This document shows positions 1 to 64,000 of a DNA stretch of 64,000 nt, piece after piece (position 1 is the first letter of the stretch; the number at the start of each line of letters is the position of its first letter). The notes under the pieces are model-generated. The model had not been told where the DNA came from, ran no database searches, and saw only the letters and a list, made by a program, of their open reading frames with translations. The stretch is from an uncultured Clostridia bacterium (GTDB lineage: Bacteria; Bacillota; Clostridia; Lachnospirales; Lachnospiraceae), in NCBI GenBank assembly GCA_948467395.1, contig CAOKDX010000008.1:1-64000 (forward strand), written 5' to 3'. A program made the translations under genes and the position numbers.

Positions 1-69
1 ACCTTTCATTATAAAAGGTTGCATTTTTATGAAAATTTTGTTTTTAGAGGGATAAAGGAGATTCCATGA
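1..69 (+). CDS. C-terminal end of a GNAT-type acetyltransferase (5' truncated)
   Basis: Frame 1 is open from the first base to a TGA at 67-69, giving 22 residues that end in HFYENFVFRGIKEIP. This matches the usual GNAT end, in which an FYE-x-x-G/V-F strand-turn follows the last helix. The next gene begins one base after the stop, and its ribosome site (AAGGAG, 55-60) lies inside this end, so the two are translationally linked. With the downstream sugar aminotransferase and WecF-like transferase it recalls the WecD-WecE-WecF trio that makes and transfers an N-acetylated 4-amino sugar. Only the tail is visible, so both the family and the role are tentative. Confidence 0.55.
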   Translation, partial: TFHYKRLHFYENFVFRGIKEIP

Positions 70-70
70 G

Positions 71-1174
71 ATGAAGGAAATTCCATTTGTGATGCCGCTG
101 CTTCCATCTATTGACGCATATAAGGAGCAGATCCAGGATATATGGAGCAATCGATATCTTACAAATTGCGGTCCTAAAGTACAATTGTTTGAGCAGAAAA
201 TTAAAGAATATCTACACATAGATAACGCTGCCTGCTTTGTAAACGGCCATCTGTCATTAGACTGCGCGATCAAAGCGCTGCAGCTCAAAGGTGAGGTGAT
301 CACAACCCCATTTACCTTTGTTTCTACGATACAGGCACTGGTTACAAACCAAATCACTCCTGTTTTTTGTGATATTAATCCTTATGATTTTACTATTGAT
401 ACAGACCAGATAGAGGAACTGATAACAGAGAATACAACTGCAATACTGGCCGTCCATGTTTTTGGATATCCATGCAACGGAGAAAAATTAAAAGAGATAG
501 CAGATAAGTATCATTTGAAGCTTCTTTTCGACGGAGCTCATGCTTTTGGGGCCGAGACAGAGGGAAGGGCCCTTTTAGATCAGGGCGACATTTCCATGGT
601 AAGTTTTCATGCCACTAAAATATTTCACTCCATCGAGGGAGGGGCTCTGATTTTTAAGGATGCAGATCTGCTACATAAATTCCGTGCCATTCATAATTTT
701 GGTTATGACAACGGCAATGTGAATTGCTGTGGAACAAATGCGAAAATGAATGAATTTTCTGCTGTCATGGGATTATTAAATCTGGATCTTGTAGATGAAG
801 AAATCGCAAATAGAAAAAGGGTGGCGGATCAGTACCGCGAATTATTAGGAGATATCCCAGGAATAGACTTTCAAAAACCATCGAAGAAACTGAGCAGGGA
901 AAACAATGCTTACTTTCCAATACTGATAGATGAAAAAACTTATGGTGTCGATGCGGGCGCCCTTTATCAGCTTCTATTTGGTAATGGCATTGTTTCAAGA
1001 AGGTATTTTTATCCCGCCTGTAACGAGATGGATTTTCTCAAGGAGCTTGGGATTGATCCGGGAAATACGCCGGTTGCGGCCCGCATTTCAAGAAATATAT
1101 TGTGTCTGCCCATCTACGGATCACTATCTACGGCAGATATTAAGCATATCTGTACACAGATCAGGCGGAGATAA
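71..1174 (+). CDS. DegT/DnrJ/EryC1-type sugar aminotransferase
   Basis: This 367-residue PLP enzyme would transfer an amino group to a keto nucleotide sugar in surface glycan synthesis. The family is clear from FDGAHAFGA near 153, where the aspartate holds the PLP ring nitrogen, and from SFHATKIF, where Lys183 is the Schiff-base lysine. Length fits the family (350-390 residues). A GNAT gene ends just upstream and a WecF-like transferase lies two genes down, so a WecE/FdtB/VioA-like role on a dTDP-4-keto-6-deoxyhexose is plausible; the exact sugar cannot be read from sequence. The ATG at 71 follows an AAGGAG at 55-60. It is the first complete gene of the + strand operon reaching 7423. Confidence 0.85.
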   Translation: MKEIPFVMPLLPSIDAYKEQIQDIWSNRYLTNCGPKVQLFEQKIKEYLHIDNAACFVNGHLSLDCAIKALQLKGEVITTPFTFVSTIQALVTNQITPVFCDINPYDFTIDTDQIEELITENTTAILAVHVFGYPCNGEKLKEIADKYHLKLLFDGAHAFGAETEGRALLDQGDISMVSFHATKIFHSIEGGALIFKDADLLHKFRAIHNFGYDNGNVNCCGTNAKMNEFSAVMGLLNLDLVDEEIANRKRVADQYRELLGDIPGIDFQKPSKKLSRENNAYFPILIDEKTYGVDAGALYQLLFGNGIVSRRYFYPACNEMDFLKELGIDPGNTPVAARISRNILCLPIYGSLSTADIKHICTQIRRR

Positions 1175-1177
1175 TAA

Positions 1178-2152
1178 ATGACGGATTATATTAAGAAATT
1201 AAGTGTTGTTATTGTTACCTTTAATCATGAAAGATACATTGCAGAAGCAATAGACAGTGTTCTGATGCAGGAAGTAGATTTTTCCTATGAGATCCTTATT
1301 GGAGACGACGGTTCTTCCGACAGAACACCCGAGATCGTGAAAGAATATGCCAGCAAATGGGACTGTATTATTCCCATCTGCCGGGATGAAAATATAGGTC
1401 CAAACAGGAATGCCTTTGATGTATTGATGCGCACAAAAGGGGAATATATTGCCTTTCTGGATGGGGATGATTATTGGACGGATCCTCTGAAGCTTCAGAC
1501 ACAGGTGGATTTTTTAGATAGTCACAAGGAATTTATCGGATGTACGCACCGGATTACTATTGTGGACGAAGAAGGCAGGAAACAAAGGAATCAGTATTTA
1601 CCGTGGGTTCGTTTTAAAAAGAGGTTTACCCTGGCAGATTTCGACGGTGTAACCCTGCCGGGACAGGCAAGTTCTCTTGTAAGAAGAAATCTTTTTGTGA
1701 ATTCGGATATCGACATGTCGGTGATCTATCATACGCATCCAATGGTCGGTGACAGAACCAGTGTCCTTATCTTTCTGTGTAAAGGGGATTTCGGAGGGAT
1801 TGACCGGGACATGGGCTGTTATCGGCGATACAAAAACCCATCTGCCGGAAACATTACTTCCCAAATTTATTTGAACAATGAAAACAGGATCAAGGAAGAG
1901 ATGGATCTTACGGAAAATCTGGAAACAATCGCGTGGAATCTGTTCCATCGAAAAACTGCCTTTGATGCATATAAGAGAACCCTTTTTGTGAGCGCCCTGT
2001 ATCAGTACCTTCAGAAGCCGAACGCACAGAGAAAGGAAACGGTAAAGTATGTATACCGTCATAATAGAAATAAGATTCTGTGTATAGCAGCTGTACTTCC
2101 GAAGATTTGTAAAAAAGTATGGAACAGTACTCTGGGAAAGAGAGGAAATTAG
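1178..2152 (+). CDS. Family 2 glycosyltransferase
   Basis: This 324-residue protein opens with the GT-A fold signature (VVIVTFNHERYIAEAIDSVL) and carries the nucleotide-sugar site GDDGSSDRT near 41 and the metal-binding LDGDDYW near 94. These place it in glycosyltransferase family 2, transferring a sugar from a nucleotide donor to a growing lipid-linked glycan at the cytoplasmic membrane face. Donor and acceptor cannot be assigned. The gene begins three bases after the aminotransferase stop, with GGCGGAG as ribosome site, and abuts the next gene (TAG then ATG with no gap), so it sits in a tight operon. Confidence 0.85.
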   Translation: MTDYIKKLSVVIVTFNHERYIAEAIDSVLMQEVDFSYEILIGDDGSSDRTPEIVKEYASKWDCIIPICRDENIGPNRNAFDVLMRTKGEYIAFLDGDDYWTDPLKLQTQVDFLDSHKEFIGCTHRITIVDEEGRKQRNQYLPWVRFKKRFTLADFDGVTLPGQASSLVRRNLFVNSDIDMSVIYHTHPMVGDRTSVLIFLCKGDFGGIDRDMGCYRRYKNPSAGNITSQIYLNNENRIKEEMDLTENLETIAWNLFHRKTAFDAYKRTLFVSALYQYLQKPNAQRKETVKYVYRHNRNKILCIAAVLPKICKKVWNSTLGKRGN

Positions 2153-3976
2153 ATGTTATTTTTGCATATTGTCCCGCCAAGTAAGCGGATGATGAATACT
2201 TACTTTAGAATGCTGAGAGAGCATTTTCCATTGGAGGAGCATCGATTTCTATTTATCGATCAGTGTAAGGAAAGCGAGAGCGAGCTTTTCGATTATGAAA
2301 ATGTCGGCGAACTACAGGGGGAGAATTCAAAAGAGAGATTAAAGGATTTTTTTCGGGAATGTAATCGGGCTGACGTTGTGTTATGGCACGGAATTATGTA
2401 CGGAGCCAAGAAGATGCTTCCCCTTTTTTACAGCCGGAAGCTTAGGAAGAAATCGGTCTGGATCATGAGAGGGCTGGATCTTTATAACTGGAAATGCGAG
2501 ACAAAGTTTAGTTTAAGATACCGCCTGATAAACGGCATGAATTATTTTATCAGGAAACACCTGCCGTATGTTGTGGCTATCACTCCAGCTGATGAGGAAA
2601 TATATCACAGACAATTCGGTCACAAAGCGAAGTGCCGATGCGTTGTATATCCATTTGCTAAAGAAGCATTTGTGATGATGGATCATTTCGACGCCGAGAG
2701 AAAAAGGGACAATGGTGAGAAGTTTATTTTGGTTGGCAATAACGCCTATACTTTTAACCGCCATCTTGAAGCGTTAGAATCCATGTCCAAATTTTCAGAA
2801 GAAAACTTGAAGTTATATATTCCGTTAAGTTATGGCAATGACTGGTATGACAAAGAAAGCGATTACAAATCAAGGGTTGCCGAGGCCGCCGAAGAGATTT
2901 TTGGAAGTGAAAAAATAGAAATATTGAACAAACTGATAGATACGGACCAGTATACTAATCTGTTAATGAATATGGATGTGGCAGTGATCGCTTCAAATCG
3001 GCAGAATGCGCTGGGCAATATATTCCGGCTGCTCTATGTCGGCAACAAAGTGTATTTGAGCAGGGACAACCCTATGTATCAATACTTTTTGACTGAAGGA
3101 ATTGACGTATATGATGTAGACACTATTTCTTCCTGTTCCTATGACGAGTTTATTGAAATGCCAGATCAGAAAAAGAACTCTGCATGGATCAGGGAGCATC
3201 ATCACCCCGACTATCAATATAAAGAATGGGGCGGACTGTTTACGGAGCTGGCACACTTTATTGCCCGCGATAAGCACTACGAGGACAAGGGCCACACATT
3301 AGAAGCACAGAATATATCTGAAGAATATATTGACAGACGTAAGGTGAATTATCTCTGTGTGGAACGGGGGCAGTACCTTCCGAGAGGTTCCGTGTATTGT
3401 GACATTGAAGATATCTTTGTAGTTGGCTCTGGTGATTTTGAGTATACAATGGTTCACTGGCTGGAAGAGGAAAATAAACGCCAAAAGAGATGGTTTATAC
3501 AGGGAATTATTGACGATAACGAGCGGAATAAGAAATGTCCTTATATTAAGCAGGATATTATCGCAAATATCGGTGAATTTACCTCTGAATTTGTGCCGGA
3601 TGCGGTAACGATCGTTGCAGAAGAAAATACGGACAAACGTCAGGAAATCGTAAAAAAATTGGAAGGCAAAGTCTGTAAGTACACAAGATTTGCCCATCCT
3701 TCCGCCTCGGTACAGCTAACGGAGGAAATGGAAGAGGGAACCGTTTTCTATCCTGGTGCCATAGTGGACATTACCGCAAGGATCGGGGCATTTACCTATG
3801 TAAAAAATGCAGTGATAAAGAGCCATGTGCAGATTGGGGCATTTTGCAATATCGGACACTATGCGGTGATTGGTCATGGCGTTGTGATCGGTGATCATGT
3901 TGTCATTAAGGATCATGTGATCATTTCAGATCATACCGTGTTGGCAGATGGACAGATTGTGGAAACAAATATCTAA
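2153..3976 (+). CDS. WecF-like glycosyltransferase fused to a PglD-like hexapeptide acyltransferase
   Basis: The 607-residue product has two parts. Residues 1 to about 375 resemble the Fuc4NAc transferase family (WecF, Glyco_transf_56): WHGIMYGAKKM near 78-88 and NRQNALGNI near 282-290 are the recognisable stretches. Residues from about 420 hold a Rossmann-like start (FVVGSGDFEYTM) followed near 525-605 by left-handed beta-helix hexapeptides (IGAFTYV, IGAFCNIG, IGHGVVIGDHVVIKDHVIISDHTV), as in PglD-type sialic/bacillosamine acyltransferases. Transfer of a 4-amino-sugar and acylation of that sugar may therefore be done by one polypeptide. The GT half is a more distant match than the acyltransferase half. 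Ribosome site GAGAGGAAA lies before the ATG. Confidence 0.7.
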   Translation: MLFLHIVPPSKRMMNTYFRMLREHFPLEEHRFLFIDQCKESESELFDYENVGELQGENSKERLKDFFRECNRADVVLWHGIMYGAKKMLPLFYSRKLRKKSVWIMRGLDLYNWKCETKFSLRYRLINGMNYFIRKHLPYVVAITPADEEIYHRQFGHKAKCRCVVYPFAKEAFVMMDHFDAERKRDNGEKFILVGNNAYTFNRHLEALESMSKFSEENLKLYIPLSYGNDWYDKESDYKSRVAEAAEEIFGSEKIEILNKLIDTDQYTNLLMNMDVAVIASNRQNALGNIFRLLYVGNKVYLSRDNPMYQYFLTEGIDVYDVDTISSCSYDEFIEMPDQKKNSAWIREHHHPDYQYKEWGGLFTELAHFIARDKHYEDKGHTLEAQNISEEYIDRRKVNYLCVERGQYLPRGSVYCDIEDIFVVGSGDFEYTMVHWLEEENKRQKRWFIQGIIDDNERNKKCPYIKQDIIANIGEFTSEFVPDAVTIVAEENTDKRQEIVKKLEGKVCKYTRFAHPSASVQLTEEMEEGTVFYPGAIVDITARIGAFTYVKNAVIKSHVQIGAFCNIGHYAVIGHGVVIGDHVVIKDHVIISDHTVLADGQIVETNI

Positions 3977-3993
3977 TCGTGGGAGGTAATAAG

Positions 3994-5202
3994 ATGAAAA
4001 AACTTATGCTGCTTGGCGGAATACGCTATCTGATTCCAGTGATTAAAAGAGCACAGGAGATGGGCTTATATGTTATAACCTGTGACTACCTGCCAGATAA
4101 TGAAGCCCATGCTTACTCGGATGAATATTGTAATGTGAGTATTATAGATAAAGAATCTGTTCTGGCGTGCGCGGAGAAATTGAACATAGATGGGATTATG
4201 TCCTTTGCCTGTGATCCCGGGGTCACAACGGCGGCATATGTTGCCGAGAAGCTAGGGCTTCCTTTTCAGGGCTCCTATGAATCCGTAAATATTTTACAGG
4301 ACAAGGGATTGTTTCGAAAATTTCTTTCAGATCATCATTTCAATGTACCTCATGCCAAAAGATATACCGACAGAAATAAACCTTTTGAGGATAAGGACTA
4401 TTTTAATTGGCCAGTCATAGTTAAACCGGTGGATTCTGCAGGGAGCAAAGGGGTATCCCGAGCAGATTCTCCCGATGAATTGGAGGCAGCGATCCAAACG
4501 GCAGTGGAGTGTTCCCCCAGCGGCACTTTTATCATAGAAGACTTTCTGACCTTTAAGGGATATCATTCCAGTGCGGATGCTTTTACAATAGATGGAGAAT
4601 TAGAATTCATTACATATTCCGACCAGCTATTTGATAAAGAAGCAGACAATCCGTATACGCCTTCCCTGGTTATCTGGCCCTCTACTATGAAGAGCCAATA
4701 TCAGGAAATCCTGACAGAGGAAACGGAACGGCTTATGAAGCTGCTGGGCATGAAGACCGGAATATATAATATAGAGACTTGTGTGGGAATAGATGGCAAA
4801 CCCTACATTATGGAAGTATCTCCCAGGGGCGGAGGCTGCAAAATAGCTGAGATTCAACAGATGGCATTTGGGGTGGACCTTATCGGAAATGAAATAAGAA
4901 AGGCGGTAGGCCTGCCGCTGGAGGCAATGAAACCAGTACAATGTAACGGGGTTTGGTGTGAAATGATCGTCCATGCCCATGCCGGGCAGAGCGGAAAGCT
5001 GGCACGATTATCTCTGGATCCGGAAATTCAAAAGAAATATTTAAAGTTGTCGGCTATCCAGACAAAAGAAGGGGATGAAGTGAAACCTTTTACTGGAGCA
5101 AATCAGTCCTTGGGAGATATATTCTTTCGGTTTGAGTCGAGGGAAGAATTGGATGATATTATATCCAGATCGGCGGAATGGCTGAATATAGAGGTAAACT
5201 AA
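3994..5202 (+). CDS. ATP-grasp ligase (first of two)
   Basis: This 402-residue protein has the PurK/carbamoyl-phosphate-synthase-like ATP-grasp layout: a preATP Rossmann part (MLLGGIRYLIPVIKRAQEMG), the central ATP loop WPVIVKPVDSAGSKGV near 129-145, and a late metal site YIMEVSPRGGG near 265. Such enzymes form amide bonds from an acyl-phosphate intermediate. In a glycan operon that suggests linking an amino acid or other acid to an amino sugar, but no substrate is visible. I start at ATG 3994, because the upstream GTG at 3979 overlaps the ribosome site GGGAGGT. A second, related ATP-grasp gene follows 17 bases on. Confidence 0.8.
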   Translation: MKKLMLLGGIRYLIPVIKRAQEMGLYVITCDYLPDNEAHAYSDEYCNVSIIDKESVLACAEKLNIDGIMSFACDPGVTTAAYVAEKLGLPFQGSYESVNILQDKGLFRKFLSDHHFNVPHAKRYTDRNKPFEDKDYFNWPVIVKPVDSAGSKGVSRADSPDELEAAIQTAVECSPSGTFIIEDFLTFKGYHSSADAFTIDGELEFITYSDQLFDKEADNPYTPSLVIWPSTMKSQYQEILTEETERLMKLLGMKTGIYNIETCVGIDGKPYIMEVSPRGGGCKIAEIQQMAFGVDLIGNEIRKAVGLPLEAMKPVQCNGVWCEMIVHAHAGQSGKLARLSLDPEIQKKYLKLSAIQTKEGDEVKPFTGANQSLGDIFFRFESREELDDIISRSAEWLNIEVN

Positions 5203-5219
5203 ATCATTTATTCATGTGA

Positions 5220-6524
5220 ATGGAGAGCAATAAGGTGAGAAAAATTTTTGAGGGAAAAAAACTTCTGGTTCTTGGGACTAATACGGGAAGTGAAGATATC
5301 GTCAGCTATGCAAAGGAGAACGGTGCTTATGTCGTTGTCACTGACTATGTAGACGAAAATGACTCATTGGCAAAAAAAATAGCAGACGAGTCCATACTGA
5401 TCAGTACGGCGGATGTAGAAAGCCTGACTGCCTATGTGAAGGAAAACAATATACATGGCGTTTTTGCCGGCATTAGTGAGTTTAACCTTCTAAAGGCCAT
5501 GGAGGTCTCTGAGAGGTGCGGCCTTTCATTCTATTGTAACCGTAAACAATGGGATAATATTGAACAAAAAGATTTATTCCGTATAAATTGTGAAAAGAAT
5601 CAGGTGCCTGTTCCGAAAACATACTTTACAGGGAGTACCATCAACGAAAATATCTTATCGGGACTGGATTATCCCGTTGTGGTGAAACCTGTGGATTCCT
5701 GTGCTTCTCTGGGAGTTCATATTTGTAACGATATGACTGAATTGAAAAAATATGAGAAGGACGCTTTTGAACATTCTGATTCAGGGACAATTATTATCGA
5801 AGAATATATTGAGGGAGACGAATTTACCGCTCATTATACCATTGTAAATGGCAGGGCATATCTGTCATGCATTGATAACAGATATCCTGTTGCCTTGAAT
5901 GAGGGAAAAGTAACCACCATTCCCGTTGCCAGAATATTTCCTTCGCTGTTTATAGATGAATATATAAAACAGGTGAATGAATCTATGGTTCGACTATGTG
6001 AGGGGATGCAATTAGAAAATGCCATTTTATTTATTCAGGGCATTTACAATAAGAAGGCGAACAGATTCGCAATCTTTGAAGGAGGACTGCGCATTGCAGC
6101 AGAGGCACCTTACCGATTTATCAGTAAGGTCAATGGCTTTAACTCCATGAATCTCCTGGTGGACCAGATTCTTCAAAATAAAACCACATATCATGGCGAC
6201 AATCCTTATTTAGACGGCATGAGCTGCGGCATCGTATCTTATGTTGCAAAAGGCGGGACGGTGGGACGGATAACGGGACTCGAAGAAACGATCCATTCTC
6301 TGGACAGTGTGATCCGTTATGAAAACCGATATCCCGTTGGAACTGAGACGCCCAAGGGAGATACATTAAAACAGCTGATGCTGCGGTTTGTACTAATCTG
6401 TGAAAACAGAGAGAAGATGAAACAGGATATTCAATATATCAATAAGCATATACATGTTTACGATACAGATAATCAGGAGATGGTTATAAAATTTGATCCG
6501 GAACGTCTCTTTGACACAAAATAA
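5220..6524 (+). CDS. ATP-grasp ligase (second of two)
   Basis: The 434-residue product is a second ATP-grasp enzyme related to its upstream neighbour: a Rossmann start (LLVLGTNTGSEDIVSYAKENG), the ATP loop YPVVVKPVDSCASLGVHI and a later EGGLRIAAEAP segment that takes the place of the usual E-x-N/S metal site. The changed metal loop suggests a different substrate or weaker catalysis than in the first copy. ATG 5220 has no clear ribosome site; GTG 5235 (residue 6) sits at good distance from the GGAGAG at 5222 and may be the true start. It probably acts with the first copy to attach an acyl or amino-acyl group to a glycan precursor; this is inference from context. Confidence 0.75.
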   Translation: MESNKVRKIFEGKKLLVLGTNTGSEDIVSYAKENGAYVVVTDYVDENDSLAKKIADESILISTADVESLTAYVKENNIHGVFAGISEFNLLKAMEVSERCGLSFYCNRKQWDNIEQKDLFRINCEKNQVPVPKTYFTGSTINENILSGLDYPVVVKPVDSCASLGVHICNDMTELKKYEKDAFEHSDSGTIIIEEYIEGDEFTAHYTIVNGRAYLSCIDNRYPVALNEGKVTTIPVARIFPSLFIDEYIKQVNESMVRLCEGMQLENAILFIQGIYNKKANRFAIFEGGLRIAAEAPYRFISKVNGFNSMNLLVDQILQNKTTYHGDNPYLDGMSCGIVSYVAKGGTVGRITGLEETIHSLDSVIRYENRYPVGTETPKGDTLKQLMLRFVLICENREKMKQDIQYINKHIHVYDTDNQEMVIKFDPERLFDTK

Positions 6525-6550
6525 ATATAGGAAGTGGAGAATCGCTGAGA

Positions 6551-7423
6551 ATGAAAATCGCAATAACCGGTGCCGGAGGGCTCCTGGGACAGAATATTTT
6601 ACAAATACTAAAAGAAACGGATAACAAAGCATACGCCTTCAGCTCCCAGGGAGATCTTTTGAGGAAGAAATTTAGTGGTGCAAATAATTTTCACTTTCTG
6701 GAATTAACAGACAAAATCCCGGACGGGACTGATGTTCTGATCAATTGTGCTTTCCCAAGAAATGAAGACGGGGAGCAGATGGCGGCCGGCCTGAAATACA
6801 TTCAGGAAATTTTCTGCCAGTGTGTGGAAAAAAGGGTTGGGGCAGTCATCAATATATCGTCCCAAAGTGTTTACAGCCAGTCAAGGGATTATCCTGCAGA
6901 TGAGAACTCCGGTATAAATCTTGAGAGCAAATATGCGGTAGGAAAATATGCCTCCGAATTAATGTTGAATACAATCTGTCAGAATACACGCCACACTAAT
7001 ATCCGTATGGCAAGCCTCATCGGCACCCATTTTGACCAGCGCATTGTAAATAAATTTGTAAAAACTGCGCTCACCGACAAAGAACTGACGGTTCTGGCAG
7101 GCCGCCAGGCCTATGGTTATATGGATGTACAGGATGCGGCGGATGCCCTGGTAACTATGTGCCTTGATACAAATAATTCAAAGCAGTGGGAAGAGGTATA
7201 CAATCTGGGAATTGAAAACACATATTCCTTGATCGATATTGCCTCCGAAGTCCAAAGACAGGTAGAAGCAGAGCTGGGATGTAAAGTAAAATTGAATAAA
7301 AGGAAACATGAGGCCTGTCTGAATACAGCATTGAATTCCCAGCGGTTTTATGAGACCTTTAACTGGAAACCAAAAATCAGCCTCGAAAAAACCGTTCGCA
7401 ATATTTTACAAAAAGAAGGTTAA
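6551..7423 (+). CDS. NAD(P)-dependent sugar epimerase/reductase (extended SDR)
   Basis: This 290-residue protein begins with the dinucleotide loop TGAGGLLGQ (6-14) and carries the SDR catalytic pair Tyr128 and Lys132 in SKYAVGKYASE, with Ser near 104 in INISSQSVYS. It belongs to the extended short-chain dehydrogenase family that epimerises, dehydrates or reduces nucleotide sugars. It is somewhat short, like RmlD-type reductases, so a reductase role is possible. Its AAGTGGAG ribosome site lies in the 26-bp gap after the second ATP-grasp gene. It closes the + strand glycan operon and faces the - strand operon that ends at 7432. Confidence 0.8.
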   Translation: MKIAITGAGGLLGQNILQILKETDNKAYAFSSQGDLLRKKFSGANNFHFLELTDKIPDGTDVLINCAFPRNEDGEQMAAGLKYIQEIFCQCVEKRVGAVINISSQSVYSQSRDYPADENSGINLESKYAVGKYASELMLNTICQNTRHTNIRMASLIGTHFDQRIVNKFVKTALTDKELTVLAGRQAYGYMDVQDAADALVTMCLDTNNSKQWEEVYNLGIENTYSLIDIASEVQRQVEAELGCKVKLNKRKHEACLNTALNSQRFYETFNWKPKISLEKTVRNILQKEG

Positions 7424-7431
7424 GCAGTGGC

Positions 7432-9192
7432 TTATTCCAGATACCTCTCCCAGAACTCCTCCGTCGTCAGCTCCCTGCCATTCTCCCGCCAGTCCTCTGC
7501 AGCCCTTTTGTAAGATTTCCGAATTATGTGTCCGGCCCGGAAACAACGTCCTATGGTAACAAAGAATTGTTTCCACTTCCGTTCTGCCAAAAATCCCTGT
7601 TTCGAATCAGGATCGAAAAGAAGAACCCTTTTACAGCGGAAAAATTCCTTGTGAGGCGCACCAAACGGAATCGGGATGCATTTCCTCTTACCCGGAAGAA
7701 ACCAGCCATTCAAGAGAATCCCCCTGGCCAGCGAATAGCTTTTCCTTTTATATAAGTCCTTCGGCTCGGGCCTGGTGAAAAAATCCCCCATACGATATTT
7801 TTCTAAGAGAGCAGAAACATCGGTCTGCTTATATCCCATCGCCGCTATTTCCTGATGCAGTTCTACCGGATCCCGGAAAGACAGAAATGCCGTACCACGG
7901 CAGAAATCCTCCAGTGCCCTCAATGTAAGTTTCTGATCCTCATACCGATATTTCAGCAAATGGCCAATCATATTTCTGGTGACATATTTTTTCGCATCCC
8001 CAGCTGAATACTCTGGATAATGGATGGCATTGCAGATCAGTGCATTTCTTATATCATAGTATACCATAGAAGAAGCCCTGCGGTGATCAAAGGCATCATG
8101 CCATACACTGATTCCGTTCAGGGTAATGATCCTTCCCCTATATCGCAGACCATATTCAACATCATCACGATGAATAAAAAACGGCATCGGCAGGGCATGC
8201 TCGAAGCCCTGTTTTATAGGAATACAGCAATACCACCAGCCACAGTAATTCACTGATCCACGCTCCTCATTTGCCACTATGTCGTACCGTTCCGACAGAT
8301 CATATCCCTGTTTGGGAAATAAAATCCTGTCTCCCTGCCACTGAGCACCATTCTCATGCTGGATATAGGGAATATCCAGCCGAAGGAGACCACCGCCCAG
8401 AAGATGCCCCTGATACTGCTCCTTCAACAAGGACAGAATCTGACAGGTACGGAAGACCGTTTCCGGTTCCAATATAACGTCATCATCCATCAAAAGAATA
8501 TGAGTGAATCCACACGGTTCCTGCATTTTCATGGTTTCCAGCATACAGCGGCCAAATCCCCCGGCCCCGCCGGCATTTTTGTTATATACGACATGTACAA
8601 ATTCACTGTTGAGTTCTTCTTTCGAAAGCGTACTGCCATTATCTGAGACAAATACATGGACATGCCCATACAGTTCAGAATCCCTTTTTTCCAAAATATG
8701 ATCTGACAGATTCCGAATGGTCTTCTGTACATACTCCTCCCGGTGGTAAGTACAGATACCAATAGCGAGATTTACCAAACGTTTCTCCACTGTTTCATTT
8801 ACCTGATACCCTCCGCCGCGGATTATCATGTCTTCCTGTGCTTCTACCTCAATATAGTAGACCCAATCCGGGGAATCGTACCGAAAACAGATTTTGTCTG
8901 CTCCCTCTGCCACCTTCTCCGTATATAATGTCCCCCTATTCAGTCTGGTACGGTATAGAGAGATCCAATGTCTGCCACGGCACGAAAGAATTGCCTCCGT
9001 GTGCCGGACAGTAGTATATTCCCACCACTTCCCAGCAGAGAAGGAATTGAAATAGGAGAAAAAATCCACTAGAGCCCCCCGTTCCAAAAACAGTCCTTCC
9101 TCTTGCAGTACAGCCTTTCCCTTATGAATATGATAATAAAGCGCTGTCTCCTCACAAATCCCCTTCTTAGGAAAAATAAAATTCTGCAGCAT
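7432..9192 (-). CDS. GlfT2-like galactofuranosyltransferase (GT2)
   Basis: The 586-residue protein matches the GlfT2 family, which polymerises galactofuranose from UDP-Galf. It has an N-terminal beta-sandwich of about 150 residues, a GT-A core opening with LAIGICTYHREEYVQKTI, the metal-binding triple aspartate ILLMDDDVILEP, the HRDDVEYGLR acceptor loop with its catalytic aspartate, and a WHDAFDH segment supplying the metal histidine. UDP-galactopyranose mutase, which makes the donor, lies at 22.2-23.4 kb, supporting a galactofuran product. AGGAGG stands eight bases before the ATG. It is the last gene of the - strand operon with the ABC exporter and follows the ATPase gene by 18 bases. Confidence 0.82.
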   Translation of the reverse strand: MLQNFIFPKKGICEETALYYHIHKGKAVLQEEGLFLERGALVDFFSYFNSFSAGKWWEYTTVRHTEAILSCRGRHWISLYRTRLNRGTLYTEKVAEGADKICFRYDSPDWVYYIEVEAQEDMIIRGGGYQVNETVEKRLVNLAIGICTYHREEYVQKTIRNLSDHILEKRDSELYGHVHVFVSDNGSTLSKEELNSEFVHVVYNKNAGGAGGFGRCMLETMKMQEPCGFTHILLMDDDVILEPETVFRTCQILSLLKEQYQGHLLGGGLLRLDIPYIQHENGAQWQGDRILFPKQGYDLSERYDIVANEERGSVNYCGWWYCCIPIKQGFEHALPMPFFIHRDDVEYGLRYRGRIITLNGISVWHDAFDHRRASSMVYYDIRNALICNAIHYPEYSAGDAKKYVTRNMIGHLLKYRYEDQKLTLRALEDFCRGTAFLSFRDPVELHQEIAAMGYKQTDVSALLEKYRMGDFFTRPEPKDLYKRKSYSLARGILLNGWFLPGKRKCIPIPFGAPHKEFFRCKRVLLFDPDSKQGFLAERKWKQFFVTIGRCFRAGHIIRKSYKRAAEDWRENGRELTTEEFWERYLE

Positions 9193-9210
9193 CCACGGGC
9201 CTCCTGACCT

Positions 9211-9960
9211 TCACTGTGCTTGTCTGATCTGCGTCTCCATATAGGCATCGCAGACCTCTTCCACTGCCCCGATTCTCTCCACTGTCCCCTGATTGATCCA
9301 GACGGCGTGATCACACAGATTCTTCACCTGATCAATGGAATGGGAGACAAAGAGAAGGGTTGTACCGCCACTCATCATCTCATCCATCCGTTTCAGGCAT
9401 TTCTGCTGGAAAGCATAATCTCCCACTGCCAGAATCTCATCCACAATAAGAATATCCGGTTGGACGATGGTAGCCACAGCAAATCCCAGTCTGGCCCGCA
9501 TACCAGAAGAAAAATTCTTCACTGGAGAATCCAGGAATTTCTGCAACTCTGAGAATTCCACAATCTCATCAAAATGCTCCTGCATATATTTCTTGGAATG
9601 CCCAAGAACGGTTCCATTCAGGAAGATATTCTCACGGGCGGTCAGGTTCATGTCGAAGCCTGCACCAAGCTCCAGAAGGGGCGATATCGTACCATTGACT
9701 ACAATCTCCCCCTTGTATGGCTTGAGGATCCCGCAGATTGCCTTCAATAAAGTAGATTTGCCGGAACCATTGCTGCCAACAAGAGCCCATGCCTCTCCCT
9801 TCTTCACCTGAAAGGAGGCGTCCCTCACTGCCAGAAATTCCTGGAAAAGAAGCTGCTTTTTCAGGAGCTTAATAAAATATTCTTTGAGATTATCTATCTT
9901 CTCTGATGCCAGATTAAAACGAATGGTCACATCTTTCACATCAATCGCTATATCGCTCAT
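9211..9960 (-). CDS. ABC transporter ATP-binding protein for polysaccharide export (Wzt/TagH-like)
   Basis: This 249-residue ATPase powers export of a finished lipid-linked polysaccharide or teichoic-acid-like polymer. It has Walker A GSNGSGKST at 62-70, the signature FSSGMRARLGFA and Walker B ILIVDEIL. The N-terminal VTIRFNLASEKIDNLKEYFIK segment is typical of Wzt/TagH/KpsT proteins. It lacks the extra C-terminal glycan-recognition domain of O9a-type Wzt, so export would not depend on chain-end recognition. Ribosome site AGGAGG precedes the ATG, 11 bases downstream of the permease gene, and GlfT2 follows, which makes a galactofuran the likeliest cargo. Confidence 0.88.
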   Translation of the reverse strand: MSDIAIDVKDVTIRFNLASEKIDNLKEYFIKLLKKQLLFQEFLAVRDASFQVKKGEAWALVGSNGSGKSTLLKAICGILKPYKGEIVVNGTISPLLELGAGFDMNLTARENIFLNGTVLGHSKKYMQEHFDEIVEFSELQKFLDSPVKNFSSGMRARLGFAVATIVQPDILIVDEILAVGDYAFQQKCLKRMDEMMSGGTTLLFVSHSIDQVKNLCDHAVWINQGTVERIGAVEEVCDAYMETQIRQAQ

Positions 9961-9971
9961 TCCGATACCTC

Positions 9972-10763
9972 CTAGATATAAAGGATAAATTTGTTCTGGG
10001 TCCTTAAGAACACCCAGACACCAAGAGCCAGCATCAGAAGGGCGTCCACGACTCCGTAAATAACCATGCTCATGTCCGGCAGGCAGTTATACAGAGTAAG
10101 ATCCCGAAGCTGCGTTGCATAGGCATACAGCGGATTACAGTGAACAACAATATATCTCAGCGGTTCCGGAAGAAATTCAACGGGATAAAACATCGGAGTC
10201 AGATACATCCATGCCGTTGTGATGGCATTATAGATATACTGGATATCCCGGAAAAACACATTGGTTGCCGCCAAAAACATGCCAAGTCCCAGATTAAAAA
10301 CAAATTCCTGGGCCAGCACAAGAGGAAACAGGATAAGATGCCAGGAGAAAACGCCGCCGGTAAAGATCATAACGATCAACAGCGCTCCCATTGAAAAAAT
10401 GCAGTCAATCAGGCCGCTGGTAATCTTGGATACAGTAAATACATATTTGGGCAGATAAGTCTTCTTTAAAAGAGGTGCACTCCCATTGATGGACTGTATC
10501 GCTGATTTGGTAGACAGGTTCATAAAATTAAAGATTACCTGACCGCTCATGAGATATACGGGATAGTTAGGAATGTTTCCTCTCTTAAACATCTGCGAAA
10601 ACACGATGGCCATAATAATCATGATAAACAATGGATTCAGAATGCTCCAGAGGTATCCCAGAACACTCCTGCGGTATTTGAGTTTCAGATCCCTGCTGAT
10701 CAGCTGTCCCATGAGATCCTTATATTGGATAAAACCCTTGATACGTGCGATAAATAGACTCAC
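9972..10763 (-). CDS. ABC transporter permease for polysaccharide export (Wzm/TagG-like)
   Basis: The 263-residue membrane protein has six predicted transmembrane helices in the ABC2 arrangement, with the family hallmarks SRDLKLKYRRSVLGYLWSIL at the start and NVFFRDIQYIYNAI plus MYLTPMFYP in the middle. It forms the membrane channel for the ATPase encoded just downstream and moves a polyprenyl-linked glycan to the outer face. The start is GTG at 10763, preceded by GAGAGGAG at eight bases. It lies 21 bases after the upstream glycosyltransferase gene in the same operon. Confidence 0.88.
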   Translation of the reverse strand: MSLFIARIKGFIQYKDLMGQLISRDLKLKYRRSVLGYLWSILNPLFIMIIMAIVFSQMFKRGNIPNYPVYLMSGQVIFNFMNLSTKSAIQSINGSAPLLKKTYLPKYVFTVSKITSGLIDCIFSMGALLIVMIFTGGVFSWHLILFPLVLAQEFVFNLGLGMFLAATNVFFRDIQYIYNAITTAWMYLTPMFYPVEFLPEPLRYIVVHCNPLYAYATQLRDLTLYNCLPDMSMVIYGVVDALLMLALGVWVFLRTQNKFILYI

Positions 10764-10784
10764 TGTTCCGCTCCTCTCTTCGCT

Positions 10785-11783
10785 CTATATTTTATAAGCC
10801 CTGCGGCAGAGCCAGGACGCCGCCGGATATAAAACATATCCTGTACATCGCAGCAGCCGCACGGCAGGATTTGACATGCTATGATAGACCGCAGGATAAT
10901 CTTGTTTTAACCTCTCCTCCAATTCCCGGAGCTTCCTTTTCCACGTCCTGTCCGCAGGATAGGAGAGATATATTTTAATCTGGCTCACTGCGATCCTCGC
11001 AATCCCTTTTGCCACATAGGCCCGTTTCGCACCTGTCATTCCTGCCTGCTCCTCCCTGTAAAATTCCAGCAAGTGGGTGAGGACTCTTTCATGATGCGCC
11101 ATATTTTTCTGCATGTTTCGTATATTCATACTCTGTTCGTCCCGCCCAAGCCGGTAGCGGTACACTGGCTGCTCCAGAAATACCACGGTCTCCACACCGG
11201 GAACCGGGTACATCATATACTCGGCATCTACATAAAAGCAGTGCTCGTCCAGCTGCCTTCCCATTCCCTTTAAAATATCAGTGCGAAAAGCCGCTGCATG
11301 CATATTCACATAAACATATCTGCTTATTTCATCGAATGAATAACACTGCCTGTTCTTTTTGCCAGTAAAATCCGTACCCATCTCCTGCAGCACTTGTCCC
11401 GTCTCATTGTCAAAGGATTCAAAATCTGTGACCACCAGATCTGCCGCCGCCGTCCGCAGATAGGAAACCAGCTCATACAGCCCCTGTGGACGCACCAGAT
11501 CATCGCCGTCCACTGTCTTAAAATAGTTCCCCTTCGCCTCACTGATTCCCCGGTTTATCGTAGAACCATGTCCTCCGTTCTCCTTCTCGATCAGCCGGAA
11601 TACCTCAGGATACCTCTTTTCATATTCCCTGGCAATATCACGGATCCCATCTCCCGATCCATCATTGATCACCAATACCTCCAGGTCACAGGCAATGCGG
11701 GGATCGGTAAAAGAATCCAGGCATTCTGCCAGATATTTCTCAACACGATAGGCGGCAATGGATATTGTCAATGTCTTATTCAT
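10785..11783 (-). CDS. Family 2 glycosyltransferase
   Basis: A GT-A glycosyltransferase of 332 residues: LTISIAAYRVEKYLAECLDS at the N terminus, VINDGSGDGIRDIA for the nucleotide sugar and VDGDDLVRP for the metal. The ENGGHGSTINRGI stretch is shared with the gene at 21187. I start at ATG 11783, which overlaps the upstream stop as ATGA and has GGAGGGAG behind it; the longer open frame up to 11876 only runs antiparallel-free through the upstream gene. It probably adds an early sugar to the lipid-linked glycan whose export genes follow. The donor sugar is unknown. Confidence 0.85.
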   Translation of the reverse strand: MNKTLTISIAAYRVEKYLAECLDSFTDPRIACDLEVLVINDGSGDGIRDIAREYEKRYPEVFRLIEKENGGHGSTINRGISEAKGNYFKTVDGDDLVRPQGLYELVSYLRTAAADLVVTDFESFDNETGQVLQEMGTDFTGKKNRQCYSFDEISRYVYVNMHAAAFRTDILKGMGRQLDEHCFYVDAEYMMYPVPGVETVVFLEQPVYRYRLGRDEQSMNIRNMQKNMAHHERVLTHLLEFYREEQAGMTGAKRAYVAKGIARIAVSQIKIYLSYPADRTWKRKLRELEERLKQDYPAVYHSMSNPAVRLLRCTGYVLYPAASWLCRRAYKI

Positions 11784-12925
11784 GCTCCCTCCATGGCTTC
11801 TGCGGACTGATAGATTTCCCTCATCCTCTTCTCCACCACACTCAGAGAGAAGTTCTCTACCTGTTTTCTGTTCCATTCTCCCATCCGGACCGCCTCATCG
11901 GGATATTTCAAAAAGTACCGGATGGCCTGCGCATAGTCCTCCGGAAGATTTTCCGTAAAAAGAAACCCGCCCTCTCCATCCCGCACCAGGTCATGATTTC
12001 CCCGAATATCCGCCGCCATCACAGGAAGTCCCGCCTGCATGGCCTCCATCAGGGCCACCGGAAGTCCCTCTCTCATGGAAGGAAAGGCAAAAAAATCTGA
12101 CTGGCGAAGAATATCCGGTATATTGGTACAATACCCGGCCAGAATCACCTTCTCCTGTAAATACATCTCCTTTATCTGCTGTTTCAGGCGATCCTCCACC
12201 GGACCTTTGCCGCATATAATACAGGTGAGCTTATCCCTGCGAAAACGGTCCATCGCCCGGACCAGGACAGCCTGATTCTTTGATTCTGTCAACTCTCCCA
12301 CAGTCACCACGATTTTATGATCCGGAGGAATATCATATTCCCGGCGCAGATCAAAGGAAGGATCCGGCTCCGGCATCGGCCGGATTCCCACTCCGGGGAC
12401 AAATTCCACACTTCCCCGGACAGGGAAATGGCTTCCTCTGTCATAGTCCTCCTGATTGATCAGTATGAGCTTATCCGTGTATCTGGCATAATGCCGTTCC
12501 GGCATATAATACAGCCAGTTCCCCAGCGGCGCCCCCTTAAAGAAATGTAATCCATGGGCCGTATAGAGCACGGTCGTCCTCCGCCCCGTCATCCTTCTGA
12601 CCTTTTCCGCCGCCTTGCGGGCCAGTATCCCGGTTATCGGCATATGGCAGTGGATCAGCTCAAATTTTTCCTCCAGCATCAGCTGGACCAGCTCCCGGTA
12701 GGCGCGCAGCACCTCCAGGGAAAAGGGCGACCGGCAAAAATGAATGGAATGCCTCTGGATGCCCGTATCCGCCAGCCTCGAATTATCCTGCCCGTAAACT
12801 ACCGTATTATAATTGGAGGCATAATGAACCTCATACCCCATCTCCTGCAGAAGCTTCACATTATTCATCTCAAACTGCGGCACAAAACCGCTGACTCTGG
12901 TAACCAGCAATGCTTTTTTATGCAT
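11780..12925 (-). CDS. Family 4 glycosyltransferase (GT-B)
   Basis: This 381-residue protein shows the two-domain GT-B layout: an acceptor domain with LIHCHMPITGILARKAA and a donor domain with VVTVGELTESKNQAVLVRAM, ICGKGPVEDRLK and the E-x7-E region SMREGLPVALMEAMQAGLPV. It resembles EpsD/WcaL-like enzymes that follow the priming transferase. The gene overlaps the priming transferase end by eight bases and the next glycosyltransferase by four, so the three are translated as a unit. Its position right after the initiating enzyme suggests it adds the second sugar. Confidence 0.87.
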   Translation of the reverse strand: MHKKALLVTRVSGFVPQFEMNNVKLLQEMGYEVHYASNYNTVVYGQDNSRLADTGIQRHSIHFCRSPFSLEVLRAYRELVQLMLEEKFELIHCHMPITGILARKAAEKVRRMTGRRTTVLYTAHGLHFFKGAPLGNWLYYMPERHYARYTDKLILINQEDYDRGSHFPVRGSVEFVPGVGIRPMPEPDPSFDLRREYDIPPDHKIVVTVGELTESKNQAVLVRAMDRFRRDKLTCIICGKGPVEDRLKQQIKEMYLQEKVILAGYCTNIPDILRQSDFFAFPSMREGLPVALMEAMQAGLPVMAADIRGNHDLVRDGEGGFLFTENLPEDYAQAIRYFLKYPDEAVRMGEWNRKQVENFSLSVVEKRMREIYQSAEAMEGA

Positions 12926-14354
12926 CGTCCTGCTTCCCTCCCCTCTTCAGTACATCCACAATCTGTTCCACACTCCTATCCGGCCTTTCTTCTGCCCTCG
13001 CCGCCGTCAGCTGGTCCTCCCGGATGCCCTCCGACGCCTCTTTTTTAAATAATGTCTTTATGGTCATCAGAATGAGCTTCAAATCCATCCACAAGGAATA
13101 ATTTTCGATATAAAATAGATCCAGCTTTAATTTATCATAGGGAATCGTATTATATTTTCCGTAAATCTGTGCAAATCCGGTAACCCCCGCCTTCACTCTT
13201 GTCCGAAATGCAAATTCCGGCATCTCCTCCTTGTACTGGGCGATAATCTCCGGCCGTTCCGGTCTGGGGCCCACCAGCGACATCTCTCCGGTGATTACAT
13301 GATAAAGCTGCGGAAGCTCATCCAAACGGGTCCGGCGGATAAACCGGCCTACCGGCGTGATTCTCTCATCATTTTCCCTGGCAAGTACAGCCTCTCCTTC
13401 CTGTTCTGCGTCCACCACCATACTTCGGAACTTAAAAATCTCAAATTCCCTCTCGTCCTTTGTACACCTTCTCTGATGGTACAACACTGGTCCCCTGTCA
13501 TATATTTTGATAGCTGCCGCCGTTAGCAGCATAAACGGGGATGCCAGGACAAAGAGGGGAACGGTAATGACAAGATCCAGAAAACGCTTCCAGAACCGTT
13601 GGTCAAAGGTCAGCGCATACCCCTTCGTGAGCATAAAGGGAGTGTCAAATATATGGATCCGGTCCGCTCCCATCAGTATAATATCCGATATTTTGGGAAT
13701 AACATAAGCACGTATCCCCTGGCCAAAGCAATATTTCAATACCTCATTGCGCTGTGCCACCGGCACGTCGCCAAGGATCACCGCCTGATAATCCTTTACC
13801 CTTTCCGCAATGGCCGTCAGCCCTTCATTGATATTTATGGCGCCATAGATGGCATACTTGTCCCTTCTGGCCTCGACCTTAAAGACCAGATCAGTGGCCG
13901 GGCGGTCGCCATAGATCAGAAGTATCTTCCATGGCGGAAAGATGCGGTTATAGATGCCGCTGGCCATAATGGTCCATAAAGCGGCGATCACACAATCCAG
14001 CAACTGCATCAGTAGTATTCCTCCCGGACTCACCAGCCGGAAAGCCAGGAGACTGATGACAATATATATCACTACATTTGCCATAAACGCAGCGAGAAAA
14101 TGGGAAAGCAGTACCTCGATCCGGCGCAGCTGTCCAATCCGCAGCGCCCCATACATCCTTGAGAAAAAATATAGGAGCAGGCCGTACAATGCAATCATGG
14201 CATAATTTCCCTTACGGTAAAAACGGTATACATACATCGTAGAGGCATAGGTATGATACCAGAAATAGGCAAAAACCATCATCATAAACACGATGCTTAT
14301 AAGAGACAGAACAAAGAGGATGGTCTTCTTATAAGGATCATAGTTTCTCTTCAT
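12918..14354 (-). CDS. Polyprenyl-phosphate sugar-1-phosphate transferase (glycan-priming enzyme)
   Basis: The 478-residue membrane enzyme starts glycan assembly by moving a sugar-1-phosphate onto undecaprenyl phosphate. It has four N-terminal transmembrane helices, a CoA-binding-like middle domain, a fifth membrane segment near LVITVPLFVLASPFMLL, and the WbaP/PglC catalytic core with KFRSMVVDAE, RTRLDELPQLYHVITGEMSLVGPRPERPE and VKAGVTGFAQI. I start at ATG 14354 because AAGGAA stands nine bases before it; the open frame reaches 14381 without a ribosome site. It heads the - strand operon down to 7432 and has its own promoter at 14388-14417. Confidence 0.9.
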   Translation of the reverse strand: MKRNYDPYKKTILFVLSLISIVFMMMVFAYFWYHTYASTMYVYRFYRKGNYAMIALYGLLLYFFSRMYGALRIGQLRRIEVLLSHFLAAFMANVVIYIVISLLAFRLVSPGGILLMQLLDCVIAALWTIMASGIYNRIFPPWKILLIYGDRPATDLVFKVEARRDKYAIYGAININEGLTAIAERVKDYQAVILGDVPVAQRNEVLKYCFGQGIRAYVIPKISDIILMGADRIHIFDTPFMLTKGYALTFDQRFWKRFLDLVITVPLFVLASPFMLLTAAAIKIYDRGPVLYHQRRCTKDEREFEIFKFRSMVVDAEQEGEAVLARENDERITPVGRFIRRTRLDELPQLYHVITGEMSLVGPRPERPEIIAQYKEEMPEFAFRTRVKAGVTGFAQIYGKYNTIPYDKLKLDLFYIENYSLWMDLKLILMTIKTLFKKEASEGIREDQLTAARAEERPDRSVEQIVDVLKRGGKQDDA

Positions 14355-14387
14355 ATCATCTGTTCCTTTCAAAGACTGCATAGTAGG

Positions 14388-14417
14388 ATTTTATCATAGT
14401 TGGAACGGCATTGTCAA
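14388..14417 (-). promoter_or_regulatory. Promoter of the priming-transferase glycan operon
   Basis: On the - strand TTGACA (14412-14417) and TAAAAT (14388-14393) are 18 bases apart, upstream of the priming-transferase start at 14354. The -35 is consensus. It lies back to back with the pncB promoter. Confidence 0.65.
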
Positions 14418-14428
14418 TTTTCCTATAA

Positions 14429-14456
14429 TTGCAAAACCTGCTTTTTCTGGTATAAT
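14429..14456 (+). promoter_or_regulatory. pncB promoter
   Basis: TTGCAA (14429-14434) and a consensus TATAAT (14451-14456) are 16 bases apart, and the ribosome site AAGGAGG follows about ten bases later. This leaves a very short leader of some 20 bases with no room for a riboswitch. Confidence 0.65.
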
Positions 14457-14481
14457 GTTACTATTAAGGAGGCGCAGTGCC

Positions 14482-15942
14482 ATGGACAATAGAAATTTTA
14501 CTCTTCTCACGGATTTTTATGAACTGACAATGATGCAGGGATACTTCAGATGCGGGGCAGGCGAACGCGTTGTCTTTGATCTGTTCTACCGGCAGAATCC
14601 TGACGATGGGGGATATGCGGTATGTGCCGGCCTTGCCCAGGTCATTGATTATATTAAAAAACTTCATTTTGATTATGAAGACATTGACTATCTGAGAGGC
14701 CTAAATACCTTTCATGAAGATTTTCTGGACTATCTGGCCAGCTTTCATTTTACAGGGGATATTTACGCTGTTCCGGAGGGAACCGTAGTTTTTCCCATGG
14801 AACCTCTTGTGAAGGTAGCAGCCCCCATTATGGAGGCCCAGCTGTTGGAGACCGCCCTGCTGAACCTGATCAATCATCAGTCCCTGATCGCCACAAAGGC
14901 GGCGCGGGTCTGCTATGCGGCCAGGGGAAGCGGGGTAATGGAATTCGGCCTTCGCCGTGCCCAGGGACCGGACGCCGGCACCTTCGGCGCAAGAGCGGCG
15001 GTGATCGGAGGGTGTGTCGGCACCAGCAACGTAATCTGTGCAAAGGAGTTCGGAATACCCGCCCTGGGCACCCATGCCCACAGCTGGATCATGAGTTTCC
15101 CCGATGAACTGACTGCCTTTCGCCAATACGCGGCTCTCTACCCGGACAATACTACGCTGCTGGTGGACACCTACGATACTCTGCGGTCCGGGGTTCCCCA
15201 TGCCATACAGGTCTTCCGGGAATTAAAGGAACAGGGGCAGCTGCCAGCCCGATATGGAATCCGACTGGACAGCGGCGATCTGGCCTATCTCTCCAAAAAA
15301 GCCAGGGAAATGCTGGATAATGCGGGGTTAAAAGAGGCTTCCATCTGCGCCTCCAGTGACCTGGACGAATATCTCATCGACTCACTGCTGTCCCAGGGCG
15401 CCTGTATTGATTCCTGGGGGGTGGGCACTAATCTTATTACTTCAAAAACAACCCCCGCCTTTGGCGGGGTCTATAAGCTGGCGGCACTGGAAGAGGATGG
15501 AATCATGAAACCAAAGATAAAGCTCTCCGAAAATCCGGTGAAGATCACCAATCCGGGAGATAAAACCGTCTACCGCATCTACGACCGGGACACCGGGAAG
15601 ATTCGGGCGGATTATATTACACTGGCCGAAGAATCCTTTGATGAAAGCCAGGATCTGGTTCTGTTTGACCCCAACGCCACCTGGAAAAAAACAAGGCTGC
15701 CGGGAGGCTCTTATACCATGAGGGAGCTACTCGTTCCCATATTCCGGAACGGCCAGTGTGTATATGAGGCAAAGAGTGTGATGGAGATTCAGAAGTACTG
15801 CCGGGAGCAGCTGGAGACATTATGGGAGGAGACAAGAAGGCTTGTCAATCCCCAGACTGTTTATGTGGATCTGTCGGACCGCCTGTATCAGATGAAGACG
15901 GATCTGCTGCGCTCCACGGTGCCGGTGATCCATATAACATAA
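14482..15942 (+). CDS. pncB: Nicotinate phosphoribosyltransferase
   Basis: This 486-residue cytosolic enzyme joins nicotinate to PRPP, the entry step of NAD salvage. Family marks are FTLLTDFYELTMMQGYF at the start, FGLRRAQGPDAG near 160, and the GTHAHSWIMSF loop with the catalytic histidine near 202. The ATG at 14482 follows AAGGAGG; an in-frame ATG at 14455 overlaps the -10 box and is rejected. The gene is monocistronic, read divergently from the glycan operon and ending two bases from a convergent gene. Confidence 0.95.
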   Translation: MDNRNFTLLTDFYELTMMQGYFRCGAGERVVFDLFYRQNPDDGGYAVCAGLAQVIDYIKKLHFDYEDIDYLRGLNTFHEDFLDYLASFHFTGDIYAVPEGTVVFPMEPLVKVAAPIMEAQLLETALLNLINHQSLIATKAARVCYAARGSGVMEFGLRRAQGPDAGTFGARAAVIGGCVGTSNVICAKEFGIPALGTHAHSWIMSFPDELTAFRQYAALYPDNTTLLVDTYDTLRSGVPHAIQVFRELKEQGQLPARYGIRLDSGDLAYLSKKAREMLDNAGLKEASICASSDLDEYLIDSLLSQGACIDSWGVGTNLITSKTTPAFGGVYKLAALEEDGIMKPKIKLSENPVKITNPGDKTVYRIYDRDTGKIRADYITLAEESFDESQDLVLFDPNATWKKTRLPGGSYTMRELLVPIFRNGQCVYEAKSVMEIQKYCREQLETLWEETRRLVNPQTVYVDLSDRLYQMKTDLLRSTVPVIHIT

Positions 15943-15943
15943 C

Positions 15944-16864
15944 CTAAATTTTTTCTTCTTTAAGCAGACTTAATTGATGTATCAAGTCATTCGAAAACGT
16001 TTTCAGTTCTTCGTCTCCAATTCTTTCTGCTGCATTCCATTGATTATTAACAATGTTTTGGAAATATGGATACATGTCCCTTATATTTTTAATAGAATCA
16101 ACAACGGCGCATGGTAATTCTCCTGGTTTATGCTCTCCTTGTTGATAAAAAGTAATCTTTATTTTACTATGATGTGTTTTTCCACTAAAAATATTATATG
16201 CAACAAAAGAGGTAGTAAATACTATGTTAGAAGTTGCCAGTAAAAGACGCTCTTCATCAAAGGCACCTTTCAAAATTTTACTATTTTCTATCAAACTTAT
16301 TACAACGTTTAACTTACATAATAAATCATATTGATTAGTTATGTTATCTTTAGCACCATAATATTCAGCACAATTTTCCGAAACAGTATCCAAACTGCTA
16401 AACAATATATGTACTTTAACTTTTTTATTATTTTTTAAGAGATCTTCTATTCTGGACTGATATTTTTGAATAAAACGACTTGGTGCAATTCCAGATAGAA
16501 AAAAATCCGCACTTGCATTTTCAAAAAAATTGTCTATATCTATTTCTTCTTCAAAACGTAATCCCCCTTTTTGAGCATTGACATCTACTGCAAGCAAATT
16601 CATTTTATTTTGCATAATGGAATCTTTGGTCTGCAGTACATATAGTTCCATAAATATATTTATAACTAAAGTATAGCGAATAACTGTTTGCATTTCCAAT
16701 GGAACAAAACCATATGCAATACCTGAAATTACAGCAATTAACAATAATATGGCTTGAATATACCGATTTTTTGTTTCAATAAAATTTTCAATGCTCCTTA
16801 TAATAATATCTTTTTTGGCATCTTTCTTTTGTATTTCTTTCATAGTTTGAAAATCGTTTTTCAT
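15944..16864 (-). CDS. AT-rich two-TM protein of unknown function, weak PLD-like fold
   Basis: I do not recognise this 306-residue protein. It has a charged helical start, two membrane helices near 34-54 and 60-79, then a cytoplasmic domain of about 220 residues. A stretch near 110-150 (FFLSGIAPSRFIQKY, then VKVHILFSSLD) looks like the first half of a phospholipase-D-type fold in which a beta strand follows a basic helix, and KIKITFYQQG later could be the matching second half, but no HKD motif is present. The ATG at 16864 has GGGGGG seven bases upstream; a TTG at 16879 overlaps that site. Base content is much more AT-rich than the flanking genes, which suggests recent transfer. It stands alone, with no obvious partner gene. 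Confidence 0.6.
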   Translation of the reverse strand: MKNDFQTMKEIQKKDAKKDIIIRSIENFIETKNRYIQAILLLIAVISGIAYGFVPLEMQTVIRYTLVINIFMELYVLQTKDSIMQNKMNLLAVDVNAQKGGLRFEEEIDIDNFFENASADFFLSGIAPSRFIQKYQSRIEDLLKNNKKVKVHILFSSLDTVSENCAEYYGAKDNITNQYDLLCKLNVVISLIENSKILKGAFDEERLLLATSNIVFTTSFVAYNIFSGKTHHSKIKITFYQQGEHKPGELPCAVVDSIKNIRDMYPYFQNIVNNQWNAAERIGDEELKTFSNDLIHQLSLLKEEKI

Positions 16865-16984
16865 GCCTATTCCCCCCAAAAATATTATAAATTGTTTCCC
16901 TTCTTAAATAATATATCATATTTATTCGCTAATGTACAAGAACACAATTTTGAAACTTTTCGGAAACCGATTACAAGAACAAGT

Positions 16985-17014
16985 AAACGACATAGCTAAA
17001 AAACTATGCCGTTT
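16985..17014. terminator. Hairpin between the orphan AT-rich gene and the arabinofuranosidase gene
   Basis: The arms AAACGACATAG (16985-16995) and CTATGCCGTTT (17004-17014) pair with one mismatch around an A-rich loop. It lies 52 bases past the arabinofuranosidase stop on the - strand. The T tract after it is short (GTTTACTTG), so termination may be weak. Confidence 0.5.
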
Positions 17015-17066
17015 CTGAATGAATTATTATATGTACTCCTAAAGTTCAGCCCTCCCCTTTCATTCC

Positions 17067-20000
17067 CTATTGTGTCTTTAATCTCAGCACCGATACGGAA
17101 TATTTCGGCACAGTATAGTTAAATTGTTTTTTAATGCCTTTTACATCCATGGTTTTCAGCGTGACCACTTCCTTCTGTCCCAGAATATTGTCCGCCGCCA
17201 GACTGTCCCCGGCTGCCAGATCCAGCTTGGCCGTGTCTCCAATGTAATCCGCCCCTTTGATATCAATGGCAAGGGTTTTGGCATAACCTGTCACATTCAC
17301 TATCTTAACTATGATATCCCCTGTCTTATCCGTACTTACCACCTGGTGGCATTCGGAATCCGAAGCATCGCCAACCGTGTGGTCGATATAGAGCGTATCG
17401 TTGATATAACACTTGATATGATCGCCGGTTACTACTACCTTAAGCCGGTAAACCGTTCCATTCTGTATCGCCGCTGGTCTTGCCGTCCCCGGGATCTGAT
17501 CCGACTTGATGCCGTCCTTTACCTGCTGCAGACAGGATACCGTATTATTCCATCCCCCAATATTCCAGAAATAATTATTACTGCTGTTTTTCACTGCGAT
17601 GGGAATCAGAAATCCCTCCGTACCCGCCGTCTTGACGGCATCCACCGTGAAGGTATAGTTCTTCCAGTTCGGATCGCCAAAATATACCGTGCTCCCTGTA
17701 GTGCCATACGCCGCCGTATTGGTGGATGTGCTGGACTGCACCAGTTTCCCGTTCTGCACTGACCAGTTTCCATCGGATGCCTTCTCCCAGTTCAGCCTGA
17801 GATTATCCTCACTGTCAAAGTTATCGTAGGCAAGCACAGCGCCGTTTTCATTGCTGGTGATCTTCACATTATCAAAGAATGCCGCTGTGTTCCACGTACC
17901 AACACCTATCCTGCCTTTTAATTCTCTTCTCTCATCCGATGTCCCGGCAAGGGAAGAGCGCAGCAGGGTGGTTCCCGCATTGTTTGCAAAGGCCTTCTGT
18001 ACATAATAGTTGACCGAGGCGGTGGAGGTGTGGTTATTAAACCAGATCAGATCCGGTGCCCAGTGCAGCGCCGTGAGATTTCCAAACAGCGGTGCATATG
18101 CCGCCATTCTCACAATATCCCCGTTTCGCTCCAGGCCGGTCATATAGGCCGCCTCCGACAGGGCAGAATTCCACGTATTGCTCCGGGAGGCATATTCGCC
18201 CAGAAATACCGGCAGCCCGCCGCCATATTTTGTTCCTGTCAGCTCTGTTCTGCTGTAATTCTTCTCATCATAATAATCCGTATGATTATAAAACCACGCC
18301 GGATCATTATAATAGTGATGATCCACTACCCCGGCAAAATCCTTTATTGTTTTGCCCGGATGTGAATTCAGCCAGTTCTGGGCTTCCTGATAGGATGCGA
18401 AATAATTTCCCCTGTTATAGTCATGTGCGTCTTCACCGGAACATACCCCCGAGGAGTACATCAGCTCAATATCACCATACATTTCCGGATTCTTCTTCTT
18501 TGCCTCGTGGAAAGCATCCACGAAGCCTTCATAATGTTCATAGAAATCTTTTCCCCACTGCTCGTTTCCGATGCCGATATATTTCAATTGAAATGGTTCC
18601 TTATGTCCCATCGCAATACGGACTGCTCCCCATTTCGTGCTCTCATCCCCGCGGCAGAACTCCACAAGATCCAGTGCGTCCTGAATATATCTCTGGTAAT
18701 CCTTCCCGGTGGTGATCTGCGGATTTCCCGGTATCATACAGCTGATTCCGCAGTTCACCACTGGCACTCCCACTGCCCCCATGTCCTCTGCCAGAAGAAA
18801 ATACTCATAAAAACCCAGACCATAAGTCATAAAGGAAGGATTCTGATCATCTGTGAGGCTCTCATTACTCCAGTGATTCCGACACTGTTTTCTTGCCGCC
18901 ACATCACCATAGGTCCCGTTAAACTTCAGGGGTTCCCCATTCTTATCTGCTCCCACTGAAGCCTTCCAGTCATAGGCGATATCCAGCGTCTTACCTTCTG
19001 TGACACATCCCCCAGGGAATCGCAGGAATGCTGGTTTCAGGTCTGCCAGCTTTTCAGCCAGATCCTTCCGCAGCCCGTTTTCCCTGTTCTCATATGTATC
19101 CTCAGGAAAGAGCGAAACCATATCCACAGCCGCTTTTCCTCTATCGATGGTCACCTGAAGTTTCACGCCGGTATAAGTTGTCTTCGATGGGGTCAGCTCC
19201 AGTTCATATTCCGCCCACTCCGAAGTAAGTGCCGGGATGTCCGCCGCCGCAAGAATGGTACTGCCCTCTGTGATAGCCGCATGTATTGGTCCGGTATACC
19301 CCTCCAGCCCCTTCGCCCATACAGAGAACTTGTATTTCGCATCCCTGTTCACCGACATACCGTCAAGAAAGCCCTTATTAGCAATTCCCGCCGGAGCATT
19401 GGATTTATTTTCCATAACCATATAATTGGGATTATTTGCATTCAGGCATCCGGAAGAGTCATTCTTTACCACAGCTGCCGACACTGTCCCTACATCATTC
19501 CATCCATGCTTCTCATTCCCTGCCGCCACCTCTGTGAACTCAAAGGAGCGGTTTTGCACCATCTCCGCATACAGACCTCCGTCTGCCGCAAAGTTAATAT
19601 CCTCGATAAAGACGCCAAAAAGCATATCACTGATCTCGTGAAGGCGTTCCTCCGCATCAATATCCAGCGTATGATTGGATCTCTCCCTGCTGTACTCCGC
19701 CGTCTCCCCTGGATTCCCATAGACCGTCGGCGCCGGCTGGGGCTCCTCCGGGGAAACAGGCATCTTAGTTGCGGACGGTGCCGATGCGGACGGAACGGCC
19801 GCCGGGGTTTTTACCGGCTCTGCAGACGACTGAACTCCGGTTCCGCCGGTTCCAGCCGCCTTTTTCTTTGTCACGGTAACCTTGACCGTTCTTATATAAG
19901 TCTTTTTCCGCGTCCGAATCTTCGCTGTCACGACAGCCTTGCCCTTTTTTATTGCTTTTATGGTCATGCTTTTTTTTGACTTTTTTGTCAGGCGGACAAT

Positions 20001-20225
20001 CTTCTTCCCCTTTTTATTTACTGACCATTTCACACTCTTTACTTTAACCTTTTTTACACTTTTTACTGTGATTTTCTTTCTGCTTCCAGCCTTTAACGAT
20101 ACCTTTGATCTGCTGAGTTTCGGCGCGGTCTTCTTTGCCGCCTGCACATCCGCAGCCGGCAGGGAACTGATCACCAAAGCCGAAATCAGGGCAGCTGCAA
20201 GCATTCTCCCCCGTTTCCTTTTCAT
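17067..20225 (-). CDS. Secreted multidomain alpha-L-arabinofuranosidase (GH51)
   Basis: The 1052-residue enzyme releases arabinose from plant polysaccharides outside the cell. It has a signal peptide ending near DVQA, a lysine-rich Ig-like (BIG2-like) domain to about residue 120, a Pro/Ala/Ser linker, then the GH51 core starting LHEISDMLFGVFIEDINFAA. Acid/base Glu555 lies in GIGNEQWG and nucleophile Glu677 in FLGEYAS. A CBM4/9-like sandwich is inserted early in the core, and a laminin-G/DUF1080-like sandwich of about 170 residues is inserted in the C-terminal beta domain. Most GH51 enzymes have about 500 residues and are intracellular, so this is a long surface form. ATG 20225 follows GGGGAGGA. 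A divergent AraC gene 188 bases away is the likely regulator. Confidence 0.9.
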   Translation of the reverse strand: MKRKRGRMLAAALISALVISSLPAADVQAAKKTAPKLSRSKVSLKAGSRKKITVKSVKKVKVKSVKWSVNKKGKKIVRLTKKSKKSMTIKAIKKGKAVVTAKIRTRKKTYIRTVKVTVTKKKAAGTGGTGVQSSAEPVKTPAAVPSASAPSATKMPVSPEEPQPAPTVYGNPGETAEYSRERSNHTLDIDAEERLHEISDMLFGVFIEDINFAADGGLYAEMVQNRSFEFTEVAAGNEKHGWNDVGTVSAAVVKNDSSGCLNANNPNYMVMENKSNAPAGIANKGFLDGMSVNRDAKYKFSVWAKGLEGYTGPIHAAITEGSTILAAADIPALTSEWAEYELELTPSKTTYTGVKLQVTIDRGKAAVDMVSLFPEDTYENRENGLRKDLAEKLADLKPAFLRFPGGCVTEGKTLDIAYDWKASVGADKNGEPLKFNGTYGDVAARKQCRNHWSNESLTDDQNPSFMTYGLGFYEYFLLAEDMGAVGVPVVNCGISCMIPGNPQITTGKDYQRYIQDALDLVEFCRGDESTKWGAVRIAMGHKEPFQLKYIGIGNEQWGKDFYEHYEGFVDAFHEAKKKNPEMYGDIELMYSSGVCSGEDAHDYNRGNYFASYQEAQNWLNSHPGKTIKDFAGVVDHHYYNDPAWFYNHTDYYDEKNYSRTELTGTKYGGGLPVFLGEYASRSNTWNSALSEAAYMTGLERNGDIVRMAAYAPLFGNLTALHWAPDLIWFNNHTSTASVNYYVQKAFANNAGTTLLRSSLAGTSDERRELKGRIGVGTWNTAAFFDNVKITSNENGAVLAYDNFDSEDNLRLNWEKASDGNWSVQNGKLVQSSTSTNTAAYGTTGSTVYFGDPNWKNYTFTVDAVKTAGTEGFLIPIAVKNSSNNYFWNIGGWNNTVSCLQQVKDGIKSDQIPGTARPAAIQNGTVYRLKVVVTGDHIKCYINDTLYIDHTVGDASDSECHQVVSTDKTGDIIVKIVNVTGYAKTLAIDIKGADYIGDTAKLDLAAGDSLAADNILGQKEVVTLKTMDVKGIKKQFNYTVPKYSVSVLRLKTQ

Positions 20226-20413
20226 ATTCCAATCCTCCCCATGGATTTTATATTGCAAAATCATTATTTTTTGTTACAATGTAAACAGGCGCCTTACTGT
20301 AGCATCAGCATAACGCATAAACAGTATATCGTCTATGATGTTTGTAGTTGTAAATTTGATTTATTCTGCAATGAATGGCACATTTATTTTGGCCTGAGAG
20401 AGGAGTGTTTGAC
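20226..20413. promoter_or_regulatory. Shared control region between GH51 and AraC-type genes
   Basis: This 188-base divergent spacer is AT-rich. It includes the imperfect inverted repeat TGTTACAATGTAAACA at about 20271-20286 close to the GH51 side. A clear sigma-70 promoter pair could not be fixed on either strand, as expected for an activator-dependent promoter. Binding by the adjacent AraC protein is inference. Confidence 0.4.
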
Positions 20414-21202
20414 TTGATCAATATTGTTGATCTTGGATACCAGTACGTCAACGTTGGGGAATTTGATATCCAGCGTCCGCAGGGCACCGGGGATTATCTG
20501 TTCCTCTACTTCCGCTGCCCCACCGAAGTCTGGATCGATGGCGATTACCAGCTTGTGCCTGAAGATACTTATTTTCTGTACCAGAAGGGAGCTCCACAGT
20601 ATTACCGCCATAGAGAGGGCAATTTTATCAATGACTGGATCCATTTCGACATCGATCCCTACAATGGCTTTTTCGAAAAACTGGATATTCCTTTCCAGAC
20701 CCCCATGAAGCTTACTTACAATAAAGAAATCTGTGACATGATCGGCGATCTGCAGATTGAACATTTTAGTTTCGGGAAACAACACAGCCAGATTATGTCC
20801 CAGAAGGCCAGCGCCCTCTTTCACAAGTTCAGCGATCTGTACCATTTCGCCCAGACAACGAATTCCAGGGTCATCGATTACCGGCGTGAATTCATCGAAT
20901 TGAGAAGGGATCTGCAGAATTATGAATACCGCCCCGCCAATGCGGAGGAGGTGGCAGAGCATTTGAATATCAGCGTCTCTTATCTGCAGCATCTTTACAA
21001 AGAATTTTTTGATGTATCCATCCATCAGGACATAATAAAGGCGCGGATCAACCACGCCTCTCATCTGCTGAATGGAACAAAATATTCTATTTCTGAAATC
21101 GCATCCCTGTGCGGCTATGACAATCTGGAACATTTTTCCCGCCAGTTTAAGAAACTGAAAGGGTGTTCTCCCCGCAGCTACCGAAATCAGTTAAAGCCGT
21201 AG
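20414..21202 (+). CDS. AraC-family transcriptional regulator
   Basis: This protein of about 262 residues has an N-terminal cupin-like sugar-sensing domain (FDIQRPQGTGDYLFLYF, then VPEDTYFLYQKGAPQYY) and a C-terminal pair of helix-turn-helices (AEEVAEHLNISVSYLQHLYKEF and ISEIASLCGYDNLEHFSRQF, ending GCSPRSYRN). I prefer the TTG start at 20414, as it follows GAGAGGAG at a normal distance; the ATGs at 20371 and 20375 lack a ribosome site. The adjacent divergent GH51 gene is its likely target, with arabinose or an arabino-oligosaccharide as the likely inducer. Its end overlaps the convergent glycosyltransferase end by 16 bases. Confidence 0.87.
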   Translation: MINIVDLGYQYVNVGEFDIQRPQGTGDYLFLYFRCPTEVWIDGDYQLVPEDTYFLYQKGAPQYYRHREGNFINDWIHFDIDPYNGFFEKLDIPFQTPMKLTYNKEICDMIGDLQIEHFSFGKQHSQIMSQKASALFHKFSDLYHFAQTTNSRVIDYRREFIELRRDLQNYEYRPANAEEVAEHLNISVSYLQHLYKEFFDVSIHQDIIKARINHASHLLNGTKYSISEIASLCGYDNLEHFSRQFKKLKGCSPRSYRNQLKP

Positions 21203-22203
21203 ATTTTCTGAGACAGGGAATATCCCCAGACCACAATCTTCTGTCCTGCCCGGTTCCGGATCTGCATCGGTTTACTCAGGGCCATTTTATTCACCATGCG
21301 GTACATAATCCGGTTGTGCTGTTTGAGGTAATCCCACAATTCCGCCCGCTTGGCAAGACTCTCCTCCGTGCCCTCCTTGATCAGAAACACAGAGCTGATG
21401 GTCATCATCATGGTAAGGTATTTCACCATATAGTCCCGCAGTTTCTTATTCTTGATTTTCTCCAGATCATAGGCATCAATCATCAGTTTATTCACCTTAA
21501 TCTGCTGGTCAATCCGGCTGATCATAACTTTCTCGTTGACAGACTGGTCTTCCCGCCCGATGAAATAACGATAGAGATCAACATTGAGGTAATACATGGT
21601 TTTCACACTGGGCAGCGGGTTATATACAAAAATATTATCTACATAGAATGTGTGCTCCGGCAGTTCCAGGCCGCAGTCCCTCAGCAGCTTGGTCCGGTAG
21701 ATTACAGAATGCATCAGGATATTCTGGCTGATCTTAAACCGCTTCACATCGCTCCAGCCAAATACCTTCCTCTCCGGGAAAACCCCGTCATAGCGGATGG
21801 CCTTATGTTTATGCAGACTGGGCTTCTCGTACACATAATTGGCCAGAAGCATGTCCACACCGTGCCCCTCCTGCACAAATTCATGCAGCACGTCCAGCAC
21901 CTTGAGAAATGCCTCCCGGTCCAGCCAGTCGTCGCTGTCCAGCACTTTAAAGTACACGCCCCGCGCACCGGCAAGTCCTGCGTTCACGGCGCTGCCATGT
22001 CCCCCGTTTTCCTTGTGAATCACACGGATCACCGATGGGTGTTCCGCCGCCATCCGGTCCGCTATGTCCGCTGTCCGGTCCGTGGAACCATCATCCACCA
22101 GTAGTATTTCCACATCCTCGCCGCCCACAAGAGCGGTCTCTACTGCATGCTCCATATAATCCTGTGAATTGTAACAGGGAATCGCTACTGTCAAAAGTTT
22201 CAT
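21187..22203 (-). CDS. Family 2 glycosyltransferase next to UDP-galactopyranose mutase
   Basis: A 338-residue GT-A enzyme with LTVAIPCYNSQDYMEHAVET at the start, LLVDDGSTDRT for nucleotide binding and VLDSDDWLDR for the metal. It shares the KENGGHGSAVNAG stretch with the gene at 10785, so the two are probably paralogs. ATG 22203 follows GGAGGT; the frame extends only four codons upstream. It lies 18 bases after the mutase gene in the same operon, which suggests that it transfers galactofuranose or builds the acceptor for it; this is inference. Confidence 0.85.
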   Translation of the reverse strand: MKLLTVAIPCYNSQDYMEHAVETALVGGEDVEILLVDDGSTDRTADIADRMAAEHPSVIRVIHKENGGHGSAVNAGLAGARGVYFKVLDSDDWLDREAFLKVLDVLHEFVQEGHGVDMLLANYVYEKPSLHKHKAIRYDGVFPERKVFGWSDVKRFKISQNILMHSVIYRTKLLRDCGLELPEHTFYVDNIFVYNPLPSVKTMYYLNVDLYRYFIGREDQSVNEKVMISRIDQQIKVNKLMIDAYDLEKIKNKKLRDYMVKYLTMMMTISSVFLIKEGTEESLAKRAELWDYLKQHNRIMYRMVNKMALSKPMQIRNRAGQKIVVWGYSLSQKIYGFN

Positions 22204-22221
22204 AGTTACCTCCAATTTACT

Positions 22222-23370
22222 TTACATCTGCTCTGCCACTGTCAGCGCACGGTCGACAATGGCGTCAATATTATAATACTTATATTCCGCCAGCCTGCCC
22301 AAAAGAGTAAAGTGCGGAATCTTCTCTACCAGACTCCGGTATCTCTCAAATAGGGCGTCGTTCTCACTGTTGTTAATGGCATAATACGGAATCTCACCTT
22401 CTGCACCGCTGTAGGGCATCGGATATTCCTTCACTATAGTAGTATTTGGCGCATCCAGCTGGCCGGCCAGATATTTAAACTCTGTTATCCTTGTAAAGTC
22501 CTCCGTCACGGTGTAATTAACCACCCCATGACTCTGAAAAAACTTTCTGTCATAATGCTCAAAGTCGAACCGGAGCGAGCGGTAGGGAAGACGGCCGAAC
22601 CGGCAGTCAAAAAGCTCATCCAGTGCCCCGGTGAAAATAATGTTCCCATGAAATGGACTTCCTTCAAAGAGCACCGGCTCTGCCGCCTCCGGATCGATGG
22701 TCAGGACACTTTTGGCCTCACAGCCAAGACGGAGCTCAATTCCACTGTAATCCAGCATCTTTTCAAAAACCGGAGTATAACCATGCAGTGGAGTCCCCTG
22801 ATACTTATCCTGAAAATACCGGTTGTCCCGGGACAGCAGCACCGGAACCCGGCCGGATACCGCCGGATCGATCTCCCTCGGCGATTTTCCCCACTGCTTC
22901 ATGGTATATTTGAGAAATACATTTTCATATACATATTGGGCAATCTCCTGTAGTTCCTTATCCTCATGGTTCATAAGTTCCAGGATGGGCACTCTCGCCC
23001 CTTCCCCAAAATTGTCGATAAGCAGTTTCTCGAGATGAGGAGCCCGGTCCCCGTATACTTCCTCCAAAGTATTCAGATTAAAAGGGATTGGCAACTCCTT
23101 TCCATATATATTCCCCACAACCTCATGCCGGTATTCATACCACTCCGTAAATCGGGAAAGATACTTATACACGCGCTCTATATTAGTATGGAAGATATGT
23201 GGTCCGTACTGATGGATCAGGATCCCGTGCTCATCCAGCCGGTCATAACAGTTGCCGCCGATATGCTCCCTGGCGTCCAGTACAAGTACCCTCTGCCCTT
23301 TCTCCTCCGCCAGCTGCCTCGCCACAACAGCTCCTGCAAAACCGCTTCCTATCACAATACTATCGTACAT
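22222..23370 (-). CDS. glf: UDP-galactopyranose mutase
   Basis: This 382-residue flavoenzyme interconverts UDP-galactopyranose and UDP-galactofuranose in the cytosol. It opens with the FAD-binding IVIGSGFAGAVVARQLAEE and includes the family hallmarks GGNCYD, YGPHIFHT, NYTVTEDFTRITEFK and the late GRLAEYKYYNIDA, where two arginines/tyrosines grip the substrate. ATG 23370 follows GAGGT; the open frame reaches 23406 without a ribosome site. It supplies the donor for the adjacent glycosyltransferase and for the GlfT2-like enzyme at 7432, about 13 kb away. Confidence 0.95.
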   Translation of the reverse strand: MYDSIVIGSGFAGAVVARQLAEEKGQRVLVLDAREHIGGNCYDRLDEHGILIHQYGPHIFHTNIERVYKYLSRFTEWYEYRHEVVGNIYGKELPIPFNLNTLEEVYGDRAPHLEKLLIDNFGEGARVPILELMNHEDKELQEIAQYVYENVFLKYTMKQWGKSPREIDPAVSGRVPVLLSRDNRYFQDKYQGTPLHGYTPVFEKMLDYSGIELRLGCEAKSVLTIDPEAAEPVLFEGSPFHGNIIFTGALDELFDCRFGRLPYRSLRFDFEHYDRKFFQSHGVVNYTVTEDFTRITEFKYLAGQLDAPNTTIVKEYPMPYSGAEGEIPYYAINNSENDALFERYRSLVEKIPHFTLLGRLAEYKYYNIDAIVDRALTVAEQM

Positions 23371-23421
23371 ATTTACCTCATTTCTGCGCATACCCTCTGC
23401 GCACATTCTATTGTAACAAAT

Positions 23422-24738
23422 TTAACGGATAATATCTACTACTAATTTCAGCGGCTCCGGTCTCAGATCCGAAACCGTATAGCTGTTCTGCATGCATTGC
23501 TCCGCCCGTTCAAGCTTCTCCTCACTGGAAGAATAAAGCACTGCCATTACATCGCCGCACCTCACCCGGTCCCCGATCTTTTTCTTCATAATGATTCCCG
23601 CACTATAATCAATCACGCTCTCCTTCGTCTCGCGGCCGGCGCCAAGTATCCCCGCTGCAATGCCAATCCTCTCTGTGTCCATTCTACTGATGTATCCCTC
23701 TTCCCTGACAGTGAGTTCCCTCTTGCAGGCTGCCCGCTGGAACATATCCGGGTCTTCAATATAAGCCGAATCTCCCCCCTGCCCTTCCACCATCTCCACA
23801 AACTTCCTGTATGCGGCGCCGCTGTCCAGCGTCTCTTCCGCCAGCTTTCTTCCCTCTTCATAGGAGATCCCTTCTTTTCCAAGAGATAGCATCATGCCCG
23901 CCAGTGCCAGACATACCTCCCTCAGATCCTCCGGCCCACCTGCCCTCAGTGTCTCGATGGCCTCGATTACCTCAAGAGTATTCCCCACCGCATTCCCGAG
24001 AGGCTCCTCCATGCTGGTAAGCATCGCTGCCGTCTCCCTGCCCGCTCCCTTCCCAATAGCCACCATCCGGCGCGCCAATTCTCTGGACTGCTCCAAGTCT
24101 TTAATAAACGCCCCGCTCCCAGTCGTGACATCCAGGAGGATTTTGTCACTTCCTGCCGCCAGCTTCTTGCTCATAATAGAAGAGGCGATGAGCGGAATGC
24201 TCTCCACCGTACCAGTAACATCCCGCAGCGCATAGAGCTTCTTATCCGCCGGCGCAAGATTCCGTGTCTGCCCAATGACACTGATGCCTGCGGATCTCAC
24301 TGCCCTGAAAAACTCTTCCTCCGTCAGATCAATACGAAAGCCGGGAATGGACTCCAGCTTGTCCAGCGTCCCCCCGGTGAATCCAAGCCCCCTGCCGCTC
24401 ATCTTTGCTACCGGCACGCCGCAGGCCGCCACCAGCGGTCCCACAATAAGGGTTGTCTTGTCCCCCACTCCCCCTGTGGAATGCTTATCCACCTTGATCC
24501 CCGGTATCCCGGACAGATCTGCCGTGTCCCCGGAATCCCTCATGGCAAGTGTCAGCGCCGTCAGCTCTTCGTCATCCATTCCCTGAAAGCAGATTGCCAT
24601 CAGCATCGCCGACATCTGGTAATCCGGAATTTCCCCCGCCGCATACCGGCTCACCATATTACGGATCTCCTGCCGTTCCAGCGGCTTCCCTTCCTTTTTC
24701 TTGTGAATCAGATCCACAAATCTTCCGGTCTGCATCAT
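23422..24738 (-). CDS. pdp: Pyrimidine-nucleoside phosphorylase
   Basis: This 438-residue enzyme cleaves uridine, thymidine or deoxyuridine with phosphate to free base and (deoxy)ribose-1-phosphate. It carries the family signature SGRGLGFTGGTLDKLESIPG, the phosphate loop KHSTGGVGDKTTL and the C-terminal barrel-sandwich (GDRVRCGDVMAVL). Length fits the Firmicutes Pdp/DeoA group; which of the two cannot be settled here. Three ATGs stand in a row (24741, 24738, 24735); I chose the middle one, six bases from AGGAGG. It has its own promoter at 24780-24808 and lies 51 bases upstream of glf, so read-through into glf is possible. Confidence 0.92.
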   Translation of the reverse strand: MMQTGRFVDLIHKKKEGKPLERQEIRNMVSRYAAGEIPDYQMSAMLMAICFQGMDDEELTALTLAMRDSGDTADLSGIPGIKVDKHSTGGVGDKTTLIVGPLVAACGVPVAKMSGRGLGFTGGTLDKLESIPGFRIDLTEEEFFRAVRSAGISVIGQTRNLAPADKKLYALRDVTGTVESIPLIASSIMSKKLAAGSDKILLDVTTGSGAFIKDLEQSRELARRMVAIGKGAGRETAAMLTSMEEPLGNAVGNTLEVIEAIETLRAGGPEDLREVCLALAGMMLSLGKEGISYEEGRKLAEETLDSGAAYRKFVEMVEGQGGDSAYIEDPDMFQRAACKRELTVREEGYISRMDTERIGIAAGILGAGRETKESVIDYSAGIIMKKKIGDRVRCGDVMAVLYSSSEEKLERAEQCMQNSYTVSDLRPEPLKLVVDIIR

Positions 24739-24779
24739 CATACTCCTCCTTCCGTCTAATCCTTTGTCTGTATGGTATA

Positions 24780-24808
24780 AATATAGCATATCTGCCTCAT
24801 ATAGGCAA
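24780..24808 (-). promoter_or_regulatory. Promoter of the nucleoside phosphorylase gene with an overlapping inverted repeat
   Basis: TTGCCT (24803-24808) and TATATT (24780-24785) are 17 bases apart on the - strand. The perfect inverted repeat TGCCT-N5-AGGCA (24793-24807) covers the -35 box and could be an operator. No regulator gene is adjacent. Confidence 0.6.
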
Positions 24809-24858
24809 TTGTTCAAGATCAAGACAATAGCATAAATATTTGCATAAATACGGCAGCC

Positions 24859-24887
24859 TTGCCACCACTGCCAAAATATGCTATACT
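24859..24887 (+). promoter_or_regulatory. putP promoter
   Basis: TTGCCA (24859-24864) and TATACT (24882-24887) are 17 bases apart. The leader to the start at 24930 is about 35 bases, with AAAGGGG as ribosome site. Confidence 0.65.
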
Positions 24888-24929
24888 TTACACTTTAAAA
24901 GAATACATAAAAAAGAAAGGGGACTTATT

Positions 24930-26462
24930 ATGTCTGGAAGTACAATTGCCATTCTGGTTGCATTTATCTGCTATTTATGCCTGATGATTGCAATCGGTAT
25001 TTTGTCCATGAAAAAAACAAAGAGCACGGAGGATTATTTCCTCGGAGGACGCGGGCTCAACAGCTGGGTAGCCGCCCTGTCCGCTCAGGCATCCGATATG
25101 AGCGGATGGCTCCTGATGGGACTTCCGGGTTCCATCTACGCCGCCGGTACGGGTAAGGCCTGGATCGCCATCGGGCTTTTTATCGGCACCGTTCTAAACT
25201 GGCTTCTGATATCCAAACGGCTCCGCCGCTATACGATCGTCGCTAACAACTCCCTGACCCTGCCGGAATTTTTCCAAAACCGGTTCCGTGACAGAAAAAA
25301 AATACTTCTCGGTATCTCTTCTGCCGTTATCGTTATATTCTTCCTGGTATATACGGCGTCTGCCCTGGCTTCCGGAGGAAAATTGTTCCACACCGTATTC
25401 GGTGTCGACTACCACATCGCACTCCTGATCGGCGCCGCTGTCATTCTTGTATACACTTTCCTGGGCGGTTTCCTCGCCGTGTGCACTACGGACTTCATCC
25501 AGGGAACCCTGATGCTCATCGGCCTGCTGGTGGTTCCTATCATCGCCTATGCCCTTGTGGGAAATGATTTCTCCGGCGCGCTTTTGGCCAACGGCGTTGC
25601 GCCGGGCAGCGATTACATGAGCCTGTTCTATGTCAATGGAGAACCTTATACCTTTACCCAGATCATCTCCGATCTGGCATGGGGACTGGGTTACTGCGGT
25701 ATGCCGCATATCCTTGTGCGTTTCATGGCCGTAAAGAGCGAGAAGGAATTAAAGAAATCCAGCGCCATCGCGATTATCTGGGTAGCCATTTCCCTGTTTG
25801 CCGCCTGCGCCATCGGTGTCATCGGACGGGCATACCTGAGTACCGTATTAGCAGATTCCGCCACGGAGACGGTATTTATCTCTATGATCCAGAAAATCTT
25901 CTCCAACGGCTTTGTCATGATATTTATCGGCGGTATTTTCCTCTGCGGGATTCTGGCAGCCATTATGTCCACTGCCGATTCCCAGCTCCTTGTCTGCGCC
26001 TCTTCTGTCTCCAAGGATATATATAAAAATATCTTAAAGCCGGACGCTGACGATAAAAAAGTGCTTAATATCAGCCGCATCACGGTAATTGTCGTGGCAG
26101 TCCTGGCCTTCCTTATCGCATGGAATCCGGACAGCAGCATTATGGATCTGGTATCCGACGCCTGGGCCGGGCTGGGCTCCGCCTTTGGTCCCCTTGTGGT
26201 ATGTTCCCTCTTTTGGAAACGCACCAACCTTCCCGGGGCGGTCTCCGGCATCGTATCAGGCGGTCTCTTTGTTATCATCTGGGATTACCTTCCCATCGCC
26301 GGAGGACAGACTCCCTATGCCGCCACTGGTATCTACTCCCTGCTCCTCGGTTTCTTCGTCAGCCTGCTCTGCATTATTGTTGTGAGCCTTACCACAAAGG
26401 CACCAGAACAGGAAATCCTGACAGAGTTTGAACTGGTAAACAATTACACAGAAAAGGAGTAA
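24930..26462 (+). CDS. putP: Sodium/proline symporter
   Basis: The 510-residue carrier has about 13 transmembrane helices and belongs to the sodium:solute symporter family. PutP-like marks include EDYFLGGRGLNSWVAALSAQ near the start, ASDMSGWLLMGLPG for sodium and substrate binding, and AWGLGYCGMPHILVRFMAVK. Proline is the likely substrate by family resemblance; pantothenate or another small solute is less likely. ATG 24930 follows AAAGGGG; the longer frame from 24840 would cover the promoter. The gene is monocistronic and ends in a strong terminator. Confidence 0.88.
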   Translation: MSGSTIAILVAFICYLCLMIAIGILSMKKTKSTEDYFLGGRGLNSWVAALSAQASDMSGWLLMGLPGSIYAAGTGKAWIAIGLFIGTVLNWLLISKRLRRYTIVANNSLTLPEFFQNRFRDRKKILLGISSAVIVIFFLVYTASALASGGKLFHTVFGVDYHIALLIGAAVILVYTFLGGFLAVCTTDFIQGTLMLIGLLVVPIIAYALVGNDFSGALLANGVAPGSDYMSLFYVNGEPYTFTQIISDLAWGLGYCGMPHILVRFMAVKSEKELKKSSAIAIIWVAISLFAACAIGVIGRAYLSTVLADSATETVFISMIQKIFSNGFVMIFIGGIFLCGILAAIMSTADSQLLVCASSVSKDIYKNILKPDADDKKVLNISRITVIVVAVLAFLIAWNPDSSIMDLVSDAWAGLGSAFGPLVVCSLFWKRTNLPGAVSGIVSGGLFVIIWDYLPIAGGQTPYAATGIYSLLLGFFVSLLCIIVVSLTTKAPEQEILTEFELVNNYTEKE

Positions 26463-26495
26463 TGGTAATTGCGCCATTGCACGAAAAAGATCTCC

Positions 26496-26540
26496 CACAG
26501 GATATCTATGTCATAGCGGCATGGATATCCTGTGTTTTTT
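26496..26540 (+). terminator. Rho-independent terminator of putP
   Basis: The arms CACAGGATATC (26496-26506) and GATATCCTGTG (26524-26534) pair perfectly and are followed by six T residues at 26535-26540. Confidence 0.9.
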
Positions 26541-26547
26541 CTATACA

Positions 26548-26600
26548 TAAAAAGAACGTCCGCTATGACCTTATTCTTTCATGCTGGTCACAGCGAACGT
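26548..26600 (-). terminator. Rho-independent terminator of pgi
   Basis: On the - strand ACGTTCGCTGTGACC (26600-26586) pairs with GGTCATAGCGGACGT (26570-26556), 15 pairs with wobbles, followed by TCTTTTTA. It lies about 43 bases after the pgi stop and back to back with the putP terminator. Confidence 0.85.
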
Positions 26601-26642
26601 ATTCCTTTCAAATAATATTCCAAACTGGCAGTCAGGATTTTA

Positions 26643-27995
26643 TCACCCCAGTCTCGCCTGAAGCTCCCTGCTCAGATCCTCATAACCCGGCTTGCCCAGA
26701 AGTGCAAACATGTTTTTCTTATAACTCTCTACACCTGGCTGGTTAAAGGGATTCACTCCAAGAAGATAACCGCTGATGCCGCAGGCATATTCAAAGAAAT
26801 AGAACAGCTCGCCAAGGCAGAACTCGTTCTGCTCTGGTACACGGATCACAAGATTCGGCACATTGCCATCCGTGTGAGCCAGCTGTGTTCCCTTCATGGC
26901 ATTCTTATTGATAAAGTCCATGGTACGGCCGGCGAGATAGTTCAGGCCGTCCAGATCCTTTTCCTCTTCCTTTAATGTAATATCCAGCGCCGGCTGCTCC
27001 AGCTCCATAACGGTCTCATACATAATCCGGGAGCCATCCTGGATAAACTGTCCCATGGAATGAAGATCTGTAGTCAGATCGACAGACGCCGGAAAAATAC
27101 CTTTCTGATCCTTTCCCTCACTCTCACCGTAAAGCTGTTTCCACCACTCAGCCACATAGTGGAAAATCGGCTCATAATTTGCCAGTACCTCTACATCCTT
27201 GCCCTTCTGATGAAGAATATTGCGGACTGCCGCATACAGAACGGAATCATTTTTCTCAATCGGCGTCTCCAGGCACAGCTTTCTCATGCTCTGGGCTCCC
27301 TCCATCAGCCTGCCGATGTCTGCGCCGCTGGCTGCAATAGGAAGAAGTCCGACTGCTGTAAGCACTGAGAATCGGCCGCCGACGTCATCCGGTACAACAA
27401 ACGTCTCATACCCTTCCTCTGTGGACAGGCTCTTCAGCGCACCCCTTGCCTTATCTGTCGTCGCATAAATCCTCTTTGCTGCCTCTTCTTTTCCATATTT
27501 GTTTTCCAGCATTTCCTTAAACACGCGGAATGCAATAGCTGGTTCTGTCGTCGTTCCCGATTTACTGATAACATTAACAGAGAAATCCCTGTCCCCAATC
27601 GTTTCAATCAGCTGGGACAGATATGTTCCGCTGATGCTGTTGCCGGCGTAATAGATTTCCGGAGTTTTCCGCACGGATTTGTCCACGCTGTTGTAAAAGC
27701 AATGACGCAGGAACTCTATCGCTGCACGAGCCCCCAGATATGAACCTCCAATACCGATTACGACCAGTACATCGGAATCCGACTGAATTTTCTGTGCCGC
27801 TTTTTGTATTCTGGCGAATTCCTCTTTGTCATAGTCCACTGGCAGGTCGATCCACCCAAGAAAATCATTTCCTGCCCCTTTTCTTCCCTCCAGCGTATCT
27901 TTTGCTGCCGCTACTGCCGCCTCCATGGATTTGATCTCATCATTACGGATAAATCCTGATGCAAGCGAATAGTCAAATGTAACATGCTTCTCCAT
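26643..27995 (-). CDS. pgi: Glucose-6-phosphate isomerase
   Basis: A 450-residue cytosolic enzyme that interconverts glucose-6-phosphate and fructose-6-phosphate in glycolysis. It carries the sugar-phosphate loop [16 protein letters not shown] and the early [17 protein letters not shown], with the short Firmicutes length. AGGAGG stands eight bases before the ATG. It has a consensus promoter (28065-28094), an inverted repeat in the leader, and a terminator just after the stop, so it forms a single-gene unit. Confidence 0.95.
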
Positions 27996-28027
27996 TCTTC
28001 CATCCTCCTATATGTAATTGCTCACTT

Positions 28028-28051
28028 AGCTCAAACTGGCTCTATTGAGCT
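28028..28051. promoter_or_regulatory. Inverted repeat in the pgi leader
   Basis: AGCTCAA (28028-28034) and TTGAGCT (28045-28051) form a perfect seven-base inverted repeat with a ten-base loop. It lies just downstream of the pgi -10 box and 33 bases before the start codon. No T tract follows, so an operator or leader hairpin is likelier than a terminator. Confidence 0.45.
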
Positions 28052-28064
28052 GCTTTCACAATAA

Positions 28065-28094
28065 ATTATACTCTTTTGGAAAACCATCTGTCAA
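28065..28094 (-). promoter_or_regulatory. pgi promoter
   Basis: On the - strand consensus TTGACA (28089-28094) and consensus TATAAT (28065-28070) are 18 bases apart. This is one of the strongest promoter matches in the window, as expected for a glycolytic gene. Confidence 0.8.
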
Positions 28095-28097
28095 CCT

Positions 28098-28796
28098 CTA
28101 ACCCATATATTCTCGGATCACATCAAGGATTACCTCCTCCTCTTCTTCGGTGAACTCGATGGCCGGTTCCTTCTGTTTCAGAGGATCTCTTGCCGGAAGG
28201 CTCACCACCTTGTCTGTGTGCTCGGCACTGTCCTCAAAATATTCCCGCTGGTACTGCTCTACCATCTGGGCATGGAATGTCTCATTTTCCAGACGCGGCT
28301 TATAGACATTCTCCAGAAAATCCAGCATGTCCACCCGAAGAATTCTTCTCTTATTAGGTATTTCAAAAAGACAGTCGAATACAAGGATGAGTCCATTGGC
28401 AAAGACACCGCCAAATAAACTGACAAAAACAAGATTCCTGTCAAGCCCCAGTGCCATGGCTGACACCGCACCGCCAAGACCGCTGATCATGGAAAGAAGC
28501 ATGCACAGATTCCCAAAGGACTCCCATGTCCTGAGCCGAAGACCAAGAAAACGATAATGCTGCAGATACTTTTCCACAAATACATCCACATCTGTAACGC
28601 CAATCTTCAGCTGATAACAGGTATCAAACTTCATACGAAGCATTTTCATAAGCCGGTGATCCGATCGCCCCATATCCGACGCCGCCTGGATCAGTCTTTT
28701 GTATGTATGACTGAGCATTCCCTTTGCCAGAATCTCCATGACGCAGAAAAATGCCGTCACATATACTGTTCCATAATGTTTTATAAATTCTACCAT
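28098..28796 (-). CDS. Conserved membrane protein of unknown function
   Basis: This 232-residue protein has one N-terminal transmembrane helix (about 8-26), a basic cytoplasmic stretch (MLRMKFDTCYQLKIGVTDVDVFVEKYL), two further helices near 95-140 separated by a short loop, and an acidic tail ending in EFTEEEEEVILDVIREYMG. The layout loosely recalls MotA/TolQ-type proteins, with two close helices and a cytoplasmic domain, but no key residues support that. I do not recognise a function. ATG follows GGGGGAA. A TATACT -10 box lies at 28824-28829. It lies upstream of pgi but the strong pgi promoter in between suggests separate transcription. Confidence 0.7.
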   Translation of the reverse strand: MVEFIKHYGTVYVTAFFCVMEILAKGMLSHTYKRLIQAASDMGRSDHRLMKMLRMKFDTCYQLKIGVTDVDVFVEKYLQHYRFLGLRLRTWESFGNLCMLLSMISGLGGAVSAMALGLDRNLVFVSLFGGVFANGLILVFDCLFEIPNKRRILRVDMLDFLENVYKPRLENETFHAQMVEQYQREYFEDSAEHTDKVVSLPARDPLKQKEPAIEFTEEEEEVILDVIREYMG

Positions 28797-28905
28797 ACCA
28801 GATTCCCCCTTTTTTTGGAATCTAGTATAGCAACCTTATGACATATTTTCTACCTGGTATCAGCCATTTAATGGAAAACCGTATCCCTTTTTTCGACATT
28901 CTTTG

Positions 28906-29991
28906 TCACGAATCGGCGGGATTCTCTCCCCGTGCGGCTTTATCGATAATATCCGCTACCATCACAACGGCATTCTGCTGGTTTGCCGCCGCCATGGCTT
29001 TCTTATAATCCTGTTTTCTCTCATCTACCTCACGGACTGCCTCCAGCAGCCGTTCACTGGTGAGCTCTTCTTCCCGGATCACGTAACTATAGCCCTGTTT
29101 TTCAAAGGACGCCGCATTCAGGATCTGGTCGCCGCGGCTCGCCTCCATAGAAAGAGGTATTAATATATTGGGCTTATGGAGCGCCAGAAGTTCACAGATG
29201 GCATTGGCTCCGGCCCGGGATATAACAATATCGGCCGCATCCAGCAGATCACAGAGCTCTTTCTGTATATATTCGTACTGTACATATCCCTCCATGCCCT
29301 GCAGGGTTTCATCAATCTTATCCTTCCCACAGAGATGGATGATCTGATAGCGCTCCAAGAGCTGCGGCAGTACTTCCCTCACAGCCTCATTGACCCGGAC
29401 AGATCCGAGACTTCCCCCGATCACAAGAATAACTGGTTTTCCTGCAGTAAACCCACAGAAATCCAGTCCCGTCAGCCGATTCCCTGAAAATAGCTCAGCG
29501 CGGATCGGAGAACCCGTCAGAAACGCCCTTCCCTCTGGCAGATGCTCCAGCGTCTCTGGGAAGTTCGCACAAACTGCCGCCGCAGAGGAGATGCACAGGC
29601 GGTTTGCCAGTCCGGGGGATATATCGGATTCGTGCAGGACACAGGGCACATGGCGCCGTTTGGCTGCCTTAACCACCGGAACTGTCACAAATCCTCCCTT
29701 GGAAAAGACAACATCCGGCCTGATCTTCTTCATCAGCTTATCGGCCTCTGCATATCCTTTCAGTATACGGAAAGGATCCGTAAAATTCTTTACATCAAAA
29801 TACCGTCTCAGCTTACCAGAAGATATGCCATAATAGGGAATATCAAAGTTTGCGATCAGTTCCTTTTCTATCCCTGTCCTGGAACCAATGTAGTGGATCT
29901 CATACCCTCTCTTTTCCAATTCGGGAATCAGTGCGATATTAGGTGTCACATGGCCTGCCGTGCCGCCACCAGTAAGTATAATCCGTTTCAC
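28906..29991 (-). CDS. murG: UDP-GlcNAc:lipid-I N-acetylglucosaminyl transferase
   Basis: This 361-residue GT-B enzyme adds GlcNAc to lipid I to make lipid II, the last cytoplasmic step of peptidoglycan synthesis, at the inner membrane face. It has the N-terminal GGGTAGHVTPNIAL loop, HESDISPGLANRL, the second glycine loop IGGSLGS and the donor site ISRAGANAICELLAL with PLSMEASRGDQILNA. The start is GTG 29991 behind AGGAGGG. It lies outside any division/cell-wall cluster and directly after a HIT gene, so it may be a second copy or the sole relocated one. Confidence 0.92.
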   Translation of the reverse strand: MKRIILTGGGTAGHVTPNIALIPELEKRGYEIHYIGSRTGIEKELIANFDIPYYGISSGKLRRYFDVKNFTDPFRILKGYAEADKLMKKIRPDVVFSKGGFVTVPVVKAAKRRHVPCVLHESDISPGLANRLCISSAAAVCANFPETLEHLPEGRAFLTGSPIRAELFSGNRLTGLDFCGFTAGKPVILVIGGSLGSVRVNEAVREVLPQLLERYQIIHLCGKDKIDETLQGMEGYVQYEYIQKELCDLLDAADIVISRAGANAICELLALHKPNILIPLSMEASRGDQILNAASFEKQGYSYVIREEELTSERLLEAVREVDERKQDYKKAMAAANQQNAVVMVADIIDKAARGENPADS

Positions 29992-30002
29992 GAATAGCCC
30001 TC

Positions 30003-30416
30003 CTATAAGTTTGCTCTTATCTCATCTGCGATTTCTTCCGGATTCTCCGGCAATTCCCCTTTTTCCCATTCAATGTCCACCGCGTCATCCCTAAATCTGG
30101 GTATCACGTGAACATGATAGTGAAATACCGTCTGACCTGCTGCCTCCCCGTTATTCTGAAGGATATTGATACCGTCACAATGATAAGCGGCCTTCAAGGC
30201 TCCTGCAATCTTCTTTGCCGCCATCAAAATCCGGGACGCATCCTCCTCCGGAAGTTCAAATAGATCCGCCGCATGATTTTTGGGCAGGATCAGCACATGT
30301 CCCCGCGCTGCCGGACTCACATCAAGGATTGCCTGAAAAGACTCATCTTCATACACTGTTGTAGAAGGGATCTCTCCATTCAGAATTTTGCAGAACAAAC
30401 AATCTTCTTTTCTCAT
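30003..30416 (-). CDS. HIT-family nucleotide hydrolase
   Basis: A 137-residue HIT protein that would hydrolyse a nucleotide phosphoramidate or dinucleotide. The catalytic triad motif HYHVHVIPRF lies near residue 100, and the N-terminal CLFCKILNGEIPS gives two of the usual zinc cysteines. ATG 30416 follows GGAGGT at nine bases; the frame extends five codons upstream without support. The gene lies between murG and a flavodoxin-SCP2 gene in one operon with short gaps (11 and 15 bases). Confidence 0.9.
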   Translation of the reverse strand: MRKEDCLFCKILNGEIPSTTVYEDESFQAILDVSPAARGHVLILPKNHAADLFELPEEDASRILMAAKKIAGALKAAYHCDGINILQNNGEAAGQTVFHYHVHVIPRFRDDAVDIEWEKGELPENPEEIADEIRANL

Positions 30417-30431
30417 AATCTTTACCTCCAT

Positions 30432-31418
30432 TTAATTAAAGCGGAAAACCGTGTCAAAGTTCCTCAGTATCTTAAAATTTCCCTGGGCAGAAAGATCCCC
30501 GGACATAAAAGCACTCTGGAATGTCTTTTTCCCATGGACAATATCTGACAGCACCCCGCTTCCCATTTTGGCCGTAACATCCGCATTCTCAGCAGTTCCT
30601 CTGTAACAATCCAGGTCTCTGTCATTAATATCGATCACCAGAGAAAACCCTCTGTCTGTCAGGTCAATTCGAAACAGGGCTTTAAATCCGTCCAGAGGAT
30701 AAAAGTTCTCCCTGATCAGCGGCGTATATTCATCCGTATCCGCCTCTTCCCCCAGCATCCCCTTAAACAGACTTGCCAGCTCCTCGATATCCTCTTTCTG
30801 TTTCTTTACATATTTGTCATTGGAAACATAGACTGACAGCTGTTCGCTCTCCTGAGGCGTAAGCGACAGTGTACTGCCTTTCAGGACAGTTTTCTTTACC
30901 TGCATGCTGCTGTTGGGAAAGGCCGCCATTTTTTTCGAAATTGTCCGGTAGAAATTTTCCGTCTTCTTTTCTATCATCAAATTGTATTCCGCATTTGTCT
31001 CAAACTCCACATGATTGTCCACATAAGCGCACAATCCCTCACAGGGAACGCCGCCCAGCATCTCCCATGCATGGATCAGATCATACTCCGCTTCCCGCTC
31101 TCCATAGGTTGTGGCCATAACCACCGGCAGCATATAGATGTGGGATATCTTTTCCTTATCCCCATACAGCCAGCAGGAATCAAGAAACTGCTGAAGATTG
31201 CCGCCAATGCCAAGCCATTCCACAGAAGCGGCAAGAATCACGCCATCCGCCTCCTTCAGCGTCTTTGGCAGTACTGCGATATTGCTCTTTTCCTCATACA
31301 GATTATACCTCTCGACATTAACCCGCAATTCATCCAGCACTTTAGAAATCCTCTCAATAACATATATGGTTGGATCGTCAATCAGCCCGCGCCCCCCATA
31401 ATAAATATTAACTCTCAT
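30432..31418 (-). CDS. Flavodoxin-fold NAD(P)H oxidoreductase fused to an SCP2-like domain
   Basis: This 328-residue protein has a flavodoxin/FMN-reductase-like N-terminal domain (RVNIYYGGRGLIDDPT, then ADGVILAASVEWLGIGGNLQQFLD near 58-82 as the FMN loop and VVMATTYGERE). Residues from about 240 form an SCP2-like hydrophobic-pocket domain (FSLVIDINDRDLDCYRG then TAENADVTAKMGSGVLSDIV and FMSGDLSAQGNFKIL). The usual FMN T-x-T-G-x-T loop is replaced by YYGGRGLID, so cofactor binding may be altered. A lipid- or quinone-like ligand bound by the SCP2 part is inference. Its start overlaps the rhomboid end by 11 bases, with GGAGGT before the ATG. Confidence 0.72.
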   Translation of the reverse strand: MRVNIYYGGRGLIDDPTIYVIERISKVLDELRVNVERYNLYEEKSNIAVLPKTLKEADGVILAASVEWLGIGGNLQQFLDSCWLYGDKEKISHIYMLPVVMATTYGEREAEYDLIHAWEMLGGVPCEGLCAYVDNHVEFETNAEYNLMIEKKTENFYRTISKKMAAFPNSSMQVKKTVLKGSTLSLTPQESEQLSVYVSNDKYVKKQKEDIEELASLFKGMLGEEADTDEYTPLIRENFYPLDGFKALFRIDLTDRGFSLVIDINDRDLDCYRGTAENADVTAKMGSGVLSDIVHGKKTFQSAFMSGDLSAQGNFKILRNFDTVFRFN

Positions 31419-32025
31419 AGGTAACCTCCATCCGTTTCATTCTGGTCATGATCAGACATATAATAAAGCCAACAATAAATCCGCCGATATGGGCGGCATT
31501 ATCAATCGTAGCATCCCGGCTGCCACTATATAAACTGAGCGCAATAAATAGAAGATATCTCGGTACTTCTGTTGTCTTCCGCTGCCGGTTCCGGTTTCCC
31601 AGTATAAGCAGGCACAAAAGCGCACCTGTCAGTCCGTAAATTGCACCGGACGCACCACACGAAACCGTACTCTCATGAACAACACTTATATTATAAACGA
31701 TAGAAGTTACTCCTGCAAGAATTCCGGATAAAAAATACAGAACCGCAAACCGGACACGGCCAAGCACATCCTCAATGGCGTATCCCAGCACAAGCAGGGA
31801 CAGCATATTATTCACCAGATGTTCAAAACCAAAATGCAGGAAAAAATGAGTAACCAGCCGGTATATCTCATGTCCCTCCAGAATCAGGGACTCAGACGCC
31901 GCTCCCATCTGCAGCATAAATTCCGCATCGGAGCTGGATCCCTTCCATTCTATATAAATATATACCAGCACATTAATCCCTGTTAGAAGCAGAGTGAGAA
32001 CCGGTATCCTCTTTTTTTTATCCAT
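31408..32025 (-). CDS. Rhomboid-family intramembrane serine protease
   Basis: The 205-residue protein has about six transmembrane helices and the complete rhomboid catalytic set: HFFLHFGFEHLVNNM with the oxyanion histidine and asparagine (60-73), nucleophile Ser126 in CGASGAIYG and general base His179 in AAHIGGF. Such proteases cut transmembrane or membrane-proximal segments of client proteins within the bilayer. It starts at ATG 32025 behind GGAAGG and heads the operon running through the flavodoxin-SCP2, HIT and murG genes. The client is unknown. Confidence 0.92.
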   Translation of the reverse strand: MDKKKRIPVLTLLLTGINVLVYIYIEWKGSSSDAEFMLQMGAASESLILEGHEIYRLVTHFFLHFGFEHLVNNMLSLLVLGYAIEDVLGRVRFAVLYFLSGILAGVTSIVYNISVVHESTVSCGASGAIYGLTGALLCLLILGNRNRQRKTTEVPRYLLFIALSLYSGSRDATIDNAAHIGGFIVGFIICLIMTRMKRMEVTYES

Positions 32026-32091
32026 ATATTTTCCTTCCCGCAGCCCAGCAGCACCAATTGAACCTGCCAGGGAACTAGGTCAAAGGCGCCA

Positions 32092-32121
32092 TTGAGCTAG
32101 ACTGGTTTTTCATTCTATGCT
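32092..32121 (+). promoter_or_regulatory. Candidate promoter of the reductive-activator gene
   Basis: TTGAGC (32092-32097) and TATGCT (32116-32121) are 18 bases apart and 65 bases before the start at 32187. Both boxes deviate from consensus by one to two bases. Confidence 0.4.
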
Positions 32122-32186
32122 ATGATGAAAATTGTAACACAGATCAAAAATACGGTCAATGTCTATCAGAAAGGAAGGAATCGAGA

Positions 32187-33611
32187 ATGCAGATTACAAT
32201 TAACGCTGATGCCGCCAATACAAAAAACATCCTGTCTCTTCTGGAAGAAATGGGATATACTCTTCCCTGCAACTGTCATGGCGGACATCACTGCGATGGC
32301 CGCACCTATCCCTTTGACTGCTCTCTTGTTCCAGCAAAACCGGTTACCATAACCCTTCCTTCATCCATCTCCGGCGTCATTATGGGAATTTCCCTGGAAG
32401 ACATGGTCCCTGCCAGGGGCACCGGAGATACTATACTCATAGATCTTGGCACGACCACTGTCGCTATGGCGCTGATCGACAGCACCACCGGTGAACTGCG
32501 TCAGACCGGCGTATTTGCAAACCCACAAAAAAAGTTCGGTTCGGATGTTATCTCCCGGATTCACGCATCACTTCATGGCGAAGAGAAAACCCTTACAGAT
32601 ATAATACGGCTGGCCATTGCAGAGCATGCCGCCCAGCTGTGCAGCAAAAACCAGCAGGGAACGGATAGCCTGACCAAATGTTACATCGCCGGCAACACAG
32701 CCATGATTCATATTTTAATGGGTTATGACTGCACCCCGCTCTCCCGAAATCCCTTTACCCTTGCAGAATCCACTCCCCCGCCCTTCCTGTATAACAACTG
32801 CAGGGTAAGGATTCTGCCCTGGTTCTCTGCCTTTGTGGGGGGCGATATCACAGCGGGAATGTACGCCTGTCATATGGAACCTGCCTCTTCCTGCCAGAAT
32901 TCTGATACCCTTCTGCTGATCGATCTTGGCACAAACGGCGAAATGCTGCTGCGGCATAAGGGACAATTCTACTCAGCCGCCACAGCGGCCGGTCCCGCCT
33001 TTGAGGGAAATGGTCTATCCTGCGGATGCCCCGGAATTCCCGGCGCTATAAGCAGCATCCGGCTCACACCGCTCCGTCCCCGGCTCACTACAATAGCGGA
33101 CCGGCTTCCGGTGGGAATCTGTGGTTCCGGCGCTGTTTCTCTCTGCGCAGAGCTGCTTCACCGCGGCTTCATCACAGCAGACGGTATCCTCACTGACCGT
33201 TTCCCCCCCCGTGGAATCCTGCTTGGCTATTCACCAGCCAAAGAACCATTGTATTTTACGGCAGAGGATCTAAGGCAGATACAGCTCTCGGTGGCCGCCA
33301 TTGCCGCAGGCATCGATACTCTTTGCTGCGAGGCCGGAATCAACCCCGATGATATTGCTGCGGCCTATCTGGGCGGGGGCTTTGGCTTCTATCTCGATAT
33401 GGACTCCTGCCGGACACTTGGACTCTTCTCGTCCCTTCCCATCTCACGCATAAAGCCCATGGGAAATACCTGCCTTCGCGGACTCTTCCGTTGTGCCTGC
33501 GGGGGAGACGACATCTCCTGCCTCACCGTCCCCCCCACACACAATGTCGCTCTGGCAGAGCATCCTTTTTTTCGTCAGCAATTTATCTCTCACATGACAT
33601 ATTCCGGCTGA
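32187..33611 (+). CDS. RACE/DUF4445-type ATP-dependent reductive activator of a corrinoid protein
   Basis: The 474-residue protein resembles RACo/RamA-type activators, which use ATP and a reduced iron-sulfur cluster to bring corrinoid Co(II) to Co(I). Its core is an ASKHA ATPase-like fold: DTILIDLGTTTVAMALID near 85, YIAGNTAMIHILMG near 170, LLLIDLGTNGEMLL near 245 and the DUF4445 parts GPAFEGNGLSCG, AYLGGGFGFYLD and MGNTCLRG. The N-terminal ferredoxin part is very short, with cysteines at 28, 30, 36 and 45, unlike the usual C-x4/5-C-x2-C pattern. No methyltransferase or corrinoid-protein gene lies nearby, so its partner is elsewhere. The end overlaps the convergent FHA gene by 22 bases. Confidence 0.8.
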   Translation: MQITINADAANTKNILSLLEEMGYTLPCNCHGGHHCDGRTYPFDCSLVPAKPVTITLPSSISGVIMGISLEDMVPARGTGDTILIDLGTTTVAMALIDSTTGELRQTGVFANPQKKFGSDVISRIHASLHGEEKTLTDIIRLAIAEHAAQLCSKNQQGTDSLTKCYIAGNTAMIHILMGYDCTPLSRNPFTLAESTPPPFLYNNCRVRILPWFSAFVGGDITAGMYACHMEPASSCQNSDTLLLIDLGTNGEMLLRHKGQFYSAATAAGPAFEGNGLSCGCPGIPGAISSIRLTPLRPRLTTIADRLPVGICGSGAVSLCAELLHRGFITADGILTDRFPPRGILLGYSPAKEPLYFTAEDLRQIQLSVAAIAAGIDTLCCEAGINPDDIAAAYLGGGFGFYLDMDSCRTLGLFSSLPISRIKPMGNTCLRGLFRCACGGDDISCLTVPPTHNVALAEHPFFRQQFISHMTYSG

Positions 33612-34771
33612 GTAATCTCCACCACATACTCATGGCCGCCGATACGGAGCAGGTCACCGTCCTCCAGACGGGTTTTATGCCATGGCAGAAGCCTTCTGTC
33701 ATTGTGGTAGACCGCCTGTCCGGAATCCTCATCTACTACCATTACCATCCCCGCCTCCTGCAGTATATGAACAACAGAGTGACAATCCCACTCCCTGTTT
33801 TCCATCTTGATCCGATAAGGAAAATACGGAATGGGAACCACCTCTTCCTCTCCCGTCTGCGGTATCAGGCAAACCCTGTTCCGATCCCGTTTTTCATCCT
33901 GGAAACAAACCGGCATCTCTTTCTTTTTACCGGCATGCTCCGGCAGGGTTTTCCATACTCCATAACCCGATACAGCCAGAAAAAATAATGTTGTTCCGAC
34001 GGCCTTCATCCAGTCCGTTCCGCCAGATACAGGCAGTCGAAACATTCCCATCCACCAAAGAACCATGGGCAGAAGCACTCCCGCCGCCAAAATCATTCCG
34101 GGAAGAAAGCATCCGCGGATAAACCGCGTCCGCCGGGTTTTGCATCGCCCCGCGGTCAGGAGGGAGTTGTTCTCCACCTTCGTCGGCGCCGGGACAGAAT
34201 TCGGCACTTTGCGGTTCTCTGCCGGACAAAACATTGACATCTCTTCATAAATATATTCCCTCAGCATGTCCCTCGTACAATCTGTCCCTCTGGTGAGTTT
34301 GTGCATTCCATAGATAAAAAATACCAGTTCCCTGTCCTTCTGGTTCATTTTATCCATAATCACCTCCAGCAGATGTCCCACCGCCTCCGCCGTTCCCTGC
34401 TTATGATCTTCATGATAAATCCCCTCCCATATTCCCCTGCCGGAATCAAGGTACAAAAAATCTTCCCGTATCACAACGCTTCTGCTGTCCAGCAAATATT
34501 CTTCCATGCAGTCGGCCATATCAAATATCTGTCGGAACATCTGCTGTATATCTGTCCTGGAGAAATTTTCCCTCTCCAGAAATTTCTGGAGAGAGATCCT
34601 TCCTGAAATATTAAATACATATTCCTTCTGACCGTTGATCCGGCGGAGCTCCATTGGCAAAAAACCCGGAATCTCCTGGTATAAAAACATTCTGTCGCTA
34701 ATCACCTCCTCTTCCGCTCCCCTGATTTTCAGGTAGTTTCCCGTTCCATCCTGTACCACCTCGCACTGCAT
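33590..34771 (-). CDS. DUF6382/FHA-domain protein of the Tad pilus operon
   Basis: This 393-residue protein has an N-terminal DUF6382-type domain of about 180 residues (PGFLPMELRRINGQKEYVF; ISLQKFLE; FRQIFDMADCMEEYLLD), a disordered link, two transmembrane helices near 225-270 and a C-terminal FHA domain (residues 310-390; DCHSVVHILQEAG, VYHNDRRLLPW, LEDGDLLRIGGHEYVV). FHA domains bind phosphothreonine peptides. Although the FHA R-x(n)-S-x-x-H pattern is loose, such proteins commonly close clostridial Tad operons and may link pilus assembly to a Ser/Thr kinase. ATG follows GGGGGGAAA. It is the last gene of the operon. Confidence 0.75.
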   Translation of the reverse strand: MQCEVVQDGTGNYLKIRGAEEEVISDRMFLYQEIPGFLPMELRRINGQKEYVFNISGRISLQKFLERENFSRTDIQQMFRQIFDMADCMEEYLLDSRSVVIREDFLYLDSGRGIWEGIYHEDHKQGTAEAVGHLLEVIMDKMNQKDRELVFFIYGMHKLTRGTDCTRDMLREYIYEEMSMFCPAENRKVPNSVPAPTKVENNSLLTAGRCKTRRTRFIRGCFLPGMILAAGVLLPMVLWWMGMFRLPVSGGTDWMKAVGTTLFFLAVSGYGVWKTLPEHAGKKKEMPVCFQDEKRDRNRVCLIPQTGEEEVVPIPYFPYRIKMENREWDCHSVVHILQEAGMVMVVDEDSGQAVYHNDRRLLPWHKTRLEDGDLLRIGGHEYVVEITQPEYVM

Positions 34772-34786
34772 CTGTATTTCCCCCCT

Positions 34787-35209
34787 TTATCCAGACCGGA
34801 GTATTTCCCGGTCCCACTTATTTTTCGCCGGAACTATATGTTCTCTCACCGTCTCATATACCAACTCAGTCTTTCCCCTCATAAAAATCTTCTTTAATAA
34901 GCTGCCGGATATCGGCAGTATATAGCGAATCTGTATCTTTCTGCCCGCCAGCACGGAGTGAGCCTTCACCCCGCGAATCCGGATGAGCAAAAATTTCTTG
35001 TCCAGTTTTTCCCTGACCTTTTCGCACCAGCTGACTGATTTCTCCGGCTCAGACGATGAGAGCCAGACCGCTGCCTCCCCATTTGTAACTGACTCCAGCA
35101 GCACCATATCATGTACGTACAGACCGCAATAGCAGACTGCCGTCAACACCCAGATACAGATACTCATTACAAAGACAGCTTCTACCGTATAAACTCCCTT
35201 CCTTCTCAT
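34787..35209 (-). CDS. TadE-like minor pilin (short)
   Basis: A 140-residue protein with a basic start, then the TadE-type pseudopilin segment KGVYTVEAVFVMSICIWVLTAV (about 4-26) including the conserved glutamate of the prepilin motif, followed by an extracytoplasmic domain. It would be a minor pilin inserted in the membrane and trimmed by a prepilin peptidase. ATG 35209 overlaps the stop of the preceding peptidase gene as ATGA; an in-frame ATG lies six bases upstream at 35215. Function is inferred from family and operon. Confidence 0.72.
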   Translation of the reverse strand: MRRKGVYTVEAVFVMSICIWVLTAVCYCGLYVHDMVLLESVTNGEAAVWLSSSEPEKSVSWCEKVREKLDKKFLLIRIRGVKAHSVLAGRKIQIRYILPISGSLLKKIFMRGKTELVYETVREHIVPAKNKWDREILRSG

Positions 35210-35625
35210 AGGCATAACAGCATCCCATACGCTGCTGCCGTAAACGGAATAAAGGGCATCTTATATCTTCTCCCCACCCGGCGGAATACCAGAAGAAAAG
35301 CCCCTGCCACCGCTGCCAGAAACAAACTGACCATCAGCACCTCCAGGCTCGCCGTAAAGCCCAGGGAAAGCCCCATCACTGCATAGACAAGGGCGTCCCC
35401 CTCTCCCACCGCACCATGGCTCAGCTTGCTGACCGCCCACAACAGCAGGCCGGTGCTTATGCCCGGAAGCCATTCCATCCACGGGTTCTCCCGTAGCATC
35501 TGCTGCAAAACCACCGCTGCAGCGCACACAATTCCGGGAATTACAGGAATTTCCTTTTTTCTTATATCAAACCATGCCATTAGGACGGTATAACACCCGC
35601 AGACAATCCAAATCAACATCTCCAT
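35206..35625 (-). CDS. A24-family prepilin peptidase (second copy, TadV/CpaA-like)
   Basis: This membrane aspartyl protease of about 139 residues trims the leader of Flp-type and TadE-type pilins. It shows both catalytic aspartates: one in AWFDIRKKEIP near 20 and one in GAVGEGDALVY, the GxGD motif. It has four to five transmembrane helices and lacks the methylase domain, as in TadV. ATG 35625 follows AGAGGAAAGAG; the frame reaches 35658 through the upstream gene. Another A24 peptidase (43080-43619) starts the same operon, so the two may serve different pilins. Confidence 0.82.
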   Translation of the reverse strand: MEMLIWIVCGCYTVLMAWFDIRKKEIPVIPGIVCAAAVVLQQMLRENPWMEWLPGISTGLLLWAVSKLSHGAVGEGDALVYAVMGLSLGFTASLEVLMVSLFLAAVAGAFLLVFRRVGRRYKMPFIPFTAAAYGMLLCL

Positions 35626-35645
35626 CTCTTTCCTCTCCCCTTTTC

Positions 35646-36419
35646 TCAGCTGCCGCACTTACTGCAGGGTGTCCGTTTCCCTGCTTGGGACAGCTGGATT
35701 TTTTTTACGTTTCGCTTTATCCCGCTGCAGGAACGGATAATATGATACCGGTCTCCAAAATTTGTAATCCAGACCTCATCTGATCCCGCCGGTACAATGT
35801 CTTTAACACACCGCTCACAAGGTTTGTATCTCCCCCCGCTGTCGTTCCGGAGACTGGCCGTATCACCATATTTCATCTGGGAAATACTCAGCCGCAGATA
35901 GGTGCAGCTTCTCTCCCGGTGATACACTCTCCCTGTCTCCGTTACATATACCATTATGTCTCCCTCTTCTTCCACGTTCTCTCTTCGTTCCACCCCGGTA
36001 AAGGCTCTTGTGTGTACACGCTGCCGGAACCGGCAGGATCCGGCGGGAATCAGCCGGAATGGTATTTTTGCGTAATACACCGCAATCAGATCAATTTCAT
36101 CGTTCCGCTGTAACACGGATGATTCCAGAAGAGACACTGCCAGTCCTTTCACCTCCAGGCAGTCATTGATCCTCGTCTGGTAATATGCCCGGTTTGCCAG
36201 CAATTTGTTCTCTCCTGCCCCATATTCTGCCGAAGCCTCTCTCGCCACCCGTGTCAGTGCCCACTGAACCTCATCCTGACATCTGACAAGGAGTCCCAGA
36301 TAGGCTGTCAGAAGCATGCCAAACAGAAATACTGGCAGTACCAGCGCCGCCTCCACTGTCATAGATCCTCTCAGAGCGGGAAAGGGTATCCTATTCCCAT
36401 GGTTTTGCACATTTGTCAT
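35646..36419 (-). CDS. TadE-like pseudopilin with two C-terminal cysteine (CxxC) repeats
   Basis: The 257-residue protein has a TadE-type start (RGSMTVEAALVLPVFLFGML, 17-36, with the prepilin glutamate), a long extracytoplasmic domain, then two copies of an approximately 45-residue motif: VYVTETGRVYHRERSC...CERC and VWITNFGDRYHIIRSC...CSKC. Each has the layout Y-H-x(4)-S-C then P-C-x-x-C, also found in other secreted clostridial proteins and likely to bind metal or form disulfides. The 5' coding region contains one arm of a 25-bp inverted repeat, the other lying after the upstream stop. There is no strong ribosome site at ATG 36419; ATG 36362 (within GSMTVEA) follows GAGAGGA but would cut the pilin motif. 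Confidence 0.75.
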   Translation of the reverse strand: MTNVQNHGNRIPFPALRGSMTVEAALVLPVFLFGMLLTAYLGLLVRCQDEVQWALTRVAREASAEYGAGENKLLANRAYYQTRINDCLEVKGLAVSLLESSVLQRNDEIDLIAVYYAKIPFRLIPAGSCRFRQRVHTRAFTGVERRENVEEEGDIMVYVTETGRVYHRERSCTYLRLSISQMKYGDTASLRNDSGGRYKPCERCVKDIVPAGSDEVWITNFGDRYHIIRSCSGIKRNVKKIQLSQAGKRTPCSKCGS

Positions 36420-36501
36420 AATGCACTCATATTTATTTTTTGTATTGATAGATTGATCCCCTTTTCTTTATTTTTTTAGAATACCCTTTCCTGCTCTGAG
36501 A
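36369..36501. repeat. 25-bp inverted repeat spanning the tadE-like start
   Basis: Arms at 36369-36393 and 36477-36501 match in 23 of 25 positions when one is reverse-complemented (core TCTCAGAGC, then GGAAAGGGTAT). Both differences are transitions. They bracket 83 bases that hold the spacer, the start codon and the first eight codons of the tadE-like gene. The outer arm begins seven bases after the DUF5702 stop. It could be an invertible segment or, in the mRNA, a long stem with the translation start in its loop. Confidence 0.8.
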
Positions 36502-36508
36502 ATCTCAT

Positions 36509-38536
36509 TTAAAGATAACCTTTCGTAATCTCACAGGTATAAGAGTAATCCCGTATGTCCCGTCCCAGCATACTTCTAATAGCTGGCAGCCGGAAAAACC
36601 TTGCAGGGAATGTCACGCCTGCTGACACAGTGAGGGAATAAACACAGCTGGCAAGCTGAAAATCTTTATATCCATTGCGTTTCATATCCCACTGGATCAG
36701 ATCCATGATCCGGTACAGACGCGTGCTATGACCGGTCAGAGCCAGAAAGAGAAGCAGATATTCCCCATATCCAAAGGATTTTTTCCCTGCCGGCCTAAAT
36801 TTTTCCGCCCGCTTCGTAACCACCTTTCCCGATAAACCAAAGATTTCGGAAAAACCTGTAAGAATCTGCGATGGCGTCTTTATTACCGGCACATGCCTCG
36901 CCTGAAGCAGTCCCGCTATATCCACAAGGCCTTCTACAAATGACCACACAAGGAGAATCAGTGTCTGTGTCAGACGGATCAGAGGTTCCAGGCCAGTAAA
37001 ACCCACCACGGCAGCGGCGGCGGCATACGCCTCTGCTTTCCTTGCCGGATCTTTATAAATGGCAGCAAAATTTACCGGCATCCGGATCAAAAGGATCCGG
37101 TTTAGCACCGTCTGAAGGTTTTCCCTGTCCGACCCCCTGCCTGCAGCTATGTACTCCCACTGGTACTTCAAAGTTTTCTTCCAGCCGGATGTTTCCTGAA
37201 TATAATTAGAAAAACGGTCCTGAATATAAGAATCCAGACAAAATTCATCCATTCCATATCCCCCAAGCTCTCCCAGCACGCCTGTCAGCGATACCTCCTT
37301 TTCTCCCGCCAGCGCTGTCACCCGTTTTCCATAATCCTCGTTCTTCCCGTCCCGATTTTCATATAGCCTGGCAAAGTTATCCGGCTCTGCCACCTCCGCA
37401 CCAGAGAGCTTATCCGGATCCCGACAGGTAAGATTTAGAATCCCATTTCCCCATACCCCTGACATAGCGTCTACTGGATCCGGGGCACCGCCCTTTTCCT
37501 CCACTCCCGTATAATCAAAGGCGATGGTTTCCGTATCATAATCCTGCCACAGCTGCTGTAACCGTTCCTCTTCTCCTTCCTGTCTCTCTGCCTGAAGAAT
37601 CCTGCATGTCTCTGACAGAATTTCCCTGTTTGTCTCAAGAACAGACATCTGCCGTATTAGAGTTTCCATTTTTCTGTCATGATCGGCAAATTCCGTTTTT
37701 TCCCTCCCGTATTTCCGAAATCCCGTTTTCAGACTCACGGCCTCCCGGACTGCCTGTTCTGTCAGTCGGAGCACCTTCTCCACCCTCCTTCGAAACCGTT
37801 GTCTGTCCAGCTTCGAAAAATGAACAGGGGTGTCATCTATATACGGTTTCATCTTTTTCCATACGGCCTCTGTCCCTATGGCAAAATTCTGGCTTGTAAT
37901 ATCCCCTGCCGCAAACATCTTAATGAATTCCGGTTCACAGTGAATCCTTCCTTCGGATACCGTGATACCGTCGATCCATTTCATAAGCTTCAGCATCTGT
38001 ACATCCAGTTCTGCCGCCTCCTGCTGTCTCTCCACAGTTTCCTCAATTTCCTCAGCCGTATCCTGGGAGCGGATGAGATCGGATGACTTATCCTGCCATG
38101 TCTCCAGCTGTTTCTTTGTCAGCCTCCGGAGCATATACTGATTGATTTCCTTCTGCAATGGTGCGGCGCCATTATCTCCCAGGCAGGTTTTCTCCTTCAC
38201 CCGGATCTGACTGATCCCCCCGGCCAGGAAATCCATTGACTGGCCGTCTGCCGCCTCCATCGTATCCGCCGCATAATCTGCTATCACTTTCTCATAAGGT
38301 GTCCCGCCGCTCTCGAGAAAAAATAGTCCGTAGTTTTCATAGAGTGGACGGCTGTATTCTGTCAACAGTGATTCCACGGCCGTCCGCACAGTCCTTGCCG
38401 TATGCCCGGCACACGCCGTATACCGGGCAGTCTCTACCAGTGTCCCCAACAGGGCGAGGATCAGAATTCCCGACAGAGAAAGAAACACCGTGATGCTGCC
38501 CCCCGCCCTAACCAATAATGTTCTTGGAGTCCGCAT
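36509..38536 (-). CDS. DUF5702 pilus-associated membrane protein (TadG-like)
   Basis: This protein of about 675 residues starts with the TadG/TadE-like segment AGGSITVFLSLSGILILALL and is otherwise a large extracytoplasmic, mostly helical domain (SLLTEYSRPLYENYGLFFLE is the DUF5702 hallmark) with further membrane segments near 535-560. It is a usual member of clostridial Tad loci and is thought to be a pilus-associated or assembly protein. The start is uncertain: ATGs at 38554 and 38536 both overlap the small pilin gene, and a TTG near 38518 is also possible. The 89-base gap after its stop holds one arm of the inverted repeat. Confidence 0.72.
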   Translation of the reverse strand: MRTPRTLLVRAGGSITVFLSLSGILILALLGTLVETARYTACAGHTARTVRTAVESLLTEYSRPLYENYGLFFLESGGTPYEKVIADYAADTMEAADGQSMDFLAGGISQIRVKEKTCLGDNGAAPLQKEINQYMLRRLTKKQLETWQDKSSDLIRSQDTAEEIEETVERQQEAAELDVQMLKLMKWIDGITVSEGRIHCEPEFIKMFAAGDITSQNFAIGTEAVWKKMKPYIDDTPVHFSKLDRQRFRRRVEKVLRLTEQAVREAVSLKTGFRKYGREKTEFADHDRKMETLIRQMSVLETNREILSETCRILQAERQEGEEERLQQLWQDYDTETIAFDYTGVEEKGGAPDPVDAMSGVWGNGILNLTCRDPDKLSGAEVAEPDNFARLYENRDGKNEDYGKRVTALAGEKEVSLTGVLGELGGYGMDEFCLDSYIQDRFSNYIQETSGWKKTLKYQWEYIAAGRGSDRENLQTVLNRILLIRMPVNFAAIYKDPARKAEAYAAAAAVVGFTGLEPLIRLTQTLILLVWSFVEGLVDIAGLLQARHVPVIKTPSQILTGFSEIFGLSGKVVTKRAEKFRPAGKKSFGYGEYLLLFLALTGHSTRLYRIMDLIQWDMKRNGYKDFQLASCVYSLTVSAGVTFPARFFRLPAIRSMLGRDIRDYSYTCEITKGYL

Positions 38537-38681
38537 TGAAGCTTTTAAAAGCATTTGTCACTACAGACGTAATCTTTGTCTTGAATAACAGTACCAGCGC
38601 CACCAGCACAACAAGGATCAATATGATCTCCACCACCCCAATGGCATCCTCTTCCCATATAAATAATTTTATCTCTTCCAT
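38508..38681 (-). CDS. Flp-type pilin (major pilus subunit), 57 residues
   Basis: A short frame of 57 residues reads MEEIKLFIWEEDAIG, then VVEIILILVVLVALVLLFK and a tail of about 22 residues. This is the Flp pilin plan: a short charged leader ending in glycine, a glutamate-containing hydrophobic helix and a small hydrophilic tail. Cleavage after Gly15 by an A24 peptidase would give a mature pilin of about 42 residues. GGGG lies at suitable distance before the ATG. It sits between TadC and DUF5702, the usual place, and overlaps the DUF5702 start. The gene falls below common length cut-offs for gene finding. Confidence 0.85.
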   Translation of the reverse strand: MEEIKLFIWEEDAIGVVEIILILVVLVALVLLFKTKITSVVTNAFKSFNADSKNIIG

Positions 38682-38697
38682 ACATTTAATCCCCTTT

Positions 38698-40053
38698 CTA
38701 CAATGTCATAAACGCCGGGACCAGAATGATCCCCATCACAAGGCCCAACATTACAATCATGGGAAATAACAGCTTTGTCCCCGCTGTCTCCCCCAGCCGG
38801 AGCAATCGCTCCCTGCGCTGCTCCATTGCCTCCAGCGCCTCCTGTTCCAGCAGATCCAGAATTCCCTCTGACCCCTTCTTCAAATTCTGGTTGATCACAG
38901 AGGAAAACCGAAGATACGGCAGCATTCGGCATTTCCTTCCAAAATTCTCCATTGCCTGTCCTTCCGATACCCCGTCTCGCATTTCCTGCGTCATGATACA
39001 GAGCTCCTCATATGCATAATGAATTCCCCCTCCCTCCTCTCTGGCTCTCTCATATTCAGATACGATTCTCTCCACACTCCTACGAAACGTCATACCCGCC
39101 CCCAGCAGTAGCATTACCTTATTCACCATGCCGGGATAATCCAGATACATCTGCTCTTCCCGTCTGGCTGCCTCTTTTTTCTGCCGTTCCCTCCAGAACA
39201 CGGGAAGGAAAAGGATCAAAACAAGAATCAGGTATACCGGCGTATAATTTTTCTTTGCCTCCTCCATGTGATAACTGAGCCTGATATCCCCGACAGATGC
39301 CGGCAGCTCTACAACCTTCTCCGACGCGCTGTCCTTCAGGGTTTTCTTTAATGCCTCCTTCACACTCCGGATCTGCTGCTTCTCCAAATCCAGGTCCGGC
39401 GGCACAAGATGCGCCTTAAAATACATGGTCTTTTTCCAGTTCCGCCAGGAAGCCTTAAGCATTATTTCCGTGTCCACTCCTTCTGGTGGAATTTTCGTCT
39501 CTGCCAGTGTACCATCTCTCCGGATGAATTTTTCGTCAAAGAACCAGCTTATCTCTATCCCCGTCCCTGGCACACTGCTGAAAAATCCCAGCGGCTCCGT
39601 CACCTGAGCAAGTGATTCATTTCTGCCCGGAAGTTTCTGTTCCGCAAAAACCCTCAGCTTCTTTTCGATCTGCTCCCCCTCCTCTGCCGAAATATCCTTC
39701 TCCTTGAGATCGAGCCGGACCCTCTTTTCCCATTGCCCGCTTTCACTGATCCCGGTAACATCAATTTCCACTGGGATATCTTCGCTCTGCCTGGACAAAT
39801 ATTTTCCCTCACGCAGCAATTCCGCTGCCGGATCTGACAAAAAACAGCAGAACCACACAGCCGCTGCCGCCGCCATAAAGAACAACAGGGAAACCAGTCT
39901 TCCGCCCCACAGTTCCTTTAAGGCATCCTCCCGCTTTTCTCTCGGATGCATCAGCTCCACATATTCACAAGCACTCTTCTCCCTGAAAAGCCAGCGCCCG
40001 GCATGCAGCCACTCAGTCAGACGCACTCCCAGCTTTTGTAATCGATCAGACAC
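38698..40053 (-). CDS. tadC: TadC-like inner-membrane platform protein (T2SS F domain)
   Basis: This 451-residue protein has an N-terminal membrane helix (near 52-72), an extracytoplasmic region of about 200 residues, a second helix near 270 and a C-terminal T2SSF domain (GMVNKVMLLLGAGMTFRRSVERIV through RRERLLRLGETAGTKLLFPMIVMLGLVMGIIL). It pairs with TadB to form the platform on which the ATPase acts. The large N-terminal extracytoplasmic part is longer than in classical TadC (about 300 residues). The start is GTG 40053 behind GGGAGGGGGGAG. Confidence 0.85.
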   Translation of the reverse strand: MSDRLQKLGVRLTEWLHAGRWLFREKSACEYVELMHPREKREDALKELWGGRLVSLLFFMAAAAAVWFCCFLSDPAAELLREGKYLSRQSEDIPVEIDVTGISESGQWEKRVRLDLKEKDISAEEGEQIEKKLRVFAEQKLPGRNESLAQVTEPLGFFSSVPGTGIEISWFFDEKFIRRDGTLAETKIPPEGVDTEIMLKASWRNWKKTMYFKAHLVPPDLDLEKQQIRSVKEALKKTLKDSASEKVVELPASVGDIRLSYHMEEAKKNYTPVYLILVLILFLPVFWRERQKKEAARREEQMYLDYPGMVNKVMLLLGAGMTFRRSVERIVSEYERAREEGGGIHYAYEELCIMTQEMRDGVSEGQAMENFGRKCRMLPYLRFSSVINQNLKKGSEGILDLLEQEALEAMEQRRERLLRLGETAGTKLLFPMIVMLGLVMGIILVPAFMTL

Positions 40054-40072
40054 CGCACTCCCCCCTCCCGAT

Positions 40073-40822
40073 TCATACCTGGCCGATCCCTCTCAATATT
40101 GCCCGGCTCCACGTAACAGCTGCCGCATAGGCCGCCAGAACAGCCGTCATAAACATCCTCCCTGAAAGTCCACGGTACAGCGGTATAAGAAAATCCGGTG
40201 AGAAGATCTGCAGATACAGGAGAATGAACAGGGGAACTGCCATCATGCAGCGGGCCTCCATTTTCTTTCCTGCCACTGCCGTCTGTATCTCCCTCTCCAT
40301 CTCCACCTTATCTGAGATATTGCCTGCCGTCCGTTTCATCACCCGCACCAGATTTCCCCCGCTTCTTCTCGCAGTGGAATAAATCTGGGCAAAGGTAATA
40401 ATATCTTCCAGGCCGCTGCGCCTTCCCAGATCAAGAAACAGACCGTCCAGAGGCTTATGAAGAGTAAGCTGCTGCCGGATCCCCCGAAGTTCCCTCAGCA
40501 TCATTGTCTCACCTCCATACATCAGCTGCATGTCACGGTATGCCTCTGTCACGGCGTTTTCCATAGAATACCCGGCTGTCAGTGCCGACACAAAGCTGTC
40601 CATGGCATCCTTGAACTCCAGCATCAGTTTCCACCTCTGCCCTGCCGCCAGGTGCTTTTTCTGATACCGCAGATACAGGACGGCACCAACGGCGGATGCC
40701 AGAAAGCAGAACAGGACGCTCTGATAAAAAAGATATAGAATAACAAAGCTGCCGGCGGCACCACAGAGGCCGTATCGGATTCTTTCCCGCCGCGTAAATA
40801 CATATCTGTTGTAATCCTTCAT
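40073..40822 (-). CDS. tadB: TadB-like inner-membrane platform protein (T2SS F domain)
   Basis: The 249-residue product has two N-terminal membrane helices, a cytoplasmic T2SSF domain (DAMDSFVSALTAGYSMENAVTEAY; IYSTARRSGGNLVRVMKRTA) and two C-terminal helices. It forms the platform with TadC. ATG 40822 overlaps the TadA stop as ATGA with GGGGGTGAAG upstream, so translation is coupled to TadA. It lacks the N-terminal extracellular domain present in proteobacterial TadB. Confidence 0.87.
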   Translation of the reverse strand: MKDYNRYVFTRRERIRYGLCGAAGSFVILYLFYQSVLFCFLASAVGAVLYLRYQKKHLAAGQRWKLMLEFKDAMDSFVSALTAGYSMENAVTEAYRDMQLMYGGETMMLRELRGIRQQLTLHKPLDGLFLDLGRRSGLEDIITFAQIYSTARRSGGNLVRVMKRTAGNISDKVEMEREIQTAVAGKKMEARCMMAVPLFILLYLQIFSPDFLIPLYRGLSGRMFMTAVLAAYAAAVTWSRAILRGIGQV

Positions 40823-42054
40823 ATCTTCACCCCCGCTCTCAGGCACTTCTCCGTATAAATCAACGGTCTCCCGGTGCTTTTCAGCTCTCCCACCACCTGT
40901 CCCTGACGCTCCCCTTCCTCCCGGAACACATACAGCGGAAACAGCTGGATCTTCCCCTCTGCCACTTCACCCACCTCACTGATCTCCAATACCTTTCTGG
41001 ATTTGTCCCGCAGACGCCCCAGATGTACCACAAGGTCGATTCCCGAAGCAATCTGATGCCGTATTGCCTCCAGCGGGATATCCAGCCCCATCAGTACAAG
41101 CGTTTCCAGGCGGTTCAGCATATCGGAGGGACTATTGGCATGGCCGGTGGAAAGACTCCCGTCATGCCCCGTATTCATCGCTGTGAGAAGATCAATGGCC
41201 GCCGAATCCCGGATTTCGCCGACAATGATTCGATCCGGGCGCATTCTCAAAGCACTTTTTACCAGATCCCGGATAGTAATCTGGTTTTTTCCCTCCACAT
41301 TGGCATTCCTGGCCTCCAGCCGCACTAGATTATCAATGTTTTGTATTTGCAGCTCCGCAGAATCCTCGATGGTGATAACCCGCTCATTGTGTGGAATATA
41401 ATTTGACAGGATATTGAGGAATGTTGTCTTGCCCGCCCCGGTCCCGCCGGATATAAAAATATTGTACCGCGCCTCTACCATTTTCCGCAGAAACTCCTCC
41501 GCCTCCTCCGTCACCGCCCCCATACGGATCAGCTTTTTCATAGTCAGGGCTTCTTTCGGAAACTTGCGTATGGTAATGACCGGCCCCTCGATAGCGATGG
41601 GGGGCACCACGATATTCACCCGGGATCCATCTGCCAGCCTGGCATCCAGTATTGGGCTGGACTCATTGACAATACGGTTTCCTGAAGAGGCAATCTGCTG
41701 GGCAATGTCCTCAAGTCTCTCCTGATGTTCAAAGGTAAGACCCGTCTCCGTGAGCCCTCCCTTCTTCTCCACAAAAATATGATCCGGACCATTCACCATA
41801 ATTTCCGTTACTTCCTCATCCTCCAGTATATCCTGCAGCACATCCATTTTTCGGATGGAATTGAACACGACATGCCGCAGTCTCCTCTTTTCCTCCAGAC
41901 GGATGTATTCCTCCCCCGCTGCCTGTTCAATATGCTTCCCGATCAGTATGTCCAGCTCTCTGTCGCTGATCTCCACTCCCGCCGGAATTTCTTTCATAAC
42001 CCTCTGCCGGATTTTTTTCCTTCTCTCATCCAGTGTCTTCCATGTCGATACCAT
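40819..42054 (-). CDS. tadA: TadA/CpaF secretion ATPase
   Basis: The 411-residue hexameric ATPase drives Flp pilus extension (and in some systems retraction). It shows Walker A GGTGAGKT at 203-210, the Asp box ITIEDSAELQ, Walker B RPDRIIVGEIRD and the His box TGHDGSLSTGHANS, all intact, and an N-terminal domain with EIMVNGPDHIFVE. ATG 42054 overlaps the TadZ-like end by 29 bases and has GGAGGAAGGAG directly before it. It has the best-conserved sequence of the operon. Confidence 0.95.
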   Translation of the reverse strand: MVSTWKTLDERRKKIRQRVMKEIPAGVEISDRELDILIGKHIEQAAGEEYIRLEEKRRLRHVVFNSIRKMDVLQDILEDEEVTEIMVNGPDHIFVEKKGGLTETGLTFEHQERLEDIAQQIASSGNRIVNESSPILDARLADGSRVNIVVPPIAIEGPVITIRKFPKEALTMKKLIRMGAVTEEAEEFLRKMVEARYNIFISGGTGAGKTTFLNILSNYIPHNERVITIEDSAELQIQNIDNLVRLEARNANVEGKNQITIRDLVKSALRMRPDRIIVGEIRDSAAIDLLTAMNTGHDGSLSTGHANSPSDMLNRLETLVLMGLDIPLEAIRHQIASGIDLVVHLGRLRDKSRKVLEISEVGEVAEGKIQLFPLYVFREEGERQGQVVGELKSTGRPLIYTEKCLRAGVKI

Positions 42055-43066
42055 CTCCTTCCTCCCCTCTCTCTAATGCCCGTTTTATACACTCCATCCT
42101 CCTGTCGTCTCCTGTCAGCTCCTCCAGTCTCACACTTCCCCATTCTGGCCCCGCCGGCACAAATTCTTCCGGCTGCCGGATATACCGTATCCGCTTTAAC
42201 AGCTCCTCTTTCCGCTCTGTGCGGCAGATTTTACGGAATACAGCACCCTGTACTCTCCCAATGACTCCCGGCACCTGCAGAAACAGAATCCTGTCTGCCG
42301 GTTCCATCAGATCGAGAAAATATTCAAAAACCTGCCCCATCTCAACGACAATGCTGTCATATCCGCACTCTCCCTGAAGTCTTTCCAGAAACCGCTCCCA
42401 GTCCTCCGGACGACAGTCCAGGAGATCCTTGAAATGTGCCAGCGGCGGCAGCATTTCCGCCCGACCAAAAGTAAGACAGATTTCCCTGGCCCGCTCCGCA
42501 AAATCCTCCTGCTCCAGCATAAAGATAAGATCCCCCATTCCTCCTGATATCGGGGAAGCCGTCTCCAGCTCCGCCCCGGAATACACCGGAAGTCCCGAAA
42601 GCTGCAGATACAGACACCGTCCCCTCTGCGCCAGATACTGCGAAAGCATAACCGAAAATTCTGTCGCATCCGCCGCATTTGGAGAAAATACCGCAAATAT
42701 TTTTTCCCATCCCTCAGCTCCCTCTTTCCGGGTTTCAGCCGGTCCTTTTTCCAATTCCAGCCTGCACTGCCAGAGAATCTCCTGATAGATCTTTTCTGCC
42801 CTCTGGTACTGGAAAATCTTTCCCTGTTCCCGGTCCGATACATTAGATAAATTGATCACCTTTCGTTTCTCATCCCCGTGTACTGCAGGATCATCCGTCA
42901 GTACCACCAGTCCGCCTGTTCTGGTTCCGGACCGGAATTTCATCCCTTTCTCCGCTGTCACCAGTTCGGGATGCAGTCCCGGATTTTTTTTCTTCACCAG
43001 AAAACGCAGGAGACGTTTCCCATACTCTACATCTTTCAGATAGAGCAGCAGAGTCACATCTTCCAT
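42026..43066 (-). CDS. TadZ/CpaE-like protein lacking a canonical P-loop
   Basis: This 346-residue protein has a receiver-like N-terminal half (VTLLLYLKDVEYGKRLLRFL; GGLVVLTDDPAV) and a MinD/ParA-like C-terminal half (IFAVFSPNAADATEFSVMLSQYLAQRGRCLYLQLSG; YDSIVVEMGQVFEYFLDLM; ADRILFLQVPG). It would place the pilus machine at its site in the cell. The deviant Walker A region SPNAADATEF lacks the KGGxGK(T/S) lysines, so ATP binding is doubtful. ATG 43066 follows GGGGGTG; the frame reaches 43090 without better support. Confidence 0.78.
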   Translation of the reverse strand: MEDVTLLLYLKDVEYGKRLLRFLVKKKNPGLHPELVTAEKGMKFRSGTRTGGLVVLTDDPAVHGDEKRKVINLSNVSDREQGKIFQYQRAEKIYQEILWQCRLELEKGPAETRKEGAEGWEKIFAVFSPNAADATEFSVMLSQYLAQRGRCLYLQLSGLPVYSGAELETASPISGGMGDLIFMLEQEDFAERAREICLTFGRAEMLPPLAHFKDLLDCRPEDWERFLERLQGECGYDSIVVEMGQVFEYFLDLMEPADRILFLQVPGVIGRVQGAVFRKICRTERKEELLKRIRYIRQPEEFVPAGPEWGSVRLEELTGDDRRMECIKRALERGEEGDGIDMEDTG

Positions 43067-43079
43067 GTGCACACCCCCT

Positions 43080-43619
43080 CTAAAAGGCACAGAAAAGCAC
43101 TGCTAAAGAGATCGCCACAACAAAGGGTATGATCCCGTCATCACCTTCCTGCTTTCTGTCATAATATTTTGTCCTACATTCTCCCTGCAAACAGCAGGAT
43201 ACATAATTGAATAAATGCCGAAAACGGCTTCTGAAATTTTTTCGGAGAATCATTTTGCCGATTGCCATTACAGCCCCTAGAAGAAGGGATACTGCCATGA
43301 TTGAAAAAAGCAGACGTAATCCGACAAAACTTCCGATCACTGAATACATCTTGCTATCGGATGCCCCGATCATGCGGTGCCGATAGAAGAAAAAACATAG
43401 AATAAAGGGAACGAATATTCCCATGAGCCAGGGGATGATTCCACAGAATCCCTGAAGACTGATCTGCCTGAACAGGCTGAACAAAACGGCTGGTACAATG
43501 AGTGAATTAGGCACCCTGTACCAGGTAATATCACACAGCGAGGCGGTTATGAGGATGAGAAACAGTACTTCCCTCTCCGGGATAAGCCTCACCTCCCAGT
43601 TGTGATGTGAGTAACACAT
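43080..43619 (-). CDS. A24-family prepilin peptidase (first gene of the Tad operon)
   Basis: A membrane aspartyl protease with catalytic aspartates in LCDITWYRVPN and GASDSKMYS, the latter a variant of the GxGD motif with serine for glycine. It has five to six transmembrane helices and no methylase domain. The start is unclear: ATG 43619 lacks a ribosome site and lies upstream of the predicted transcript start, whereas a strong GGGAGGTGA at about 43590-43600 points to translation beginning near 43580, where only non-standard codons are in frame. It leads the operon, with TadZ starting 13 bases after its stop. Confidence 0.8.
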   Translation of the reverse strand: MCYSHHNWEVRLIPEREVLFLILITASLCDITWYRVPNSLIVPAVLFSLFRQISLQGFCGIIPWLMGIFVPFILCFFFYRHRMIGASDSKMYSVIGSFVGLRLLFSIMAVSLLLGAVMAIGKMILRKNFRSRFRHLFNYVSCCLQGECRTKYYDRKQEGDDGIIPFVVAISLAVLFCAF

Positions 43620-43644
43620 TACCACATAGATTTCTGCTTGTCAA
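43616..43644 (-). promoter_or_regulatory. Candidate promoter of the Tad pilus operon
   Basis: On the - strand consensus TTGACA (43639-43644) and TAATGT (43616-43621) are 17 bases apart, just upstream of the first peptidase gene. The -10 is weak, which would suit a regulated promoter. Confidence 0.5.
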
Positions 43645-43747
43645 TACCTTTTTTTCCGGATTCATATTTCCATTTTTTGCATAAAATAGTAAAGAAAGGT
43701 TAAACTAATTTCGTATTGTTGTACTAATATGCCAAAGGAGGGCTCTT

Positions 43748-43957
43748 ATGGGACTGCGAAAAAAAAATCCCGTGTCTGCTGCACGGGAAAATCTGATAAA
43801 AGAAATAGAAGATCTTAAACAGGCTCTGGAAACGGCAAACTCCAATTTTGAAAATGTCTGTGATCCGGATCTGATCGATAGTTACATCTATGAGATGAAT
43901 GCCATCTCCGTCCGCTACCGTTATCTCCTGAAGCAAATGCGGAAGATGGAAGTATAG
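43748..43957 (+). CDS. Small YaaL-like (DUF2508) protein
   Basis: A 69-residue, highly charged, mostly helical cytoplasmic protein. The layout fits the DUF2508/YaaL family, with a helix containing LIKEIEDLKQALETANSNFE, then DPDLIDSYIYEMNAISVRYRYLLKQ. In Bacillus the family member yaaL lies near recR; here it stands alone between the Tad and flagellar units. ATG follows AAAGGAGGG. Function unknown. Its stop lies at the base of a GC-rich hairpin shared with the fliS end. Confidence 0.65.
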   Translation: MGLRKKNPVSAARENLIKEIEDLKQALETANSNFENVCDPDLIDSYIYEMNAISVRYRYLLKQMRKMEV

Positions 43958-43998
43958 GCGTGCAGCGCCACCCGACTAATTGTGTGGCGCGCTACGCC
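43957..43998. terminator. GC-rich hairpin between the convergent YaaL-like gene and fliS
   Basis: The arms at 43957-43971 and 43984-43998 (GGCGT...GCGCCAC and GTGGCGC...ACGCC) pair at 12 of 15 positions with a three-base internal loop. There is no T tract on either side, so it is probably a bidirectional transcript-end structure rather than a classic intrinsic terminator. Confidence 0.5.
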
Positions 43999-44018
43999 AA
44001 TCCATTTAGCATTCCTTT

Positions 44019-44498
44019 TCAGGCTTCAAAACCCCGGTTATGATTTACCCCCACAGCGATAGTCTCATTCAGGCTGTCACGTCCATAGGTCAGCCCTGCA
44101 TAAATCTGCTGTGTATTTTCCATAACGGGATCGGAATGATCCTGCTCCGCCACACCGCGGAATGCCGGAAGAAGCCCCTGTAATACGGCAGAGGCATGAT
44201 CCAGTCTGGCAGTTTCCCGCAGCGCAATACCCTGGCACAGTTCACGGTACACGTAAATATACAGCTGGCGCAGATAATGGGATATCTCATAATTGAGATC
44301 CAGACTGTGCAGCAATTCATCTACCATTCCCCTGGCGCGGTCAATTTCCTTCCGCGCCGCCGTGATATCCTTGCTCTCCAGACAGGATCTTCCCTCATCA
44401 ATGCTGGCAAGCGCCGCCTCATAGATGACAACCACCAGCTCGCTGCGGTTCGCCTGGGTGACGCGCGCCGCAAATTCCTGTAATTTCTCTTTCTCCAT
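44019..44498 (-). CDS. fliS: Flagellin export chaperone
   Basis: The 159-residue helical protein binds the C terminus of flagellin in the cytoplasm to keep it unfolded for export. FliS marks are a start with NRSELVVVIYEAALASIDEG and LNYEISHYLRQLYIYVYREL in the middle. Length exceeds the usual 125-135 residues by an extra C-terminal tail of about 25. It follows flagellin by 14 bases in the same operon, with AAGGTGA as ribosome site. Confidence 0.9.
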   Translation of the reverse strand: MEKEKLQEFAARVTQANRSELVVVIYEAALASIDEGRSCLESKDITAARKEIDRARGMVDELLHSLDLNYEISHYLRQLYIYVYRELCQGIALRETARLDHASAVLQGLLPAFRGVAEQDHSDPVMENTQQIYAGLTYGRDSLNETIAVGVNHNRGFEA

Positions 44499-44512
44499 AG
44501 ACTGTCACCTTT

Positions 44513-45937
44513 TTATCCCTGAAGCAGCTGCAGTATCGTCTGCGGCTGATTGTTTGCCTGAGCCAGCATAGAAGTACCCGCCTGCACCAGAACGCTGTAC
44601 TCCGTATACTTCGTCATTTCCTCAGACATATCGACATCTTCAATTCGTGAACATGCCTCCGTCAGATTTTCTGTCACTGTTCCCAGATTGCTCACTGCCG
44701 AATCCAGACGATTCTGATAGGCACCAAGCTTGGCGCGGACGCCGGAAACCTGAGTGATCGCATCATTATAGGAACGGATGGAAGCAGTGGCCCCCTCTTT
44801 GCTGCATACGTTGCAGTATTCCACATGTAATGCCTTCGTAGTAACCGGGGGAACCGAAATATCTATGGTCTGTCCCTCATTGGCGCCGATCTGGATCGCC
44901 ACGTATCCCGCATCCAGCATTGTCACACCGGCTGTTTTTCCAGCCTCCGCATTGGAAACATCAAAAATCATCTGGAAACCATTGCGGTCCGATACCTCCA
45001 CACGGCCGCCGTCGACAAATACAGTGGCAGTGTTGCTGAATCCGGATGTAAAATCTAATGTCACCTCTGCGTCCTTGCCGGCCACGGCTGCTGCGCCGTC
45101 GACTCCCAGCTTGGCTGCCAGCCCGGCATTGTCCGTGGTCAGGCTGATATTGTATGCGGCACCAGAAAGCTTGGATACAAAGGACAAGCCGGTTGCCGCG
45201 GCAAGATCGCATTCCGCCCCTCCGTTTACAGGGACGCAGTCAATATTCATCATCTCGGCATAATCACGAATCTTCGCATACACCTCACCATAGGTCTGTC
45301 CCTCTTCTATCTTAATAATCTCACCATTCAGCTGAATCGTCCCGGCATCCTCCTTCTTGACCGTCTCTGACGGTGTGGCAAATCCCAGCGTGCCTGTAGT
45401 GAGTTCCGCGCAACGCGGTTCCGCATCCACAGAAAACCGATAGGTCGTCAACTTTACGTCATCTGTAGCAGAAATCAGCTTAACTCCGACATTGTCAGAA
45501 GAAGACTGCCTGCAGCAGGAGCCGTCCAGCAGATTCATTCTGTTGTATTCTGTCTGCTCCGCAATTCGGTCGATTTCACTCCGCAGAGAGTCGATTTCAT
45601 CCTGGCACGCCTGACGATCCTCAATAGTGGTAGTACCTGTATTGGCCGCCTGCACTGACAACTCCCGGCATCTCTGGAGAATGGATTCGATTTCTGCCAA
45701 TGCTCCCTCGGCCGTCTGAATAAATGAAATCCCGTCGGAACCATTCTGACTGGCACGTTTTAGTCCCCTAATCTGTGCCTGCATCTTTTTTGAAATCGCC
45801 ATGCCCGCCGCATCGTCTGCCGCTTTGGTAATGCGATAGCCGGAGGACAGCTTTCTCGTGCTGTCCGTCAGCTTTTTCTGCACTGTATTCAGGTTAAAAT
45901 TAGCGCGCATCGCCGCTATATTGGTATTGATCTTCAT
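44513..45937 (-). CDS. Flagellin with an unusual number of cysteines
   Basis: The 474-residue flagellar filament subunit has conserved D0/D1 ends: MKINTNIAAMRANFNLN, ASQNGSDGISFIQTAEGAL and, at the C terminus, RLDSAVSNLGTVTENL and MSEEMTKYTEYSVLVQAGTSMLAQAN. The middle (about 140-395) is a variable surface domain. It has ten cysteines, including SCC near 141 and YCNVC near 385, and three of them (QRC, QAC, EAC) lie in the D1 helices, where filament proteins almost always avoid cysteine. ATG overlaps the upstream stop as ATGA. Translation is thus coupled to the DUF6240-like gene, with AAGGAAG upstream. Confidence 0.93.
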   Translation of the reverse strand: MKINTNIAAMRANFNLNTVQKKLTDSTRKLSSGYRITKAADDAAGMAISKKMQAQIRGLKRASQNGSDGISFIQTAEGALAEIESILQRCRELSVQAANTGTTTIEDRQACQDEIDSLRSEIDRIAEQTEYNRMNLLDGSCCRQSSSDNVGVKLISATDDVKLTTYRFSVDAEPRCAELTTGTLGFATPSETVKKEDAGTIQLNGEIIKIEEGQTYGEVYAKIRDYAEMMNIDCVPVNGGAECDLAAATGLSFVSKLSGAAYNISLTTDNAGLAAKLGVDGAAAVAGKDAEVTLDFTSGFSNTATVFVDGGRVEVSDRNGFQMIFDVSNAEAGKTAGVTMLDAGYVAIQIGANEGQTIDISVPPVTTKALHVEYCNVCSKEGATASIRSYNDAITQVSGVRAKLGAYQNRLDSAVSNLGTVTENLTEACSRIEDVDMSEEMTKYTEYSVLVQAGTSMLAQANNQPQTILQLLQG

Positions 45938-48879
45938 ACTTCATCTTCCTTTCTGGTCGCACTTGCATTGATTAGAAAACATCTTGCTACCTGGTACAAA
46001 TCTTTATTTTTTGCACCCGCTTCTCTATCGGCATGATCGTCATGCACCTTATGAAGAGAACGCCTGCTGCCTCTGACGAGGCTCTCACTATCCATAGTAA
46101 ATCCGCTCTCTTCCAAATCCTTTTCAAAACCAGCCAGCAGTTTCTGGCAGAATTCCATATTTTCCTGTTTCTCCACAGTGACAAATCCTCTGACATGGCC
46201 TCCGTTCACACGGAAGGCTGCCTGAATCTTTCCGAGCTCCTCCGACTCCATGGAAATCTCCACGGTGCCCTTTCTGCCGCCTCCATTCTGGATCGTCACA
46301 TGACAGGCAGTCACACCTCTCTCCGTCACAACAGGCACTTCATATGTCTGATGGCTGCGAAGATTCCGGTAAAAGGAAATACTACCTGCCATCTTTGCCA
46401 TGGAAAGAGCGTCGCTGTATGTTATATCGTCATTTTTCTTCTGTTCCGCAAGGTCTTTCTCATGAGCCTGATCAATCTGTGTATACATTTCCTCCAGATC
46501 GTCAGGTTCACCAAATGTCCGGCAGATTTCATCACTCTCCGGCCGTTTCCACAATTTCATATACTCCCGAAGTCCACCAGCCATGTATTCCATTGCCATC
46601 CTACGGTTTGCCGCGCTGTCCGGCATGGCCAGCGCATCCAGAAATGCCCGGATCTCCCCCTCGGGATCCTCCATTGCCGATCTCATGCGGGCTGACAATT
46701 CTTCATAATATGGCTCCATCTCCGCAGCGGTCTCACCCTCCGTCATGCATCTCTCCAGCAGTTCTTCCAATGGCATTTCCATACTATCCCCGCCGTTTTC
46801 CCGCAGCACCTTTGGCGACAGGTTCTTCTGCAGTTTCCCGGCCAGAGAGCTGCCATATGCCGCACGGATCTGTTCATCGATCATCATCCCCGACCGGACG
46901 ATATCCTCCAGTCCTCCAAACCCGTCATCAATGGAAAGGTCCATTCCCTCTGCCCGGCGGGTACGGGTGGCGGACAACAGGGAAGACAGCGACAGTTCCT
47001 TTCCCTCCTTAATCACTTTGCCGATCACCGCGCCGTCACTTTTTTCTATTTTATCCAAAAGGCGGTATACGCCTATCATACTTTTCCGCTCATCCTCTGT
47101 CAGATTCCCCTGACGGTCCATCTTCCATAGGAAACGCCGGAACGGGATATCCTCATCCACAATTGTCCCGCGGATCTCGCTGACTGCAGAATCCAGATCT
47201 TCCAGAGAAATATCCAGGGGATTTATGTTTTTCCTGATCAGCTCTGCCACAACCGGCGGTTTCAAATCCTCCATCAGCGTCGTTACCCGGTCATCATATT
47301 CCTTCATCCGCAGAATGTTCTCTTTCGTCAGCGGCATCTGGTTATAGGCCAGAATGCGCACCGCCCTCTGGTTCATCCCCGTGGTCTCCATGTCCAGATC
47401 CTCTAATATTTCTTTGATATTTCCAAATGCCTTATGCAGGGAATCTCCCAGGTCACGGCGTACCTCCGTGCCCACTGCCTCATAGGTCCGCGCCATTCTG
47501 GCATATTTCTCCTTCTCCCCGTCTGCCCTTTCTGACAGACCTGCCAGAGTGAGTTCCTCTCCCGCCTCCATGGCAGTGCCCAGCAGGCCTGCTGGTGCCG
47601 TCAGCACATTTTTCGCTGCCTGGATGGTGTCTGCCATCCGCCCGGCATTTTCCTCTGTAAGGGGAAGTCCGGTCTCTGCCAGCAGAGACTGCTTTGCCTG
47701 CTGCTCCTGCTGCCTTAATTCCTCAACAATTTTTTTCAGATTGGATATATCCAGATCAATTCCCCTGGCAGACATGGTGCGTGCAGCCTCAATGGTCATT
47801 GACAGACGGATCTCCTCCATCCGCCTTCTTGCGCCGATAAAATCCGCTTCGGTTGTATACACCTGGCGCAAAGCGCCTTCATCCGCTTCTGTCAACTGAC
47901 GGATAGCGCGTGACGCCTCCCCCGAAGATATTTTTGTCAGATCTGCTTTTTCAGCCGGCACTCCATCCAGAAGGTTATCAACAATACGTCCCAGCAGGGT
48001 CTCGTCATCCAGCTCCTGCATTTCTTCCAGCCGGCCGCAGAGCTTTATATTCTCCGCTGTCACGGGCAGTTCATTATAATACAGCCATTCAGCGGTTTTC
48101 ATAGTGTCCGCCGTAACCTCCACACCGCCCTCTGTCATTCTATCTTCCACCTGGTTTTTAACCAGTTGAAATCCCTGTTCTCCAGCCGTCACACTGCCCC
48201 TGGTATTCTGCCGCCCGGCACTGCTTCCATATACGCTGCCGCTTATATTTTCCGGCGTAATATCAAGCTGTCCACGGACAAAAAACTCCATCGAAGCCGG
48301 GGAGAACTGATGTCTCTGTGCCGTCAGGCTGACGGCATGAGTGAGCCGCTCTACATGATCCGATGTAAGCGGCAGTCCGCTTTCCCGCAGCTGTTTCAGG
48401 ATTGATTCGGACACGCCGGCCTCCACCGCAGAATGTACAGCGGCCTCTTCCCGCGCCCTAACTTCCTCTCTCTCCTGTTCCACCTGCTCACGCACTGCCT
48501 GCCTTTTCTCAGAACGCTGTTCCTTAACACGGCTGACTGCTCTCTCCAGCTGGGATGAAGTATAATCCTCCAATGGGGTCTCCTCTTCGGACAGCGCCTG
48601 GGCATCCTCACCCGTCATACAGCGGCTGATAAAATCAGCCGGGGATATACCGCTGTTCTCCGCAAACTCCACTGTACTGTTTTTATGTATCTGTCTTGCC
48701 TGTGCCTCCGTGTACACAGTGCTGTTTTCCGTCCCTCCCGGTACTGCACAATCCATTGTAATATCCAAAACATCATTGGAAGCTCTGCCATCCCTGGCAT
48801 TCCGTACGGGCACGCCCATTTCCTGAACCTGGTCGGTGCCGCTCAAGGCAGGGGAAATTTTATTGCTCTGAATCACCAT
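45934..48879 (-). CDS. DUF6240-like flagellar protein with FliK-like C terminus
   Basis: This acidic, helical protein of about 981 residues lacks a signal peptide. Residues 100-155 (numbered from the GTG at 48894) form a charged coiled coil. A recurring unit of about 20 residues, GLPLTSDHVERL, ELPVTAENIKLC, GLPLTEENAGRM and QMPLTKENILRM, occurs near 173, 275, 409 and 519. Residues 865-932 (GTVEISMESEELGKIQAAF; FCQKLLAGFEKDLEESGF) match the pattern of the FliK hook-length domain: strand, P/S-E-x-L-G, strands, then a helix. It is read with flagellin and fliS from a sigma-28-like promoter. A role in hook or filament length or export is inferred. ATG 48879 is preferred over GTG 48894. Confidence 0.7.
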   Translation of the reverse strand: MVIQSNKISPALSGTDQVQEMGVPVRNARDGRASNDVLDITMDCAVPGGTENSTVYTEAQARQIHKNSTVEFAENSGISPADFISRCMTGEDAQALSEEETPLEDYTSSQLERAVSRVKEQRSEKRQAVREQVEQEREEVRAREEAAVHSAVEAGVSESILKQLRESGLPLTSDHVERLTHAVSLTAQRHQFSPASMEFFVRGQLDITPENISGSVYGSSAGRQNTRGSVTAGEQGFQLVKNQVEDRMTEGGVEVTADTMKTAEWLYYNELPVTAENIKLCGRLEEMQELDDETLLGRIVDNLLDGVPAEKADLTKISSGEASRAIRQLTEADEGALRQVYTTEADFIGARRRMEEIRLSMTIEAARTMSARGIDLDISNLKKIVEELRQQEQQAKQSLLAETGLPLTEENAGRMADTIQAAKNVLTAPAGLLGTAMEAGEELTLAGLSERADGEKEKYARMARTYEAVGTEVRRDLGDSLHKAFGNIKEILEDLDMETTGMNQRAVRILAYNQMPLTKENILRMKEYDDRVTTLMEDLKPPVVAELIRKNINPLDISLEDLDSAVSEIRGTIVDEDIPFRRFLWKMDRQGNLTEDERKSMIGVYRLLDKIEKSDGAVIGKVIKEGKELSLSSLLSATRTRRAEGMDLSIDDGFGGLEDIVRSGMMIDEQIRAAYGSSLAGKLQKNLSPKVLRENGGDSMEMPLEELLERCMTEGETAAEMEPYYEELSARMRSAMEDPEGEIRAFLDALAMPDSAANRRMAMEYMAGGLREYMKLWKRPESDEICRTFGEPDDLEEMYTQIDQAHEKDLAEQKKNDDITYSDALSMAKMAGSISFYRNLRSHQTYEVPVVTERGVTACHVTIQNGGGRKGTVEISMESEELGKIQAAFRVNGGHVRGFVTVEKQENMEFCQKLLAGFEKDLEESGFTMDSESLVRGSRRSLHKVHDDHADREAGAKNKDLYQVARCFLINASATRKEDEV

Positions 48880-48950
48880 TGATTTCACTCTCACTTTCCC
48901 TCTCTGGCCGCGCAGATGATTCGGCGCCGCCGGACTGTCTCTATAGTTTT

Positions 48951-48978
48951 ATTTCGACCAGAAAGTGAAAAATCTTTA
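48951..48978 (-). promoter_or_regulatory. Sigma-28 (SigD/FliA)-like promoter of the flagellin operon
   Basis: On the - strand TAAA (48975-48978) is followed after 16 bases by GTCGAAAT (48951-48958), matching six of eight positions of the sigma-28 box GCCGATAT. It lies about 70 bases before the DUF6240-like start. The usual spacing is 15, so it is one base long. Confidence 0.6.
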
Positions 48979-48982
48979 GTTT

Positions 48983-50059
48983 TTACTGGAACTCTTCCAG
49001 AAGGGATCTATCCAGTTTGATCCGGTTATCCATGGTCTTCATTACGTCTTTGATCTGCATCTCCTTCTTTACGCTTTCCCATGAGAGGTCATACAGATTA
49101 TTATCACGGAAATTCAGGATCAGAGGCTCAAAGATATTATCCTCATTTGCATTGATGACAAGCCCCTTCTCATGATTGGTAAGTTCGACACACACGCCTG
49201 GATAGAGAATATTGATACCCCGGATCAATGCATTTACCACCTTTGGCTCAAACTGCTCTGGTTTATCCAGAAGATTGCGGATAGCCAGCACCTCGGAGGT
49301 GGGCTCCGCATAAGATTTCATAGCGGTCATCCGGTCATAGGCGTCTGCCACATACAGTATATTGGGATTCATACTCTGCTTTAAAGCCAGCGGGATGTCT
49401 CCCCCCTCTTCGCGGATATACAGCTCCTGCATCTGATTGATCACCCGGAGTGTTTCCTCATCAATGTTATTATATCCCTTGAGTATTTCATTCGTTGTCT
49501 TCTTAACCGCCGTCTTTTCATCCAGATCCATATTTTCTTCATCCTTCACCTTGATGTTCAGAGCGCCGATATCATGAAGAATGGATGCCTTCACCAGTGT
49601 GTTAATGCGCCCGATGGGAAGTCCCATCTGACCGCCTATAATGGCAGAAAGGATAGCCACATTGAGAACATGCTTATAAATATTGTCCTCATTGCTCCGA
49701 AGATTCTGCACAAAGGTGATCTTTCTGTCAAGCTCTCCATAATTCTTGATCACCAGACCGCACAGCCAGTCCAGTCCCTTATCTTTCTTGCCTGCGGCAA
49801 TCAGGCCGAGATCCTCCCGTATACTGAATACGGCCATGGTCTGGAAACGTTCAAAATTGATATCATCCTCTGTAAGCGGCGGAAGCGGCTCTGCCGGCTC
49901 CAGAATATATAATCCCATAAGCCCGAAATTCCTGATTCCGTAGATTGCCTGCATATTAAGCTTCGTATCCCTGTCATGCAGAAGTACACCGTTTTTATTA
50001 TAAATTGGCTTTCCCAGACGCATTCCCGGCTTAAGGTCGTCTACCTTTACAAATATCAT
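48983..50059 (-). CDS. Degenerate HD-GYP-type phosphohydrolase
   Basis: This 358-residue cytoplasmic protein has an N-terminal domain of about 60 residues (LKPGMRLGKPIYNKNGVLL) common in clostridial HD-GYP proteins and an HD domain with His130 in YKHVLN and the HD pair at 162-163 (ILHDIG). The GYP region reads QELYIREEGGDIPLAL (211-226) where the family has HHERxDGxGYP, so two metal histidines and the GYP triplet are lost, although DAYDRMTA is kept. It may bind rather than cleave cyclic di-GMP. It lies directly upstream of the flagellin operon. ATG follows GGGGGAAA. Confidence 0.82.
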   Translation of the reverse strand: MIFVKVDDLKPGMRLGKPIYNKNGVLLHDRDTKLNMQAIYGIRNFGLMGLYILEPAEPLPPLTEDDINFERFQTMAVFSIREDLGLIAAGKKDKGLDWLCGLVIKNYGELDRKITFVQNLRSNEDNIYKHVLNVAILSAIIGGQMGLPIGRINTLVKASILHDIGALNIKVKDEENMDLDEKTAVKKTTNEILKGYNNIDEETLRVINQMQELYIREEGGDIPLALKQSMNPNILYVADAYDRMTAMKSYAEPTSEVLAIRNLLDKPEQFEPKVVNALIRGINILYPGVCVELTNHEKGLVINANEDNIFEPLILNFRDNNLYDLSWESVKKEMQIKDVMKTMDNRIKLDRSLLEEFQ

Positions 50060-50152
50060 GAATCTTTCCCCCTTGTCTTATTTCCGTCACATTTAGATAG
50101 TAACATATATTTACATAATATCAGCAAATAATCAACGGCGCAATACTTTTGA

Positions 50153-50158
50153 TATAAT
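50153..50158 (+). promoter_or_regulatory. -10 box of the subtilase gene
   Basis: A consensus TATAAT lies 18 bases before the start codon. No convincing -35 box is seen at 16-18 bases upstream, so activation by a regulator is possible. Confidence 0.4.
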
Positions 50159-50176
50159 ATTTTCAGGAGGTATCAG

Positions 50177-52321
50177 ATGAACAGACGGATTTCTTCATTT
50201 TTGACGGCAACCGCACTTATCTTTTCTATGATCGGGACATTTCCCGCGGGCTCCCGCCAGGCAGAGGCCTGCGGGAAACCCCGGACCCCTCTTCCAGAAA
50301 AGGGCACCTATCAGGAGGGGAAGGTCCTTGTGACTATCGCCTCTCCCTCCAGAACCCCTCTCACAAAGGAGGGAACGGTTTCTTTCGACGAAGAATTAAC
50401 CGTAGAAGATTCCTGGAATTTCGGCGGGGCGGATGTTCTGGCAGGCAATGCCCGGGAAAAAGAGTTTCTGGAAGATAAATCCCTGTATGTGACAAAGGTG
50501 TCATCTGATACCTACTCCACCTCCGAGCTTCTTTCTGAGCTGGATGACCAGGCATACGTCGTGTCCGTAGAGCCGGATTATTGTCAGGAAAAATGGTCTG
50601 TGACCAACGATCCCATGGCGGGATGCCAATGGTATCTGGATGGAGAAAATGTTCCAGGCGAAGGGATCCATTACTCCCAAATCAAACAGACCTCCGGCAA
50701 AAAAGCACCTATTATCGCCATAGTAGATACAGGCATTGACTACACACATGAGGACCTTGTTTCCCATATGTGGAAGAATCCATACTCCTCCCTGGAAGGA
50801 ACATACGGATATGATTTTGGCGATGAGGATGCAGATCCGATGGATCAGGATCCGGAGGGACATGGAACACACTGCGCCGGGATTATCAGCGCCGCAACAA
50901 ACAACCACACCGGGATTTCCGGAATCTGCTCCGACGCGAAGCTGATGGCGCTAAAGGTTTTCCGCTCCGGCGGCCAGGCTTATAACTCGGCCGTGATCGC
51001 AGCTTTTAATTATATTTATCAGGCGCAGAAGCTCGGCGCCAATATCGTGGCGGTAAACTGTTCCTGGGGCGGCGGCGCATCCAGCAGCACCATGAAATCC
51101 CTGATCCAGAAAATTGGAGAGAAGGGCGCCGTATTTGTCTTTGCGGCGGGAAACAGTGAGGTAAATCATGATACCTCTGCAGCAAAGGAATGTCCTTATG
51201 ATATCAACAGCCCATATATTGTCAAAGTAGGAGCCTCTGATCCAAACGACAACAGAGCCAGCTATTCGGACTACGGCGCTTCCACTGTGGATCTCTTTGC
51301 ACCGGGAAGCCAGATCCTGTCCACTGTTAATACCCCTGTCTTCTACCCCTCCGCCCTGCCCGTGGAACAGAGAAACAGCATCTGCAGCTTCTATTCCTCC
51401 TGCGATAGTCTGGACAGTACCCAGTACCTCTATTCCGGATCCCTGCCAGTACAGGGAATCGAACAGAGCAGGAAGGATGCCTTTGACAATCCGTCAGGCG
51501 GGTCCTTCCGCATTCCGCTCCCCTCTGTGAGAAACAGCGGTACCCTTTCACTGTATATGGATGTGACGGAGCTTGGCCTGTCTCCTGCCAGTACTTATCA
51601 TGTCGCCTGTGATATCGGGCTGGATAAGAGAAGCAGCATGGACTGGGAGCACAAAACCTTTCAGCGCTCCTCAGAGGCATTTGTCACTAGAGATGACCGG
51701 ACCTATCTGCGCATACTGAGCCTAAACGGCTCCTTCGAGACGGATTCCGGTCTCTATGTGGATAACATTTCCATCTCCAAGCCAAATCTTTCCCTTTCCA
51801 CTTTCGGAAAGTATAATGCATACAGCGGGACATCCATGGCCGCGCCGTCTGCATCGGCGGCCATCGCCATACTGGCGTCCTATTATTCCAGCGACAACGC
51901 CGTGCAGAGACGGGAACGCCTTCTCACCTGCGTCCGCAGAACCCAGTCTCTCTCCGGACTCTGCAAAACCGGCGGGATTCTTGATCTGGGACGAATTCCC
52001 TCTGCCTCCTATACTACAAAAGCTTCTTCCTCCACAGCGAAAAAGAAGGTAAAAGTGACAAAGGTAAGTCTGAACAAAAAGAAAGCCACCCTGCAATATA
52101 AGAAAAAGCTTAAATTAAAGGCAGTTGTTAAGCCGAAACAGGCCACCAACAAAAAAGTAAAATGGTATGTTTCCAATAAGAAATACGTTTCTGTGACCCA
52201 GAAGGGTGTTGTCAAGGCAAAGAAAAAGGGAATCGGACATACCGTTAAGGTATATGCAAAGGCAAAAGACGGATCTGGCAAAAAAGCCTACTGTAAAGTG
52301 AAAATCCGGAAGAAGAAATAG
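50177..52321 (+). CDS. Secreted subtilisin-like serine protease (S8) with inserted and C-terminal Ig-like domains
   Basis: The 714-residue product has a signal peptide (to about residue 32), a propeptide-like region, and an S8 core with Asp184 (IVDTGIDYTH), His229 (GHGTHCAG) and Ser553 (SGTSMAAP). Between VDLFAPGSQILST and the serine loop there is an insertion of about 145 residues that looks like a beta-sandwich (GGSFRIPLPSV; LRILSLNGSFETDSGLYVDNI). The C-terminal 95 residues are a lysine-rich Ig-like domain related to that of the GH51 enzyme, likely a cell-wall anchor. ATG follows AGGAGGT, with TATAAT at 50153-50158. Monocistronic. Confidence 0.92.
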   Translation: MNRRISSFLTATALIFSMIGTFPAGSRQAEACGKPRTPLPEKGTYQEGKVLVTIASPSRTPLTKEGTVSFDEELTVEDSWNFGGADVLAGNAREKEFLEDKSLYVTKVSSDTYSTSELLSELDDQAYVVSVEPDYCQEKWSVTNDPMAGCQWYLDGENVPGEGIHYSQIKQTSGKKAPIIAIVDTGIDYTHEDLVSHMWKNPYSSLEGTYGYDFGDEDADPMDQDPEGHGTHCAGIISAATNNHTGISGICSDAKLMALKVFRSGGQAYNSAVIAAFNYIYQAQKLGANIVAVNCSWGGGASSSTMKSLIQKIGEKGAVFVFAAGNSEVNHDTSAAKECPYDINSPYIVKVGASDPNDNRASYSDYGASTVDLFAPGSQILSTVNTPVFYPSALPVEQRNSICSFYSSCDSLDSTQYLYSGSLPVQGIEQSRKDAFDNPSGGSFRIPLPSVRNSGTLSLYMDVTELGLSPASTYHVACDIGLDKRSSMDWEHKTFQRSSEAFVTRDDRTYLRILSLNGSFETDSGLYVDNISISKPNLSLSTFGKYNAYSGTSMAAPSASAAIAILASYYSSDNAVQRRERLLTCVRRTQSLSGLCKTGGILDLGRIPSASYTTKASSSTAKKKVKVTKVSLNKKKATLQYKKKLKLKAVVKPKQATNKKVKWYVSNKKYVSVTQKGVVKAKKKGIGHTVKVYAKAKDGSGKKAYCKVKIRKKK

Positions 52322-52323
52322 CA

Positions 52324-53445
52324 CTATTTCTTTTCAAACTCTCTTGCCACATCCGACAGCAGTTCCCGGATATTTAAATGCTGTGGACAGATGCTTTCAC
52401 ATTTTCCACAGCGGATGCATTCCGATGCCTTTCCCTTATTTACTGTGTGGACTTCCTCGTAGTAGTAGTCCTGATTCCAGTCCTGATAAATGGTTTTGGC
52501 ATTATAACAGGCAAACAAATCAGGAATCAGAATATTTTGCGGACATCCCTCCACACAGTACCGGCAGGCGGTACAGGAAATAAGATGTTTGGAATTCAGT
52601 ATTCCCCGTATCTGATTCAATGCTGTCTTCTCTTCCTCCGAAAGCGGCCTGAAATCTTTCATAACACCCACATTATCCCGGAGCTGCTCCATATTACTCA
52701 TTCCGGATAATACCATTATGATTCCGTCAAAATCTGCGGCATAGCGGATGGCATAACTGGCGGAACTTGCATTTCCGAGCTTTTTCAGGAGCCGCGCCGC
52801 CTCTTCTGGCAGATTCGCAAGGCTCCCTCCTTTAACAGGCTCCATTACGATAACAGGTTTTTTATACTTTCGGCAGATTTCATAACATTTTCTGCTCTCC
52901 ACCGCAGGGTCCTCATAATCCACATAATTAAACTGAATCTGAACAACCTCAATCTGTGGATATTCCACAAGAATCTGCTCCAGTATTTCCGGTCTGTCAT
53001 GAAAGGATATTCCGAAATGCCGGATTCTCCCTTCCTTTTTCAGCTCCAAAGCAGTTTCATAGGCACGGCAGTTCTTATATTTGCGGAACAGCGTTTCGTT
53101 CTGGGCATGCATCAGATAAAAATCGAAATAGTCCACCCCGCAGATTTCCAGCTGCTTTTCGAAGAGCGGCCTTATCTCTTCCTGACTTTGAAAGCATGTA
53201 TCTGTCAATTTGTCCGTCAATATAAAATCCGTCCTTGGGTAACGGGCAGTGAGACATCTCTTCAACACTTTCTCACTCTCCCCGCCCTGATAAACATGAG
53301 CAGTGTCAAAATAATTAAAACCGTTTTTCATGAAATAATCTACCATCTCAGAAAAATCCTGATCACTGATTCTTCCCTCATTCATGGGCATTCTCATTAC
53401 CCCAAATCCCAGCTTTCTCTTAATTCCCTTAAAACAAGTATCCAC
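52324..53445 (-). CDS. Aldo-keto reductase with C-terminal 2x[4Fe-4S] ferredoxin domain
   Basis: The 373-residue protein has an aldo-keto reductase barrel (FGVMRMPMNEG; NYFDTAHVYQGGESE with the catalytic Asp and Tyr; ILTDKL; YLMHAQN with the His) and a C-terminal ferredoxin-like domain with CTACRYCVEGCP and CIRCGKCESICP. This fusion family is widespread in anaerobes; substrate and electron partner are unknown. The start is GTG 53445 with GAGAGGGG nine bases upstream. It converges with the subtilase gene with a two-base gap and follows the Rpn nuclease gene by 19 bases. Confidence 0.92.
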   Translation of the reverse strand: MDTCFKGIKRKLGFGVMRMPMNEGRISDQDFSEMVDYFMKNGFNYFDTAHVYQGGESEKVLKRCLTARYPRTDFILTDKLTDTCFQSQEEIRPLFEKQLEICGVDYFDFYLMHAQNETLFRKYKNCRAYETALELKKEGRIRHFGISFHDRPEILEQILVEYPQIEVVQIQFNYVDYEDPAVESRKCYEICRKYKKPVIVMEPVKGGSLANLPEEAARLLKKLGNASSASYAIRYAADFDGIIMVLSGMSNMEQLRDNVGVMKDFRPLSEEEKTALNQIRGILNSKHLISCTACRYCVEGCPQNILIPDLFACYNAKTIYQDWNQDYYYEEVHTVNKGKASECIRCGKCESICPQHLNIRELLSDVAREFEKK

Positions 53446-53464
53446 GCAATGAATCCCCTCTCTG

Positions 53465-54592
53465 TCATTCTTCTATTTCCGGCTCCTCCGCCGCAGCACT
53501 GCCATATCTGTATTTTTCACGAATCTCTGTCTGGTATTTTCCCTGCACTTCATAAAGAAATTCTATTGATTCTCCCGTGAAACTGCTGATGTCTTCTGGA
53601 GACCTGTTATTCTCAAACATCTTATAATAAATCTGATTTATCCCTTCCTCCCGGCCCTGCTGGATTCCCTCACTAAACCCCTCTTTACGGCCTTCCTTGC
53701 GACCCTCCTTACGGCCTTCCTTACGGCCTTCCTTATGCCCCTGCTTTCGCCCCTCCTCCATTCCCTTATTGAGTCCCTTCTGCCAGCCCTCTTCCTCTAA
53801 ATAATCCAGAATTGTATACATGGTACATCGATCTCCTTCCCGCCTTTTTTGCTTAATGATTTTTTCTGCCATCTGACTGGCCTCTGCCCTGCCGGCAAAA
53901 GCTGCGATCATATCAATCACGGCCTCTGGATGCTGCATGGTCCGCTTTGTTTCTTCTTCAAGAAATTGCTTGTATCTATGCCTGTCTTTTCCACATTTCA
54001 GACACTTTACAATATACCACAGATCGGATCTGTACTGATCCACCTCTTCATCGGTCTGACAACACAGATTCACAAGATGAATCCTGTGGTCCTCGATCAG
54101 TGGTTCCCAGTCACGATTTCCATCCTGAGGAATGCTAAGCATTTCTTTCAGCCGTGTAGGTGCCGTCCATTTTTCTGTCCCATAATATAAGATCAGTGAT
54201 ATAACCGGACAGAGCTTCTCATCTGGTCCAATCTCGCCAGTCACATGATGTATCCCCTGTTTCCGGTTCTGTTTCTTTCTGCTGCGCAGCTGTTCCTGAT
54301 AGCCGCTGTAAATATATCCCATATCCCGAAGCGGCATAACATTAGAAACACCGCTCTGGTTCTCCAAATGCAATACAGCCAGCTCTACCCCCTTATCCTT
54401 CAGACGCATCCTGACATCTCCCCGCTTTTCCCTAATCGTCCCATCTGCTTCCTTATAAAGGACTTCCTGCGGCAGCGGCTCTAAATTTTCGGGTTCGATA
54501 ACCTGTCTGCCATGAAAGAGGCAGACATTCTCCACATCAGCAAATACATCCGGATATTCCATCAGCTGCTTAGTTGACAAATCTTTCTTCAA
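53465..54592 (-). CDS. Rpn-family recombination-promoting nuclease (PD-(D/E)XK), putative transposase-like
   Basis: This 375-residue protein matches the Rpn/YhgA-like family, PD-(D/E)XK nucleases linked to RecA-independent recombination. The nuclease core shows GDVRMRLKDKGVELAVLHLENQS, with Asp59 and the E-x-Q pair near 77, then PVISLILYYGTEKW. The C-terminal half contains HKEGRKEGRKEGRKEGRKEG, encoded by a 12-bp tandem repeat (53686-53737), a pattern common in clostridial members. The start is TTG 54592 behind AGGGAGGAA. It has a consensus-like promoter at 54670-54698. It is typical of fast-evolving accessory genes. Confidence 0.85.
   Translation of the reverse strand: MKKDLSTKQLMEYPDVFADVENVCLFHGRQVIEPENLEPLPQEVLYKEADGTIREKRGDVRMRLKDKGVELAVLHLENQSGVSNVMPLRDMGYIYSGYQEQLRSRKKQNRKQGIHHVTGEIGPDEKLCPVISLILYYGTEKWTAPTRLKEMLSIPQDGNRDWEPLIEDHRIHLVNLCCQTDEEVDQYRSDLWYIVKCLKCGKDRHRYKQFLEEETKRTMQHPEAVIDMIAAFAGRAEASQMAEKIIKQKRREGDRCTMYTILDYLEEEGWQKGLNKGMEEGRKQGHKEGRKEGRKEGRKEGRKEGFSEGIQQGREEGINQIYYKMFENNRSPEDISSFTGESIEFLYEVQGKYQTEIREKYRYGSAAAEEPEIEE
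53686..53737 (-). repeat. 12-bp tandem repeat inside the Rpn nuclease gene
   Basis: About four and a third copies of a 12-base unit (GGCCGTAAGGAA on the coding strand) encode repeated G-R-K-E units. Copy changes keep the frame, so they would alter only linker length. Confidence 0.8.
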
Positions 54593-54662
54593 TTAAATTC
54601 CTCCCTGCCATGAGGGAAGTATCAAAACCGGTCGTGTTACTGCCCTATATACTTTATATTAC

Positions 54663-54698
54663 ACAATATATTGTAAAATGGAAGATTTAGAAAGTCAA
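54663..54698 (-). promoter_or_regulatory. Promoter of the Rpn nuclease gene with a palindrome over the -10 box
   Basis: On the - strand TTGACT (54693-54698) and TACAAT (54670-54675) are 17 bases apart. The perfect 12-base palindrome ACAATATATTGT (54663-54674) overlaps the -10 box and is a candidate operator. Confidence 0.6.
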
Positions 54699-54739
54699 GT
54701 GTTGTTCAGACGGATTTTGTGCCGTTCAGACGAGGCAGG

Positions 54740-56248
54740 TTATTTTTTTCTCAATCTGTGAAGCAGTCCGGTCAGCAGCTCTTTTTCATAGCGGTTAAAT
54801 ACTGCAATCCAGCCAAACATAAAGAATACCACGGTATACAGGGCCCCCTTCAGTAGCAGGCCGGACCAGCCGGCCAGCGGAACCGCCAGATGGATCCCCA
54901 TGCCGAGGAACGTAATGGGAATAAGTGGCAGTACAATCTTTAGAGTCTCCCGCCAGTATCCCGGAATATCCAGCCCGATCTTTTTGTAATAAAACCAGTT
55001 CATCGTGGCAATCTGTCCGCAGCAGGTGGCAAAGCCCGTAGCACAGGCAGCGCCAAATCCTCCGAATTGCAGAGCCAGCGGAATACTCAGCGCCACATTG
55101 GCCAGGGCAATGAAAAAATATATTACGGAGCGGAACCGGTGCTTATTCAGCGCCCGCAGAACAGAAATCCCCAAATTCTGCGAGAGGGGAATCAGCGCGG
55201 GCAGGATCACCACCAATGCGATGCGATACGCCTCCAGCTGGTCATGTCCCACCCACAACGAGATAAACTGCCTTCCAAAAATAATAAATCCGCTCATAAG
55301 GAATCCCAGTAAAATAAACTGTATCCTTCCAATGCGGCAGAAGAGCTCCGATACCTCCCTCATATCCTGGTTTACTGTTACCAGCTGTGTGATCCTTGGC
55401 AGAAAGACCCCGCTGATGGATGTGGAAAACTGCTCAAAATAAGAGGAAAACTGTACCCCCAGCGTATATGTGGTAACCACCGCACTGTTGCACAGGGCGC
55501 CGAGGATAAATTTATCTGTATTGGCATAGAGCTGGTCAATGACAATATTCAGAAAGATAAAGAAGGAGAATACAAATACTTCCCGCAGAAGCTCTCTGTC
55601 AAATCCATGAAAAAGAAAGCGGACGCGGTATCGGGAGGTCCCATATAGGGCCGTCACTGCCTTCAGGCCGATGGAGACCACCGTTGTAATCAACGCCATA
55701 CTGACGGATTTATATCCCCAGAACAGGGCAAGCAGAATGCCGGCATGGGTCAGGATAAAAGATAGGATATTTACCAGCTTGAGATAAAAGAAGCCCTCAT
55801 TGGCACTGATAATGGAGGTGTATATCCCCAGCGGAAAAGAGATCACAAGATTCACCAGAAGGATGAGAAATATCACTTTCAGCTGCGCCGTCTCATCCGG
55901 GGTAAACCCCCTGTTGAACACCACCTCCAGATTAAAATACAAAATGATTCCGGCAAGCAGGGCAAGCAGGGCAATCCCGGTATATAACAGCAGAAACATA
56001 CCGTTCAGCCTCTGCTCCCCCATGCGGTCCTTCAGGGCCTTACACCGGGACACATAGCGGATCATCGTCTGGCTGAACCCAAGATCCAGAATGGCAAGAA
56101 ATGCGATGGCTGAATTGGCGACAGAATAGACGCCAAATTCACTGTCCCCCAGAAAATGCAGTATAATGGGGGTATAAAAGATACCCACCACGAAGGTCAG
56201 CCCCAGATATACATACGATAACAATGCGCCGGCTTTTCTCTGATTCAT
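54740..56248 (-). CDS. Wzx-type oligosaccharide flippase (MOP/PST family)
   Basis: The 502-residue protein has about 14 transmembrane helices and the PST-family start SYVYLGLTFVVGIFYTPIILHFLG with EFGVYSVANSAIAFLAILDLG. It would flip lipid-linked repeat units across the membrane. Together with the polymerase/ligase-like protein at 62494 it suggests a Wzx/Wzy route in addition to the ABC route at 9.2-10.8 kb. ATG follows CGGGGAC. The gene stands alone between the Rpn and ABC transporter genes, with no glycosyltransferase next to it. Confidence 0.9.
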   Translation of the reverse strand: MNQRKAGALLSYVYLGLTFVVGIFYTPIILHFLGDSEFGVYSVANSAIAFLAILDLGFSQTMIRYVSRCKALKDRMGEQRLNGMFLLLYTGIALLALLAGIILYFNLEVVFNRGFTPDETAQLKVIFLILLVNLVISFPLGIYTSIISANEGFFYLKLVNILSFILTHAGILLALFWGYKSVSMALITTVVSIGLKAVTALYGTSRYRVRFLFHGFDRELLREVFVFSFFIFLNIVIDQLYANTDKFILGALCNSAVVTTYTLGVQFSSYFEQFSTSISGVFLPRITQLVTVNQDMREVSELFCRIGRIQFILLGFLMSGFIIFGRQFISLWVGHDQLEAYRIALVVILPALIPLSQNLGISVLRALNKHRFRSVIYFFIALANVALSIPLALQFGGFGAACATGFATCCGQIATMNWFYYKKIGLDIPGYWRETLKIVLPLIPITFLGMGIHLAVPLAGWSGLLLKGALYTVVFFMFGWIAVFNRYEKELLTGLLHRLRKK

Positions 56249-56335
56249 AACAAGTCCCCGTTTCTGGTAAATTTAAAAGTGTGCATTTTAATAAGCATAT
56301 CACACCTTCCCCCATACGGCAACCACCGAAGAAAA

Positions 56336-58690
56336 TCATTCTGCCACCAGCTCTTTCACCTCCACCCTTTTTATCCTGCCTGCTGCCAGAAAGGCAAATC
56401 CAAAGAAGCACAGACAGATCAGCAGTGCCGGCACCGCAAAAGTGAGGAAGCCGAATGGTACCTGAAAACTCGATATCCCGATCATCCGCAAAAAGGAACT
56501 CAGTATCTTTTCCGAACATGCCGCCGCCATCCCGCTGCCAATTACAGAACCGGACACAGCCACTATAAGGAAACGCAGGGCAAACTGCAGCCGGAGCCTT
56601 CCGGTAGTAAATCCCACTGCCTTATAGATCCCAATATCCCTCCGCTCCCTAAGGAATGCCCTGGCGCACACCATGTGCACCACAACAACAGCGAAAATCA
56701 GCGAGAAAATATATACAACCGCCGTCATAAAGTGAATGGCAAGCTGATAGGTTTCATCCACTAATTCTTCATTGTACACAGCCTCCAGTTCATCCCCAAA
56801 GCTTTTGTTTATATCTTCCGCCGCCTTCCGTCCCACGGACCGGTCGGACAGAAGGTAACCACAATACCATATGAAAAATGAATCACCCAGACGCCCGGCG
56901 GCACTTTTCGTCATGCTGATATTATTTCCAGCATCATTCATATACTGATTCAGACCAGAAATCATATACTCTGCCTTTTTATCCCGATACCCGATGGTGA
57001 CCTTATCGCCCACCCTGAGCCCCATGCGGTCAGCGGCGATTTCCGTCATAACAATCTCATTATCATAAAGAGGCACCCGTCCCTCTGACACCGCCCGAAT
57101 CTCCTCCGGAACACTCCAGATGCATGACATGATCTGTTCTCCGTCCACAGAGAAATAATAATTCCCGCAGGAGCGCCAGGAACTGTCTATACCACTGTGT
57201 TTCTTTATGATCTGTTCCACCTCCCGCACAGTCTCCCGGGACGGCTCCCCTTTATATTTAATATCAATATCCGAATATGCGATTCCCATAGATTCCCACG
57301 CCGACTTGGCTGTTATTACATTTCCCAGAACCATCATGGTCACCATAAAAAATACAAGGATAGACACAATGGCGGTGATTCCCGCATATTGTCTCTTACC
57401 GGAAGTAAACTGTCTCAGGGCAAGACCTGCCAAAAGGGCACGTTTCGCAATGGGAAGCTTTCCCCTGCTGTCAAACCAGATCTCTTTTCTGCCTCCTGCT
57501 ATGGCCCGGACTGGTGAGATCTTTGCTACCCTTCCCGTGATTATGGCCATGCACACAGCAGAAGCTGCAAATATCCCGGCTATGACCAGCACATAATGGC
57601 CAAACGATAGTTTTCCCCCAGGGAGGATCCCCGTAATGGGGGAAAAGACACGTTCTGCCAGCCGCCCCAGCGGTATCGCAGGGAGGATTCCGGCCAGTGC
57701 GCCTGCCGTCTGTGCCATGAGATACTGCACGATAAAGATGATACGGATCTTTCCCTGGGAAAATCCCAGGGATTTCATTACTCCCAGTGTTGTATACTCC
57801 ATCTCGATTCCGGTGGATATACTGTGGCACATTATGACTACTACCACGATAACCAGCAGCAGGACAAATACAATAAGAACGGAACAGATAATCTTCGGAA
57901 AAAGATAGGTGTAATGCATGCTCTGCTGCTTTGTGATAACGCTGAAGCTCATATCAGCAAATCCGGTATCAAGATTCAGCTGTCTGGCAAATTGATCGTC
58001 TGTCAGCTCACAATCCCCTGCCTTATAAATGGAGATCTGGACCGCTGTCGTGCATACCTCTTTCTTTGATCCCGCCAGTTCCCGGTTTTCCTGATAAATC
58101 CTCCGGAAGTCCTCGCCATTGATATATAAGTTTTTCCACCCAATGACCGAGGCGCCCAGCATAGGATCTTCAATGATTCCTGCAATGCGAAACATATAAT
58201 CACCGGAGGGAGTGGACATTGTGATGCGGTCGCCGGTACGGCAGGCCAGATTTGTCTGCATCCCCCGAAGGACATAACATTCCCCTGCCTGAATCTCAGG
58301 CGTGTCTGTAAGATATCCACTGCCATCCGGATCAAACAGCCGGTAACCCGGTTTCAATTCCTGGACAATTATCGTATTGCCAGAATACTCCCTATCATTG
58401 TATCGGTAAGTGTCCACTGGTATCGCGTCCACACATTGGATATCCTCTACCATTTCATTTTCCTTTATGCGTCTCTGCATAGCCTCCGACCATTCAGCCG
58501 TATCCATTACACTGACGATATCGCCGGTACGAAGTCTCTGATGGACTTCCTCAATACTGTGATAGATATCATTTTGTATGCTGAGTATTGATAACAGGGC
58601 AGCAGATATGATCATCATAAGTATTAGGATGCTGGTAAAGGATCCTTTTTTATGCCTTATATTTGCTCTGACCAAGGTTATAATCTCCAT
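56336..58690 (-). CDS. FtsX/MacB-type ABC transporter permease (two FtsX modules)
   Basis: A 784-residue membrane protein. It has an N-terminal helix (SFTSILILMMIISAALLSIL), a large extracytoplasmic MacB-like domain (about 45-260), three helices of the first FtsX module, a second extracytoplasmic domain (about 460-640) and three or four C-terminal helices of the second module. This is the layout of long FtsX permeases that act with a LolD/MacB-like ATPase in peptide export, envelope stress response or lipid handling. ATG 58690 follows GAGGTGG. The frame from 58699 has only a GTG there. The ATPase gene ends 10 bases upstream. Cargo unknown. Confidence 0.85.
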   Translation of the reverse strand: MEIITLVRANIRHKKGSFTSILILMMIISAALLSILSIQNDIYHSIEEVHQRLRTGDIVSVMDTAEWSEAMQRRIKENEMVEDIQCVDAIPVDTYRYNDREYSGNTIIVQELKPGYRLFDPDGSGYLTDTPEIQAGECYVLRGMQTNLACRTGDRITMSTPSGDYMFRIAGIIEDPMLGASVIGWKNLYINGEDFRRIYQENRELAGSKKEVCTTAVQISIYKAGDCELTDDQFARQLNLDTGFADMSFSVITKQQSMHYTYLFPKIICSVLIVFVLLLVIVVVVIMCHSISTGIEMEYTTLGVMKSLGFSQGKIRIIFIVQYLMAQTAGALAGILPAIPLGRLAERVFSPITGILPGGKLSFGHYVLVIAGIFAASAVCMAIITGRVAKISPVRAIAGGRKEIWFDSRGKLPIAKRALLAGLALRQFTSGKRQYAGITAIVSILVFFMVTMMVLGNVITAKSAWESMGIAYSDIDIKYKGEPSRETVREVEQIIKKHSGIDSSWRSCGNYYFSVDGEQIMSCIWSVPEEIRAVSEGRVPLYDNEIVMTEIAADRMGLRVGDKVTIGYRDKKAEYMISGLNQYMNDAGNNISMTKSAAGRLGDSFFIWYCGYLLSDRSVGRKAAEDINKSFGDELEAVYNEELVDETYQLAIHFMTAVVYIFSLIFAVVVVHMVCARAFLRERRDIGIYKAVGFTTGRLRLQFALRFLIVAVSGSVIGSGMAAACSEKILSSFLRMIGISSFQVPFGFLTFAVPALLICLCFFGFAFLAAGRIKRVEVKELVAE

Positions 58691-58700
58691 CTGTCCCACC

Positions 58701-59462
58701 TCACCATTCCAGAGAATTCAGCCATGCACCCACCTGCATTTCCCGGCCTTTCTCTTCTTCTTTTCTATACTCCGGCAGCGTCAGCTCACCGGTGATTTTC
58801 CCGTCCTCCAGATACAACAGGCGTGTGGCGCGAAGCGCCGCCTTCAGATCATGTGTCACCATAAGAATACTCTGCCCGATACCGTTCAGCTTGGTAAGCA
58901 GATTTAACACCTCTTCCGTGTTATGCCTGTTCAATGCGCCTGTTGGTTCATCGGCAAAGAGAATCTGCGGGGCATTGATCACCGCCCTGGCAATGGCACA
59001 CCGCTGCTGTTCCCCGCCGGACACCTGGGACGGCAGATGTGTCATTACACCGGCAATGCCCATATCCTCCAGCAGACCTTTCGCCTTCTGCCTTACCTCT
59101 GCTGTTGTCACTGACTTATTCAGATAACCGGGAACTGTCACATTCTCAAACAGAGACAAATTACCGATCAGATGCATCTGTTGAAATACAAATCCAAAAT
59201 CCGTATGGCGGAGTGTTGTCAGCTGACTTTCACTCATAGATACCAAATCGTTTCCCTTATAATAAACCTGCCCTGCCGTAGCCCTGTCCATCCCGCTCAG
59301 TGTATACAAAAGTGTTGATTTCCCCGATCCCGAGGCCCCCATAATAACGGTGAAATCCCCCTGGTACAAATCCATGTCAATATGTGAGAGAACATGAATC
59401 TGGCCGCCATTGTGGGCAAAACTCCTACACAGCTTCTTTGCTGATAATATCTGGTCTTTCAT
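58701..59462 (-). CDS. MacB/LolD-type ABC transporter ATP-binding protein
   Basis: The 253-residue ATPase has Walker A GASGSGKST near 41, the Q-loop FVFQQMHL, signature SGGEQQRCAIARA, Walker B ILFADEPTGAL and the switch histidine MVTHD. It energises the FtsX-type permease encoded just downstream. ATG 59462 follows GAAAGGAG; the open frame reaches 59489 without a ribosome site. Direct repeats upstream (59534-59551) look like response-regulator boxes, and an OmpR-type two-component pair lies 1 kb away, so control by it is plausible. Confidence 0.9.
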   Translation of the reverse strand: MKDQILSAKKLCRSFAHNGGQIHVLSHIDMDLYQGDFTVIMGASGSGKSTLLYTLSGMDRATAGQVYYKGNDLVSMSESQLTTLRHTDFGFVFQQMHLIGNLSLFENVTVPGYLNKSVTTAEVRQKAKGLLEDMGIAGVMTHLPSQVSGGEQQRCAIARAVINAPQILFADEPTGALNRHNTEEVLNLLTKLNGIGQSILMVTHDLKAALRATRLLYLEDGKITGELTLPEYRKEEEKGREMQVGAWLNSLEW

Positions 59463-59533
59463 TGACGGGCTCCTTTCTATGTAACTCAATGATTTTCAAA
59501 TACACCTTCCAGATTATTTTAACAGAAAGGATA

Positions 59534-59551
59534 TTAAGAAGTCCTTAAGAA
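59534..59551 (-). promoter_or_regulatory. Candidate response-regulator boxes upstream of the ABC transporter genes
   Basis: TTAAGAA occurs at 59534-59540 and 59545-59551, an 11-base period (one helix turn), typical of OmpR/PhoB-family sites. They lie where the -35 box would be for a TAAAAT at about 59516. The -35 itself is poor, as in activated promoters. Confidence 0.4.
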
Positions 59552-59617
59552 AAAAATTGGGCTTTACAAATAATATTGCTACTTTTATAATTGTTTTTAC
59601 ATATTATTATTTTATTA

Positions 59618-59652
59618 TTGACAATTTTATTGTGATATACTACTATAATAGT
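59618..59652 (+). promoter_or_regulatory. Promoter of the XRE-type gene with a palindrome at the -10 box
   Basis: Consensus TTGACA (59618-59623) is 17 bases from TACTAT (59641-59646); TATAAT (59644-59649) is at 20. The perfect palindrome ACTATAATAGT (59642-59652) covers the -10 and could be the site for autorepression. Confidence 0.6.
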
Positions 59653-59691
59653 TGTAATAAGATATTGTTTTATGAAAGAGGATGGTCAAAG

Positions 59692-60195
59692 ATGAATGAG
59701 TCAGAAATCTTTTCCACACGAATTAAATTGTTGCGCGAATCCCTGGGAATGACACAAAGCGATTTTAGTGATTTTATCGGAATGACACAACAGGCTCTCT
59801 CTGCATATGAAAGAAGAAAAATAAGTCCCTCACTGGAAATTCTAACGAAAATAGCAAAGAAATGCGATATCTCCATAGACTGGTTATGTGGATTATCCGA
59901 TAATAAGATACTAAACATTTCCTTTAATACCTATTGTGATATTGCTGATATATTATTTCAGATTTCCGGCATCACTAAGATGCGGTTGGGAATCGATCCC
60001 AATGCGAATTCTCCTTATATTACATTTGAAACTAAAATATTATGTGATTTTCTCAATGAGTGGAATGACGCGTCCAATATTTTAAAAAACTCTTCTATAA
60101 ATAAAAAAATTACCAAAACTATGTTTGATGCCTGGAAAAAAAGTAAATTGGAAGAACTGTGCAAAATCCCTGTCAGAGAAGGGCAGCAAAATTAA
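59692..60195 (+). CDS. XRE/Cro-CI-type transcriptional regulator
   Basis: The 167-residue protein has an N-terminal helix-turn-helix (IKLLRESLGMTQSDFSDFIG, then TQQALSAYERRKISPSLEIL, about residues 10-55) and a C-terminal domain of about 95 residues that I do not recognise (YCDIADILFQISGITKMRLG). ATG 59692 follows AAAGAGGA; the long frame from 59557 would include the promoter. The gene is AT-rich compared with its neighbours, suggesting transfer. It lies between an ABC transporter and a two-component system but on the other strand, followed by a small holin-like toxin gene. Confidence 0.85.
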   Translation: MNESEIFSTRIKLLRESLGMTQSDFSDFIGMTQQALSAYERRKISPSLEILTKIAKKCDISIDWLCGLSDNKILNISFNTYCDIADILFQISGITKMRLGIDPNANSPYITFETKILCDFLNEWNDASNILKNSSINKKITKTMFDAWKKSKLEELCKIPVREGQQN

Positions 60196-60274
60196 TCCAG
60201 GCTAATATGCTTAACCGGGCAGCCGTGAGACTATGCAGCTATTCATTCTCAGTCCTTTGGAAGGAGTGGAGCTT

Positions 60275-60355
60275 ATGAATACATATGAGGAGTTTATGGT
60301 TATTTTAACTATGGCGCTCCTGGTCGTTTCTATTCTAAATCTGCAAAAAAAGTAA
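60275..60355 (+). CDS. Small holin-like toxin peptide (26 residues), type I toxin-antitoxin candidate
   Basis: A strong ribosome site (AAGGAGTGG) precedes an ATG at 60275 opening a 26-codon frame: MNTYEEFMVIL, a hydrophobic stretch TMALLVVSIL, then NLQKK. This is the plan of Firmicutes holin-like toxins (Hol-Tox family): an M-x-T-Y-E start, one membrane helix and a lysine tail. Such peptides disrupt the membrane when not checked by an antisense RNA. A hairpin with a T run on the opposite strand overlaps the end of the gene, as expected for the antisense terminator. The peptide is too short for standard gene finding. Confidence 0.7.
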   Translation: MNTYEEFMVILTMALLVVSILNLQKK

Positions 60356-60390
60356 GCCGCCCTGATCTCGGGAAAAGACCGGCAGCTTAC
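60345..60390 (-). terminator. Rho-independent terminator (- strand) downstream of the histidine kinase gene
   Basis: GTAAGCTGCC (60390-60381) pairs with GGCGGCTTAC (60361-60352), nine of ten pairs, followed by TTTTTTTG on the - strand. It overlaps the 3' end of the small toxin gene on the + strand. Confidence 0.75.
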
Positions 60391-60408
60391 CAGTTATTAT
60401 GTTGTTAC
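60345..60408 (-). ncRNA. Candidate antisense RNA to the holin-like toxin gene
   Basis: On the - strand, TTAACA and TATCCT 18 bases apart (about 60416-60445) could start an RNA near 60408. It would end in the stem GTAAGCTGCC / GGCGGCTTAC (60390-60352) followed by seven T residues at about 60345-60351. It would overlap the last codons of the toxin mRNA. The same hairpin may simply terminate the histidine-kinase transcript ending at 60471. Confidence 0.4.
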
Positions 60409-60470
60409 CAGAATGGATAGGATACTAACCTTCCGGCTGTCCTGTTAAACATATTGTAACACTTATTTAT

Positions 60471-61625
60471 TTATTTTTCAATGCTTTGGGAATCCGCCAG
60501 CCTGACAGTCACCATCGCCTCCAGTCCATCCGCATAATTGTGGAGCAGCAATTTCCCTCCCATCCTTTCCACAATATATTTTACGATATACAGCCCCAGG
60601 CCGGAACCCTGTTCTTTCCCACAGTTTCCCCCCCGGTAAAATTTATCGCAGATAAATGGCATATCCTGATCTGGAATCCCTGTGCCATAATCCCTGAAAT
60701 TAATCTCCGCAACCCCATCCCGTGGGATAACCGAGATCTTTATTCCCGTCTTTGCGTATTTTCGCGAATTATTCACAAGATTCTCACATATCTGCATAAG
60801 CCGGTTTTTATCCGCCCTAACAAGGATCTCTGCCCCTGGCAGGCACAGATCAATGTCGCCGTGTTCCGCTGATAATTCCTTCACACATTCCTCAATAAAA
60901 CCGCAGAGCTCACATTCAGTCTCTGAAATGTTCAGCTTATCCAGATCAGAAATTGAGTGGAGAAACAGATCATCTGTCAGTTTTGATACTTCGTCACATT
61001 TGCGCATCAGTACGCGCAGATATTCCGTCCTGCGTTCCACGGAACGGTGAAGGTTTGCCTCCAGTGCCTCCGCATATGCCCGGATCGAGGCAATGGGTGT
61101 CTTGATATCATGAGAGAGCGTGGCAATAACTGTTTTATTATTCTCAATGGTCTCTCTCTCACTGGCACGGGAGCGGGTGATCTCCCTGCGCATGCTTTCG
61201 AAAGCCCAGGTAAAGTCCCCAAAATAATTTGACCGCTCATACTCCAGCGGTACATTCATATCTCCCTGTGCAATCTTTCCTGCAAAATCCTTCATTTTGT
61301 CAAAGGGACGCAGGATGGCGGCATAGACATAACAAAACGCCACTCCAATCAAGGCAGTACCGATACCGGCCAGGATGAAATACCCGATACCGTCTTCCTC
61401 CCCCAATGGCAGGGTCCGCATATCCTCCTGAAAAATAGCAGAACGCTCAGACAGCAATTCCTTCTCTCCCTTCAGTCCAAGCTGTTCCAGTTCATTTACC
61501 GCAACAATATATCCCTCCCTCACCTCCTGGGAATTCCGTCTCCTGCTCTCCAGAAAGAAAAAAGCGGCGGCGGTAAACATTAGAATAGAAAATATTACGG
61601 AAATCCTTAGTATCCTTCCCTTCAT
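60471..61625 (-). CDS. Two-component sensor histidine kinase
   Basis: The 384-residue membrane kinase has two transmembrane helices (about 7-25 and 82-104) flanking a short extracytoplasmic loop of about 55 residues, a HAMP domain, the phosphorylated His172 in LSHDIKTPIAS, and an ATPase domain with the N box (ENLVNNSRKY), G1 (DYGTGIPDQDM) and G2 (GSGLGLYIVKYI). The short sensor loop suggests detection in or at the membrane. Its ATG overlaps the response-regulator stop as ATGA. Likely targets include the nearby ABC transporter operon. Confidence 0.93.
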   Translation of the reverse strand: MKGRILRISVIFSILMFTAAAFFFLESRRRNSQEVREGYIVAVNELEQLGLKGEKELLSERSAIFQEDMRTLPLGEEDGIGYFILAGIGTALIGVAFCYVYAAILRPFDKMKDFAGKIAQGDMNVPLEYERSNYFGDFTWAFESMRREITRSRASERETIENNKTVIATLSHDIKTPIASIRAYAEALEANLHRSVERRTEYLRVLMRKCDEVSKLTDDLFLHSISDLDKLNISETECELCGFIEECVKELSAEHGDIDLCLPGAEILVRADKNRLMQICENLVNNSRKYAKTGIKISVIPRDGVAEINFRDYGTGIPDQDMPFICDKFYRGGNCGKEQGSGLGLYIVKYIVERMGGKLLLHNYADGLEAMVTVRLADSQSIEK

Positions 61626-62314
61626 AACGGCACCTCCAGCATATAACCCACCTTAAACACGGTCTTGATATAACGGGGCCTGGAGGGATCTTTCTCCAGC
61701 TTTTCCCGCAGCCAGCGGATATGGACGGTCAGCGTGGAGGGCTCCACCAGAGAGAAGGCGCCCCATATTCCTGTCAGCAGCGTTTCCTTTGCCAATGCGG
61801 TATTTTTATGTTCACACAGAAAGGCAAGGAGATCAAACTCACGCAGGGAAAGGGAGACCTCTTCTCCCTCCCGGGTCACCTTCCTCGCCGTCAGGTTTAC
61901 GGTCACTCCGCCAAATGTACACAGCTTCTCTTCCTGCTGAAATCCATAGGTGCGGCGGACCAGGGCGTTTACCCGGGAAAGCAGCTCCTTCATGGAATAC
62001 GGTTTGGGAAGATAATCGTCGCCCCCCAGATCGAACCCGGTAATCCGGTCCGTCTCGCTCGTCCGGGCACTGGCAAAGAGAACCGGAACCGTTGATGTCT
62101 CCCGAAGCTCCCGGCACAGCTCAAGCCCCGTCTGTCCGGGCAGATTGATATCCAGAATAATGAGATGGACCGTCTGTTCCGTCATCCGTTCCAAAGCCTG
62201 TTCCCCATCCCCCGCCGTCACCGTATGATACCCGTAATCCTCCAGCATATCCGATATAATTCGCGACAGATCCCTGTCATCATCGATAATTAGTATATTT
62301 TTCAAGCCAGCCAT
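61622..62314 (-). CDS. OmpR/PhoB-family response regulator
   Basis: The 230-residue regulator has a receiver domain with the acidic pair DDD (11-13), phosphorylated Asp55 (LIILDINLPG), Ser/Thr at FASART and Lys in YLPKPYSMKEL, and a winged-helix DNA-binding domain ending with LTVHIRWLREKLEKDPSRPRY, VFKVGYML. ATG 62314 follows GGGAGGAG; a GTG lies one codon upstream. It is the first gene of the operon with the kinase, behind the promoter at 62339-62367. Confidence 0.93.
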   Translation of the reverse strand: MAGLKNILIIDDDRDLSRIISDMLEDYGYHTVTAGDGEQALERMTEQTVHLIILDINLPGQTGLELCRELRETSTVPVLFASARTSETDRITGFDLGGDDYLPKPYSMKELLSRVNALVRRTYGFQQEEKLCTFGGVTVNLTARKVTREGEEVSLSLREFDLLAFLCEHKNTALAKETLLTGIWGAFSLVEPSTLTVHIRWLREKLEKDPSRPRYIKTVFKVGYMLEVPL

Positions 62315-62338
62315 CACTCCTCCCTCTCATCTGTCTCA

Positions 62339-62367
62339 ATTATATAGTATAATCCGGCATTCGGCAA
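62339..62367 (-). promoter_or_regulatory. Promoter of the two-component operon
   Basis: On the - strand TTGCCG (62362-62367) and consensus TATAAT (62339-62344) are 17 bases apart, giving a leader of about 20 bases. Confidence 0.7.
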
Positions 62368-62423
62368 CAAAGCCCTTTCTCATAAAACCAGACGCCATTG
62401 CCCTGTGAAGGCGCAGCAGGGAC

Positions 62424-62452
62424 TTGAAATCTTTTTTTTTCTATATTATAAT
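62424..62452 (+). promoter_or_regulatory. Promoter of the O-antigen-ligase-like gene
   Basis: TTGAAA (62424-62429) and consensus TATAAT (62447-62452) are 17 bases apart, 42 bases before the start codon. A second TATAAT at 62463-62468 lacks a good -35 box. Confidence 0.65.
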
Positions 62453-62493
62453 GTAAATTTGTTATAATAACTATTACTGTTGGGAGAATCTAT

Positions 62494-63897
62494 ATGAGAG
62501 AAAAATACCAGAAAATATATCAGAAAATCGTATTTAATTATACCCTGGCCTTCGCCATCTACACATTATTTGGACGCTTTACCGTGCTGCACGCGCTGGT
62601 AGAAAATACCGTCAATGCCTTTCTCTTTGTCTTTGCCGGCTTCTTCGGGCTGTTTTTATTTGCTATAGATTTGTTTTTCTACCGGGGTTTCCGGAAAATG
62701 AAATGTTATCCCGTCTATGCTGTCTTTATCCTATGTGCCGCCGTCTCCTCCGCCCTGAATGTCCACTACGGCGTTACCAGCAATCTGTCCACCCTTGTGT
62801 GGCTCGTTGTTCAGATGGGGCTCTTCACCACCATGGGACAGCTCTTCACCAGACAGCAGTATGACCGCTGGCTCACCCTGTTTTTTACCTTCAGCGGATT
62901 GATCTGGGGGATCGCCTCCGCCGTATCGCTCTGGCAGTATATCTTTGTTCCGGGCTACCGCATCGCCATGAACGGCCGGCTGATCCGGCAGAGTCTCTAC
63001 GACAACCGGCTCTTCGGCGTCTTTATCGATCCGAACCTGGGTGCCTTTGTCGCCTTTCTGGTAATCTGGGGCATGGTCTATCTAATGCGCCGTTTTTCCA
63101 GCAGAGCGCTGCGTGCCATGGCAGCCGCCAACTGTCTCGTCCAGCTGATCTATATTATCCTGTCCGGCTCCCGCAGCACAGAGGTCTGCATGATCTGTTC
63201 CCTTTCCTATACCCTGATCTTTCTTCTGAGGAAATTTTTCAGGAAGATGAAAAAGAAACCCGCCCTTCTTATACGTGCTGCCAGTTATATCCTTGCACCG
63301 ATTCTGTGTACGCTGGTGCTGGCCGGTTCCTTCCGTCTGTTTAAAACCGGGGTATCCAGTCTTGCCAGTGTCATGGCACCGGAAAAACACATATCGAAGG
63401 AGGAGTTAAAACGAACCGATATTGAGGGAAATGAGTCCAACAACCGGATTGATATATGGAAGGGATATCTTTTTCTTATGAAGGATAAACCTCTTTTCGG
63501 AATCTCTCCCCGCAACGCCTGGAATTATGCCGATAAAGAACACCCGGGAAGCTATATAGCTGAGCACCACTATGATGTGCACAATGCCTATGTCGCCGTT
63601 CTCGCCTGTATGGGAGCGGCAGGTTTCCTTGTCCTGCTGGTGATGATATTCTGCTTCCTGAAAACCCTGCTGCCCCGTTCTCTAAATACCGAACAAATGG
63701 ATCTGCAGTATTTCACCGCGCTGCAGATTATCCTGAACGTAGCAGTATTTATCTTCTTCTACCCCGGAATCTTTTTTACAAACGGCATCGACACCGTCCT
63801 GTTCTGGCCGGCCATCGGATATACCATGCAGCAGGCCGGCGCCCTCCTGCCCTTCCGGAAGCCCTCAGCCCCGACGGCGGATGATGGCCTGATATAA
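62494..63897 (+). CDS. O-antigen ligase/polymerase-like membrane protein (Wzy_C/WaaL family)
   Basis: This 467-residue protein has about 11-12 transmembrane helices and the family marks RLFGVFIDPN near 172-181, the SGSRS loop at 224-228, and a large extracytoplasmic loop (about 275-365) with NESNNRIDIWKGYLFLMKDKPLFG and the HNAYVAVLACMG histidine. In Gram-positive bacteria such proteins polymerise repeat units or attach glycan to a surface acceptor; sequence does not say which. ATG follows TTGGGAGAA. It pairs functionally with the Wzx flippase at 54740. Its 3' end overlaps a convergent partial gene by 33 bases. Confidence 0.88.
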   Translation: MREKYQKIYQKIVFNYTLAFAIYTLFGRFTVLHALVENTVNAFLFVFAGFFGLFLFAIDLFFYRGFRKMKCYPVYAVFILCAAVSSALNVHYGVTSNLSTLVWLVVQMGLFTTMGQLFTRQQYDRWLTLFFTFSGLIWGIASAVSLWQYIFVPGYRIAMNGRLIRQSLYDNRLFGVFIDPNLGAFVAFLVIWGMVYLMRRFSSRALRAMAAANCLVQLIYIILSGSRSTEVCMICSLSYTLIFLLRKFFRKMKKKPALLIRAASYILAPILCTLVLAGSFRLFKTGVSSLASVMAPEKHISKEELKRTDIEGNESNNRIDIWKGYLFLMKDKPLFGISPRNAWNYADKEHPGSYIAEHHYDVHNAYVAVLACMGAAGFLVLLVMIFCFLKTLLPRSLNTEQMDLQYFTALQIILNVAVFIFFYPGIFFTNGIDTVLFWPAIGYTMQQAGALLPFRKPSAPTADDGLI

Positions 63898-64000
63898 TCT
63901 CTTATGGAGCATCAACATGCACATGGCGGTCTTTCTCATGGTTCCCACATAGGGGTTTCGAAGTATTGTAAAAAAACGACGGCGGAGCCATGACACAATC
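63865..64000 (-). CDS. C-terminal end of a gene running off the window, possibly a glycosyltransferase
   Basis: On the - strand a frame open to the window edge ends in TGA at 63865-63867 and encodes 44 residues, including WLRRRFFTILRNPYVGTMRKT and LHKRLYQAIIRRRG at the end. The basic, amphipathic tail is typical of membrane-associated glycosyltransferases, and the neighbour is a glycan polymerase gene, but the piece is too short to assign. The + strand gene overlaps it tail to tail by 33 bases. Confidence 0.4.
   Translation of the reverse strand, partial: IVSWLRRRFFTILRNPYVGTMRKTAMCMLMLHKRLYQAIIRRRG

Follow-up and report, generated by a model that had tools for sequence, protein, structure and literature searches.

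A conserved mRNA hairpin at the DUF5702-tadE junction of Lachnospiraceae Tad operons that may control tadE translation

Between two genes of its Tad operon, an uncultured Lachnospiraceae bacterium carries a long inverted repeat that could act in either of two ways. If it acts as DNA, then recombination between its arms might invert the enclosed segment and turn off the tadE-like pseudopilin gene, as the original prediction for this locus proposed. If it acts as RNA, then the transcript could form a long stem around the tadE translation start, which the same prediction named as the alternative. Which of these is correct, and what would the element do for the operon? We addressed these questions with the window, meaning the whole stretch of 64,000 nucleotides that was analysed, and with genomes of the same genus, family and order. 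The coordinates of the repeat and of the genes on either side are given in Table 1.

Table 1. Features at the DUF5702-tadE junction of the window
Feature	Position	Strand	Remarks
DUF5702 gene, directly upstream	36509..38554	-	Pfam PF18960, E 1.7e-68; stop codon borders the hairpin
5' (upstream) arm of the predicted mRNA stem	36477..36501	-	7 nt past the DUF5702 stop codon
Loop, 83 nt	36394..36476	-	contains a tadE-frame stop codon, the SD-like AAAAGGGG (36465-36458) and candidate starts
3' (downstream) arm	36369..36393	-	read in the tadE frame, gives leader codons around RIPFPALRG
tadE-like gene, called from ATG 36419	35646..36419	-	Pfam PF07811, E 4.5e-6; start uncertain

The repeat is real and is the strongest in the window. 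Its arms of 25 nt each are complementary at 23 of 25 positions (92%) across a spacer of 83 nt, and it scores 53 under one symmetric scheme that was applied alike to the window, to contig C1 of the same genome and to resampled controls. The sole other inverted repeat in the 64 kb with a score of at least 36 reaches 39, and the best in the 400 kb of contig C1 reaches 49. A chance match of this quality was originally judged negligible; the highest score in eight Markov-resampled sequences of 64 kb each is 34. RNA of the gene (minus) strand has a predicted folding energy of -55.3 kcal/mol (z = -5.2), and none of 200 shuffled sequences is equally stable. The predicted positions of the arms stand. 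Since the gene reads from the minus strand, 36477-36501 is the upstream arm, and the start codon that the arms were thought to enclose, ATG 36419, is doubtful. The other arm (36369-36393) lies within the tadE coding sequence or just ahead of the tadE start.

Several other identities were considered for the repeat. Its match at one place only in the organism's own draft genome (2.99 Mb) speaks against a repetitive mobile inverted-repeat element (MITE). With up to two mismatches allowed, the arm core GGGAAAGGGTATYC occurs 113 times, compared with 85 times for a reversed-pattern control, which is a modest excess. With regard to an intrinsic terminator, inspection of the minus strand revealed no U run after the 3' arm. 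Promoter and terminator scans, the latter admitting loops of 3-8 nt only, found nothing attributable to the hairpin.

The operon is read from the minus strand. It opens with a prepilin peptidase, followed by a protein that has no Pfam match, the T2SSE ATPase, a pair of T2SSF proteins (one scoring under the Pfam cut-off) and a short ORF resembling Flp. Next come DUF5702, the hairpin and the tadE-like gene, and after them a second prepilin peptidase. Its last two products are another protein without a Pfam match, which looks like TadE in its YTVEA motif, and a DUF6382 protein. This one Tad region contains two prepilin peptidase (Peptidase_A24) genes, at 35206-35658 and 43080-43625 on the minus strand; one precedes the ATPase gene and the other comes after the tadE-like gene. 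The Flp-like ORF (57 aa, 38508-38681, minus strand; MEEIKLFIWEEDAIGVVEIILILVVLVALVLLF...) looks like a Flp pilin, has no NCBIfam match and overlaps the called DUF5702 start (38554) by 47 nt. These overlapping starts may couple the translation of this pair of genes as well. The C-terminal part of the tadE-like gene (35646-36113, minus strand) encodes two similar stretches, YHRERSCTYLRLS...YKPCERC and YHIIRSCSGIKRN...RTPCSKC, whose PCERC and PCSKC sequences look like a duplicated metal-binding unit. The operon region (33500-43800) has 19 terminator-like sites compared with a shuffled mean of 7.5. Upstream of the operon, 44019-45937 of the same (minus) strand holds what we take to be a FliS-like ORF and a flagellin-like ORF.

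A search with the tadE protein found matches in 38 of 61 genomes, and 34 of the 38 belong to the window's genus, its own genome counted. A long helix lies just 5' of the mature pseudopilin codons at all of the 30 genus loci examined (28 by scan; L011 and L023 by inspection). In most genus members the nucleotides of the 3' arm are ATAGGATACCCTTTCCCGCC, and some members read them as RIPFPA. At four loci (L005, L006, L009 and L014) the 3' arm precedes the start codon and a tadE-frame stop is present. Since the same 3' arm is coding in some members and non-coding in others, the constraint acts on the nucleotides and not on the protein.

Covariation of the arms was originally put forward as a means of telling RNA from DNA, and the compensatory changes in the genus alignment favour RNA. 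In 30 aligned hairpins, 96.1% of cells are paired (90.7% in shuffles), both-sided changes occur in 13 pairs (shuffle mean 4.2), the covariation score is 0.265 (0.150 in shuffles) and none of 500 shuffles reaches the observed values, on the understanding that excising the loci around the arms, by pattern in 29 cases and by helix scan in one, biases the set towards conserved arms, and that related sequences can beat such shuffles without any structure. The arm-swap and G-U tests described below are independent of this comparison.

The hairpin is present at the DUF5702-tadE junction in 36 of 39 genus genomes. Covariance model R1 accounts for 35 of these, of which 30 are its training genomes and five (G017, G018, G031, G061 and G062) are not. 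A helix scan added G028, whose hairpin (L110) is diverged and occupies the same position. The remaining genomes (G003, G008 and G011) lack a DUF5702 match, and two of the three are less than 85% complete. Applied with stricter filters to 392 genomes of the order, R1 gave three matches, all from the window's genus. Judged by these matches, the sequence of the hairpin is specific to the genus. R1 also gave the first impression of a genus-only element, which was overturned by a scan downstream of DUF5702 that accepts any long helix and makes no use of sequence.

DUF5702 is present in 192 of 200 genomes of the family Lachnospiraceae, nearly all of them from different genera. Under a uniform rule (score of at least 36; 5' arm between -30 and +170 nt of the DUF5702 stop), the helix scan finds the hairpin in 117 of 130 other genera (82 of 90 plus 35 of 40), where the 130 loci are the best-scoring DUF5702 matches outside the genus among the 192 and about 60 lower-scoring genomes fall outside the scan. 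Control stretches of equal size farther downstream contain it in 0 of 40 cases. The same scan finds it at 0 of 20 DUF5702 loci of other families, which were drawn from a class sample and do not comprise every DUF5702 match. The 13 genera below the cut comprise L094 (33), L105 (35), L109, L118, L123 (32), L154, L157 (35) and L174 in the set of 90, in which L161 passes, and five in the set of 40 that include scores of 34 and 35. On these counts, a hairpin is kept at the DUF5702-tadE junction with changing sequence in most of the related genera examined. A set of 84 other-genus hairpins was used for the comparisons that follow; it leaves out L118, L154, L157 and L161, in which the best helix lies elsewhere or is doubtful, and L109 and L174, in which there is no helix.

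Two tests bear on whether selection acts on the stem as RNA. With G-U taken as paired and the best of seven offsets used, own arms are 97% complementary on average and arms swapped between genera are 62% complementary. In 82 of the 84 hairpins, no arm from another genus matches better than the own partner. The second test concerns the mispairs on the tadE-sense strand, which amount to 212 G-U and 24 A-C in the 84 hairpins when the helix is chosen with both penalised equally. Counted per hairpin, G-U is in the majority in 73, A-C in one, and the two are equal in 10. The window's genus gives 54 G-U and 7 A-C in 35 hairpins, a count that omits L018 because a longer false helix was picked there. 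A further 35 hairpins of other genera give 100 G-U and 21 A-C, with L249 kept despite nine A-C pairs that probably reflect an over-extended helix. An excess of G-U over A-C on the mRNA strand indicates selection on RNA. This asymmetry has no evident reason in DNA inverted repeats and is expected of an RNA that functions on the tadE-sense strand.

The same results bear on whether the structure might lack a function or be a by-product of coding, with the leader codons complementary to the ribosome binding site by accident. Many other genera do have a 3' arm that encodes a recurring leader ([EGK]R[AVI]S...), together with a Shine-Dalgarno (SD) sequence and start in the 5' arm. However, the window's genus keeps the pairing with a non-coding 5' arm and, at the four loci mentioned above, with a non-coding 3' arm as well. 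Together with the covariation in the genus alignment and the far better match of own than of swapped arms, this makes either reading highly improbable.

If the segment were a flipping switch, then some of the loops should be found reversed. Among 120 loops compared, 64 have an alignable partner and 56 have none; the alignable pairs run in the same direction in 118 cases, of which 83 do not involve the window's genus, and in opposite directions in none. Reverse-complementary 8-mers in two loop sets (GTACGAAT and ATTCGTAC) were considered as possible flips and rejected, as a BLAST comparison of loops with loops gave no opposite match. A Pfam scan of ten proteins of the Tad operon, two of them without any match, gave no recombinase. 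The repeats are of suitable length for recombination and lie near a surface-structure gene, as would suit an inverton, but recombination between DNA arms does not predict a G-U bias on one strand, and a G-G mismatch is retained in 9 of 30 genus hairpins. With no reversed loop in 118 pairs, a G-U to A-C ratio of 212 to 24 and compensatory changes in the arms, the invertible switch of the original prediction is no longer tenable as the leading explanation, and we give it almost no weight. As a structure, the long mRNA stem around the tadE translation start has strong support, and it extends across the family.

The position of the tadE start relative to this stem differs among genera. A recognisable TadE motif accompanies 78 of the 84 other-genus hairpins and is lacking in six. 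An SD sequence with an ATG or GTG lies inside the 5' arm in 51 of the 78 and was not found there in the other 27. In 42 of the 51 this start is in frame with the pseudopilin and no stop intervenes; in nine it is out of frame or closed by a stop. In L081, for example, the tadE start region makes up the 5' arm, AAGGAGGTGAAGGCAG-ATG-CCC. The DUF5702 stop lies a median of 8.5 nt before the stem; 63 of the 84 hairpins have it within 20 nt, 11 have it inside the arm, and in the window the distance is 7 nt. The 3' arm ends a median of 11 nt before the mature TadE motif.

In the window, the stop codon of the loop closes the tadE frame ahead of the 5' arm. The likeliest start lies after the hairpin at 23 of 36 genus loci, in the loop at 11, and in the 5' arm and the 3' arm at one each, according to a rough SD and start scan that at several loci, the window included, prefers the mature motif's own internal ATG or TTG. 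ATG 36419 is replaced by ATC in the two closest relatives (L003 and L004). The SD-like AAAAGGGG is kept in the window and in both of these relatives, where it precedes an in-frame non-AUG codon (ATC 36449) at which L015 has ATG. ATG 36362, past the hairpin, is also conserved in all three and would leave no leader. In the window's genus, the tadE start has apparently shifted to the loop or beyond the hairpin. Since the genus stem is conserved and compensated even though the start seems to lie outside its 5' arm, it must have a role other than burying the start. It is possible that the stem holds the foot of DUF5702 near the tadE start, that it limits scanning ribosomes, or that it serves in RNA processing.

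We propose that the hairpin controls the translation of tadE, the gene of a minor pilus protein, throughout the family, to which we assign about an even chance. Across the family a predicted RNA stem with covariation and strand-specific tolerance of G-U occupies a conserved place directly after a stop codon, and in many genera it includes an in-frame start. With a DUF5702 stop about 8 nt before the stem and a start in the 5' arm, the arrangement is the one that translational coupling would lead one to expect. The form seen most often in other genera would have the tadE SD and start codon buried in the 5' arm of the stem. A ribosome ending DUF5702 would halt at the foot of the stem and then open it, tadE would be translated, and its output would track that of DUF5702. 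From the layout we infer such opening by ribosomes, the coupling and an effect on the ratio of the proteins. In the window's genus, with a start in the loop or just past the hairpin, the stem probably still sets the access of terminating ribosomes to tadE. One review describes an RNA-unfolding model of coupling, in which the downstream start is shut until a ribosome terminating upstream opens the stem, and states that structure right after the upstream stop codon can reduce coupling (PMC12548453).

Simple coupling is at odds with the window's genus, in which the starts mostly seem to lie outside the 5' arm and burial cannot explain why the stem is retained. The other genera whose 5' arm gave no SD and start, or one out of frame or closed, and the 13 genera below the cut also count against it. 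An RNA processing or stability element would work in the window's genus; RNase III-like cutting or a block to 3'-5' decay would then give unequal lifetimes to the machinery part of the message upstream and the pseudopilin part downstream. The start here often seems to lie past the hairpin, and the stem stays when the start moves. Some 20-35 nearly perfect pairs soon after a stop codon are a plausible substrate for a double-strand-specific RNase. In 42 of 78 other genera, however, the in-frame start of tadE is within the stem, where cutting would destroy tadE, and nothing would call for a pure processing site to overlap the ribosome binding site. It is because the stem is still kept in a genus that does not suit simple coupling that we rate translation control no higher than we do and consider processing a possible, if rather less probable, explanation.

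Other roles for the RNA could be to pause transcription, to bind a protein or to act in trans. The loops are enriched in the pyrimidine motif CTCTC, which 42 of 84 other-genus loops contain (L081-L176; the shuffled mean is 7.5 and the shuffled maximum 13), frequently in the form CTCTCCAAGTAC or CTCTCCGGGCA. Translated in the frame of tadE, the motif mostly encodes SLQ-, SLR- or LPS-like residues and may be conserved at the protein level. It pairs modestly with the 5' arm in a truncated transcript (mean 0.26 versus a loop average of 0.12; above 0.5 in 16 of 66). We regard such roles as improbable.

A broader form of the proposal is that an uncatalogued cis-acting RNA governs TadE synthesis across the family and that the stem itself is selected, wherever the start codon lies. 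We rate this at slightly under an even chance. The stem could then be a gate at the foot of DUF5702 that is read by ribosomes, by an RNase or by a dedicated double-strand RNA-binding protein.

Tad pili need their components in very unequal amounts. To our knowledge, how one polycistronic message sets these amounts is a largely open matter. Present at one junction in 117 of the 130 genera sampled, and in many of these with the start codon inside the stem, the hairpin is a direct candidate for setting the dose of pseudopilin and could be tested cheaply. Searches for invertons should allow for the possibility that long inverted repeats are RNA stems. A count of G-U versus A-C mispairs on the transcript strand can distinguish an RNA stem from a DNA repeat by sequence alone.

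Rfam gave no match at the gathering threshold for positions 35000-38000 of the window or for the loci of 13 relatives, with sub-threshold matches of unrelated kinds (E of at least 0.2), and searches of open-licence literature gave no paper on the element. It has in common with invertons two long inverted arms near a surface-appendage gene, and differs in having no flipped loops, G-U-biased mispairs and a covarying RNA stem. A long stem between two genes of an operon is also seen in intercistronic stabilising or RNase III stems, such as that of the puf operon. What sets the present stem apart is that, in many genera, it takes in the translation start of the gene downstream. A further similarity is to the coupling hairpins of phage f1 (VII/IX) and MS2 (coat/lysis), which are described as acting by RNA unfolding (PMC12548453). 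As in these phages, 42 of 78 other genera have a hairpin over the downstream start, with the stop codon adjoining, in one operon. Unlike the phage hairpins, the present element occurs family-wide at one junction, its partner arm is as a rule found some 50-240 nt farther downstream, within or close to the tadE leader codons, its stem stays when the start seems to have moved out, and it is known from sequence alone. The kind of mechanism is familiar, and a family-wide stem that persists while the start seems to leave it is, as far as can be tested, new.
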